Shown: positions 1 through 64,000 of the stretch, piece by piece
Position numbering within the stretch: position 1 is the stretch's first letter
Layout of the letters: each line of letters begins with the position of its first letter
Source of the DNA: Datnioides undecimradiatus
Lineage: Eukaryota; Chordata; Actinopteri; Lobotiformes; Datnioididae
NCBI GenBank assembly: GCA_008933995.1
Contig: WARS01000015.1
Span: forward strand, 620,001 to 684,000
Length of the DNA stretch: 64,000 bases
Direction: 5' to 3'
Notes under the pieces: model-generated
The model's input: the letters and a program-made list of their open reading frames with translations, nothing else
Told to the model about the DNA's origin: nothing
Databases searched by the model: none
Translations under genes and position numbers: made by a program

Positions 1-256
1 CTGATGCAGATGAGGAGTCAGGCAGGCTTTGTTCAGGCGCTGCACCATTCTATCAGGTGTAATCAAATCAGCTGTGGGCATGACTGAGTGTGTGTCTGGG
101 TGCGTGGTGTACATCAAAACAGATGAGGAGAAGAAGGGAAAGCAGATAAAAGCATGAGCGGGGGAAAAGACCAGACAGGAATCCAAAGAGATGGACAAGG
201 GCTTCATCCTTTATGCTTTATGCAACACACCCTCCATCATTTACCCACTTGTTTAC
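1..256 (-). other. fam81b: fam81b intron, partial
   Basis: This is intron sequence downstream of the fam81b exon that ends at base 257 on the minus strand. The donor at the exon edge reads CAG|GTAAAC. I see no continuation of the FAM81 coiled coil here in any minus-strand frame, so the next exon lies beyond the left edge. The ORF that appears to run on to base 218 is read-through past the donor. Confidence 0.75.
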
Positions 257-464
257 CTGTATGTGCATGCTAAGCTGCTGAACAATGCCTGTGATTGTCT
301 GTACGTGACTCTCCATCAGCTTGCGGGAATGTGCCTCGACCTGGATTGAGCCCTGGGTGGACTTTAGCCCCGCTGCCACCTCGTCTTTGATCCTGAAGGC
401 CTGCTCCAGCAGCACAGCCAGCGTCCTCTCCTGACCGCTCAGACGACCCTCCAAGACATCAGGC
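257..464 (-). CDS. fam81b: fam81b coding exon (coiled-coil protein FAM81B)
   Basis: This internal coding exon starts with the last base of a split codon, followed by 69 codons, and ends in phase 0 at CAG|GTAAAC. The translation contains LLEQAFRIKDEV and KLMESHVQTITGIVQQL. From memory these closely match human FAM81B (LLEQAFRIKEDI, KLLESHIQTITSIVKKL); FAM81A is clearly less similar (ALVEHAFRIKDDI). FAM81 proteins are mostly alpha-helical coiled coil. FAM81A is reported at the postsynapse, while the role of FAM81B is poorly known. The acceptor is TTAAG|G after a T-rich tract, which is an unusual -3 base. It is supported by exact phase agreement with the exon at 799-851. The gene is divergent from mctp1, as in human. 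Confidence 0.9.
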
Positions 465-798
465 CTTAATCAGGGAGCCAAAAAAACCAAAAACAAAACC
501 GAAACAATCACTATTTTGGTAGTTGGGAGACACGGGTATGCACTCAGACATTTACAGTAAAATGCAATGAAGCATTCATCTGGAATGAGATGATGGGCGC
601 TGGTTTTCACACCCTCAGGTCCAAACCAGATTTCTCATTTTTTCTCATTCTCATTTCCCTGTGCGTGCTGCGTCACCCTGTCTGATGCTACTGGGGATTA
701 AGGATTAATTTGATCAATGTGATTCACTCGGTGTAAGAAAGGTCGCTGGCGGTACCCAACTATATTTTCACTCCATCAGTATCTCTGGGACACCTTAC
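465..798 (-). other. fam81b: fam81b intron (334 bases)
   Basis: This short intron lies between two fam81b coding exons on the minus strand. The donor on its right side is CCAG|GTAAGG, a near-consensus site. On the left a T-rich tract precedes the acceptor TTAAG. Nothing else is recognisable in it. Confidence 0.75.
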
Positions 799-851
799 CT
801 GGTGTGACGCTGACGGGGCTGTAACTTTGGCTCATGTGACATTCTTCTTGT
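799..851 (-). CDS. fam81b: fam81b 5' coding exon
   Basis: This 53-base exon is bounded by a strong acceptor (a T-rich tract ending in TTTTTAG) and a strong donor (CCAG|GTAAGG). It reads T-R-R-M-S-H-E-P-K-L-Q-P-R-Q-R-H-T plus two bases. The two leftover bases join the single base opening the 257-464 exon to make an Arg codon, giving RHTRPDVLEGRLSGQ. From memory this aligns with human NTQRGQLEDRLNNQ. An ATG at 842-840 could be the start, with the first 9 bases as 5' UTR. The reading frame also stays open back to the acceptor, so translation may begin in an earlier exon I could not locate. It is too short to be found by ORF length alone. Confidence 0.75.
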
Positions 852-2198
852 CTAAAAAGAAACAAGCATATTACATCTTTTATGTGCTATACAGTAGCTT
901 TTACTCAATTGTGTTTCTAATCTTCTTTGTTGACTCTATTCTGATTTTTTATTGTCAAAGTCAACGTGTTACGGTCTGATCCGGGTGTAACAAGAACCAT
1001 ATAATGCAATACAGTACGTTTTCCTTTTTAAAAACAACACAGTGAGCAGGATTTTTCATCTTTAATGCATGTCATAATACTTACAGCCCTGTGCTTTTCT
1101 TCAGCTTGCTCTAGACTTCATGCGTTTGTGTTGACACTTGGTAACTGTGGTTTCCTTGAGTGGGGTGTGACTGCCTGCCAACATGAATTAGCCAACGCGG
1201 TAATGCGAGCATGGCGCATTGTACTCTTGGTGAAGCTGCTTAACTCAGCAAACCAGAGGAAAGAGCGTGAACGTTACTCTAACTTGTTAAAGTAGCCGAC
1301 TAACTGACAAGATGGGAAACACCCCCTGCACTTGTTTGTTTGGGGCATTTGAGGAATCCAGCTGCCTCTGAGTTCGTTTCTTTAGACGCTCTCTAACCTT
1401 GACGGCTGATGACTTTGTAGAAAAAAAGCAGTTTTGCAGTGTAATGGTGATTTGTGTCGGCTCTTCACTTCACTAGTATCACTTTTCTCTGATTCATGAT
1501 GAGCTGTGAAATAATATTTTCTTCCAACTTGTACTTTGTGACCCTTTGACTAGAGTGAGTTAGCTTCACTGGGATAAAAGTAAATACTATAACCATTAAC
1601 AGTTTAAGGGTTTGTTTAAGTAGAGTAGCCTCCAACAATCGTGCTTAAGCATCATATCAGCGTGTGATTAAAACTGAAACATGAATCACTGGTAAGGGGA
1701 AACAAAACAAAGCAAAAGCTTTTTCATCCTGGTGTACTTTTACATAAATACACTAAATTTCAGACTCAATTGGAATATTTTCAGCTGAAAACTGAATGAA
1801 AAGCCATAAGAAACTGTCTTAAGGCGTCAAGCATTAAGCTTTACAGTTGTTCAATGGCCATTAATAAGAAGTTGAGGCTGAAAGGGGAATACTGGCTGAA
1901 CAATTAAAGCTCGGCTGGGCTCTGCATCCCATCCCTCTGCTGTTTAAATGCACACAATATAACTAGTTATCCAGGGAACATTAAGCTTCTCTCTGCCTTA
2001 ATGAACTGTGGTAGGCGTGATTCAACACCTAAGGTGAACGTGGCCGTATCATATTCCATTTCACCGAGGCCTAACCCGTCATTTTCATACAATACGAGCC
2101 AAGTAATGTAGAAGTGCCACTGAATTACATGCAAATGCAGTCAGTAGGGGAACATGATTCTGAGTTTTTAAAGTGTCTGCAGGTGTGTGCTTGCACAG

Positions 2199-2234
<36 letters not shown>

Positions 2235-3498
2235 TATGGATTAGTGTCGTCTCAACAGGACCAGGATCATTAAGAGGAAAGGCCTGCTCACTGCAGACTC
2301 ATCAGTTATCCACGCCTGAGAAAAGCCAATGGTAGCTGAAAGGAATGGTTTGGCTCACATGCTCACGTCTCCATCTACTTAACTGAAATAGGGCTTCGGG
2401 GCAGTTCACTGTGCTGCTGCCAGTGGCCTCTTGGTTGTAATTTAAGTGTTTTATTTTGTAGGATGGACAAGATATCAAGCAAAGTGATCCCGAGCTACAA
2501 TGAAAATCATCATTGTCTTCCAATATATGCATCCAGATTATTCATAGACATGACTGGATGTCCGAGAAAACGCTAGGTTACAGGAAGTTATATGAAGCCC
2601 TCTTCTATAGAAGTCAGTGTTGCCATAAATCACAGCTCACCACTGAAGGCTGATCATTATTTTGTCATTATTAAAGGGTCAAGGCCGATACCTCCCAACT
2701 AAAGGCATTATCATCTTTGCAACCTTCATCATCACTGCTGCAAGTGAGTACCAAGGTCATATTACTGTGTCTCACATGAATAAACGCCCATACCCAACAG
2801 CACATAAGACCCTGGACTATCAGTTCCCCTTCCATGCAGTGGGAACAAGTTCATCAAGTTGTGAAGGTCCCCTTTCATAATGCACTTCCTCAACGTAAAA
2901 TTGCATCTGGTCTGTTTGCAGAAAAAACGTAATTCTCTGACCTCTTGGGTGTGTTTTTACAAAGGGTTAGATGGAGAGGGGGGTATTTGTTCTTGTAATT
3001 ATTATCTCTGTGTGTTTGTTTGTGTGATAGTGGGCACAGTGTTCACCAGAGGGGACAGAGCAGGCCAGCACTGAAACAAGGGCCGGAGGGGAAGACGTAA
3101 TGAGCTATCATATACACCGCACAGCATCTAAAACAGAGAGGAGACTGCTCAGTGCTGCCTGCTCGCTGCTGCATGTGGGTGATAACATTCACCGAGGCCT
3201 GACCCATTTGACGAGGAAAAGACACATGGCTCCAGCGCAGGAACGTCCACGTCACAAAAGAGGACAAGTCTTTAAAACCTCCAAGGTTTCAGTCGCTGTC
3301 AGCTCCGGATTTACCAAGGTCACTGCTTTAAAAGAGTAAATCTAGTAGCTGCTAAACACCGTGAACAAACATCACATACTAAACCACAAAGAGATAAACT
3401 CAGATGTGGGTGACAGCAGATCCACGACTGAATTATAAACATCTCCACGAGGCATTGTGGGGATGCATTATGCAATCACCAGCATACAGATTACCCAG
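852..3498. other. Divergent intergenic / fam81b 5' region
   Basis: This stretch lies between the fam81b exons and the mctp1 promoter area. It must hold the remaining fam81b 5' exon or exons, but I could not pick one out with a matching phase. It contains a CA microsatellite at 2200-2233. The short ORFs on both strands have no recognisable domain and no codon bias, and I see no tRNA or transposon. Confidence 0.5.
2200..2233. repeat. (CA)n microsatellite
   Basis: An uninterrupted CA dinucleotide run of about 34 bases. A small ORF reading through it (HTHTHT) is an artefact of the repeat. Confidence 0.95.
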
Positions 3499-3988
3499 TC
3501 AAGTGACACGGTTGGCCAGAGGGAGGCGCGGTGCAGCCTTCGTCTTTCATTTGAATATAACAATTAATGGGGAAGTTTGACTAAACCCTGCTAAATGCAC
3601 AGTGGACAGAGCGGGGACGCAAAGACCGTCAACGGCCAAGCGCAGCCTTTACCAAGCGTTTCTGGGCGATCTTGCAGAAGTGACTGCATGTGCTGCAACT
3701 TCACCACTGAGATTAAATAAATCTTCAATCGGGGAGTGAGGATATTGCTTGCTGTCTAGCAAGCGTGCTGCACAGCGTGTGACACACAATTTACGGTGCC
3801 GCCTGCAATAGGCATTCTACGAGGTTCGCTGGGAGACTAACACCCCCTTCATCATCACATTGCGCGTCTCTTTCTTGGCGCTCTGAACTGATCATCAGTG
3901 GAAGTGCTCCCGAGCCGCAGCAGCCCAACTGTGACATCCTTCCACTATTCAGAGTGTGCTCAGGCTGGCTGGCTGCTGCACGGGCACC
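3499..3988 (+). promoter_or_regulatory. mctp1: mctp1 proximal promoter and 5' UTR (inferred)
   Basis: This is the roughly 490 bases directly upstream of the mctp1 start codon. CpG dinucleotides become frequent towards the gene, and there is no convincing TATA box at a fixed distance from the start, which suggests a CpG-type promoter. An in-frame TGA at 3932-3934, 57 bases before the ATG, shows that the reading frame does not extend upstream. The transcription start cannot be placed from sequence alone. Confidence 0.4.
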
Positions 3989-4525
3989 ATGGAGCAGAAA
4001 TCCCCTAAAGATGAGAGCACCGCCAAGGGACAGGAGTCTCTGTCCTACCAGCGCAGGATGTGGAAGAATTTCCAGGAGAAAACCAAGCCTTGGCTAAGTC
4101 CTAAACTGGGATCGGAGCGTCGGGGTACCGGGGGCGCGGAGGGCAGCAAAAAGGAATCGGGGTTATGGATGTTCAAGAGGAAAAAGAAACAGTTGGACCG
4201 GGTGTTTTCGTCGTCTCAGCCGAATCTTTGCTGTTCTACCCCGGCGCCTTTTGAAGGGGATAAGAAGTCCCTTGGAAGCGACGCGGTCCCCGGCACCAGC
4301 AGCGACGGCCAGCCTCTGCTACAGACCCTTGGCGCAGCTTCTGGAGCCACGGGGAGCAAGCCCGAGCTGACGGCGCATGGGAGCCCCAAACTCCCCGTAT
4401 CCCAGCTGATCACGTACCAGCAGAAGAGCTCCTCTCTCGGCTCGGCGTGTTTCGAGAAACTGGTGGTGGACCCGGCCGCGGTGATGGGAGAGGAGGAGCA
4501 GCTGCGTAAAAACGCAAGTGATTCT
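3989..4525 (+). CDS. mctp1: mctp1 exon 1: N-terminal region of MCTP1
   Basis: The first coding exon has 179 complete codons. The start lies in CACCATGG, a strong Kozak context, after an upstream in-frame stop. MCTP1 is an endoplasmic-reticulum-anchored protein with three C2 domains and two C-terminal membrane segments. It is linked to calcium sensing, membrane traffic and synaptic homeostasis. This exon encodes the low-complexity cytosolic N-terminus. The MCTP1 landmarks, recalled from memory, are YQRRMWKNFQ (residues 20-29), the basic run KRKKKQ followed by LDRVFSSSQPNLCCS (69-83), and QKSSSLGSACFEKL near residue 150. The SSSQPNLCC block is nearly identical to human MCTP1 and absent from MCTP2, which decides the paralog. 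The exon ends at TCT|GTGAGT, phase 0. If intron 1 were retained, translation would stop at about 4585. A 121-codon ORF on the other strand is a shadow. The a/b teleost copy is unresolved. Confidence 0.95.
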
Positions 4526-7079
4526 GTGAGTAAAGAGCATGTGGCAAAACACGCATCTGGTAAAATATCTGCTACTGTCAAATAAAGCTTGTATTAAAAA
4601 CATCAAAACGTGAAGGAGGGGGGCTTGGCTACATTGTCCTGGAAATTAAACGAAGGAGACAAGTTTCATGATGGTGGTGCTGCGACGTGCTCACTGCTCG
4701 TATCATGTGATGCGCTCATCGATTTGCCAGTTCACTGCTTTCTTTACTCTCTCCCGTAGCTTGTAGGGCTGTATGGGCCAGATGATTACAGCCGATGCCA
4801 GTATAGGCCCGTGTGATGATCACAAACAACACGCTTACATCACTGCTTGGTTTGGTAGCATGTCACCATCCCAGTCACAAGGTTATTTCAGTTAAAGTCT
4901 CCTTGATAGGATTTCCACAGACAACATACTCTGATGTCATTAACAGCCTCCCTTTTGCCTGCTCACATCCTTTTCTTCCTGTATAGGGATTGTCCCCTAG
5001 CTTCACACTCCATCTGTCACGGTGTCCTTGCCCGTGGACAGAGGCTGCAACAGGCCCACGAATGCTCAGGGGTTCATCATGTCTCTCCTTTTCATGAAAA
5101 GTGGCCAGTTGGCAAATGGTTGTCAGGCACGCCACCAGCAGTGTTGGGGATTGATGGCAAATACATTCCTGCCACGCTCAACGTGCTGAGTCAGGATGCC
5201 CCCGGAGAAACGGCATCGAAGGGATGTGTCAGCTAGAGTGGGCTAGATGTGGAGGTAACGTTTGGGAAAATGACAGAGGCCACAGCCCTAAAGGTGTGTG
5301 AGAAAACTGGAAATGTAGTGACTAAGTGACATTGTATGGAAACCACTGTCTGATGAGAGTAATGACTAAGTCTATAAAGTCCCGTCTGGACCCACACCTT
5401 GTTACATGATCTGATCTCACTCACTGGTCCAGCAGTAGGTAACATCATATCAGATAGGGTGTTGTGATATTTAATAGTCCTGTCGATATAAATAAAGCTG
5501 AAGATACAGACCAGCATGTGGGAATACCCATAAGCCCCTTCTCTTTCAGTGGCAGGAGATGTTACAAAGCTTTTCATCACGCTTGCTCCTGAAGTGTTGC
5601 AGACCTGCTCCCGAGCATCACCCAGATCGCTGTCTAAATGTGATTTAGCATATATAAGTACACTTCTCCCCACTGAAGTCGGTTCCAATGAGCTCTCATG
5701 CATTAAATCTCTAGAAGTGTAGTGCACTTAGCGGAAGAGGTAAAAAGAAGGCGGGCATTAATGACTTCACTGAAATTGATCTTGCAGTTTCACCACAGCA
5801 CTTACCAGGTCAGTTACATAACACGCAGCGATCTCACTTTGCCCAAAATAAAACAAATAAAAAAAAGTTGCAGCATTCAGCACGAGCTGTTAGGTACCTC
5901 CTGTTGTTGCCATGTTTATCCGAGCCGCTGTTGCTCATTTGTTGGATTTTCCACATGGCTGGAAAGAGGAGAGACGCGGTAAATACTACTCACAGCGACC
6001 GCTTCATCTTTACGGGTCATAGTGCACTGGCAGAGATATTTGTTGATAGTTTAAGTACCATCACAGATAGAAAGATACACAGTATGATATTAATCTATTA
6101 TATAATGAAGTTAGGGGAGGAAGAAATGGGAAAAGATGGAATAAGATGATGATGAAGGGTGCAGAGAGGAAATAAAGGTGCTGAAGGCAGATCAGACAGG
6201 GTTAGAAGTAATTAGGGGTGATAAGACTGGGTCAAATGAGACAGGACGAGAGATGAAGATGTGGTGTGTGATAAAATAAGATTAAGATTAGGGTAGAAGT
6301 CAAGAGTGGAGATGAGAACGGATGTGACTTGACATGCTTTATTACCACCTGAGGGAAAATAGCATTACAGGATGAAGAAATAATGACTCAAAATCACAGC
6401 AAACCTGCAGATAATTGAGCCAAAATGTATATGGTTGATTAATGTTTGCACGTGCATTGTTGTGCATGCACGTTTATTGCGTTCATTTGCAGGTGCACGC
6501 TATTGTTGAACTCACAGTATATGCTGCCTAAACACTTTACCAACCCAAGAAGGATTATAACTCAGAGTCACACACTTTAACAGTCGTCCACAAATCCAGC
6601 ATTAAGTGAGTGCACAGACATTCTCATTACTAAAATGAGAGTGTAAAGCTCCAAGCCACAATTTCATAAATGAAATAAAAATATATGGAACATACCAAGT
6701 AAAATGCCTTTTCACAATTTGATATGGAATAAGTGATGAAAGGGATAAAAGCCAAGTTCTGGGAGTAATTTCATTATTGACTTAATGGAGAAAGACCTAA
6801 GCACATTTAACTTTTGCTGCATGCGGTGCAAAGGCAGTTAGATTAAATATGTGCGTGTGCAATTCTGTGTTTGTGTGCGAAGCAGTAAAACAGTAGTGCT
6901 GCAGTAAATAATTATTACCATCTTCCCGATGTTAAGTTCCAGTTTCCTTTGCAGCCTCACTTTGAAAGCAGTTGGTATTGAATTCAACATGTTCTTCCTC
7001 TTTCTGTCTCTCTCAATGTAAATGTCACACTTTTATGGGATTCGTCCCTTCATTTTAGGCCTAAAGGGCAGCAGTAGTT

Positions 7080-7190
7080 CACTTTGTGTGTGGATTGGTA
7101 GCAGGATAGGTGACAGTTCACCTCTTGAACACCTTGGGCAAGGTACCATACCCCTAACAGGTGCCTGACTGTGTGGCAGCCGCCCTTACT
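7080..7190. repeat. Possible eroded SINE tail
   Basis: The phrase CACCTTGGGCAAGGTACC followed by ATACCCCTAACAGGTGCC and a GGCAGCC motif resembles the conserved tail region of short interspersed elements common in fish genomes. The tRNA-like head with A and B boxes and any target-site duplication are not visible. The family is not assignable by eye, and chance similarity is possible. Confidence 0.3.
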
Positions 7191-8329
7191 CAAACATCTC
7201 ACCAACATTTCTGTGGGACTCGTGTCTGTATTTTGGGCCTAAAGATGTTTCTATTAGTTTTTCTCCATGTATCTTTTCACTTAAGCATGTAGGACGTTGT
7301 CAGCTCTCTTACCATTACTAAATGAGAATATCACTGAGGGATCCAGTTGTCTTCAGTTCTTGAATCAGTTGAGTTAAACGGTCTTGATTTCACAGTCTTC
7401 TGTCCTTCTCTGGTGTTGTTAGCTCTCTAACCTTCAGTATGGGACAGAGTTGCCCTTCTGTCTTTACCCGACTGACCTGCTAAGCCGAGTTTCATTTACA
7501 CCTTTAATTGGCGGGGGGCAGCTTTGCTTTTGATGTGGATATTTGACGCAGCTCTAATCTTGCAACAACAAAGGATTGTAAATGCAGGTTCTGATTTTCA
7601 TTAAGGTAATACAACTGCATCTGTATTAATGTAGAACCTCATATTAACTGAGCAGGGAAGCTCTTTAGATCACGGGTAAATAAACTTTCAGTAACATTGC
7701 CTATGAGCTGCCCAAGTCTGTTTACTCTATGGTGCCGGTTTTAGACTGTAAGCCAACTTGAGCTATGGTTTCTGCTGCATGTATACCATGTAATACAGGT
7801 CCAATGGGCTCCAATCATTGCAATCAAAGTAGTTACCAATACCGTTTAGTATCTCTGAAACTGGATGGTAGCTATTGGAAAAAGTTTTTTTCTTTGGACA
7901 AAAATATTGCTGTAAAAAAGAGAAGCGCTAAAATCCAGTGGGATAAAGTGTCTCATACATGGCCGGTGTTGTATTTTACTGGTATTGATTCCGAGTCAGC
8001 GTGTCACATCATGAAAGCTGCTCAAAAATCATTTTTTAAATAAAAAATATTTCTATGAAAGTGACAAAGAAGAAAAAAAATCGAAGAGGTGAGTCACACA
8101 AGACCAGCGTAGTAATTATTTCTGCTACTGATTTTGAGTCACAGCACATTGAAGCTGCTACCTGTAGCATCTATTTAAGTATTTATGTAAAATAATGGAT
8201 TTACGCATCAGTAATCAAAAGATGTGCGCGGCACTTGATTAATTTCGTATAATAATATATATAAGTTTTCATTATGATGGGAAATTCAGCATGAGGGTAT
8301 TAAAAAAAACACGTGTCATTTAAACAGCA

Positions 8330-8930
8330 GTTTATTGATGAAGTCGTGCTCCATCGATTTGGCACGAGCGCTTGGAGGTGAGCCAACCGTCCGTTATGAG
8401 CGACGTCACGCGGCCAGGAAGTAGATACAAACCGCGCGCCTGAATTAATGAGGTGAATTAATTTCCTAACAGTAACCGAGACGACGTCTGCTCGTGATTT
8501 GGTTCACAGCAGCAGTTCAGAGTCCGGGCGCTGAAGTAACATTAGGGTCCAAGCATAAACCGGAAACAGCGGAGTTCAGAGGTGAACGAGGGTTATACCA
8601 AAGCGGCTTATTGGTAGCACAACGTAAGCAAACCTCTTGCTTTAACATTACCTCCTCTGGCTGCAAACAACAGGCGAACCAAGGCAGCTTTACTCAAGTC
8701 AGTATGACAACGGTGTTTCTGAGTGAGTGTGTATCCACGTTTTTAGTCAAACTCCCATTACTCACCGCTGCTCTGGACTTTTAAGTGAGTTCAAACATGG
8801 CCAGGCTCTCCGTACCTCTTCCGCTTCGTGTGAACATTTGTCTTCCTCCCTTGCGGACATGTTTATCTGCACACATCGAGGGCTTCACACGCGGAAGGCC
8901 CGGGTCACGCGGCTGTGACCCAATGATTAT
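8330..8930. promoter_or_regulatory. CpG-dense island in intron 1
   Basis: I count close to 20 CpG dinucleotides within about 220 bases (8340-8560), including CCGCGCGCC and a CRE-like GCGACGTCACG near 8400. The surrounding intron is CpG-poor. GTGAGT-type splice donors follow at about 8784 and about 8962. This pattern fits a regulatory element or an internal promoter with a non-coding or alternative first exon. A 96-codon ORF at 8494-8784 has no recognisable domain. The function is inferred from composition only. Confidence 0.35.
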
Positions 8931-11679
8931 TCAGAGACGGCTCCACACAGACGTTATTTAATGTGAGTAAAGCTTTGGTATTAGTTGCCTCGTCTTGGTA
9001 CGCTCACTCATCTTCACTGGACCGCTTTCCTATGTTTTATCACGTGAAGTGTCGCTGTCCATGGTATTGTGTGTGGACAGATTAGTAAATGGACATCAGT
9101 AGGATCAGTTGTGTCTTTGTTTTCATGTTTAACCAGAGAAAAGACCCAAAGCATGAGCATTTGTGTTTTTTGCCATTAATATGCAATCCATTTAACATGC
9201 TGTGTGTTTTCATATCTCAAAAATTAATATTTTATTCTAACAAAACTGGTTATCAGAGAAAAAAAACTCTTAATCTCCATATTTGTGTTGTCAATGTGAG
9301 AATCAGCACTCCAGCTCAAGTTCTCAGTGTCTTCTTTCTTCATTCAGCTCAGCTCATATGGGGTACTTTAAAATATTTAACACTTACGAACCAGGGAAGT
9401 GGGTTTATGTGTCACACAGACTATACGCTCGCAACCTAATGCTAAATATAACTGATGTAAAACATGTGGTATGTATTTCCATCCGTGGAGTTGTCTCACA
9501 GACGAGGTGAACGGCTGATGTTTGGAGACAATGGACCATAAATCAAGATCTTCAGCACTTAATGTAAAAACAATGTTCACAAGGTTTGTGAGCTGTGTTT
9601 TAGAAGTGTGTCATGTAACCTTTAGACTTCAAGACTGGTCCAGCTGCTTGTAGCTTCATCCAGTTTCCACAGACAGTGAAAATCGAAATAACGTTAGATT
9701 TTAAGATGGTTAGGGGCAGAAATTTGGTCAAATTGATCAGTTTACCAATGAAATATAGCTTTAATCTCACGTGCGCGTTGCATTTCAGATGCTTTGCAAT
9801 AACTTTAATCACCTATTTCAATAATGCAATGAGTGAAAAGAGCCGCGTGTAATGTCCCGTGCAAATTAGTGTCTGACTTGTGGCTGTTTTCTGAGCTGTG
9901 ATGGGAGAACAGCATCGAGGCCACTTGGAAACAGCCCATGGCGGCGTTTTGGATGTGTCCCGATAGCAGCTTAAATTAGGATTCATTACAGCTCAGGGGA
10001 CCGTCAGTTGCAACACACACTGACAAGCACATGATTGATGCTGACCTCGAAGCTGTCTGGGCATCGTGAAGCAGGCAGGGGAAAGAAACAGTTTCGCATT
10101 GGTGAAAGTTTGACTGACACCATTTGTGGGACGTTGATGGGTTTTAGCTCTCACTTTGTGATGAAGTGTCTTGTAGTGCTCGATCTCTGCCTCCCACGCG
10201 CGTCCGATTGCGCCTGTTTCTCTGCAGTTGAGCTCTCTTGAACAGCCTGCGATAGAGGATTCGAGCGGCTTCACCTGCAGACGAGTGCAATTGTGAGCAG
10301 CAAATTGAGATTTAATTTTAGTTCAAGGAGGGGATGATAGTGTGGTAGTTCGTTTTGTATGCGGTGCTTCCTCAAGGCCTGTAAGCACAGATTTATTCCC
10401 AATTGCTTTGCACCAGCTTTTTGTTTTATTCACAACGGGCTGTCAGCATTTGAAGATGTGCAACTTAGCTGCATTGCAAGAAGAACCCTTATGTATGAAG
10501 ATGAGTAGTACCCATCTCTTCACCATGCTACGAACTTGTGACCCGACTGTATCCCCGCTTTCAACTTATTGTTCCCCTGGAAAAAAAAACAAAAGATTGA
10601 GACATTTAATCATTTCTTTTTAATGCCTGCTCAGATTCTTTCCATATTTTCCTTTTGAAATACGTTTTCATCCATTACGTCATACTACCGAAGGAGCACA
10701 AGTAGTCCTTGATTCGATTTCCCTGCATCAAAACATTTAAATCACCCACAGTTAGTCGGTTTATGAGAATATAAGATACAGAAAACTGGCCAATGCTCAC
10801 TTTGAATTGACAAAATGTTGATTATTACAGTTGTTAAGTGTCAGCTAAGCCCTTCAGGACTAAATTCAGCCAAATACAAATACATATTACACTGTTGAGA
10901 CTGAGCTCTTCCCTGCCTGTGTACTGCAGCTGCAATCACCAGTCATATTGTTGATTAATCAGTCATGTATTTTGAGCAAAAAGTAATAGAAAAAGGGTGC
11001 ATCCCAGTTTCTCAAAGTCCAGATGATGCTTTTAAATGTCCTGTATGGTCTGTCTGAAACCCCCAAATACTATATTGTGTACCTTTTCTGAATTCTTTCA
11101 TGTGGGTCTCATCATGGCTGTTTCTGTCAGCCATTGCCATCAGACATCCAAAAAGAAAAGTGGGCCCTTTTTCCTCCCTGCAGCCGATCCTCACCATGTC
11201 CTTGACAGATAACCTTACTTGTATCGTCTCTTTCGCCCTGATCTATCTCAAATCTCCCCTCTGATCATCTTAGTCCTACCCTCTGTGATAACTACACCCG
11301 TGCCTTCCAAGAGCTTTCTGAGGACAAATCTAAAATATATCCCGGGCTGTCGGAGGAACAGTCTGTGTACTTCAAGATGGGAACTCTGCACTGTGACATT
11401 GTGTTACCCTCCAGCGTTATTTCCAGCCTCAGCCAGCCCCATTACACAGTCTCGTACACACACCACGAAGCACATGCGCTCACAACTAAGGTATACACAA
11501 ACACGCACGGACTCACTAGTCTGAATATTATTGAAAACAAGGTTACGCATGACAGCGTGGACCGCTAAATGACTCAGAAGTCCCGACGTGCCTTCATGAA
11601 TGGCAGCACAAAGAGAGAAGAAGAGATTGATGAGGCTGTTGTATTACTCTGACCTGACTGGGACATCCAACTCCCTCTT

Positions 11680-11707
11680 CCTCCTCCTCCTCCTCCTCCT
11701 CCTCCTC
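11680..11707. repeat. (CTC)n triplet repeat
   Basis: A CTC/TCC trinucleotide tract of about nine units in mctp1 intron 1. The poly-Leu reading across it is an artefact. Confidence 0.9.
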
Positions 11708-14700
11708 TGCCTCTCTCTCTTACTACAGCATCCTGCAACGATCAAGTATTTGCTTTTATATATTAAAAAAGGCCAAAAGCGGGGGCAGTAATGATCTGTC
11801 CGTGTACAGCAGGTAGAGATGGGTCAGTGATTAAATCAATAGATGGAGCCATGGAATTAGCTTTCTAACTCTTAATGCTGCCCTCCCACATACGTTAATC
11901 ATCACTGAGTGGAGTCAGAGCAAAGCAGTGGCTCGGCGTAGGAAGGGGATGCGTGTGTCTGTGTAGGGAGGGTGGTCAGATTACAGATGACATCCACAAT
12001 AGCCTGCTATGTGATGTTTGTTGATCAGCAGGAAACAGATAAGTGTTGGTGTTTTTTCAGTGAATGGATAAGTTGACTGACAGCGTAATTTCCTTGTTTT
12101 AGAGCCCAAACAAAGCTCCCGTGTCTGCCGTGCACTGTATCCCGCAATCCCCAAACCTGATCCTCTTGAAATTAAACAACCTAGCAACTGGGATATGACA
12201 GCTTTTATAAGTGGGTCGGACGCGTGAGATGAAAGCAAGGACAAACCCAGACTGAGCCGGACAGACAGACAACAATAATATGGCCGTGGCCATTCTTTCC
12301 GGACAAAACAACACACGGTGACCAAAGGCTGTGGGATGTTTTTCCTTCTCCTCATGCTAATCAGGCATAGATCATTTGCAACTCAATGTAGACCCCGCAT
12401 CCTCGGTGGTGAGTGGATATTGAATATTTGCAAATGAGTTTCCCTGTAGCATGGATGAAGCTGTCCCAGTAGCCTCAGAGTCCTAAATGTTCCTGCAGGC
12501 TATTAAGATCAGTTTGGGAGCACGGCTGTACATTAGCTGCACTGCATATTAAGGAGTGTGCACGTCTGCTTCTTTTTATTCTAGTTAATAATTAGTGTGC
12601 TGTGTTTACTGTTCAGCGTGTGCTGCGTCTTTCTATAAATACCCATTTTGTTGCATTTGAGTGTGACCCATTGTGCCCGAAATCCTACTCGTGACTGTAA
12701 ATGAGCTGATGTTCTTCCGTATTGTCACATTGGTTAACTCATTTGGGTTTCACACCAGCCTAGTTAGCGCACATTTACAAAACTCAAAATGATTATAGAC
12801 ACTGATTATAGACATGTTTACACTCTCCGGAGCTGCTGGAGCGTCACACTGAATAAAATAGTCTAATATTATTCCTGATGTCACCTTTGTTCTGCGTCTG
12901 AGCATCATTTTCTCAGATCTGCGCTTATTTTTTTTGCCACCGAGCTACTTCATGACTTATTTTAACTTGGATATTATGCAAATAAGCAGATAAGATGAAC
13001 CTGGCTGTGCCTGCTGACGTTATAAACATTCACCATGCTTAATGGAGCCAAACAAACAACAAACAACAATACAAATGAATAGCATGCTGGGGCAAGGGCA
13101 ATGAAGCGTGCCTTTTGCTGATCCTGATAATGCAGCCTGTGCTTTAGTGTTTTAACATTTCAAGAAGCAGAAGTCATTCTCCTTTCCGCAGACTGCAGTC
13201 CTACGTTTTGACATGAGTTAAGTGGATCTGCTTCTTTTGAGCTCAAGGGAACATCTTTCTTGGGTTTCCGGGGGAGTCATTGTAATCATCTGAAAACCCT
13301 CCGTATTGATCCAGACAAAGCAATAGAGACAGAGTCTGAAAGAGAAGTTGCAGCGCTGGGGCAGAGTGTGACTTGGGGAAGTATTTGCGAGGGGGTGCCA
13401 TATATACTTCAACACCTGCCGCACACGTTTTCCAATGGACTGCTTTTCATTAACCCAGTGAATTGTGGTAGTAACAGAGCAGAGTGGACTGGAGCAGCTG
13501 TGAGACTGATTTAGAGAAGAAATTAATTGCCAATTGTCACTGCAGCTCCGCCTGGTGTAAAAACCGGTCGCTAGAAATATAAAAGGGCACCTTTTTAAAA
13601 ATATCGCTCCGCTCTGGCCATGAAAAATGTTCCAATACAAACGGACACCTTGTGATGAGGCTGTAGTGACTTTTCTTTTTCTAGTTTTCTCTCAACACGA
13701 ATTCACTTATGGGTATGTTATGACAAATCTCATAAGATTAGGTGTTAGTAGTGAGGGTTTTAGTGTTTTACTTATTTAAAAGACGGGCAAAGAAGCAGCA
13801 TCTCCTTTTCTTTCAGCGTTCAACACATTTCATTCAGCTCGGGCACACATCCGCGCAAACAAACCAAATCCCCTCCCTAAGGCAGCCGCTCCAGGATTGT
13901 TTGTGTGTCACAGAACAGTCTCAGTTCACAAACACAGCGAGATATCATTATAAAACAACATTACAGACAACAAAATGCTGCTTCACACCATTCACTCGTC
14001 ATACTTTGGTTTAGGAAGCACCGGATGTTCTCTGTCTCACTGAAAGAAGAAATTAAGTATATATATTATAAAAACACACCACTTACACTTCAGGACCGGT
14101 GTGTCACATGTTCCATGGGTAAAATGAGCATTGCAGCCAATCTAGGCTAACTAGTGGCTTATTTGAAATCTATTCTAGTGCTGTGCCTCTGCATGCACGC
14201 AACAAACTCCTTGATTGATAACCACTTGATTTGAGGTCCAATTAAGTATTGAAAACTACATTTAACTTTGGACCTACCCAGAAATCCTGACTGTAGAGGT
14301 TCATACAGCGTGTATACAGTCACTAGCCGTCTTATCACCCTTAACGCACAGAGCAGACTCCTTCGGATACATCTTATTTCGATCTCATCTTCGTTGAAGC
14401 AATATCTGGAGGCGAGGCAGCAGCCAGAATTGCGGCTTGTTTGCTGAATTACATATGCTCTCTGTCCTTTCTTCCCCTGAATATGAATATCGGTCATCTG
14501 TGAGTCAGAGGTTACAAAAAGGAAAGGGATTCGTGAGCTTTGGGTCGCGTGTCCACAAATTCAGATGCTGTAATTTGTGCACGTCTAAGTTAGTCTGTGT
14601 TTCCGGGTGTTCTCCAGTCGATGGACTGTGAGATATCCATAAATTCAACTCTAGATTAACAGGGCAGCGTAGTGCAGTGTGCTCAAGGCGAATGTAAATG

Positions 14701-16544
14701 TCTTAACTCTGCAGGACTATAGCTAATTTTATAGATTATGCCTCAGCAAAAAGAGTTTACTCTCTGATTCACAATATTTACATTTTAAGCACTTAAACTT
14801 ACAGAGACCCAGAGCAACTCATGTTGTGCATTAAAAGGAGATTCATCTATCACTGACAGCTTGATCGATTCTGTTGTTTCTGACACGACACAGTTGAAGA
14901 AGATTCAGGCTCGCTCAACTATTAGACTCTTTGCTGCTGGGTTTCCATCCCAACATGGAGCAGACAGACAGCCTGCAGACATGACTGCTGCTGCCCTGAT
15001 ACATCGGTGTGGACCGATGCACCCCGTCATGGCTGAGCAGAGCTGGGTATAGAGAATCTTTCACATGAAGGCCCGTTTTTGTTTATTTAAAGCATCCTGC
15101 ACGTCGCGCGTTGCGAAAATAACAGTGGCTGCAGACTGCTGGTCTTTGCAAGTGATTGATAACGTATGATGTGAGAGATCAGTCTGATACAGATATACAC
15201 TCATGTCATTTTTTTGGATCTTGCTGTGGTTTTTACATGACATTTTGCAAAAAGGCTCTATACAAAGCCCGTGAGAAAGTGTTTGGATATGTTTATGCAT
15301 GCGCACAGCTAGCCAGTGTCATTTGAATCGAACTTCCCTTTGGGAGACATTTGCCTTTTTCCCGCTGCGGGAAATCCAAGGACACAAGGGTACAGGAAAT
15401 ACTTCACGTGCAGCAGGTCAGCTGATAAGCATATAGCCATGTAAGGTTAGGATTGCAGTTAACGAGGTCTGAAATGCAGATTCATTTTGGCGCTTAAGCG
15501 CGAGCAGCCGGCGACGACTGAGTTTGTCAACAGGCTTTAAAGTTGCACTCCCGTCTTTTTAAGCTCACGGCAATTGCTTTAGAGTTGACCTTTTAGAATT
15601 GGCCATGATATAAAAACAGCAATTAACTCAGTTGCTGCCGTGCTTGTTTTTAACTTTAAATGCACTTGTGTGGTGCATTAAGCATGGAAGATGGTTCGGA
15701 AACAGCTAAGGTGCAACAATGCATACATCTTATAGATCTGCTGAATTCAGTGCATTAGATACGTTACAGTTTCAATTCAGACCCTTAAAGCCCATCAGTT
15801 CATTAATGTTGTTACAGAAGGTGTCTCTCTCGCTCTCTCTTTGTCTGAAGTTGTCATCTTTCCGGGGTATGGGCTTATTCGGGGCTCTGACTGTGAGAGA
15901 AACACCCTTTTGTCACACAATCAACACATTAGCAAAGTGTTATCCACAGCAGAGACAATAACAAGCATCATCTCCAGCGTTTCTGTGCTTTTATTCTGTG
16001 TCTGCATGCAGACTGGGGATCAGCTGCTGGCGAGCTCAGCCTGAACCTGGCAGCATGAAACCAGCGTCTATCTGAGAGAGAGGTGATTGTTTGTTTTTAG
16101 CTGATTGTAGTTGGTTTGAGGCGAGCCGCCCTGTAGTGGCTCTGCCGATGTTGCCGCTGAGTTCGGCTGGAGCTTGAAAGGGACTTGGTGCCACCTACTG
16201 GTCCAAAGCTGATGTGGATCTCTGGAGAGAAAAGCCGAACTGGCAGGAAATGATTAGAAAGACTTTTAGCTGTCTGGATAGATGTGACGCTTAGCCGTCC
16301 ATTACGATCAAGCCAAGGACGCTTTATGCACACTCTGTTCCCTCTGTCAGAGATTAAAAGGCACTTGTACAGAAGCTTCTAAAATGCTGGAGTCATTTAA
16401 AATCATTCTTTCATATACATCGCTCCACATAGTACAAGTTAAGTAACTCTGATAGATATAAAAACATGAAAACATGCTGAAATATGGTTACTAGCTAACT
16501 TGAAGTCAAATAGACTGTAAGGTCAGAGGACACGCTTCCTGCAG

Positions 16545-16546
<2 letters not shown>

Positions 16547-16577
<31 letters not shown>
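16547..16577. repeat. (GT)n microsatellite
   Basis: A perfect GT dinucleotide tract of 31 bases. The overlapping MCVCVCV-type ORFs are repeat artefacts. Confidence 0.95.
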
Positions 16578-16578
<1 letters not shown>

Positions 16579-17468
16579 ACATGACTTGTGTTGCGCATAC
16601 TGTTGCTGTGTCCTGCGTGTACCGCTGCTGGTCACAAAGACGGATCTGCGCGCGGGTCTTCTTATTCACACCAGAGTCAAGTCTCAGCGTGGTGCGAGGC
16701 CAAAGCCCATATCTTGGATTGCATCCCGAATACTACAGCAGCCAGGCTCAGGCAGCTTCACCGCTTGTGTTTCCTCTCGACTGTACGGAGCTTGTGTAAT
16801 TAGCTTGCCTATCGCTGCATCCATTGTCCTCAGAGCACCCATCAGATACTGATTCATGTTAGGAAATCATTTAAATGGACACTTATCTTTATGATTTGTC
16901 AGGTAAATATCCTAAAATAATCATGAAAATTGTCTTTTTAAAGGAATGAGAATTATTATACATGCATATTTAGGATTAATTAAAGCTGGCATCCTCGCCT
17001 AGTGAGGACCAATATTGTAACTCTGAACAACTCTGAAATGCAAAGCTGGGATGCTTTCAGATTGAGTCGTGTTACGATTATTTTTCCCTGATAGATGAAC
17101 GTTAACGTGGGCGCCTGGAAGCAGCTGATCTGTATCTCCGCCATGCATCTTTGGCGACGGAGCCGCTCTCCCTCGTGAACTTTCGACTGCGTCTCACAAC
17201 TTCAGATTTCGTTCGAAGTGCGTTAGACATTCAGTGTACCAAGCGTTTCAGAGGTGGGAGTGGGATGAGGAGCGGAGGTAATTTGGGAAAAGGCGCATTC
17301 TTCTTCACGGTTCACTGAAGATTACCCAAAAAGCTCCACTATCATTGTCCGCCGCTAACCGACCTATAAATCACACTGATACACACTGCAGCACCACCAT
17401 GCTGCAGAGAGGGAGATACGGCATTTTCCAGCCTATTACAACGGGACGGTATTTGGCGTGCATAACAT

Positions 17469-17478
17469 TTTATTTATT
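17469..17478 (-). promoter_or_regulatory. Polyadenylation signal of nested antisense gene
   Basis: On the minus strand this reads AATAAATAAA, two overlapping canonical AATAAA hexamers, centred roughly 60 bases past the stop codon of the antisense ORF. A short 3' UTR with a clean signal supports a real transcript ending here. No genomic poly-A tract follows, which argues against a recent processed retrocopy. Confidence 0.65.
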
Positions 17479-17534
17479 GAAAAAGAAAGTCGAAATCGTA
17501 GAAAATGAAAGATGAAGATGACGCGTTGAGTCCA

Positions 17535-18525
17535 TTAGTCCTCATCTTCTAACCTTTGCCACTTGTAAGGTGAATGAGGACTGAAAATGTCACTGAGATA
17601 CGTCTTCAGTTTCCTCACCGTGCCCGCTCCTCTCACGTCTGACTTCATTTGTTTCTCTGACACAGGAGGTGCTGGCGCCCCTGGCTGTTTGTCAGCGCTC
17701 TGTCGGTCAACTGGTGTTTCTTTGACATGGTTTCCTCTCATTTCCCGTTTATCCATCCATTCTGCCCATTGTCTCTCCATCAGCAAAGCCTCCTCCCCTT
17801 TCGATCTGTCCACTTTGCCTCTTTTCACCTCACGTCTCCCTCTTTGGGCCACAAAGCTGGGGTTCGAATGAAACAAATTCCTTGAGATTTGCGCCTCTTC
17901 TGATTCCCTCATCAGCTGCCTGGTGTCAGACACACCAGCGACATCTGCTGAAACGCTTCGTCCGTCTTCCTGTTGCTCACATTCAACTGGTTGTGAATCG
18001 GTTTCGCCATAGCTGGTTTCACCATAGCTGGTTTCACCATCGCTGGTGTCCTTATCGCTGGTGTCCTCATCGCTGGTATCGCCATCACTGGAAACATCTA
18101 ACAGCATCTTTGAGCTTTCCCTTTGTTTGGGTGGTTTCCTAATTATGATGATTCTGTGTGCATTTGAGAGGGTTTCAGACAACGTTAAGTCTAGTGTCTC
18201 CAGGTCCATTGATTTTGCTTCAGTCTCTTCATCCTCCCTGGTGTTCTCCGTGTATTTATCCTCCCTCTTCCTCAACTTTGATGTCACCCTCTGATCTTCA
18301 TCCAGCCTGGCGTAACGTACAGACCTCACTCTTGCTTTCCCTCTCTCAGCTCTCAGCTCTCTCAGCTGTTCTTGAAGCTCAGCCATTATCTCTTCTCTCA
18401 GAGCATAATTCATGAGCAGGATCTCTGAACGCAGCTCTGCAATTCTCTTCTCCACCTTCTTATTCACCATCCTGTTGATCCATAAGATGCAGAATCTCCT
18501 GTCGTTAGCTGCCTGTTGTCTCCTC
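17535..18525 (-). CDS. Unrecognised nested antisense gene, last coding exon
   Basis: This is the longest ORF in the window without a family assignment. It has 311 codons from an ATG at 18470, and the same frame is open a further 18 codons upstream to an acceptor at TGGTCAG|G. That upstream part (RFCILWINRMV) also looks coding, so the 18470 ATG is probably internal. Seen in the product, numbered from that ATG: a basic, probably coiled-coil segment at about residues 5-42 (IAELRSEILLMNYALREEI); a KR/E-rich linker; six acidic pentapeptides of the type GDTSD/GETSY at about 127-157; a long hydrophilic, probably disordered middle; and a C-terminal block LKTYLSDIFSP and YKWQRLEDED just before the stop. 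There is no signal peptide, membrane segment or zinc finger. It lies wholly inside mctp1 intron 1 on the opposite strand and ends with a polyadenylation signal. I do not recognise a family. A nuclear or scaffold role would be a guess. Confidence 0.75.
18001..18090 (-). repeat. 15-base coding minisatellite, six units
   Basis: Six consecutive units of exactly 15 bases, for example GTTTCACCATAGCTG on the plus strand. On the coding strand each unit encodes a pentapeptide: GDTSD, EDTSD, KDTSD, GETSY, GETSY, GETDS. All unit changes are substitutions, so the frame is kept throughout. The two central GETSY units are nearly identical, which suggests recent unit duplication. The acidic Ser/Thr sites resemble casein kinase 2 targets, which is an inference. 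Confidence 0.95.
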
Positions 18526-18660
18526 CTGACCAGTACGAAAGTTAATTATCTTATTATTATCTTTTAACACTACTGCTCGTATTGCAGACAGGGTTTACAG
18601 AAAATAAGATTCATTAAAACAGACGTTTGTGTGGCCTTTGCCTGTTAAAAAGATTTGTAC
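18526..18660 (-). other. Intron of nested antisense gene (135 bases)
   Basis: A short GT-AG intron on the minus strand, with donor CTCAG|GTACAA and acceptor TGGTCAG|G followed by AGGAGG. A second AG three bases on would give the same phase and add or drop one Arg. The polypyrimidine tract is only moderate. The intron contains in-frame stops, so read-through is not possible. Confidence 0.6.
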
Positions 18661-18731
18661 CTGAGATGAGCGAAACCGAGACGATTCTTTCTACCAGATC
18701 TTGCCATCAGGTTATCCTCTTCTTCCAATTT
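18661..18731 (-). CDS. Unrecognised nested antisense gene, upstream coding exon
   Basis: A 71-base exon with a very good acceptor (TTTTATCTTTTCCACACAG) and donor CAG|GTACAA. One frame is open throughout and reads KLEEEDNLMARSGRKNRLGF then AHL, plus AG. Those two bases join the G of the next exon to give Arg, so the phase matches the last exon exactly. Translation may start at the ATG at 18707-18705, giving a 345-residue product, or in an exon further upstream. The Lys/Glu-rich residues before that Met look coding. No upstream exon could be fixed by eye between 18.74 and 20 kb. Confidence 0.6.
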
Positions 18732-21700
18732 CTGTGTGGAAAAGATAAAAGCGCAGGTACATTTCACTTATTTTCGTGCCACTGTGAACCATTAATCCTG
18801 ATTTACTGGGAGGATTAATCATTGTTAACAAGTACAACTGGACGAGCGACAAGATGGCAGCAAGATGGATATCACTGTCCTCTGCTCCTTTAGAAATACT
18901 AAAGTGATAATGGCTCTGCTGTCTCTCTCTCCGTGTGTGCGTGAAAGTAATGTCTTATAAAACTTTTTCAGCGAGTCGACCTTTTCAGTGCACCAAAGCA
19001 CTCGGTGTTCATGGTTCTCTTTTACATGATGAGGTACAGTATGTGCTGTTGTAAGGAGGATTAAAAAAGCGATATAAATGCCCTCCAACCGATGTTTGGC
19101 ATCTGCCCTTTGAGGATAATACCAGCATTTTACTTATTAACTGCTTTAGAGGCCTGGCGGTATGCATTAAGAATATTAAAAACATAACCAGATGAGGCAT
19201 AAAGCTTACTGAGGTGGTTTTCTTACCCAATACTTAGAGATAGTTGTTTAAAATCAAAGAAATACACTCTACAGTTACGCAACACTTTATTTTATACCAG
19301 CAAGTCCTATTGAAATCACTGCTTTAACTTGAAATGTAAGTGAAGATGTTTTGTTTGCGGCGTGGCAGGATGTGGCATCATTCTGTCTTCTTGAAACTGA
19401 GACTAATTACTGGAAACGCATGTGCACATTCACACATGCTCTAATCTTTCCTGACGGGCGCTGCAGATCACGTCTAAACTACAGGTTGCATTAGTCAAAA
19501 CGGTTATTGTGTTCACTTTCTTGTGGGCTCATACCTTATTAAACGGCACTGTGGTAATTTTCTTCACTGACTAATGCTAAATAATTTAATTGAATATCAG
19601 CCTGAATGGACTTACCCCCTGCAGCTGAAGTCTCCCCTTTGTTCGTCTTTTTGCAGCTGCAGCAACCACACAGCATGCTTCTCCTCCTGTATAAATTTGA
19701 AATTCATGCATCTTTGCAACAGCTTCTCCAGAACTGCGTTGCCATGTAACATGCCTGAGGTGATACATTCATATACAAACAAATGTGTAAAAATGGGTAT
19801 TTGATTCTGAGTTTCTTGTTGTGTAGAGTTTTGCCGTGCTACATGACGTGGCATTGGTATATATGGTGTTGGTTAGGTCATTTCCTGTTTTGATTTTAAG
19901 TCATCACCACATTTCTCCAGGTTCTCTTTCACACTCATTTGTTGGGTTTCACTCACTTACTTTCAAACTTTAACTACGTGGAGCCTGAAAAATACATGTA
20001 CGGCTGTAACAGTCGCTACGTGAATAACAACTCGCATGTATCTTGATTAGGGCTTTGATTTCATTGTTTACGGCTCCCATCAGAAACCAGCCGCTCTGTT
20101 GTTGCGCTGGAGTTTACGCCTCTAACAGGTGGCTGCTATTTCGAAGTCACGATTGCGACCACGGGCCACGGTCTCTATAAAAAGGCTTGCCTCGTCACAG
20201 CGTTACTTTTCATTTCGCCTTGCTTCATTTCATTCTTGCTTCCTGTCACTCTCACTTTCCTTCCGTTTCAACGCTTGTCTCTTCTCTGTTTAATTTGTCA
20301 TTCTGTCCCTCGGTCTCATCCCGTCTCTCAGTATTTCTCTTCTTTCTCCATCTCAAGGACGAATAGCCGAGATGCTGAGGAGCGCATCGGGCTCTTAAAA
20401 GTCTATACTAAGACGTGTGAGGGGGGTTTGTATTCTTGTTTACCCCGGCATGCTCTCACAAATGTGTTAATTCACTGGGCTGACATTAGAGCGCTGCGCC
20501 CTTTTGGGTGACCTCTGAAGCTGCGAGCTTAGGCAAGGATTCCTGTTCCCCATTGGTGTGCACATGTGCTGTTGACACACTGGCTGAAATATTAGTTTGG
20601 GACACACACGTTGCCCGTCAGCTCTCTTTCCCTCTCGTGCCTCTGACAATATTATGTTGCCGTGATAAATGTTGACTGGACTGTTCGCGCCATCGTCCGT
20701 GAGCTCCAAAGAATCAGGGGTGAGTTTCATCTCACATTTCTCTCACTCGGATTTATTATAAAACTAGTTAACAGTGTTATCACTTAGCATTTTGTCTACG
20801 CTGTAAACTATTCTTTACATCAGCTCTGATTAACAGCTTGGAAACATGTTTATTTGTGGGAGGGGATTCATATTTTTGCTTTTAAATCCTCTTTGATTAA
20901 AGTTTGACACTGAGTTATAAACTCAGAGATTTCTGTGGCTGTGATATGTTTATTATCACTTTACCTTAACGACGGGACAGCAGCAACACACCGGATACAG
21001 CGCCGCCCCGCTCAGCTCAGTGGTATTTTAATAAACGCGCGTGACAGTCGTGCACTATTGCATCTCAAAAACGCCGCAAATTGAGTTGTTTGTTTATGCA
21101 GCAGATGATATTGTTTATGAAGCAGATGCTAGCAACTGTGTGCAGAAGAAGACTGTTGTGTGCGTGTGTTTGTGCTCATGCATATCTTTCCTTTCCCGTA
21201 ATGAAACAACTCAATGTCTCTGATGTGAATATTCATTTAAAAATGACAATGCGGCCACATAGACTTATCAAAACAGTGCCTGTCAATACCCGATTCAGAT
21301 ATTAGACATTCCCGTGGCTGAAATCTGTCCTGTCCTGTCTGTCTAAAGAGAGGGAGCGAGACCGAAACGTCTATTAGCTTTATTTTTTTCATTAGTGCTT
21401 ACCAGAGGGCCTGAAGTGGCATCGTCTGGAAGCCGGGGAGATTATCCTCTGTCAGCCATCTGCTCATCCCTGTCTTTCTCTCTCTTCATCTTCTTTAATC
21501 ATAACATCTCTCCAACTGCTCATACTCATTTATGCTCTTTGCACACCAGCGCATAACAGCATTAACCTCAGGTAGGAATTCTTAATCTTCAAGATTTTCG
21601 GGTTGTCCTCTCTGTAAAATGGAGATTGACATGGACAGTGCTGCCTTGTAAATGCCTCTGCAGAGCTAATGTAAAATGTGTTCTGAGTAAGAGGCCCCTC

Positions 21701-24700
21701 ATCATCAAACTTCAGGAAGCTGGAGCAAGGACAGTTTTCAGTGAAGTCTCTTTTTAATTATTGACAAACCTCACAAGGGTGAGTCTTAAGAGACCAATGA
21801 GCTTTTAGTGGTTTTAACAGAACCAATGTTGAGGTACGACTGCATGTGGGTGCTGTTCTAATGAAAGAGGATGAATCACCGGGTGAAACTTGTAAGGTTT
21901 GCTACTACAGTCGCTCAGGTCTGGGAGTGTGGGCTTCTTTCCAGGTCTGCGGCGTGGGCTGCTGCGATGACACATCATGTGGGGGAAGAATCCCAGGTTG
22001 TTCAAGGAAAAACCACTCCTATCCCAAGACTTTCAGAGTTGCTACTGTGATATATCCTGCATTTCTGCACCTAGATGTGTTTGCTAGAGTTTATTTAATT
22101 TCTATTTTCGTGGATAATGTGTGAATGTAGGTATTTTAGCATCTGTTGCAAATATAGGAAACGTCACGCCAAGCTATTTCAAGTGTAGTTTCATAGCAGG
22201 AAACAATGCTACCATCAAAGAGAGGTGGGAGACACTGGCCTCTTTAATGGCCAAAAGCCAACAGGGCCACGTGCTAATACCACAATACCACAGCAAAGCG
22301 GGTGCAGGTATTGTTTTGGTGTCGCTGTGGATTATCAGCTTCTCTTTAAGTGACTACCTCTAGTTCCTCAACGCAGAAACACAGAAGTCCCCTGAATAGT
22401 TTTAGTCAAGGTTATGTCATGGTCACTGGTTATAAATGTGTCCTTCCTCGCCAAAGGCCGTTACTATGCAGAGGGTGTCAAACTTCCAGAGGTTAACGTC
22501 CAACTTCAGCCTGCCCTAAGTGGCACAGCAGCAACAACTTGAAGCTTTAAAGCTCGCCGATCTTCCTGGAAACTTATGTGCAGTCTGTGACTTTTACCTT
22601 TTCATCTCACTGTCTGTTTGTGCTGATGAGTCAACCAGCAGCGTTTCGCGTCTGTCCAAGCTTGGGTAGTTGAAGAAATGTCAGTGCATTGTCTCTGCAG
22701 AGAATAAGTAGGATTTTACGTACTTTCTCCCACTGATTTGCGTTGCGATTAAGCCACAGATGTTTTGTCTTCTCGTCTGTATTCACTATTGCAATTGTTC
22801 TCTCTCCACCAACAATTCACAAATGTCTTAATTCTGCTATTCAGCTGTATAATGGTTCTTTGCATGTATATGTGCATATATACACACACACACACACAGT
22901 TGAGAGCAGTAACTCATTATTAAAGTTAGCTTCATTTTGCTCATGAAACAATTAGCGCGTTGTCTCGAGGCTTTATTTAAAAATGTAACAGGGTTGAAAC
23001 GGAGGAGGAGAAATCAAAGTTTGGTTTTGGTCGGCCTTTCAGCGGGTGAGTCGTGAGCCATGTGTTTGGGAGACGTGACCCAGTAAAAGCTGCCCGCCGG
23101 CCCTTTCGTCAAGTAGATCCAAAAAGTTATGTTTCTAAGTTTTGTCTAAAACACGTGACGCAGTAAAGGTAAAGGAAAGCCATTTGACCCACGCATTGAA
23201 GTTTCTGTCCCCACTGAATATGGCAGCGTTTGATACTTTGGAAAAAGATGGAGTGTACAATATTTGCGCGTGGATGAGCTGAGTTCATGTAGCAAGCCTG
23301 GTCACGATGCATCTGCAGCAACTCGTACAAATTAATCAAAGGAGAACAGAGTGTGATTCAGCGTTCGGCAAGGACAAAGAACTCAACCAGACATGAAATC
23401 GGTAATTTGCCTTAAACTTACTTCGTGAGCTACCTCATTTAAATTTTAGATTCACTTTGGAAATTATGTCATAATGTAATGTGACTGTAATGGGAGTATT
23501 CCCAGCCCACGGACAGAGTCGCATCCACAAGACAGCTGCTCAGACTTAGCTTTGTTTTAATGAGGTCATGACCTCAGTTCCCTTTCGCCTTCGCTCGAAT
23601 TACACTGACCTGCAACTCACTGCAACCGAAAAGATACAGTTTCAACTTCGGCATCAACTTCGGTTTATTTATTATTCAATTCACAAAAAGACTCGATGCA
23701 TAATGTCGTCCGTTGCGTGTTTATTCAGCAACCAAGAATCAAATTACTTGAGGCGATATGTGAGTGACAAATACAGGTTCAGCTCCACCAGTTATCTAAA
23801 GGTCAGAGTTTTCCTCTGCTCATGTCCCCTAATTTGGGAGAGCAATTACTTTCAGTTTGTCTTTACATTTGTCTTTGAGATGCTGAATGCAAATTGGCAA
23901 TCTGGCTGAAACCGAAGCCGTCCAGGGAACTGGCAGCTCAAACGGGGGAACGGAGAGCACCGAATTGACAAAGTCAGGAAGGTGGCGCTAGTACAAGTAG
24001 CAAGTGATGAAGCAAGCAGAGTCAAGGATGGATGGAGGATGGCAGAGAGAGACAAAGGCATGCGCGGAGACAAAAGTAAACAGAGCAGGGAGATTAATCC
24101 ATCTATAGATCCGGAGGAATCAGTGATACTCTCCAGAGGGGGTGTGCTGTGTCTGGCCTGGCTCCCAGTGTGTGTCTGCTCTGCTGGCAGCCGCTGGGGC
24201 TACTCAGCTTTAGACTAGACCGTGCCCTTTGTGCATCACATCGCCTTTCCCTTCCTCTGCCCTGGCTCAAACCTCTCAGCTGTCTCTCTGCCCAACCCCT
24301 TTTCACTTCACCACCTCTGCTGCCTTCGCTTTGTCTCATTTCTCCTTTCAGATTTACCTTTTCTGTTTTGTTCCAGCCTTTTGTCTTTTGCCGTCGTTTC
24401 ACCACCTTCATTTGCAATATTTTAAGCCGCCTCGTTTATTATTTGTGTCGTGCTACTGAGATTTCCATCATCTTGCTTCATATTAGTACTGAAGGCGCTT
24501 GTCTCTAATTAATGCTACTGGCAGTTTTTAACCATCAAGGCCTGTCTGCTGTGCTAGTTTTGGCTTATTTCATCACAGCTGTCACAAGCTAATTAGCATG
24601 GACAGAACGGCACCTTGAAACCCTAATCGTATGAATTGAACTGTCAGTTCGATGATCTTGAGTGTTTATGTGCGCGTGAGTGGTACGATACTGAATGACT

Positions 24701-25586
24701 TCGGCGCCAAACGCGCGTCTGCGCCCACATTTTACAAAGCGACAGCATACGTAGGAGTGCATTAAACGGGATGATCGCAATCGATGCGCTTGCAGGAGGA
24801 ACCTAACACCAGAGAACAGGTTTCTCTCTCTGTGTTGCTTCGCAGTGACCGCCTGCAGACCCTTCTCATGACAGCAGAATAAAGAGGCAGGCCGTGGGAA
24901 GGGAGGGCTCTCCACTAGTTAATTGATTGTGGATGGTGTCGTTCTCTTAAATGCTAAAAAGGGTCCTTAATACACCTGGGCAGGATGCTTAAGTGCTGTC
25001 TATATTGAAAACACTAATGAGTGAATAAACAATACTACAGATCAATGTAATACACTGGATCGATATCAAGTTGACACTGATCTATTAAGGGAGTTGGGCA
25101 TTGGCCGTGGTGTGACCAACCGATTAATGTCTGCTTCAGTACTGATATTGAATTCAATGTTCCCGCTATCAGATGTATTCATTCACCCAGGACCGGCTAG
25201 TGACTCATCGTGTGGCCGCAGCAATCCCAGGCTTTATTTTACTCTGCATCAAAACAGTTTCACTGTTTCCCGCTGTGGGGTTTAAGAGCGCCTCAGTGTT
25301 GGAAACACGGAGTTGCTGTGTTGGGTTGGTCCTCGGATTTTGGCAGATGCTGAGTTGGGATTTTGCATCAGAGAAAAAAAAATAAAAAATGCTGGAATCG
25401 GGCGTCACTCTCGAATAATCACATTATCGTTTAATCTCTCCTCGGCAGGCGATCGTATCATCTGGCAAATAAACACCTATTTCAGTTATTAATTTTCAAC
25501 GTGATATTTCAACTTTGTGCACAGATCTAAGAGAAAAATGGATCATGAACAATGAGTGTGTGGGTGAAGATTCAGATTCTCTCACC

Positions 25587-25587
<1 letters not shown>

Positions 25588-25620
<33 letters not shown>
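25588..25620. repeat. (AC)n microsatellite
   Basis: A perfect AC dinucleotide tract of 33 bases. Confidence 0.95.
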
Positions 25621-25625
<5 letters not shown>

Positions 25626-26056
25626 CCAAATGAGATGAAGCCAATTTTTGATGCTTCTGTGGTTTTAAGAGCGAGCAAACAGAGGCCTGAGATGCACCAC
25701 AGAGATGGCAGGAAAGAGAGGTTGTATGACTCCAAGAGGCTGAAACAAAGGAGAGGAGACTGATCGGGAGTGCGAGCAACAACTGGAACCATAATTATAA
25801 AAAGTGTGGAAGGTGAGCGGTGCATCAAGTGTGTGTGTGTGCCACCTGTACCAAGCAACTTGTTTCCTGCTGGGACGGAGATTGGTTTGATCCCTGTAAT
25901 TGCATGCGATGCCCACTCCCAGCGGCTGCTACATTTGTTTAATTGATTATCGGTTTAAATTTCGAGGGTAAATGTCACAAGCTCGCTATGAGGTATGGTG
26001 TATGAAAATAAATAAAACAGCCTTTGTGTCTGTGTGCTTGTCTGCCTACCTACGGT

Positions 26057-26060
26057 CTCC

Positions 26061-26091
<31 letters not shown>

Positions 26092-26093
26092 TC
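26057..26093. repeat. (CT)n polypyrimidine tract
   Basis: A CT dinucleotide tract interrupted once by GT, about 37 bases of pure or nearly pure pyrimidine on the plus strand. Confidence 0.9.
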
Positions 26094-27263
26094 CGTCCAT
26101 CTGCCTGCTTCCTCGTTGGGTCCACCATGCTGCTTCCCGCTTTGATAAAGCCAGTACCTCTAGTCATTCTGCTTCTTGAAACACTGCAACTGTAAAAGAA
26201 TGATGGTAGAAGAGGAGATGCTTCCAGAGGCAACTGAAAGGCTTTTGTCAGCTCCGCCGTCAGTCATGTCATGTCATATCTACGGCTGAAATGTCGAGCG
26301 CGGATGTATATGTGTTTTACTGATGTTTTTCCCGTGCGTGCTGGTGCGTGTATGCGTATGCTCTGTGATGTGTGGTGAGTAATGAGCAGACAGATGGTGC
26401 GCACTCCAGGGTTCAGTGGAGCAGACATGCCAACACAGGAGATCCAGGCAAAGATGGAGGCATCGCATGGGTGTGTTTGTTTACCGCGTGCGTCTGTACG
26501 TGAGCATGCGCGTGTGCAGAAGAGAAACAACCTCACAGATTTTACGAGGCCATGTAGACCGTGCATTTGTTTGTAATGATAAGAGCAGTGCCGGGAGGTT
26601 TTGGTGTTTGCACCTGCCGTAGACTATAGCTTCAGTCGCCGCATGTTTTCTAAATATACACGAATGTGCTCGGCTGCGTGCACATGCACATGCACACATG
26701 TACTGTACCTGCAGTTATTTATCTCTGAGCCCCGCCAGTGTTGATTATGTCACTGCTATCGGAATTGCTTTGGCTTGAGGAAAATGTGCTTTATTACTGG
26801 GTGCACTGAGGCAACAGAAACCGTTTTGTTGTTGCTGCTATTTTTCTTGAGAGATCTGGGCAATTTTTTTGTTTCATCTGCTCTGCAGCGCTCTAGGCTG
26901 CGAGGATGAGGAGCGCTGCGTTGCATTGAACTCAGCAACTGAAGTCATAAGAGCTGCTGACAGACAGCGCCGAACAAGCCTCATACACAGGCGCACATGA
27001 AAGGGACAGCTGTCGTGTCCTGGCGTCTGGTTCTATTGTAACATAAGAATGTGTACACACACACATGCACATGCACACACACGTACACCGTTCCCTCTCT
27101 TCACTGTGCCTCAACAGAGTTTGGTCGTGACTCTGCAGAGCTGTCGGTGCCAGGAAGCAGAGTGGCACCTCCCTGCTGTCGTACCCCCTGTCTGGCCTGG
27201 CAGTCGCCCTGTTTTCCTTTGTAAATGCAGAGAGAGCAGAAAGATGATACAGAAAACAGAGAG

Positions 27264-27268
<5 letters not shown>

Positions 27269-27299
<31 letters not shown>
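27269..27299. repeat. (TG)n microsatellite
   Basis: A perfect TG dinucleotide tract of 31 bases, preceded by a short ATAT run. Confidence 0.95.
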
Positions 27300-27301
<2 letters not shown>

Positions 27302-28142
27302 AGGTTGTGTGAGCCTCCCAGCATTCCTTTTCTGTATGCCTGCAGGATCCTATGCTGCTGTCAGAATGTTTTCCCACCTGACGTATCCTATATCTCCCGT
27401 CCCATCTCCTCCTCTTCCTTCTCTCACCGGTTCACCTTTCCGTCGTCGACTCTGCACCTCCTTTATGCTTCATCTTACCAAACACATCTTTCTTTTCCGA
27501 CTTCTGAAGTGAACCTCTCCACAGGTTCTCTGAGGATAAGGCTCTCTCTCTTTTTATTTTATTCTTTCCCCTGGACCGGCAGCTCGTGGCACATGAGTGA
27601 TATGAATAGCTAGCAGGCAGAGGGGACTGTGGGGAAAGAAGGAGAGAGAGGCTTTTCCGTTATTTACAACTTACACATGTACTCAAGAGGAGATGATACT
27701 GTTACCAGCAAAGGGACGTGTCCAATAAACGAAATATGCGCAGAGAGATTTAACTTTCATGGTGTTCCCTCAGTGCACTTGGTGAGCAGCGCATGAAAAA
27801 ATAGTCACATCGAGGAAAATGAAAAACCTGAAACACACCTTCGCATCACGTCCCAGAGAGGAAGTGCCCACTCAGCATGAAAGTTTTGTCTCCACAGCAC
27901 GGGGGGTAATTGGTTTCAGAGGGGAGGCTTTAGCTCTTCTTTTGTTCAGCAGTAAAGACATATTTGTCACAGTTTGGTACAGGCTTTACTTGGCCGCATG
28001 CCGCCAGAAGTATAGCTAAATTGCCTTTTCAACACTGTACACTTTCAACAGAGCTGCAGGAAGCGTGAGCAAACGGTGGCATGGGGGACAACTGTAGCAC
28101 AAGTGTATACTGCAGGATGCAAATACAGGAGACTATCAACAG

Positions 28143-28164
28143 ATTTATTTATTTATTTATTTAT
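28143..28164. repeat. (ATTT)n tetranucleotide repeat
   Basis: About five and a half ATTT units in a row. Confidence 0.9.
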
Positions 28165-28960
28165 GTTAGAGTTTTATCCACCCACACAGGCATATTCATC
28201 TACTCCAGCTGGTCAAGTCTGTAGCCAGGTGGAAGCCGGGCGGTGCTATGCTGCGAAAATACAAAGTGTCACTGAATCCTGCGCTCTAATGCTACGCACT
28301 GTGCGCTAATTCACCTCGCTATTGTTCAGAATGTAATTACGAGCAGCTGGGTTGGAAAAAATGAGATTCAGCTGACACAACAATACTTATGGGAGTAGAC
28401 TGTGAGTGCAGGTTTTATAAAACTGAAATGCCAAAATACTGCAAGTTAATATGAATGGGAGGGAAACCAACAACAACAACAACAAAAAGTTGTTTGTTCG
28501 TTGGGTCAAGTGTCCTGGATCAAGACACTGAACCATATTTGCCCCCGGAGTAAAAGAGCAGCATCTAAATGCAGCGTGTTTTCTGTTTGTAGGCTTCATG
28601 GTCCCTCTTATTAGCAGTACCGCTCCTGAAATCCAGTCACACCTTTGTGCACCAGTTGCTTCTTTGTCTCTGGAAGTCACCTCCCCTTTCACCTGATTTT
28701 CTCGCGGCGCCTCTCTCTAAGTACATTCACCCACTGCCTCTGCGTGGTATTGTTCAATAAAGCGGATATGTAATCTTGATCAAATGTCCAGCGCAGAGGA
28801 TTGGCGGCGGATAAAACCAGCTTTCTCACCGGCTAAACATCTGCAGGGGTTTGAGACAGCAGCTGGTAGCGAGTCCCCCGGTTGTGCCCGTTAACTTTTT
28901 TTTTTGATATCGTTCCATCCCGGCAGATTAGTCAATCTACAAAGAGTGTCACTGCACAGC

Positions 28961-29330
28961 TGTGTGTGTGATAGAGATAGAGATATATATAGAGAGAGGG
29001 AGAAAGAGTGTGTGTGTGTGTGTGAGCAATCTGCAGAGTTGTGTGACTGAATGACTTCTTGTGGGGTATGCAGGAACCTCCTCACAGCTGGTCGCCCTTT
29101 GCTGTGTGTGTGTGTGTGTGTGTATAGAGTGAGCCGGTGTGTGTGCGTGCGTCTCCCTCTCCCTCTCTCTCTCCCTCGCTCATATAGAGTAAGTCAGCAG
29201 CAGCAGCAGCAGCAGCAGTAGTACAGTGTAGCGTGTTCAGTGTCTGGATGTTTGCGCTGCCTCTCTCAGCTGCGGGACGAAGCCTTACTGTAGGTATACA
29301 CACACACACACACACACACACACATGCACA
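28961..29330. repeat. Compound microsatellite cluster
   Basis: About 370 bases packed with different simple repeats. They are TGTGTG and GATA/GAGA tracts (28961-29007), TG (29008-29024), TG (29103-29123), CT-rich (about 29150-29176), eight perfect CAG units (29195-29218) and CA (29298-29324). TG and CA tracts face each other as inverted arms. No coding potential is supported; the apparent ORFs are repeat reading frames. Confidence 0.9.
29195..29218. repeat. (CAG)8 triplet repeat
   Basis: Eight uninterrupted CAG units inside the compound cluster. They are intronic relative to mctp1 and not in a supported reading frame. Confidence 0.95.
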
Positions 29331-32300
29331 CACTCAGCAGCACACACACGTGTACACAATACTGTTTTGACTGCCTTTCTGCTGTTTTGCCTTCTGCACG
29401 GTGATGTTTTTTTGCTTCTTATGCATATTGGTATGTTGAGTGTCAATGCAAAGAGTGTCTGTGCACGAGTGTCCTTTTGCACAAAGAGTATTTCAGTCCA
29501 GAGGATTTGAGACAGTTGAGTGAGGCTGTGAAGGGATTAAAATGTGCCGTTCACCAGCAAAATCTTTCCATCACTATGGCACGTTCACGCACTTGCACGC
29601 AGAATAGATTTTCATACTCTATTTCCATGAGTACCTGCTTTGTTGCCAGTAGAAGGTGTTGTCCATCTTTAATCTATTTGCAGGTGCTATTGTGTTTGTG
29701 TGTGTGTGTGTGTGTGGCTGGGGATGGCGGGGTGGAGGTGCAGTGGGTGTGTCGTGTTCAGTTTCCAATAGTGTGGAACCTGAGCTGGCTGGCTGCTAGT
29801 GTGACATGACACGGGGCTGTTAGTAAGACTCCAGGAGGAGAAGGGGGCGAAACATGACGGAGACAGGGTGGGAAAATGACCTGATGGCAAAAACAGGAAA
29901 GTAAAACACAAGCGTGAAAACGAGAGATTGAAACAAGGAAAGACTTGGAATTTAGAAATGTATGGATCGGTGCAGCTGAAGACAAACAGGCTTCCTGCCT
30001 GTCCTTCCATCTTATAGGTGATAAAAGCGATTCATGAGAAGGAGAGCACACACACACACACACATGCCACCCACGACACATGGTCCATATGCCTCTGTCT
30101 GTCTCTCCAGCCGCAGTCTTGTTCCCTTAATTCCTGTTTCGAGGGCTGGGTGCTGAACGTGCTCAGAATGAGAGGAAAATAGCCACGACTGGGAGAGAGG
30201 GGAAAGAATCAGGAAAGAAAATGATAGGAAGTGAAAGACTTAGGCAGGGTAACAGAGAAGCCGTGGGAATCGAGACGATTAGAGAAGACACTAGAGCAGG
30301 TGAAAATAGAGGGTATAGCCTGAGGAGGAATGGTGTGATGTGAAGATGTGAGTGAGTCTCTTTCCACTGATGCTCCTCTCATCACACAAATGCTGGACAC
30401 ACCGCACGGTTACTTCAGGCACTGCCGGATCGTCTGAGTGCCATTTTAATCTATTTCCGAGATCAGGCGAGTGGCAAGGGAGCATTCGAGGAAACCTAGT
30501 CATTTCTCTCCCTCATCCAGAAAGAAAGAAATACTTTCACTTCCTTCCAAGAAATGACTGGAAGTTGCAACTTGTGTCTGCGTCCCCAGATGGTATCTCT
30601 CATTACTGCTGGCATACACCGTGCAGTACATGCATAATGCACACGAGGAAGTTCTCGCGGGAGAGACTAATGTGTTTTTAGCGCAGCAGCTTACGTGGAA
30701 CGCCGTGTTTCTGAGGTGTGCCTGAATCTTTCATTTTGTCGTGTGAGTTGGATGCACTGCATTACATAATGTTGTGCACGTATGAATCCAGCTCGCATGA
30801 GAAAACCAACAGCAGATGATGGAAGTCAGGAAAGAGATGAGGACATCACTGGTTTTTAATGTTTGAGGTGAGTGAGATTAGGCGGAGAGAGCTGAACCCC
30901 CACCGGGGAGACGCTCTCCTTCTCTGTACATTATATAAACTCATTACATCAGGGTCCTCTTAGTGTAGATTAAAAGTTTTGTATCAGCATTATCCTCACA
31001 GCGTGGCGGTTATATTGTCTTCCATTCATGTGATAATAAAAAAAACCCAACTCTGGCTGGGAACCAAACTTGTTTTTATAAGCAACATTCATCAGCCACT
31101 TATGCTACTCTGGCTCCGAAATTGAGTTTCAGAATTTTAAAAAACTTCCAAACCATGACTGATCACCTGTCAGCGAGCCTAGCGGAGCTCGGCAGCAGCC
31201 AACATTTGCACCATTTGGCCGGTGTACATGCCCCAGCTGGGGAGACCTGGAGAGGAAACGGCTTACTCTTTGCTGATCTGATGAATAATCTACAGATGTC
31301 CGCTTTTGGTGGCTTGTTGTTGATTTCTGTGGTAGTGTAAATATTCAGAATACTTCGTTGCTTTCTGCGCCATACAAGTTGGATAAGGAAATGCCGATAT
31401 CATGGCTAGTTGTGCTACACATGGATGCTACGATGAGATGCAGACCACTGGGGGTTCTGGTCTACTGGGTCTGCACTGACCAGTTTAACAAAAGGAATAC
31501 CGCCAACCAAAGAAGAGAAGAAGTTTCATACCAAAGCTCCACTTTCTTAAGAAAAATGCTGTTTCAACATTGGGGAGAGCTGCTGCAGACGGGGTGGAGT
31601 AATGTTATTGTGTAGACCTGGCGTCAATACAAAAGAAAAGCATGTTTCATAATGATGCCGGCCAATTGTAACAACAACAATCTGAGTCAGTCAGTGGCGA
31701 AAACGAGCACTTTTAGTGGACGCACATTGACGGCGGCGCGATTGCCCTATGTTGTGCATTGTAGCCCATTTCTTGGCTAATGGCTTAATCAATACTGGAC
31801 CAGTTTTCAAACATTGTTGTCCCAAGTAGTCACTCAGACACAAAAACATGGGAAAATGATGTCCAGGTTTAAAAATGCAGTTCGCCTTTGAGATAGCAGA
31901 TTGCCAGCAAAGGCAGATTCTCTCTTTGTGGGATTGATAATGCTGATCATTGTCACGAGCCGTGATCCAGCTGCACCTCTTTTCCTCTCAGATAGAGCTG
32001 CACTGGGGTTCTTATGCAAGTGGATATTGCTCAGGACCTCTCTGGCACCTGGGTTAATCATGCATTTGTCAAATGGTAGCTCACTTCCTTTCTCAAATGA
32101 AGGTTCCTTGTTACAATAAACTGCGCAGTGTGATTAAACATGTCTGCCGTACCTGTGTACTGTTTGTATGAATCAGATAAATTGACTTTGATAAGTTTCC
32201 CAGGCTTCACCTTTTTGCAACTTCCATTCCTGTGTCTCTCATCATCTTTTCACATCCACGGTCTGCTCGTTGCAGCGACTCCGTCAACAGTTCTCCCAGC

Positions 32301-33939
32301 CTTTCAGTATTAGTGTTTTTAAGCGAAGGTAATGGTGTAAAAGGTACACGCTCTTGTCACTCTGCCAGATGGGTTGTTTGCCAGTGTGGAGGTGGCACCA
32401 AAACCTTTGATCAGCCCCGTCGTCACAGTGTGCAGGGATGGGACTAGCTGGCACAGAGGCAAAATAGAGATATAAAGATATTGTGCACATTTATTCCACG
32501 AGTCTTGAAAGAAATTGATGCAGAGCTTAGGACGGAGAAACATTTCTATAAGTCTTTGGTAGTTCAATAGAGACATTCGGAGCGATGCCAGCCCATCTGG
32601 TCAGTGTTACTGACCTTTTACAGAGCAGTCGGTGCTGGATCACATTCAGAAGGTGAAGCTCTAAACATCGTTTATTGTTCCAAATACCGCAGCTCCCACT
32701 GATTATAATCTCACAAGAACTGCTCTTCCGTAACACACAAAGCTTTGGCAGCATCTTATAAAAATGATGAAATTGAAACTCCCGTGATCTCAGTAAATTC
32801 ATGCAGTGCGCACTGAGCGGTATCTGAAAACGTGCTGCCGAGGCCGGATCCATACTCCAGTATCACGACTCAGGCGGCGAGGGAAGGAGTGCTGCTGGGA
32901 GGGGTGGGGGTTAATACTGATGAGAGGCCATGCTTGCCACGTGCGGTCAATCACATAACACACAGCATCCTGCAAATACCCCAGTCCAACAGAGGGAAGT
33001 CCACATTTGGAGGAAAATGGAAAACTCTCCCCAAGAAATTAGAAAAATGATCTTCTGTCTCATTAGTATGTACGGGAGAAGGTGCAGCCTAAGACAGAAG
33101 AAATGCTAATACCACTACTTACTCTGCAAGCTTTTTTTGTTATTATAGTAGGAGTTTAAATGGTTTTCAGGGGAACTGAAACACACAGGAGTGCACTTAA
33201 AATTAGATGATAATAGCTTTTTTTATTTTCTCACTTCTTTTTTTCACTTCTTTGTCTTTTTCTCCTATCGCAACCGAGAGCTATTTATCACTCTTCAATA
33301 TGCAAAAAAGTGTCATTTATCATATGCAGCGAAGGAGGCCGAGTCACATTGGGCGTGCACATAAACAGAACGTGCACGATTAAACAGGTTCATCTTAATC
33401 AGACTGAGCTGCATTGGAGTACATTGAATATCCGTCCAGTCCAGTCAAAGAAATCGTGATTACTTCTAGTAGTTGACATTCTGTGATTAATGTCGTCCTC
33501 TTCCTCACTTAGCTTGGTGCTGATATTAGCCTTTATAATAACTAGATATATAGGTCAGCATGAAGAAAACAAGTGTCTGGTGTATTAGTGTCTAATGGTG
33601 GCTAATGTTGGTTACTATGTTACTGTCACAGCAGTTATAGGGGGGCCATCATACAGCCGTAGTTATTATTATTATTATTATAATAAATAACATGCTTGTA
33701 TTCTCAAAGTACTTACCTAATCGCATTGCTCCATATATTGACTGAGTATGCAAATGCCAGTGTGTAGATTTAAGGCATCTGTTCCACAAATCAAACCTGC
33801 GCTACTTGGTTTGATTCATGACAGTCTCATATGCATTATTAATAAGCCGTTAATGAGAGATTGCATTCAGTATTTCAAGAATGCAATTAATAATGCATTC
33901 ACAGGGATGTTTATCTGGTGGAGGTAAATATATTTAACC

Positions 33940-34330
33940 TACACTGCTGTGTTGTGTCGGGTGGAAGACGGCGAAGCCTCAGAAAAAGCACACGAGCAGT
34001 GTTTTTGGGCTGGTTACGTTGTGCCGTGAAGTTGCCGAGACAGCAGTCGGAGGCCTGGATCAACGTGTTCCTGACGGATTTACTCCGCTCTGTTCGGAGC
34101 CGCGTAGCTTGCGAGCCGTGTCAGCGGGATCTCAGACTGGCGTTGACTCACTCCGGGTCGGTTGACAGGTTGGGTTGGCAGCAGGGCGACCAGCTTGTCT
34201 GTCTGCCGTGTCAGCAACACTTGACGCTCCCGGCTCAGTTTGTCACCGCACCAAATTCACTGGTGACAAACACATGGGGAAAACCTGCTAATGCTCTGCA
34301 GCATGTCAGTATGTTTGCTGTGTGAGGAAA
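33940..34330. other. CpG-dense stretch open on both strands
   Basis: About 300 bases contain roughly 20 CpG dinucleotides against a CpG-poor intron. The plus strand is open for 135 codons (33918-34325), including CEPCQRDL and CLPCQQHL. One minus-strand frame is also open for about 55 codons with a plausible residue mix (QVLLTRQTDKLVALLP). I could not pair splice sites to either. It may be a regulatory CpG island, a short exon of an unknown transcript, or a decayed coding fragment. Confidence 0.3.
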
Positions 34331-37300
34331 TAGTTCCTGCTTTTCATTCTCATTGAGTTTATCTGTGTCTGTGTGCGCTGCAGAAAGGCTCTCGTACGTC
34401 TGATCTTTGGTTTCTCCACAGCTCCTGCTCTTTCTTCTTTCCATGTGGTCTGTTTCAATCTTCTGCTCGTGAATGTGCATCTTTTCCTTCTCTTTCAACC
34501 TGCTATTCTTCCCTTTTCCTTCTTTAATGCACTTTACCTTCACAGGGTCACTTTGTACCACCCCTGCTCTCGTTTCACCTCCTCCCACTTCATCCGCCTC
34601 TGTCTTTCTCTGTCGGCGGAAGATCTTTCCTCTCCATTATTTATGGAGAGTGGCTGCGTTGTGTAGCTGTCAGATGCAGCAGACCAGAGTGCTGTTTCTG
34701 TAGAATTAACCTGGGCTGAATTCCTGCCGTATTCATGTTTCATACGATCTGAAAGCAAACCCGTTCTTGTCAGCGTACCTGTAAATGTAATTTGGCACAA
34801 CTTTCGTCATGTGGGCTCTCCCCGGGGTTCGTGACAGTTACCTCTCGGCAGACTTTGCTGCAAGGGGAACTTCTTCGCGGTTGCATCAGGGTGTGGTTTT
34901 GGACACATTTAGCAGTTGTACTCCACAGTTTACGTCAATGTGGTGAAAATGTGCTGTAGTAGATGCTCTACTGTAATTGTGGTGTCAGTAACAGGGAAAC
35001 GTAAAATCGTAAATAGGGCAGCGGGATATCGTAGCTGTGATCAAGGCAAGTGGATCGCTTAAACCCAAATGATTCACCGCCACATATCAAACTTGATTTG
35101 AACATCACTGATGACACGAAAAACATGAAACAACACACATACACATATTTCAATTGCAGCATTGTTGTACAGGTGTTACTATGGTAAAATGCGAAGCACA
35201 CAAACGTAGTATCTGCAGTAGCTGTCAATGGGAAAAAATTTTTTTTTTCAGCTATATATTAGAGCAAAGCTGTTTTCAGTTTAGTTTCAGTTTGGGAAAT
35301 CCTACCAGCTCCAGAAAACAGCACATTGCCTGGTGGCTCAATACGGACTTTGACAAACGCCTTCATTTCCAGGTTATTACTAAGACTTGCTGAGTAGTAC
35401 AGTTGGTTTCATGCCATAGGTTTCTACTGGCACGACTGTTTCCCAGGTGTTAGGTAGAATTGCCCCATAATAAGAATATGTTTGTATCATATCTTTTACT
35501 TTATTGGTTACTGTTTTATAGTCGCAATATTACCGTGGAGGACTCGCCCCTCTGATTTCATTGCTGTTTGTTAGGTTCCAACTTTAGTTTGCTCAGTATC
35601 GCTGTTTTGACAATAGTGGTGGTAAAAGCTCACTCTCTGCTGTACCAGTCATAAGTTATACTCCGTTACAGCAGTATATGGATTGACTTTAAAACGAAAC
35701 GTCCTATGAATAAAAATATGATATGATCTGCCAGAGTGCAAGCTGCCCAAGGAAACTGGAGCTTATCGTCGATTGCATGAGGTAGTGGATAAAAACACAG
35801 ACCTCCTGTAAGCATACACACACACACATGTACGGAGACACAGACACACACCCGCTCACAGACTACAACTTAATCTTGCTCATCATGGGATTTACCATGA
35901 AAGAAGCTCCCCCCTCTTCTGGTCTCCTCCTGTATATGACGCAGTGTTTATCCTTCGTCCAACCATTCCAACCTAAGCCAAAGTGGGCCAAAGCATGCAG
36001 TTCAGCCTTGGCATCTGGTGCAACTGGGAGGGAGGGTCCTGACACAGCTGGCAGGGAGGACAGAAACTGGGTTACTATACTGGGTATGCAGGTCAGAGCT
36101 GTAGATTAGAGCCACACACCGAGGGCAGCTGGGCGAGTGACCATGAAGAGTACGGTAATGATGATCTCTCGGCTGTTAGGAAAAAATCAGATAATCGTTA
36201 AGAGAAGCTGCTCCTTTGTGGCGCATCTGGTGACTTATTATGGCCCAGAGAAAGGGACAGAACAAAAGAGATGATGTTTCCACTTCCTACTGTTTCATCT
36301 CTCATCCTCGGTCTGTTTATTTCTCTCTTAGACTCTTTATCCCACCCTCTCTGTCTTGCTCTCGGTTCTCTCCAGGCTTTCTTTTATGTAAGACTTAACA
36401 TGTCCACTGGACATGAACCAGGCTTTCAAGTGTTACCATTACATTCGCCCAATTCCCCACAGCATTGCTGCAATGTACAGAGACACACAGAGATCGCGTC
36501 AATCCTTAATGGTTTCCCCCGCTCTCCTGTCCTTGTTTATGCTCCTACTTGAATGTAATACCACATGATGCCGTATTTCGGATTTTACGTTACATTAAGG
36601 ACCATATTTGGCGTGATCCAATACTACAACTTTTTATTTTTATAATACTTAACTCAGTGTTTAGTTATATATGTGTATATGTGTAAACATGCACCATTAC
36701 AGCTGCAGCATTGTGTCTTAAGGCGGTTGTGATTTGTTTTTTTTTCACCAGCAGTAAACTCACTGTTGTCCTTGGGGCTTGGAAAGCTCTGGGAATATCT
36801 TAATCCACTTTGACAGGGATGTATGCAGCATTCCTGCTGCTCTGTCCCAGATGTCAAAGGAGACAAGAGAAGGGAACACAAGTCAGCTCAGGGACTCACA
36901 TCCTCAGTTGGTCCTCTGCCTCCTTGTCTTTGTCCGCACATACTCGTGCACTACTCCACAGTTTGCAGATTCAGTGCACATTTAAGTACTTTTTAAGTCA
37001 CTGTGTGCTGCAAACTGCCATTGACCACAGTCTGATGAGAGGCTGCACCGAGAGCGTTCTTTGTTTCATCAAGACGAGCCACTGCACGAGCAGACGGGCG
37101 AAGAAGCTGTCGTTGGCGATCATGATCGTTGCTACAAAAATTGTTGATTTATGCTTCACTTCCGTCCATCTTTGTTGAAAAAAGTTGCATTTTCACTTTC
37201 ATTCGACTATCTTCAGTGCTTCTCGTCATCATTCACTGCGCTCGACAGAATGGGGCCCATGTCTGCCAGATTAATGCCTGCTTCTTATTCGCAAAGAGAG

Positions 37301-37627
37301 AGAGAAGAGATTAATGTTTGGTAATTTAATGACAAGTACAAAAGAGCCGTTATTTAATTAAGAGCCCTTTGGGTGTTAATTCATCTCTAAGAAGGTGTTC
37401 CTTTACATCACTGATGTATAAAGAGCTATTGATTGTGGTCATGGATGCATGCATGTTGGAGAAGAGAATCCTCTGGAAGTCCTGATTACTGAACTCCAGG
37501 TCAGTGTGGGGCGGCAGGAGGGCTGGTGTTGCTGCTTTACTTGCAACACACACCTGTTAACACGCACCTGTTACCTCATGAGGTAACGGTTACCTTCCTT
37601 TGGCGAGGAACGGATGTCATTAGGTGG

Positions 37628-37661
37628 CACTGAGTGTGCCAATCTCCACTGAGTGTGCCAA
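37628..37661. repeat. Two-copy direct repeat, 19-base period
   Basis: CACTGAGTGTGCCAA occurs twice, at 37628-37642 and 37647-37661, separated by four bases. The copies are identical. The origin is unclear, perhaps local slippage. Confidence 0.9.
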
Positions 37662-37699
37662 CCTTCAGCCATGACACTTTACAGTTGGTGGGCCTTGAT

Positions 37700-38000
37700 C
37701 TCCTCAGTCTTGTCCTTGCGTACCTGAACTAAGGTCGGGTACATCAAGGCCTTTTCTCGTGGGCTCAACCAGAATGAGCAGCTTACCACGGTGTGATGGA
37801 CGTGGAGGGTCGTGTGCATCTGGGAATTGCAGCATCAAGGGACCCAGGTCCATAGCGTGGTGATTGTTGTTTGATGCTGAGACTGACGCGAGAACCGTGG
37901 TTGAACTTGTTGTCGGTGTGAGCGAATCTTGAAAGTTGTCCACTCGATTTAAGTTGAGCAACAACGTGCAGGTGTCAACTTTATCATCTTGAACAAACAA
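37700..38000 (-). other. Codon-like antisense stretch, unassigned
   Basis: A minus-strand frame is open for about 98 codons (LLLNLNRVDNFQDSLTP, then GPLMLQFPDAHDPPRPSHRG). It is followed by TTCAG|GTACGC, which resembles a splice donor. A second overlapping minus frame is also open, ending KDKTEEIKAHQL. Residue composition looks coding, but there is no convincing acceptor and no family match. A lineage-specific exon or an old gene or element fragment are both possible, as is chance. Confidence 0.25.
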
Positions 38001-39662
38001 ACTGGTTTCCCCTTCACCGTGTTATTGCGCATTTTGAGTGACTTCATTGCTTTCCCGTCTCTGCGGCTCTGCCCCTCCCTCACTTGTGATCATTAACAAG
38101 CGATACAATGTGATACATCATCATCTGGGCTGTTACATTGTCTTTAAGCGTCGGGATAACAGGAAAGGAGGGGAGGAGTGCACTTTGACATTAGCGTCTC
38201 TCTCGGGGAAAGCAGTGACATTCAGAGATAAATGTGACTGTAATCATAAACAAGGATGTCTGCGCTGCATGAATGTGACTAAATGTTTTCCCCCGCTGAC
38301 AAATTCACTATTCAGTATTTTTGATGTGAGATCTGGGGAAAAGGTAGAAATACAATCTGACCAATTTAATTATATTTAATATATCTGCATCATATCAGTA
38401 TTGCTGTATATGTTCTATATGTGTATATGTACATGCACAGCTATATAAACATTTTTTTTGCTGTTTATAATGTAGAAAAATTGCTTGTGGGATTATATTA
38501 GTGTCATTACAAAAAGCATTCAGTCATATTTTTGCAAAATTATTGCAGAATCAACATAGAAAAGGTCTTGTTTTTCCATTCCAGCTCAATAAATTTACTG
38601 TCTTGGTGAAACCTTCCCCTGTAAAATCAGCAGCAGTCACAAAAACCCAACATTGCTCTGGGTGTGGTTATAAACATTATACATGCTACATCAAGAGACT
38701 CATTAGCCCAGACCGGGACTAGCTTCAGCCATGACGCTATAAGAGAAAGTGAAGAAGGTTGCACTTTGCGCAGTGCGCTGCTCGGCTGTTATTAAGGAAA
38801 GAACAGACCAAAGAGACCTCATTATCCAACCCGAGCAGCTGTTGGCTGTCTACCTGCCCGAGCTGTGCACTGTCTCTGTGTTCTGTCACATTACACATTA
38901 CCTGGCTGCGCATGCTAAGGAGAGGAGAGGCTCAGTAATGGCCTTGAGATAGTGGTATTTAATGGAGCAGCTTATTTGGCTGTGAAAGCTTAATGGAAGA
39001 CATTTTTCAAGGCTTTCTGACTGGCAGCGTGTGATGAGAAGACGAAACTTGGATATTTATCTGTCTCATCGGTTCGCACAAAAATTGAAATTTTAATTTT
39101 AATATTTAAGTTAATATAATATTGAGTCTCAGAAGTGGCTGCGGAAGAGTGGTTTTTGTGATCGTGATATTGTGCCCCGTCCTCACTGAGGAAGGAGAGG
39201 CAAAAACCGTGACAGAGAGCGGAGATAGAGGTCGATTCTGATGAAAAGAGGCAGCGGAGAGTGATAATGATTCACTCGCCACTGATGAAGTGAGGACTGT
39301 GCTGAGTTGCTGGTGACTTCTTCACCTAGTTGAATGGAAACGTGGCTCCGTCAGCCATGTGTGGGTTTTAATTGCAACGTGTTTTCTGCGTTTCATTCAT
39401 TTATTGAGGTCAGGATTTTTTAAGTGGTAGATGACTAATTAGTGAACATCTGAATTTTTAGATTAATTGATGTCTCGAGGTAAATCACGACTTCGGTGAT
39501 GTGATGCTTACATTCTTTAGTTTGAATTTCCTTAGAGTTACATGACTGTTTCCATGTGCCAAACCACTTAAACCAAGACTGATGCTGACAGTTCACATCA
39601 GGACATTGTGTCGACGCTGGCTATGCTGCCTGTGAGTTATTTTCAAAATACACAAGAAGTGT

Positions 39663-39673
39663 GGGGGGGGGGG
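39663..39673. repeat. G11 homopolymer
   Basis: Eleven consecutive G bases, long for this otherwise AT-rich intron. Such runs are also prone to sequencing length error. Confidence 0.9.
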
Positions 39674-42600
39674 TCAGATGACCTAAAAGTGGCCGTGCTT
39701 CTTTCCCTGTAGACATCAAACTGTTGCTTCACTTCAGTGGAAACTTTCAGGAGGGTCTTGAGGTAGAAACATGCAGCGTACAGTAACGTACAGCTGGAAA
39801 GAGCCTGAATCTCTTCCTCTCCACCGTTCGCCTCCCCCATACGTCCTATAATTAGATCCACTACATGAAAGACACATTTCTAGCAGCTCAATAGGCCCCA
39901 CTGACAGACCTCAGGAGCCTTCCTATCCTTATGCGTCTGTGTTCACGAGTGTCTGTGTACTGTATGTCTGTTCTTACGAGCCTGTGCGTGTTTTAGTCAG
40001 CGGGTAATTCGGGGGCTAAGGGTAGAAATAGCAAAGCACCACAGGGAGTAGACTGGGTTAGTACTGAGCCGGTGTTCATTACAAAAGTGTTTAGTAAACT
40101 AATGGTTCCTGTGTAGCTATGTCCTGTTTTCTATGTGTGTGTGCGTGTGTGTGTGTTTTGCGCTAAGGCATATGCTAAATGTGTGAATGCACTCTGCGTG
40201 TAGGTGTTTCATTCGTATGTGTATGCTGCCGTGCTTGCATGCTTTTATCTTGGAAACCTTGAAATATCTGTTTTGATGGATGACTCCGTACGCCGCACAG
40301 GCAAAGCTTGTTAAGAGGCTCTGTGGCTGAAAATGAATCCATAAAGAGAAATAATGAGATCACGGTATTAGCCTGTGAAATATCATAACTCTGACTGGGA
40401 GCTGTTCCAGGCTCAGTCTACCTTCTTTTATGTTACACTCACTTTTTTTTCCTGCTCATTTTAAGAACTATTTTTGTGTTCATCGCGGAAAACAAGGGGA
40501 TACGCTGTATCTCAAACATAATACAAAGTTAGTTTGTTATTTTACTTTTATTTTTTTGTGGTTGCATAGCAACACTCTGCTAGCATTTTATGCTTGTGCC
40601 CACACAAGACCTACCTAGAACCATGCCCTCGAGGAAGTGAACACTCAAAGAGTAGACAAGAGGAGCAGACTTCAGGAGTTTCTGCCAGTTTTTCTAACCC
40701 ACACTGACAAACATCTGCTTCATGAAATGCATTTTAATTTAATAGTTTTTTAATTATTAATGAAGGACTTTTAAGATTGGATTTCCTGTTGGAAAGTGAG
40801 ACTCATTTTCATTTATTAAAGCACACTTAGGTTTCCATTCATGAGTTCATGTTAAAGTTGAAGCGCAGTCAGTGAACGTCACACGCTCTTTAGGCAGAGG
40901 CAGAGTTTTTACATCTGTGCTGACATCCCCGGGCCTGCGCACTGATAGTGATTGCTTTGCTGGAGTTGAAGGGGAGAGCAACCGTGTCTGATGAGTAGGC
41001 TACAGCAGCAAGGATTATGGCAGAGATGGGCGTCATTGGGATGAGTCAACAGCGTCTGTGCAATTATTCTTACTGCCAAAAGGGGGAGATAAACGTTTAA
41101 CGCTGCAGCTTTAACCCACAAAAACAGAATTGGATTTTAGAGTTTTAATGAAGGAACAACACTGCAGTTATACGTGAATAGCAGATTTTGCACGTTATAT
41201 TTGAAGTTTGACAAGTATAAAACTATTTCCAATAAAACTTGAGTGTCTGTGTCTCATAATGTGCGAAAACAGGCCATAAAATGGAAACGGAAATGGAAAG
41301 ATGTGGCTGCTTTGCGGGCTTCCGGGACATTCGCAAGTGAAATTACCGTAATAACTCCATTTTGGCTGTAAAGCGCAACGTCTCAGCTTTCAGGAACCGA
41401 TAGCACAAACCGTGATGTGATTACTGTAATCCAAAGTGCGCTTGCAGTCCAGAGTCATTGAAGCATTCAGATCTAGTGGTTAATATCAGCTCTCTCAGCG
41501 TCTGCAGCAACAACCATGTACTTTATGCTTGAATAAGAAACCTGGACACACATGACTGTTGTCAGAACTGACGATTAAAACCAAATTACTGCATTATCTT
41601 AAGTTTAGTGCCTGTGTTTAACTGATTGTATGTTGTGTCCCCGACCAAACTGTAACTTCACTTAACCCAGGACACATTACACATTATTGTTCTTTACCAA
41701 AATGCATCTTATTGTTTGTGCGCTCGTTTGATGTTGGTTAACGTAAATGACGATTTTAGCAACGTGCGGAGTCACTTTAACTGTCGTATTGATCAAATTA
41801 CCCAGCTCTCGTTATAAAAATCAATATTACTTACATTAAAGGGCCACGTTTATTGAAAGAGCCCCATAATGTATTCGGATTAATGTACAGCAGCAGAGCA
41901 GCTTTGTTTCTCAGTTTGCAGGTCTTTACTAAACTGCTCAAATCAGGTCTTTGTGGAGCTGGTGGATCTTGGTTGTCAGATAATGTCATTAAGCCGAATG
42001 AGCTGGACTCGAGTTTATGAATTTGTTCACATTAGCTCTACACCAGAAGTTGCAGCGCAGGAGCCAGTCGCATTACAACTAGAAAAATAAATTAGTCACG
42101 TTTTGTGCAAATAAGCCCTCACCCATTATTCATGCAAATACCCCAAAATCAATCCATTAATGCCATTTTTCCTACCCAAATGTATTATGAAACATTTCTT
42201 CAAAGAAGGCATATTGCAATCGCACGATAATTACTTCATGCAACCTAACCATCACTCACTATCTAGAAATACAACCAGGCGATATATATCAGCCGATAAA
42301 AAAAGAGCAATAAAGATGACAAGGTTCTTGGATAGCAACGTAACTGGTCAGAGAGGATTTCATGGTATAAAAAGTGAGACAACAGAGGCTTTATGTTGGG
42401 TAGGAGGTAGCGGCATCTCCACTAACAGAAGGAGAACTGTCATAACGTCCTTGTTAATGAGCAAAGCAGGAACAGGTTATTGTTATGCAGGAAAGAAGCC
42501 GTGGAGCCTGGAAATTACCTGCCATCGCTGTGAGAAACGACAGTCTAGCTCCACACAGCGCCCAAGGCTAAATACAGGCTTCCTCCTCTATAAAGACAAG

Positions 42601-45600
42601 ACTGTCATGACATATAATCCAGAATATGAAATATATGACTCGGGTTGATATCCCAGAAGGGAGGTTCTCTGAGCAGGTCTGTGACTTGCCAGTTTGCCCT
42701 TTAAATGTGAAATGTGAACTTTCAGGGAAATCTCCCAACGGGCCGTTTTCACTAATTCCAGGCAGCAGTCAAGCTTAAACTGCTGGGCTCTGCTTAAAGA
42801 CTTTCACAATAATGCCACAATCACCAGCAACTCCGAAGGCTGCCGACGTTTGAAGGGCTAATGAAGTGTGCCGTGGTTCCACTGCGCCGCGTGTTTTCAC
42901 GTTTTCTCGGTTTAAGACTGCAGCTGAGCACTGAAGATCTGTTAGCAAGGCCAAAGCTAGCACTTCCCTTTAGCACAAATCTGGCACGAAAAGGTCGTGG
43001 GTTCAGTTTAATTCTGCTGCGCAAATGTGTCTGTGAAATATCAGAGCTGTAAAACTTATTAGCCCAACGCGAAACCCGCCGGCAGCTCTCGTTTCGTCGT
43101 ATCGGATTTAATTTTGTACTTATAAAGCTGCTGCTCCGATTAAGCTGTCGGCTTTGTTTTTGTGGATATTTGTTCATTTTGTCGTACAGTGTAGCTTTGA
43201 TCCAGGCTTAGAAGAGTCAACACAAGTGAGGCGGTGGGACTAAGTGTTTATTATGGCTTCATAACATGTCTTGCAGCTGATGCTTGTACAGCACAGCCAG
43301 ATAATTTACTCCTAAACCTCTTGTGACCTTTCTCTTGGGCGGTAAGCGGCAGATAATATGCGTCGTGTCTGTCTGGGGTGTGTTGGTGTTGGATGTCCTA
43401 TTGACTATTTAGTCTCATCATCTCAGAGGTGTGATGCATCATCTGTCATATTTATTGATAAGGTATCAGCTCTTCCCTGTGTGTTATTGTTGATAACCCT
43501 AGGCATGCACACACATATACCTTCAATCCAATGTTGATGGATAGTGATTCAGATAGTTAATTATAAAAACTCGAATAGTTTCAACCATCGCCTCAACTAA
43601 TGTGTTAAAGTTTAGTTTGACTTTGTTCCGCATCATAATAACAATGCCATGGGGTGGGCTGTGCAGGTTGCAGCCTCATGGTGTCAGAAGGTAGCGTTTT
43701 AACAAAGTTCCTGTTTAGGAACGCAAGCACGTCTCAACCGTCCTTCACCAGCAGACCGGTTCAGGTTCGCTATGGCTAGTTACCAGCTGCTAGCCGGGCT
43801 AAATCAATGTAGCGCGTTCAAAAGGTAATGCAGGTGAAGCTAACATATCGAAAGGCTTCGAAAGGCTGAATATTTAACGGCATTCTTGCTTGAACTTACC
43901 GTCCGAGTAGTATTTACTTAATGGAAAAGCAAATTGGTATTGACTGATATTTGAATGAAATCATTTGGGATTCAGGCAGGAGGGTTTTCTGCAAAATGCT
44001 GGTGGCTTGCATTCAGATACCCACAGCACTTTCCACTGTGGGTTCTCCAGGGATTATTGAATGCAAATCTAAAGTGCTCCAGTAGTTGAATCCCACTGGA
44101 TCGGTGCCACATGCCGCTGTAATGGAACTCCTTTCTTTCCTTGTATTTACATTGTGCAACCGGATGCCATGTATTCAACCAGGCTTTAGTTCATATTAAA
44201 TGCACATTTTTGGTTAAAGAATCTATGAAATTGTGCTCAGTAAAGGTAAACAAAGCCCTTTCTTCTTAGATGTCTGTGTGTATTGTATCACAGGGGAATT
44301 GCACTTCAGACAAATTGCGACGACGTCTTAGCCAAATAAGCACAGACATGGGCTCGGGCTGTTGATCTGTGAGGACTTTCTCTGCCAGAATGTTTACGGC
44401 CCTCTGGGACTGTCGAGAGACTGAAAATTGGGTTGTGGTAGCTATTGTTTAGTTCTCTGTCAGCTTCAAGGAACCATGAAACACAGAGCAGGTGGGATGG
44501 ACGCTGGCTGCCTTTCCTTCCTCTCCCCCTCTCCTCTCGTTTCATTTCTGTCACTGTGAATGTGCGTGCAGTCTGTGTCTTGAAGTGCGCATGCTTCTTT
44601 CTGTGTACTGAGGCCTCAGTGTGCAGTGGTAAGGGCTGCGGTCTACTGAGGAGGACTCGGGGGACAGGATATAGATGAATCCTTCCTGTTGAGTCTGGAG
44701 CAGGGTGATGGTCATTGAACAAAATGAATGGCCCATGACCCAGAGCCTGTGTGTCTGTCTTTATGTGCGTCTCATTATTTTTCTTAAACTTATTTTTACT
44801 TTACTTTTTCATTTTTTTGTGGCTGAGACTAAGTTTCGAGTGTTTTTTCCACATAAACACACGACATAAACAATAATCTTCATACAGATGTGTTAGATTT
44901 TTCTTTTTCTGTTTTTGGGGACGCTTTAAAAGTTAAAAAACCCAACTTGTCAGTGCTCTCTGTGCAATAGCGACGGTAACGGTGGTGCTGTTTCTACATG
45001 ATCACGTTGCTGTCTTGGAGCTTCTGTTGGTCTGCAAAAACTGCAATAAGCTGATGCATTGGTGTAGGACCTGCACTACTTGTCTTTGCTCCAATCCCAA
45101 CACACAATCACTGTTTTCATATGTAAAATAAAAAGATAATGAACTTAAAATAAAAAAAACACACACATCTTCTCATTTTCAGTTGCAGCCTGTGTAGATA
45201 TGTGTTTTTTAAAATATAAAATTATATCTTTTATCATATTTTGTAGTTTGCATGTCGTTATATACTGACTACCTGGCACACGCATCATTAGATGGCAGCA
45301 AATCTGTTTTCTCGATAAGAGTCTCCTGAAATGTTCAGACGGGATTTCAGTTTCTGCCCTTTTTTAGAAACTAATCTTTGACGAAAACTGAAATTCGACG
45401 TGGACAAAGTGAGATCGGCGCCCTTCTGTCACAGTGAGGTCAACACTCATCGGTCATGGGTTTGGATTTGAAACGCAAAGCCACCCTTGTCTTTATCTGC
45501 TTGTTTTGCTCTTTTCTGTGCATGGCTTTAACAGCTGTAACCTGTTTTTCTGCTTTATCTGCTTGCTCGTTTTAGCAAAGACGTCATTGATCCTATCATG

Positions 45601-47681
45601 TGTACCGTTGTTCACTCAAAGGGCTTGCACTATCTGCAAATTCATTTCAAATCCTGCAGTGCTCCCTGTTACGTTTGTGTGTCTGTTAGTTGTACTGCGC
45701 AGCATACTGACAACTTATACTGACGTTCTGGAGCGCTGAAGGTTTTTACATGTGCAGCAGAGAGAAAAAAAAACCTTGGCACCGGTATTTTCCGTGGGCA
45801 CGGTGCATCCAAGGGATCTTTTTCCTTAATCTCTGCGTGTTGTGATGTGACCCGACTCGACACTGTGTTGCTCTGTGCATCTCCGTGTCACTGTTTGTTA
45901 GTCACGTTCAAAGACGAAAAGGGCTTAATGTTATGTGGGCAGACCCTCCAACTGCCCCCACCCCACCACCCCCCACACACACAGAGTTCAATTACAGCGA
46001 CTTACGTGCACTGTTGACCCCAGGTTTATCCTTTCCAAACGCAGCTCAAACTCCATGTCCGTCCCTGAATGCTCACATTGGATTTCTCCAGATGTTCACT
46101 GAGCTGTTGCACCTGTTTCAGATTCAGTTTTTGCCTTTTCTCTAAAGGTTAACTCTATTCCCCTTTCCTTCTGTTTCCCACTTGTCTTATCACCTGTTCA
46201 ACAGCAGGTGCTGTGACGCTAGATGCTGACTATTCCATGGAGATTTGGGAGTTTCAAGCTTTACAAACTAGATGCACCAAGCTGCTGTGGTTTTCTGTCT
46301 TCCTGTGTGTAGCTGTAATTCCCTCTGCACGTAAACATTTGATATCTGTAATCATAGATATGTCAATTATTAAGTAATTATTACTCATAGAGTGGCTTTT
46401 CACTGAGATGCCTAAGTGTGATGCTCCCACTGTCTCTGCCACAAATGCCAGCATGTTTGTAGTAGCCTGTTTCCCCAAGTGGCATATTTACCAAACTCAA
46501 TTTCCTGACGCGTAGAAAACGATAGTTAAGCACGATATCCATTATATTAGAAGTGGGACTACGAGGACCAAGGTGTTATTATGCTCACCATTATTAACCT
46601 GTAGCCTCAGCGCAGCGTTGTCTCCGAAGAGTGGGAGAGCACTGCTGCACCGTCATATTCTTCTATAACAGCGTCATGACACTTCCAAGAATAAGCAGTT
46701 GAATGCATTTCGTTGTGCGTATTGTGTCACTCGTGCAATAGAGAAACTTTGTTTGCATTAGCTAAACTGATAGCGTCATCACATACAGAAATACAGTAGG
46801 CTAGGTTGTGCTTTAAGGCGGTTGGGCATTATTCTGGAGGGAGTGAGTGTTACTAACAATTACAGCAAACAGGAAACGTAATGACAGCCTCATTAGGAAG
46901 TGTGTGTCCGACATGATTGTGTTAATAGGTTGCGTCCTCAGGGGTCTTCTTTAGTCTTTTTTCCATTTGCAACTCAGTATTTCAGCTGTTCGGAGATGCC
47001 TCTGCTCTTCTGCTCTTCTCTGTTGGGAGTTGCTCTTATGCTAGCCTTTGCAGTCTGTTAGTGGCCTCCCAGTGGTCCACTAGCATTTTCCTGCACTTTT
47101 ATAGTTATTCTTAGCCTCATCTCAGAGTGCGATAGCTGGGGAAACATGACAGGAATGCCCACGCACGGGTTGCCTAATGGTGGAGGAGGGAGAGAAATGA
47201 GGGTCGGAGAATAAGATGAGCAGGCGATAGAGAAGGAAAGTAAGCTGGAGTGGATCCCAGAGCATAGCCTGGTTCATCACGCAGCCTGCTAATGGGCCTC
47301 CTCCAAGGGGGAGCCATGATTACAGCCAGTGGGAGCTCCCGGTCAAAGTGGAGCACAGCACTGACCTCAGGGCTACAGCGTGACATGAAAAGCCACCGAG
47401 ATGACCCCATCCAAGAGCCTGACACTCAGAGGCTTTCGAAGGAGGTTGCATGCAACACATGCAACCTATATTATGTAATATACAGATAGTAATTTAATCC
47501 AAAGCACAAGCAGCTTCTTGGTTTTCTGTTTCAGTGCTCTGAAAAACTCATGGTTCTGGTCTTGAACATGGATGTGACTGGTGTGTGTATGCACTCTCTT
47601 TCCTTCCTATCTTTTCCCAGTGAAGACATTGTGACTATACAGGTATACCTGCATTACTAATGTAACCCCTTCTGTCTGCAG

Positions 47682-47802
47682 GGCATCAACATAGTGGGGC
47701 CCAGTAATGCAGAGCCCGCACCCAGACCTCCTAGTCCAGCCATGTACCAGCTGGATATCGTCCTAAAGAAAGGGAACAACCTGGCCATCCGCGACAGGAC
47801 AG
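47682..47802 (+). CDS. mctp1: mctp1 exon 2: start of first C2 domain
   Basis: A 121-base exon with acceptor TCTGTCTGCAG|GGC and donor ACAG|GTAGGT. It enters in phase 0, matching exon 1, and ends with one base of a Gly codon. It encodes residues 180-219: a linker with SNAEPAP, then MYQLDIVLKKGNNLAIRDRT. From memory this corresponds to human MCTP1 MYQLDITLRRGQSLAARDRG. The last part forms strand 1 and calcium-binding loop 1 of the first C2 domain. Asp217 is the first predicted calcium ligand. The frame stays open for about 135 codons past the donor, so intron retention would give a long alternative tail; the strong donor makes splicing the expected outcome. Confidence 0.95.
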
Positions 47803-50449
47803 GTAGGTGCTCTGTCCTTTCTTCTTGTTACCACAACAGCGTTGATGTTTATATAAAGAGACAGGGCGAACAGCCTCTATCTAGCCCACCAAATGAAAGC
47901 TACCCTATCTCTGTCAGCCTCCCTCAATTGTTTTGGCACTGGCACAGACAGTGCTGCGCCCCGGATGCTACCTGGGTGCTGCCGTGTGCGATCTTTTATT
48001 CATCTGCTTTCTTTATGGGTCTAACCCCATTTATATACAAATATATGCCTCTTTTTGGGAATGTAATGTTTTACTCGGGACTATTTTTTCAGCACTTCGC
48101 CTCACATTTCACTCCCTCCTCCCTCTTGTCTCTCGCCCCATGTGAGGTTTCATCAGATCGCGCGTCTCCTCTTCGCAGCTCACTCCATTTTCCATGTGTG
48201 GAGTGAGACAGAATTACTGAGAATGATGCTGCAACATTTCCTGCGCATCCAGGCATGAAAAGATCTCAGCTTTGGCTTTAAGCTAGAACATTGTCACGTT
48301 CGGAGCCAAGGCGGTTAATACTAGTGTGCTCCCCTGGTATTTTTGTGTAATATGCCTAAATCATGCTGCTGAAAGAAAAAGTCTTTTCTTTCCTTCCCAG
48401 TGCAACAGGCAACGCGATGAAGGCTTTTAGTTTAAGTAAAGGCTCTAAAGTATTGGGCATTATTGTATGCGAACGTTACTTTTACACAATTTTCTGCACT
48501 TTGTGATAAATATTTAATTTAGTAACTTTGAAGAGGCCCAAAAGGAGGCTGAGTGGCATTTCATAATGGTTGAAAGGGTTCAGTGGAGCAGAAGCATGTT
48601 TATGTAGTTCTGTCCTGAGTTGTTTAATTCGCTGCACGTACCTGTCTCTACCATTGTGGAAATAAATAGAGTTTATCTACACCAGTGTTAAGGTGTTATC
48701 TCGTATTAAACCACTGGAGAGTGATTGTGTTGTTAAGTGCAGGACAGATAGCCTTCTGCCCACTGTGGACACTGTCTACACTCAGCCCTTATACTGTTTT
48801 TTAAGCAGACAGCAAGGGCTGCCAATGAAAACAAGAAGAGCAGGAGATTTGCTTATAAACTCTCACGAGCGCTGGCTTTGGGTGGTGACGGATGCCCTGG
48901 TCTCGTTAGCCGTTGTAGCAGTCACCATGACGACAGGTCCAAATTAGCTGCCCTGCTCTCTCCCGAACATTTCGCCTGAGTACCTGTCCGTCGGCGTAAT
49001 GAGCAGTGAGGTGTAGAGCTCACCTGTCCTGTCCTGAGTCCCGCAGGACAGCTCATTACAGAGAGCGGGAGAGACAGAGATACAGTCAGACGACGCCGAA
49101 ATATAGTGGACTGAAATGAGCCATAATGTCCTTTCAATCAGTGTTGTGACTTATGTTGATTTGTCGCGCAACCCTCAGAGCGGGCTTTTTTAAAATATGA
49201 ACATGTAGAAGTCAGGAAATGTACATGTTGCTGCCGTGCCGCAGGCGAAGGATAAATTGCAGAAGACAGACGTGGGATATGTGGGATTTTCCATGAAGCA
49301 ATCAGTCTAGGCTCCCCTGTCAGGTGTGCAGACTGGAGAACAGCTAGGTATTAAAATAAAGGTACTTTGCTGGGAGAAGCAATTTAGTTCTGCATCCTAG
49401 AGATTCACTAAAATCTCTTACATGAATTATAAATGAAACACCTATTTTCCACTTTCATCCGCAAAACATTTTGAGGAATCGTCTTTTGCAGAAATGGATT
49501 TTCTGATAGGCGTATCCAGCGAACACGGAAGCGAGACCTGAAATAACTGAGCTGAAAGTAAAGCCTTAACTTGCAGGCGGGCATGCTAATCGCTTCATTA
49601 CGATGTTTCATAAACAGTGTGCGATATCAAACCAAGATACCCAGAGCATTGCTTCGCATTCACCACGAAACACTGCTGAAATAATAAAGAACGCTGACAT
49701 TTGCAGTCTGCCTTTGAGGGAGACTCGCCTGGAGCTTTACATGAAGTTGAAAAACACAGGCAGCAAATATTCAGAACGTGTCATATGATACTGCTGCTCT
49801 CGTCTATGCATTCAAGCTATGCACGCGTCCAGAGACGTGGTTGTTGAGACGCACACAAAAGAGTTGAGACGGGGTCAGGCATGATGAGCATCCTGTTCCA
49901 CATTAGTGCACTGTCTTGCCTTTATGTCCTGTGGGTAAAGCTCCAAGTGATGAAAGGGACCTTTTCAGCCCTCACAGCCAATTAAAGGATGTTTCGCTGT
50001 AACAAAGCGATGAAAGTATGGAGCCCTGAGAAAGTGAATACAGGTAATGTGGAGGAACAATAATGGTAGCAAAACACTGGAAACGTCTTTTGTTACTTCT
50101 GATTAATTTTCCACAGAGGTACTCCTGCTAAAGGGCCAATGTTTCTTATCTGTGGATAATTAAAACGACAAAGCCCTGTTGATAATGCTGCTTTGTACTA
50201 AAACAGATGATTTACTCATTTTAAGATTAGAGTTTTGCATACTGGATGCCTGCTGAAGGCCTGACAACTACCTGCTTGTCATTAGTAATAATAAGTTATG
50301 ATTATGGTGATTTGGGGGTTTCCTTCCATAGACTAGTCTCAGCCCTCTTGACCCCTTTTATGGGTACTTTCTGTATACCATAAGGCACTAGAAAAAACAA
50401 TATACATATACAGCGCATGGCTCGTCTGAGAGCACTGTTGTTAGCCTAG

Positions 50450-50469
50450 TTGTTGTTGTTGTTGTTGTT
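50450..50469. repeat. (TTG)n triplet repeat
   Basis: A TTG/GTT trinucleotide tract of about six and a half units. Confidence 0.9.
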
Positions 50470-50849
50470 ATTCAGTGCATTATCTGACTCAGGACAGTAT
50501 TTTTGCCCTTAAACTAGTTGAAACTTGAAGCATTTCACCTAATTAAACTACAGAAGAACCATAAGCCCGTCTTTACTGACCATAAAAAGCCTCCGCTCTC
50601 CTTTTTGAGAGGAGCCTCGCTCAACGTAAAGAGCTCTTGCGCTCAGCCCTTGCGTTTCCGCTGAGCATGCAGGTGCTGTCAGTTTAAGTCTGTGAGGGTT
50701 CACTGCTTAGGTCAGGGGGTGGACATCGCATTTGGGCCAGAGACAAAGTGCAGGCATGCTCATGACATACTGGAAGACTGATCCCCCACCCCCTCCCCCA
50801 TGATGGTATTATATTGTAGTGCCCTGCTGCTGAGAGTTAAAGCTACTGT

Positions 50850-50868
50850 ACACACACAATGTGTGTGT
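50850..50868. repeat. AC/GT perfect inverted repeat
   Basis: ACACACACA and TGTGTGTGT are separated by a single A, giving a nearly perfect palindrome with 9-base arms. It is probably a by-product of dinucleotide repeats rather than a regulatory hairpin. Confidence 0.85.
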
Positions 50869-51356
50869 GAAGATGCATTTATAGGTTGTATATGCATCTT
50901 TATGTAAAACTGAAATCGGGAAGACATGTTTATTCTGTTTCCCTCATCCTCAGAAGACGGTACGAGGCTAACTTAGGAGATACCACTGGCTCGATTGTCT
51001 GCCGTCAGCCAACCGAGAGACAACTGGGAGCTCACTTTGATACAACCACAATAACATGTTGGCATTGTCATCAGTCTGTCTTCATCCTGCACGGAGTCAA
51101 ACCGCCTGTCGCCAGGAGAGACGGCCCACGCTGTGACATGGCTGACAGTACGACAAGATAACAAAAATAAGCCTTGGGTTTGGACGAACGGACTAGATAA
51201 ATGTATTTCACAGTTGTTTTAACGAGCAGCAGCTTGTGCATAAGAAGTGTCTACCCTGATGTGGTTTCCCATCCAGTCCTGACCCGTTTCATCAGCACCT
51301 GCCTCTGATGTTGTGCTGAATGCAAACTGCGGGGAAACAGCCATGAAAAGCAGTGA

Positions 51357-52060
51357 TTAAGAAAGAGTAGGTGACAATGTGACTGTCACAACTACGACAA
51401 TATTTCTTTGAGCAACAAATGAAAGTTTCAGTCCAGCAAATTCTACCTGGCCAATAACTTTTCCTTTGAGGCCAAGACCCTGTTGTGTCCCCAGGGCTGC
51501 ACACCCTGCCTCAGCTGTCATATGTGCAGCTTTGTAGGTGACCTTTGATGAGAACACACTGTCCACCGTCTCTACCCCTATTTCCCTGTGGGTGAGGTGC
51601 GGCAAGGTGAAGCTTATCTATAGTCCAAGACTTGCCGTGGCAGTCTGGCTTCCCATCACATTATGTGTGCATTGCACTATGCATGTATGTCTGCATGTCA
51701 GAAGAAATAGAAGATGCATCATCTTGAAGACAGCACGTGGTGAAACGCTTTTAACAACCCCACCTCAATGTCTTGGACGCTCGGCTTGAATGCCGATGAA
51801 TACAAAAGACATTTTATGGGTTGTACCTGGTCATAGTGGAGGTCTTTTCCTTTTAGAGGTGCTGCTTTTAATCCAAGATAACCCACAGGTTGCTGTCCAA
51901 TTTGATGGTGGGGGTGATGCCAGACATGAGTCAGTGCGTTTACCAAGAGTCAACTACTTTCAGCTTGGATTAATCGAACCAGCAGACTTTATTTTCGATG
52001 TGTTCTTTGTGTTTGTACGCCCGTTCTGCCACAAACACCTTTAGAGATTCGGTTTATGGA
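51357..52060 (-). other. Antisense codon-like pieces, unassigned
   Basis: Two minus-strand open stretches lie close together: about 51357-51605 (contains VETVDSVFSSKVTYKAAHM and LKGKVIGQVEFAGLKLSF) and 51719-51946 (contains LKGKDLHYDQVQPIK). They look more protein-like than the other intronic ORFs and are separated by non-open sequence. They could be remnants of a mobile-element gene or an old pseudogene. I cannot name a family, and chance remains possible. Confidence 0.25.
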
Positions 52061-52412
52061 GTTAAGGAGCTCCGTGTACCTTCCTACGTGATGTTTGATG
52101 AGTCCTATAATGATATGCGGTGTTTGACGCTGGAGATTTGTCAGTGTTAAACATGACCTTTCCCTTATGGATAGTGTGTGTGAATGTGTGTCTGAACACC
52201 GGATGTGCATTTGTGTTGTAACCATGTTCATACAATGTATGCAACATATCTCTGTGGACGAAACATTTGTTTGACCCGCCCAGCTTTTCAAAATCACCAC
52301 TGAATTATTCATTTTGTCGTGAATTAGCTTTCAAAACACTTTGAAAACGGATGGTCGAGTGGCTCTTTGGATTCCCTGAGCTGATATTCACCCCTCTCAG
52401 GATCCGAACCCT

Positions 52413-52422
52413 GGGGGGGGGG
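52413..52422. repeat. G10 homopolymer
   Basis: Ten consecutive G bases in intron 2. Confidence 0.9.
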
Positions 52423-54429
52423 ACTAGACTCCTAATGCACACTTCTAGCACCAGAACACTTCCTGCTGCTCTCCACCTTGGTCTGCACATAATGAAGACG
52501 AGGCATAGTCTGGTTTTACCTCCCTAATAGACGCAGACAGGAACAATAGAACACTGGTGCTTGGTGACAACATGAAGCTACGATCAAAGGGTGAAGACTT
52601 GCCATTCTCAGTCAGAACTGTTTGTTGAACGGTGGCCTTCTTCATAGCTTATTCTGACATTGCGTTGTGTTGTGAAAATGCACAAAACACCTCCATTATA
52701 AGTGAATCAGACTTTGATACACAGATCGGCCATACGTTCCATTAACAAGAGTGATAATGCAGCAGGTGACCACAGAAACACGTCACTCATTTCTTCTTTA
52801 GATCATTTTTCTATTAATATTGAACCAGGTTTTCCATTTATCCACAGCTGGTAGACACTGGAAAGCCCCCCTAGCATATTTCAAACGCGCCGTGTGCTGT
52901 GGGTGTATTTTATCACTAGTCCTTTATCACTAGCTGCTTGCTGTCTCCCCTCCTCTGGGTAATCTTCCACTCATCTTTTTTTAGCTGCTAACTCTTATTT
53001 TTCGCCGGATCCTCTCCTGATGGAGGCATTTGATTTCTCTCTCCACGCTGCTCTCTATTTTTACCTTCCATTCATCCCGGGATTCGTTGGTTGACCGCAC
53101 AAAATGCTCCCTCCACATATTTCGTCAGCCTGAGCGTGCAGTAGACTTTTATATACTGTTAGATTAAGTCCATATGTAGATGTAATTTACCTGTAAACTA
53201 GTGCAACCAGTATTTTCCTATGTTTACCAATAGCCAGATTCCTAGTCCTTACTCATCCCTATACTAGAAACCACTGTAATTTCCTTCTGAGACTAAGTAA
53301 TGACTAGCTAGACTGTTATAGCCACTGTTATTTGCATGTGGTGTCACATTTTGCGTTCATTGTACAGCACATTTGTGCAGCGCGTGTGTTTCTGTCCGCT
53401 GGTGTCTGTGCATATTTAAAGAACTAACATTAGTGTGTAGGGTTACGGTAATTAGTTCTCACTACCAAGTATGAGTAAGACCAACGAGACACGACCAAGC
53501 CTAATTATCTTGTCTCCAGCACAACGGTGAAAACAGCGAGAGGGCCAGAGCTCGACACCGCTGTTGGCGTGTTGTCTTTTGTTTTATTTCAAGTCCCCTT
53601 CACCGCTTCCTCACCTGCCACGTGATGCTCCCACATGCTGCGCAGTTCTCTCCTTTATGTTTGTCTCGGCTCAGCTCAGGTGCGTTAAGCAGGAGGTCCT
53701 ACTGTTATTATATCTCACACTTCAGAGAGATCACGTCGCACATGCAAGTTCGGGAAGGTTCGCGTTGGGTAAATGTCAGCGGTGGACTGCTGCAAGAGGC
53801 AGAGGCGTGCATGTGTGTGATTGTGTGTAATTGTAATGAGGCAGGCTCTCGACCCACCTGTCAGCATCCCATGATGGAGTTTCTCGTCTTTGCGCCCATA
53901 CCCAATACATCCTCTTGAGCAGATTGCATTCTGGGTAATGGGAAAACCCCCGGAACTGCAGCCATCCATCAGTCCTGACACTACATATAGACCAGGAACT
54001 CTCACACACACATTTGCAGCCACACACGGCGCCTACAATCTGAGCACGGGGCTGCTCCAGGTCTGCAGCGTGAGCGTGGCGGAGGGTGTAATGGGCAGCT
54101 TTACCACATTTTTCTCCTGTCCTGCTCTCACACCTCATGACAAGCATCAATGAGCCTCCCCCGTGGTGCGGTTCTAAATAACACCCTTTTTGACAGGCAA
54201 TGTGTTAGCCAACTCTGAATAGGTCCTCCCGAACTGTATATCAGCAGCATTGAGTGCTGAGAGGAAAAGTTTGGAGAAAATGCTTTATTTTCAGGTTAAT
54301 ACTGAAGTTGAGTAGAGCAGATCTTATATTATATTATATCTTATATTACCAAAGTTTAAAGTTGTCTTTCACTGCATTTGAGAAGAGCATTTGACAAGTC
54401 ATCTATCAAAGCATATTCTCGCTTCAGCA

Positions 54430-54780
54430 TACCTTAAAAGTGCAATATGTAGTTTTCTGCTGTGAGATGTCACTCAGTCAAAACAGCAGGAAAAGACACA
54501 GTCTGGTGACGTCATGAAGTAGCGTGGGATCAAAGGAGTTGTTGTGCTCGGCGCCACTGAAGTCAGCATCTCCCTGTTCATTGTTCAGGAGGTATCAGCG
54601 ATAGACAGACTCATTAAAACTGATAAAAACACTAAAAAAGCAGTTTCACAGTAAAAACGAGTGCTTCTCTGTTGCTGTTCGGCTGTCACTAGACGTCTCA
54701 GAGGAGGTGCACTGCTGATAACCTAAGATCCAGACATCTGATGACTTAAATCCTAAATCCAGTTGAAATGTATAGTTTTT
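54430..54780. repeat. Possible non-autonomous interspersed repeat
   Basis: The phrase AAAAGTGCAATATGTAGTTTT followed by a segment with GAGATGTCACT resembles the opening of short non-coding repeats seen many times in teleost genomes. No terminal inverted repeat or target-site duplication could be confirmed, and the right end is uncertain. The family is not named for lack of evidence. Confidence 0.3.
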
Positions 54781-57700
54781 AAACAACAAAGATCTCAAAA
54801 GGTAATCACAGAAGTGCAGCGTAAAGCTGAATAAAAAGTCTATTTATGACAGCATGAGATATGATGATGTGGTTAAAGTGCAAAGGTGGAAAGGTGGAAA
54901 AACACATATATAACACAGGTTTTGTTGTTTTTTTGCCATTTTAAAGCAACAGTATTACAAAATGTAAGTTTAGGCAAAAGCAAAGCGTAGTTTGATGTGA
55001 TGCAACATGTGGACGTCCCTCTTCCTCAAATATGTACATGCCATTAACTCCAACCAATTCATAAACTATATCTAGTGTTGCTGGGCTCTCAGGTGCAGCA
55101 GTATATGCACATACTGTGTATTCTATTATTTTCTGTGGCAGTCAAGTTGCTCTTATAGAAAATATCAACTTGGCATTGTTATACTTGAAAGCGTGCATCG
55201 ATCGGTGGGCTGAAACGGCCCACGATTTCAGACTGACATTATACATAATTGATGGCTCTCTAATGCCAACAGCAGGCGGTGTTTTCATGCATATTCATGG
55301 TATTTTAATACCCAAAATGTTATCAGCAAGTCTTAAATCCACAGTGCATCGCTTCAGATCGAATCTCATCACAGCTCCATATTTCACCTACACAAAATTA
55401 TGTTTGTGCTCCTGTGTCTAAGGCTCCGATGGATTCAGTGTGCGTCGAACTGCCTCTTCTCCTTTCCCCATTTTCATGCCTTTAAGTTGTTTGTCGTGGG
55501 AAAGTAAAAGACTGTTTATAAGATCATTTGGAATAAGACGCATACCGCTTAGGGCTCGCTTTGCTGAAGTAGTCTACTGTAATACCCAAAACAGTGAGCT
55601 AATCATTTTTCTCATGGACTACAATACTTATTTTTAGACCATCATATCGCACTGTCCTCTGCAGAAATGTAATTACCTGCTCATTTGTTATCAGTTAATA
55701 ATTCAGGACCGTTTGTCTGCCCTGCACTGACACAAGAAGCTATTGATCACGAATGGGTAATGACTATCTACAGACGGATGATGAAAACGGGGAAGTGGAA
55801 TAATTAATTGTTCCGCACATCCGTTTAAAGCCGCGTGACATAAGATTCTTTTTATTTTGGAAGCGAGCGGCTAATCACAAGTCTCTATCGCCGGTCGTAT
55901 TGCAGGTTTCAAGCACCTTTCGTCAGCTTTTCAAAAATCCTTGACCACGGCAGTTTCAAGGTATTTTTTGAGGAGTTTGAACGCGACCTTATCCTCGTTT
56001 TGTGCCACTTAAACTGCAGCAGAGCTCATCTCCTCAGCATACATATCTCCAAACTGTCTGCTCGTGGTTCAGACACACAGGTCTTGCTTTCTCCCCTAGA
56101 TTTTTTTTTCTTCCCCCAGATAGGATCAAGGCCTCTGACATTACTGTCAAGAGCTCCGTCTGTTTTACTGCCCTGCTGCCTCTCAGAACAAAGGACTAGA
56201 CGGTGGTTTGGCCTTTGCACGCCTGTTTGTTTGAGTGACTGCTTACCAAGCGCATTTGTACTCACGTTTGCTAATGTTTTAGTGTGTGAGGATGATAATG
56301 AGTTTTTAATGAAATTCAAAGTTAGAGAGGTGGCGGTGTGTTATCAGTGAAACGACTGCTTCTTTGTGCACGCCTCGTTAACTGCACAAACACAGAGACA
56401 AAGCTCTTTCCCTTCATGACTTCTGCCTCGAATGTGTAAAATAACTAAAATCCACTGGGCACGTGGCGATACACTCAAATGCCCTGGGTCCTTGCTTACC
56501 CCCAGAGCACTCACGTTTCAATGAAAGCCGCAGACTTTGATGCACTTTTCCGTATTTTCAGCCCGCCCCAGTAATGACTGTTACATCACAGCCTCAGCCG
56601 CTGGAACTGATAGTTTTGAAGCCTTCGCAATCCTGAATGAACTTCTAATTGACTTTTAGTATTTACAAACCCTCCAAAAGATCAAGTCTTTGGAAAGTTC
56701 ATGTTGCGCTTAAATGGCTGTGCTACAGCACTACATTTAATATACTGCAAAAAAGAAAACATGCACAGTAATGGGAGACACTGCACTCGTATCAAAAGGT
56801 GTCACGCTGCATTACTCAGGCAACTAATAAATATATAAATTCATGCTGCCTGGTCTGTCGATTAAATTTCCTCTGCCCACCAAAATAAAAAAAAAACCCC
56901 AAGATGAAATGGCATCATACTTCCACAACTAGATCATCCATCATTTCTGCAGTGTGGATGCTGCAAAGCTTATTTCCGGTCATGCTTCCCGAGTGTGAGC
57001 AAGCAGTTGGGTGATGCCATAACTTTCTCAAAGCACCCGCGACAGCGAGGAAATCAGCTGGAAATAAGCGCGGTGACGCTTAATTTTGGAGCCAGAGGGG
57101 GGAGTCAGAGGGAGATGCATGACATGTTGATGTGGGGGGAAAAGAAGGGACATTGTTGTGTGAAGCGGGAACAGCCGGAGAGCCAAAGTAAGTTGATTTG
57201 ACAATTGCAACAAAGCTCAACGTGGAGTGAAGAGGGCGGAGGTAGAGTGACCGGAGACGAATGATGCTTTTAAAGGTCGAAGCCCACAAAGCGACTGCTG
57301 ATCAAAGGCAGGCATTGTTAGAGAGTAATTCACCCGTGCATCTTCCGTACACAGACTTTGTGCCTGCTGTGTGTGTGTGTGTATAGATACTGCCTCCCGT
57401 TGGTAACAGCTGGTATGTGCCTGCTCTGTATTCGCACATGTAAAGTAAAGTCAGTAAAGTCCATCTTTAATGTGGGAATGCACTGGTGGGGCTGTTTGCG
57501 TCCCTCACATCCTGAAGCGAGGAACTAATTGATCGCTGCTTTGCTTCTGTTGAATATATCAGAAAATGCGAGGGATGAATATCAAATGTGCCTCGCCGTA
57601 TCTATATCAGTATGCTAGTTAGATGCACTACTCACCAGTGTATTGTTGCGGTCTTGTGTGCATAACATGTCAAGGAGGTTGCTGCGTTTGTCATTTCAAT

Positions 57701-59848
57701 CACATAACTATGTAACTATGCAGGTGCACCAGAACGTGACAAGGCCACAGTGAAAGTGAGGGAGAAGCAGCTAATACTGATGATTCTATCAGTGGGAAGC
57801 CATTTTTGAAGTGACGTGCATGACGTTGCGTGAGGCTTGTCTCAACAAGCAGCCATGTAACTACCCTCTGAACTTACCCCGCCGTTAACCTTGCCCTCCA
57901 GACAGTGACGTCAGACAAATTTGAAATGTTTGATAATGTATGTTTGACATATTTTCACCTGACCTGCAGCTGAAGAGTTTGATCCATTTTTGTGTTGCCT
58001 AATTAATCCCTGTTAGTTTGCCAACAAATACTTAACCTTTGCATTACAGCGCAGTAGAAGGATTAGGCAGTGCTGTCCTTTTGTTTACATTTGGATTACA
58101 TCGTGCTTTTAGGCTTACTGTTGTTGCATTCCCAGGTGTTTAGCAGCGCAGACACAGGGAGTGAGCGAGACTTTTACGGCCGCCTCCCATTAGGTGTTCG
58201 GTGGAGATAAATGCGTGGCGGATTATGTTTCCAGCCACCTGTCAGGAAGACAGAGAGCAACCATCGAAATGTGTCTATCAGGGGGCTTTTAGATCTGCCT
58301 ATGAGCCACACCCAAGGTAAATTTACCTGCTAAGTGCGCCACCGGGTCCTCTCACAAACCCATTTATTCCTCCCCGTTGTTGCTATTACCATGTTTAATG
58401 GTTGGTTTTATTGGCATGATAGAAGATTAATAGATTAAAACCTCGATATTAACAACTCAGCACCTCAGTGTCGCACTGACTGTGAACTGACGGGATTATG
58501 ATGTTAACCATGTCTTTTATATCCAAATTCAAGGAAATCCTGGATTTTCCGTTCCAAGACCTGGGCTCGCAGAAAAGCCCCTGTTCAGATTGAGGGTTTC
58601 CTAAACCTTGTTGTCTGTTACCATGGTAACCTATGCCCTGAAACTAACCTGGGAAGTGGCTCATAAACATACCAGGTAGTGTTAAGGTGAACCTGATGTT
58701 AGTAGTTCGGCTTAAAGTAGGCAAGTCAACCAGTTTTCATCTATATCTCAACTTGTCTATTCCAGAAAAGTGAGGATTCAGGAATTCAGCAACTTTTCAA
58801 ATGTTATACCACAGATGTTTACATTTAAGTTTATAGTTAAGTCTTCCTAAACCTCCTTACAATACGACCCTGCTTGCAAATCATCTTTTGTGTATTGGAT
58901 TTTACCTCGTACATTCAGTGTGTGACGCCACTCACCCTTAGAAAGACGGAAAATCAGTTTTTGCTTTGGCTGCACCTCAGCACCTACGGCACCTGCTTAC
59001 CTTCGCCAGTTTATCAGCGGGTGACACATGGACTCCTTATACCCGCTCTCCCCTTTATCCAGCACTTCCATTTCACAGCCTTCTGCCTGCAGGGCGGACA
59101 AACATCCGCCGTTGTACCAGTACATCAAACCAAGACATTCTCATCAACTATTATTCATTTTTCTAAAGCTTATTGATCTCAGAATACTTGCACACCCTCA
59201 CGTCTGACGACCAATCACTTTCTTTATGGACTTTCCCCAACTGTGGGAAATATATATATATAAAAAAAAGGTATAAATGTCACATGTGATGGTTGATCTC
59301 CAAGAAAGCACCGCGGCGATCGCTTCTCTGTGCTGTACCCACGCTCACTCATATTCAGCCACCACCCACCTACACCGCACCAGCCTTTTCCATTTCATAC
59401 ATTTCAGCCCGTGTGTGTTTGTGGCGCTATAAAGCTGGCACTGTGGGATGCAGAGAGCCGGTGATGTGTGTCTGGGGAATATCGACCCAGTGGGACACAG
59501 AAAAGGAGATGGAGAGAGGGAGAGAAACAGAGAAAGAGAGTGGCTGCAGTTTGGGAGATTAGCAGCTCTTGCCTCCGTGAGGGGATGTGGGATTACTTCT
59601 CTGTTGTTCTGCCTTCAGATAGCACATGCTCATGATACAACGATTACAAGAAAATAGATTCATTTTCATCCGTTTCCTTATTTACAGAACTCTGCATTGT
59701 CTTATGCGTTTGCTGTCTGCTCTGCTACACGGTAAACCCATCCCAGACATTTCTAGCTCGCATCTCTCGTCTCCTCTTTTTCTTCTTACGCTGTCACCCT
59801 CTTGCTGCAGCTCTCCTGCAGTGATATGTCAAGGGCAACAGTGTGTAA

Positions 59849-59850
<2 letters not shown>

Positions 59851-59887
<37 letters not shown>
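59851..59887. repeat. (GT)n microsatellite
   Basis: A perfect GT dinucleotide tract of 37 bases, the longest in the window. Confidence 0.95.
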
Positions 59888-59890
<3 letters not shown>

Positions 59891-62196
59891 GTGTGCGTTT
59901 CTAGTATCTCTGCTGGTGTGCACGGGGGTTGTCTAAGGGTGTTGAAATGTGAAGAAGTTTTCCCAGCAGGCTGGTGCTGGTGCATATTTTGCCACTCTGG
60001 CATCAAAGCTCGCTGGCAGCTCGCGTCAGCAGCTCGTGCTCGACAGATCTGATGACGGTGTGTTAAATCTTGTTAATTACACTTATGTCAGGCTCAGATG
60101 ACAACTGACTGCTGAGTATTTAAACGCTTTCCTTGCATTTAGAGTCGTAATTATACAACTTTAACTACAACTCTTCATTACCACATCCTTATGTTTCTGC
60201 TCACTTCTCTTCTAAGCACAAAACAGCCAATGTCAGTCTTACCATTAGTCATTTTACCGCCTCTAATACGCATCACGTCAGATGTGACAGTCAGATATTT
60301 GTACTCGTCCTCTCGCTAATGATAGAGCACGACTCCATCTTGAACCGATGAGATACGTGCAAAGTGCTGAGAGCTCAGCCTTTCATCAACACGCATCCTC
60401 GCTGTCAGCCGCTTCCATGACACTGCCTCTCGCTGGCGTGCGTACAGCGTGTATTCCACCATGCAGCAGCTACTATATGTTACTCTCTTATCAAAGAGGT
60501 ACTGGCAGGAAGGATAAACCGCGGGCTCGGAGTGAGAATTGTTCGATAACAGGATTCCCTTCCCTCTCATGCGATTTGCTCGGTAATCGCTTTCGTCACG
60601 GCGGATAATAACACACAACGCTGATTTGAAACACGTGCAGCACATACAAACAGATATAGTCCAGGGCACTGTTTCACAGGAGGTTGATAGGATGACGACA
60701 GAAGTAAAGAGAGAGCATGAGGATGGATCTGTAGTGAAGAAGTTTGCATTCATTTAATGGAACTGGACAGCCAACCGTGGGCAACAGACGTGAAAATATA
60801 TAAATCAGTGCACTCCATTTACATTAGCTTGATAGTATTTTGAAAAATACATGCTGCAGTTATGCATTAGTAAGTTTCAGGGCAGCCCACATGGTGCAAA
60901 TTGTACCAAAATGCTGGCCCGAGCTGCAGCGCTGTATATTTTGCCTAGAGCGAGTGTGAGAATGACCAGTCGTGCCCTCGCTGCACTTCGCCATGAAACA
61001 AGACTCAGAAACAACCATAAAAGACAATAAGCTGCCTTGTGTACCGTATGTATGGGAAATACCTCTGCCTATTCCTGCTCACTTGACCTCTTAATGTTCT
61101 CTGATCGTGGACGTGAGCTGACTTCCCCTGCACAAACAAGCTCTGAATGCAAAACACTGCGTCATGGATACTACCCGTGTGTCTGAAATGCATCTTCTGG
61201 ACTGTGCGTCGTATTTCATTAAATGTCTTTTTTCTCGACCCAGATCTTTGTTTCTTTCTGGTCTCTGTCTCTGTTTTTCTCTGCCTGTCATTCCAATTGA
61301 CTTTGTACTGAAGTTTATGGGCCTTGGGGGATAGGAGGTTAGAGTAAAGCAGAAATTGGATGGGCCGGAGGATCAATGCCAATTTACCAGAGTCATAATG
61401 TAGAATCATATATCTCATATTTTTGCTCTTGGTCATCATGAGGAATGGTGAATACAAAGAAACAGACCCTCCAACCTGTTTCTCACTGTCTGGGCTCTGT
61501 CTTGGCTTTGGTGCACACAGTGTTTACACTGAGTCTGTACTCTTTTTTCAGAATGGAATATGTTAAAGTGTGCAAGCAATAATGTTTATTAATACATATT
61601 AATAAAATATTAATAATAGTTTTTCAAGGATTCTTAGATCCCGCCAAAATCAGACCCTTTTGCAGAACCACCCAAGTGTAAAGCAATGGCGCCACCTTGT
61701 GGTCGAATAGAGATACTGCGCGGGACGCGTGCATCCAAGCGCCCAGCCACAATATTTACATAGTGGTAATCACATGACTCACGAGCGAGAATGAGTCACA
61801 TGACATCCCTTATTCTCTCTTAAGAGGTTCAATGCCGCGTGCACAGCTGTGTCTCTGTGTTTAAAAATAGCTCGAGTGTTGTGTTAATAACTGCATGATT
61901 TTAAAAAAAACCATTCATGCATTGTGCAAACATCCGCTCAGTATTTTAAAAAACATAGCATTTGTTTTTTTCTTTTCAAATCCTATTTAATATGAATATT
62001 CAACAGATAAACTACATTTTCCATAAACTAGTTTATCTCAGTTGTAATTCTGCAGACTACCACTGTTGTAGCTGCGGGTTGACCTGCTCACACTTTCACT
62101 CTGACACTTTTAGGCAGTATTGGCGGTATCAACATCATCAACATCAACCTGTCGTTGACGGTACTTATCTGTGTTTCTGTGTTTCCTTCCCTGCAG

Positions 62197-62339
62197 GCAC
62201 CAGTGACCCGTATGTGAAGTTTAAGATTGCAGGAAAGGAGGTTTTCAGGAGCAAGACCATCCACAAGAACCTCAATCCGGTGTGGGACGAGAGAGTAAGC
62301 CTGCTGGTGGAGACCCTGAAGGACCCACTATATGTCAAG
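62197..62339 (+). CDS. mctp1: mctp1 exon 3: core of first C2 domain
   Basis: A 143-base exon with acceptor CCTTCCCTGCAG|GC and donor GTCAAG|GTACAG. Its first two bases complete the Gly codon begun in exon 2, and it ends in phase 0. It encodes residues 220-267, including [20 protein letters not shown] and [11 protein letters not shown], both hallmarks of MCTP first C2 domains and almost identical to human MCTP1 as recalled. Asp223 in SDPY is the second predicted calcium ligand, six residues after Asp217 as in synaptotagmin C2A. The ORF seen running left to about 61962 is intron sequence. Confidence 0.97.
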
Positions 62340-62560
62340 GTACAGGAGATAAGTCCTGGGCTTCAGATGTCGCCCTGCTGTCGGACAGACTGCTGCTGCA
62401 TATGACTTTAAAGCCTCAGTAGGCACGAACTCATTATGCAAGCACCTTTTTATTTTAGATAAGATGAAATGATGTGAACCTAATGTCAGGGACAGTTCAC
62501 ACTGGCAGTTTAGTGTCGAGGGTCCTCTGCTAATAGTTTGTGTGTATTTCCTCTTTGCAG
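62340..62560 (+). other. mctp1: mctp1 intron 3 (221 bases)
   Basis: A short GT-AG intron between two exons of the same C2 domain. The acceptor has a clear pyrimidine tract ending CTCTTTGCAG. It is strikingly shorter than introns 1 and 2. Confidence 0.9.
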
Positions 62561-62640
62561 GTTTTTGACTATGACTTTGGATTTCAGGATGATTTCATGG
62601 GCTCAGCATACCTCCACCTGGAGTCACTGGAACATCAAAG
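62561..62640 (+). CDS. mctp1: mctp1 exon 4: end part of first C2 domain
   Basis: An 80-base exon encoding residues 268-293 plus two bases of an Arg codon, starting at TTTGCAG|GTT and ending at CAAAG|GTTGCT. The sequence VFDYDFGFQDDFMGSAYLHL forms C2 loop 3. Asp270, Asp272 and Asp278 match the synaptotagmin calcium-ligand spacing, so all five ligands of this domain are present and calcium binding is predicted. The phase-2 exit falls at the same residue as the Arg of human LELNR. The donor is GTTGCT, weaker than the others (T at +3). The remaining C2 domains and membrane segments lie beyond the right edge. Confidence 0.93.
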
Positions 62641-64000
62641 GTTGCTTTTGACTTCTCATCTTTCCCAGTAACACCTTACACACCCTCACTCTCTTCCCCT
62701 CCTATTAACTAAACCGTCTCTCCTCCTCCGCTGATTGTATTTGAAGTGCTGTATTGTTACCTGCTTTCAGCCAGTATTGGGCAAGTTCAGTGAAACTGAT
62801 GTATCAGGCGATTACAAAAGCTGAGGTCAAGGGCGGGAGAGTCCTCTCTCTTAACACCAATTTCCTTGACACACAGCTTTTCTTGCTTTTGGTGCAGTCA
62901 TGGTGCATGGTCTCCCTCTGGTGGCAGTCTTTGGTAACGTATCTCAAACCTCAAGAACCATAACAACGATACTTTAGTGGTGTTAGACAGAGAATAAGAG
63001 TTTAAGTACCAACGTTTCATAATTTATTACAATTTAAGCATAATATACTGCCATCAGACTGTGAATTTGGAACTTCTGCATATCCACTGAGGTGTTGCTC
63101 TGGGTGATTACAACTTGAGTCAGGTGGATGTTGCATGGCATTGCGCTGGGAGTCCCTCACTTCCATCTTTTCCAAAGAGAGAGGGAATGAGGAAAGTTTC
63201 ATCTGAAGCGTCTGGAGGGACGTTTCTGATGACTGCTGCTGCAGCTGATCACAGCTCGATCGGCTGTCAGCGGAGGGAGCTGTAGAGTTTCCGTGTATGC
63301 ACATGTGCGCCGTGCTAATACTAGGACACGCAGTTATCAGCGGCAGAGCAGCAGTGTTGTCTCTCTGCAGCCTGTTAGCTGTTCAACAAGCACCTGCACG
63401 TGTTTATACCGACTTTTATATTCCATATTCATTATATGCATCTGTATTTATTAATATTCTGGTTATTAATTAATCACTGATTAGCCCAGGATGATATTAT
63501 GTCATACCATTATTTATTATGCTAAATGTTTAATGATGCAGCGCTCAGGAATCATCAGTCTCACATGTGACTGAATGAAAATGATGATTCAAGTGTTTGT
63601 TGCTGACTGACTGGCGGTCCTACCTCTCTGAGTTTGAGTATATTCACAACACAAGGGAATTCAGGAAATAACAGATCATGAAAAGTGAAACGCTTCCAAG
63701 AAATCAAAGACTAAACAAAGCAATCTGTGGCCCATTTGTTGCTCAGACCTACAGTTAACGCAGGTTTTTAACTAGACGGCGAATCAGAGAACATTCAAGG
63801 TTGTGAAGCATCACATCGGTCCCTTCGGCTGCAGCGTCCAACCGGGAACAGATATCCAATAACGGGGCGTGTCAGCTGATAACAGACCGTCGTAAAGGAT
63901 GTGCTCGTGTTTCCTCGTTAATAGCTCCTCAGAGATCCCTTCTCACTCCTCGGAGCAGGAATAAGAGACTCGAGATGTCTTTCAACAGGGCAGTCCGGAG
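62641..64000 (+). other. mctp1: mctp1 intron 4, partial
   Basis: This is intron sequence to the right edge. No frame continues the MCTP1 C2A-C2B linker (expected to resemble TDVTLTLKDP), so the next exon is outside the window. Nothing else is recognised. Confidence 0.75.

Follow-up and report, generated by a model that had tools for sequence, protein, structure and literature searches.

A minus-strand reading frame within mctp1

The window analysed here, a 64,000-nt stretch (C328:620001-684000) of the 581-Mb, 497-contig genome of the fish Datnioides undecimradiatus, carries exons of mctp1 on the plus strand and, between them, a long open reading frame (ORF) on the minus strand. The N-terminal coding exon of mctp1 (matched extent 3989-4486, plus strand), which resembles that of human MCTP1, is followed by an exon at approximately 47733-47855 (plus strand), located by tblastx against a paralogous mctp1 locus, which ends intron 1, and by the first C2-domain exon at approximately 62181-62342 (plus strand). 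The joined translation of the last two exons matches the C2 domain (PF00168, E = 4.1e-14). The paralogous copy lies at C464:10325697-10336933, and its N-terminal and C2 exons share 45% and 74% identity, respectively, with those of the window; its first-intron region, from the N-terminal to the C2 exon, is 10.7 kb long and much shorter than that of the window, where intron 1 by itself measures about 43 kb. Within this intron, a CpG-rich stretch at 8101-8700 (observed/expected 1.1-1.45) is a possible alternative promoter. Upstream of mctp1, to its left, the minus strand carries exons at 221-469 and, in stretch L002, at about 521-826 and 5679-6011, which we take to belong to the coiled-coil gene fam81b, opposite in strand to mctp1. 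A zebrafish deletion table (PMC9210284) lists mctp1a, zgc:194908 and fam81b in neighbouring rows, and because the fam81b-like neighbour agrees with the fam81b and mctp1a rows, we infer that the host in the window is a mctp1a-type copy. In that table zgc:194908 carries the strand sign of mctp1a and is thus not antisense to it in zebrafish.

The nested ORF occupies 17535-18470 on the minus strand (311 codons plus stop, identified from its translation, stop pattern, three-base periodicity and codon score), between the plus-strand mctp1 exons at 3989-4486 and about 47733, and therefore within one host intron and on the strand opposite to its host. This bears out the initial annotation, which had described a long minus-strand ORF of this kind, antisense in mctp1 intron 1. 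All models drawn below lie within this one intron, which a model with exons beyond 47 kb would leave. The stop-free frame runs from 17538 to 18545 (minus strand) and, at 336 codons, is the longest of the window, exceeding the maximum of 320 codons across 200 windows simulated at order 3 and of 275 codons across 250 simulated at order 4. Simulations trained on the ORF stretch itself (5000 per order) reached at most 226 codons at order 2 and 238 at order 3, so base composition is not the cause of the missing stops, and over 335 codons each of the two other minus-strand frames contains 24 stops and the ORF frame none. A 200-kb sample of the same genome (20 stretches from one contig) contains 962 frames of at least 60 codons, of which 1 attains 336 codons; by eye this one reads as a Tc1-like transposase, and its codon score is negative. 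A Tc1-like frame of this kind, 378 codons long, is found in the sample at 1797-2930 (minus strand) of stretch L025.

Three-base periodicity points to coding in the same way. The ORF has a period-3 power of 4.96, a value attained by none of 255 background windows, and of 5.26 once an internal 15-nt repeat is left out (0 of 300); any window that overlapped the ORF or exon 1 of mctp1 had been excluded from the background. The signal is strong in the 5′ part of the ORF, where 1 of 614 background windows attains its value, and weaker in the 3′ half (29 of 611). The ORF frame has a codon score of 28, second among the 325 window frames of at least 60 codons, behind mctp1 exon 1, and the maximum in 250 simulated windows is 12. 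This score is nevertheless unspecific, since 3 of the 962 frames in the 200-kb sample score at least 28 and, by eye, one of these resembles a low-complexity acidic run, the other two being coding exons. The codon table was a human one, and neither it nor the splice-site matrices used below were trained on this genome. Synonymous codon choice alone does not exceed chance level (the value of the ORF is attained in 430 of 3000 null draws), as expected for a young or fast-evolving gene but equally for a chance frame. From frame length, stop pattern and periodicity, all of which exceed simulation or background, we accept the coding frame with good confidence; the initial annotation had likewise judged the ORF to be coding and unlikely to arise by chance, and for the frame itself this holds. 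It had also noted a sequence 57 bases beyond the stop, and the poly(A) signal AATAAATAAA is indeed present at 17478-17469 (minus strand), at about that distance.

Splice sites and start codons at the 5′ end

The ATG at 18470 lies in a strong Kozak context, AGGATGG, with A at −3 and G at +4, the best of the starts examined, and a short out-of-frame upstream ATG frame runs over it. As had been claimed, the frame stays open upstream of this ATG to an acceptor, with 18525 as the first exon base and the frame open from 18545. The acceptor and its branch point-like element occupy 18526-18545 (minus strand); the CAG at 18528-18526 scores 3.77, in the top 2.3% of AGs, and a branch point-like TTAAC has its A 17 nt ahead of the exon. 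We regard this acceptor as credible. The codon score is clearly positive only 3′ of the ATG at 18470 and neutral or negative 5′ of it, amounting to −2.7 over the 18 codons between acceptor and ATG (18471-18525, minus strand).

The initial annotation joined this acceptor to a 71-base upstream exon at 18731-18661 (minus strand) with good splice sites and exactly matching phase. The stretch is bounded by AG and GT, and the join is in phase, giving 345 aa from an ATG at 18707; the description of its splice sites was overstated, in that the acceptor scores 4.88 (top 1.3% of AGs) and the donor, CAG/GTACAA, only 0.23, a value equalled or exceeded by 9.8% of 7717 GTs. Its codon score is neutral (−0.4 over 23 codons), and because it begins at an acceptor it would be an internal exon and not simply the first; the best first exon for it in a scan up to 30000 is 24411-24358, with a score of 5.82. 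Fixed-phase internal exons as good on both splice sites and codon score number 2 on the plus strand and 10 on the minus strand of the window, the 71-base exon being counted by its scores among the latter, so the exon and its phase agreement do not constitute strong independent evidence. Given its poor donor and neutral codon score, the acceptor with which it begins and a competing in-frame first exon, the 71-base exon is doubtful, perhaps an alternative one, and the two-exon model is not supported.

The competing first exon lies at 19752-19616 (minus strand); it comprises 45 codons and 2 further bases, its ATG has G at −3, and its donor, GGG/GTAAGT, scores 5.7 (top 0.3% of GTs). It joins the acceptor at 18525 in frame and would contribute MLHGNAVLEKLLQRCMNFKFIQEEKHAVWLLQLQKDEQRGDFSCR to the product; if the 71-base exon were spliced after it, a stop would close that frame. 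With thresholds placed slightly under its values, 2 first exons pass on the minus strand of the window and none on the plus strand. Its combined score of 7.59 is the third of 14 first-exon candidates in the scan up to 30000, which is led by 21467-21403 at 10.86 (8.11 with the shorter start of that exon), so 19752-19616 is likewise unproven as the first exon. The GC content of the candidate introns is 0.33 and 0.39, compared with 0.48 in the ORF. A CpG-rich stretch at 20001-20400 (observed/expected 1.1), about 250 bases upstream of 19752 on the minus strand, is a possible promoter of the nested gene.

The predicted protein and searches for relatives

The predicted product has 311 aa from the ATG at 18470, 345 aa with the 71-base exon and 375 aa with the exon at 19752. 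A single-sequence AlphaFold2 model (mean pLDDT 66.5, pTM 0.24), which is the source of the long helix at residues 2-109, places further helices at 181-202, 204-216, 222-249 and 282-296 and leaves the acidic middle at low confidence and without secondary structure. The acidic repeat noted initially is present as an in-frame 15-nt tandem repeat of 6.1 copies at 18000-18091 (minus strand), encoding DTSDE/DTSDK/DTSDG/ETSYG/ETSYG, with several S-x-x-D/E sites across the array that we take to be CK2-like; a basic run, RGRREVKRGKVDR, lies in the C-terminal half. The accompanying claim of a coiled coil stands in part. In residues 1-42, L, I, V and M recur about every 3.76 residues, close to the limit of the 3.4-3.8 range scanned, a signal that 4 of 2000 shuffles match (22 of 2000 with aromatics counted), and in the same scan residues 1-60 are matched by 20 of 2000 (176 with aromatics). 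A heptad signal at 3.5-3.6 is absent from residues 1-60 when alanine and aromatics are counted (3947 of 5000 shuffles match), hydrophobic periodicity is absent from segments 82-109 and 222-249, and the little of it in 282-299 (54 and 72 of 2000 shuffles) is not comparable to that of residues 1-42.

The earlier statement that no family fits agrees with our searches. Pfam returned only sub-cut-off matches (HAAS, Tub, M and Sec2p) for the full ORF, for segments of it and for four 5′-end models, and nothing above cut-off for six other ORFs of the window, one of which is the C2 exon in the wrong frame; Rfam gave no match in the window at gathering threshold. Two sequence searches of the PDB gave two matches each, with best E-values of 1.2 and 0.42, and a Foldseek search with the AlphaFold2 model gave 22, the best at E = 1.8, none of them significant. 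As a yardstick for Pfam E-values of about 0.004, we take a match of RdgC with E = 0.004 on a fam81b-like exon to be false, and the reversed-sequence control matched Ribosomal_S14 at E = 0.055. The Tub family (PF01167) was considered separately and rejected. Its weak match to a 123-aa model spanning the junction of the 19752 exon (E = 0.0024, 18.1 bits) weakens to E = 0.15 with the 71-base exon in its place and stands at E = 0.011 (15.9 bits) on the full 375-aa model, both bit scores falling below the 27-bit Pfam gathering score. A genome-wide Tub search with 25 candidates scored gave 33 stretches, none at the nested locus. A true Tub gene on contig C465, read by eye, has a phase-0 intron before VFLMAGRKRKK, whereas the intron of the nested model leaves 2 bases and lies later.

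Searches of the own 581-Mb genome returned the locus itself and nothing else, both with the protein at E ≤ 10 (7 and 2 best candidates scored) and with the DNA of 16900-20100 (1 best candidate scored). Since only the best candidates are scored, this single-copy result is strong but not absolute, and no paralogue, as would befit an orphan, was found among them. On the paralogous mctp1 region (26 kb, three loci), tblastn gave only noise, the 375-aa model reaching a best E of 3.7 and the 24-residue exon 0.28, and the longest frames in the 10.7-kb first-intron region of that copy have 165 and 161 codons; the nested ORF thus appears to be absent from that locus, where it has left no trace that these comparisons of sequence could detect. 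None of 3 pattern matches in IMG/VR and of 25 in GTDB genomes was confirmed, in searches that detect close relatives only, and tblastn against phages and plasmids (E ≤ 0.01) gave no relative; fish genes are not expected in any of these collections. A search of the literature by titles and abstract openings found no description of the nested gene.

A putative nested gene and its possible origin

We consider it fairly probable, at roughly 0.7, that the locus contains a single-copy protein-coding gene, probably taxonomically restricted, nested antisense in intron 1 of mctp1. Transcription of such a gene would start at a minus-strand promoter of its own, upstream of 18.7 kb. An upstream exon, whether 19752-19616, the 71-base exon or a further one so far unseen, would be joined to the acceptor at 18525, and polyadenylation would take place near 17.45 kb. 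At its N terminus the protein would have an amphipathic helix capable of self-association, followed by an acidic S/T-D/E linker that could be phosphorylated, and its C-terminal half would be basic and helical and contain NLS-like runs. From this composition we suggest, with low confidence, that it may serve as a self-associating nuclear scaffold or adaptor rather than as an enzyme.

Two variants of this reading concern the 5′ end. The one that we hold to be a serious contender, at somewhat less than even odds, has translation begin at the ATG at 18470 behind a non-coding leader, spliced or not, for a product of exactly 311 aa, with the upstream 'exons' untranslated or due to chance. It gains from the strong Kozak context and from a codon score that turns clearly positive only downstream of that ATG, and loses from the frame that remains open up to the acceptor and from the short upstream ATG frame that overlaps the start. 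More tentatively, a longer antisense gene may end in the ORF as its last exon, with coding exons farther upstream, at 18.7-47 kb or beyond, and a product larger than in any model above. Both the acceptor at 18525 and that of the 71-base stretch require an upstream exon, and other first exons exist, such as 21467-21403 with its higher score than 19752; against this, no other minus-strand frame of at least 60 codons in the intron comes near the score of the ORF, the best between 18.7 and 47 kb among the 20 top-scoring frames reaching 2.2, a search that leaves room for short exons.

Two further explanations do without a nested gene of this kind. That the ORF is a chance frame in a long antisense non-coding RNA or in untranscribed intron DNA is unlikely in our estimation: synonymous codon choice at chance level would fit, but frame length, stop pattern and periodicity all speak against it. 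Less probable still is that the ORF stems from a transposable element or a virus or is a processed gene copy, which could account for a mostly single-exon frame and a charged product. No related copy or parent gene was seen among the protein and DNA candidates scored, and the lack of a second copy argues against a transposable element, of which several copies would be expected. Searches of IMG/VR, phages and plasmids came back without a confirmed match, and between 14000 and 24000 the inverted repeats amount to arms of the CA/TG type plus a single 20-nt pair at 85%. In this genome an element origin is close to refuted, and an old domesticated element could still be traceable in other fish.

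We thus return to a fast-evolving, antisense nested protein-coding gene as the probable identity of the locus. Nested 'orphan' genes as such have been described before. Like nested intronic genes on the opposite strand in other vertebrates, the predicted gene lies wholly in a host intron; unlike nested protein-coding genes of vertebrates, it belongs to no recognised family and is known here from its sequence alone. With orphan genes it shares a short, charged and partly unstructured predicted product without detectable family, no clear codon bias and no second copy found, from which we infer that it may be taxonomically restricted. PMC2151771 puts overlapping genes at 5-14% in vertebrates, with 4.8% in fugu and 6.9% in zebrafish, and describes many of these overlaps as lineage specific; on those figures, a nested locus such as this one is of moderate rarity. 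As to its origin, the ORF is found in the window's copy of mctp1 and missing from the other copy, from which we draw a speculative and rather doubtful scenario in which the gene was born de novo out of antisense intron sequence in a single teleost lineage, later than the fish genome duplication, and is protein-coding, the gene now being spliced and polyadenylated and its in-frame acidic repeat still expanding.

A nested gene of this kind would by itself overturn nothing. It does counsel caution, in that deletions in mctp1 intron 1 or antisense reads from it in fish could concern a second gene. If the predicted gene is expressed and conserved, it would add one more lineage-restricted gene nested in a gene for a C2-domain membrane protein, and the two mctp1 copies in one genome would offer a built-in comparison for the origin or loss of a nested gene.
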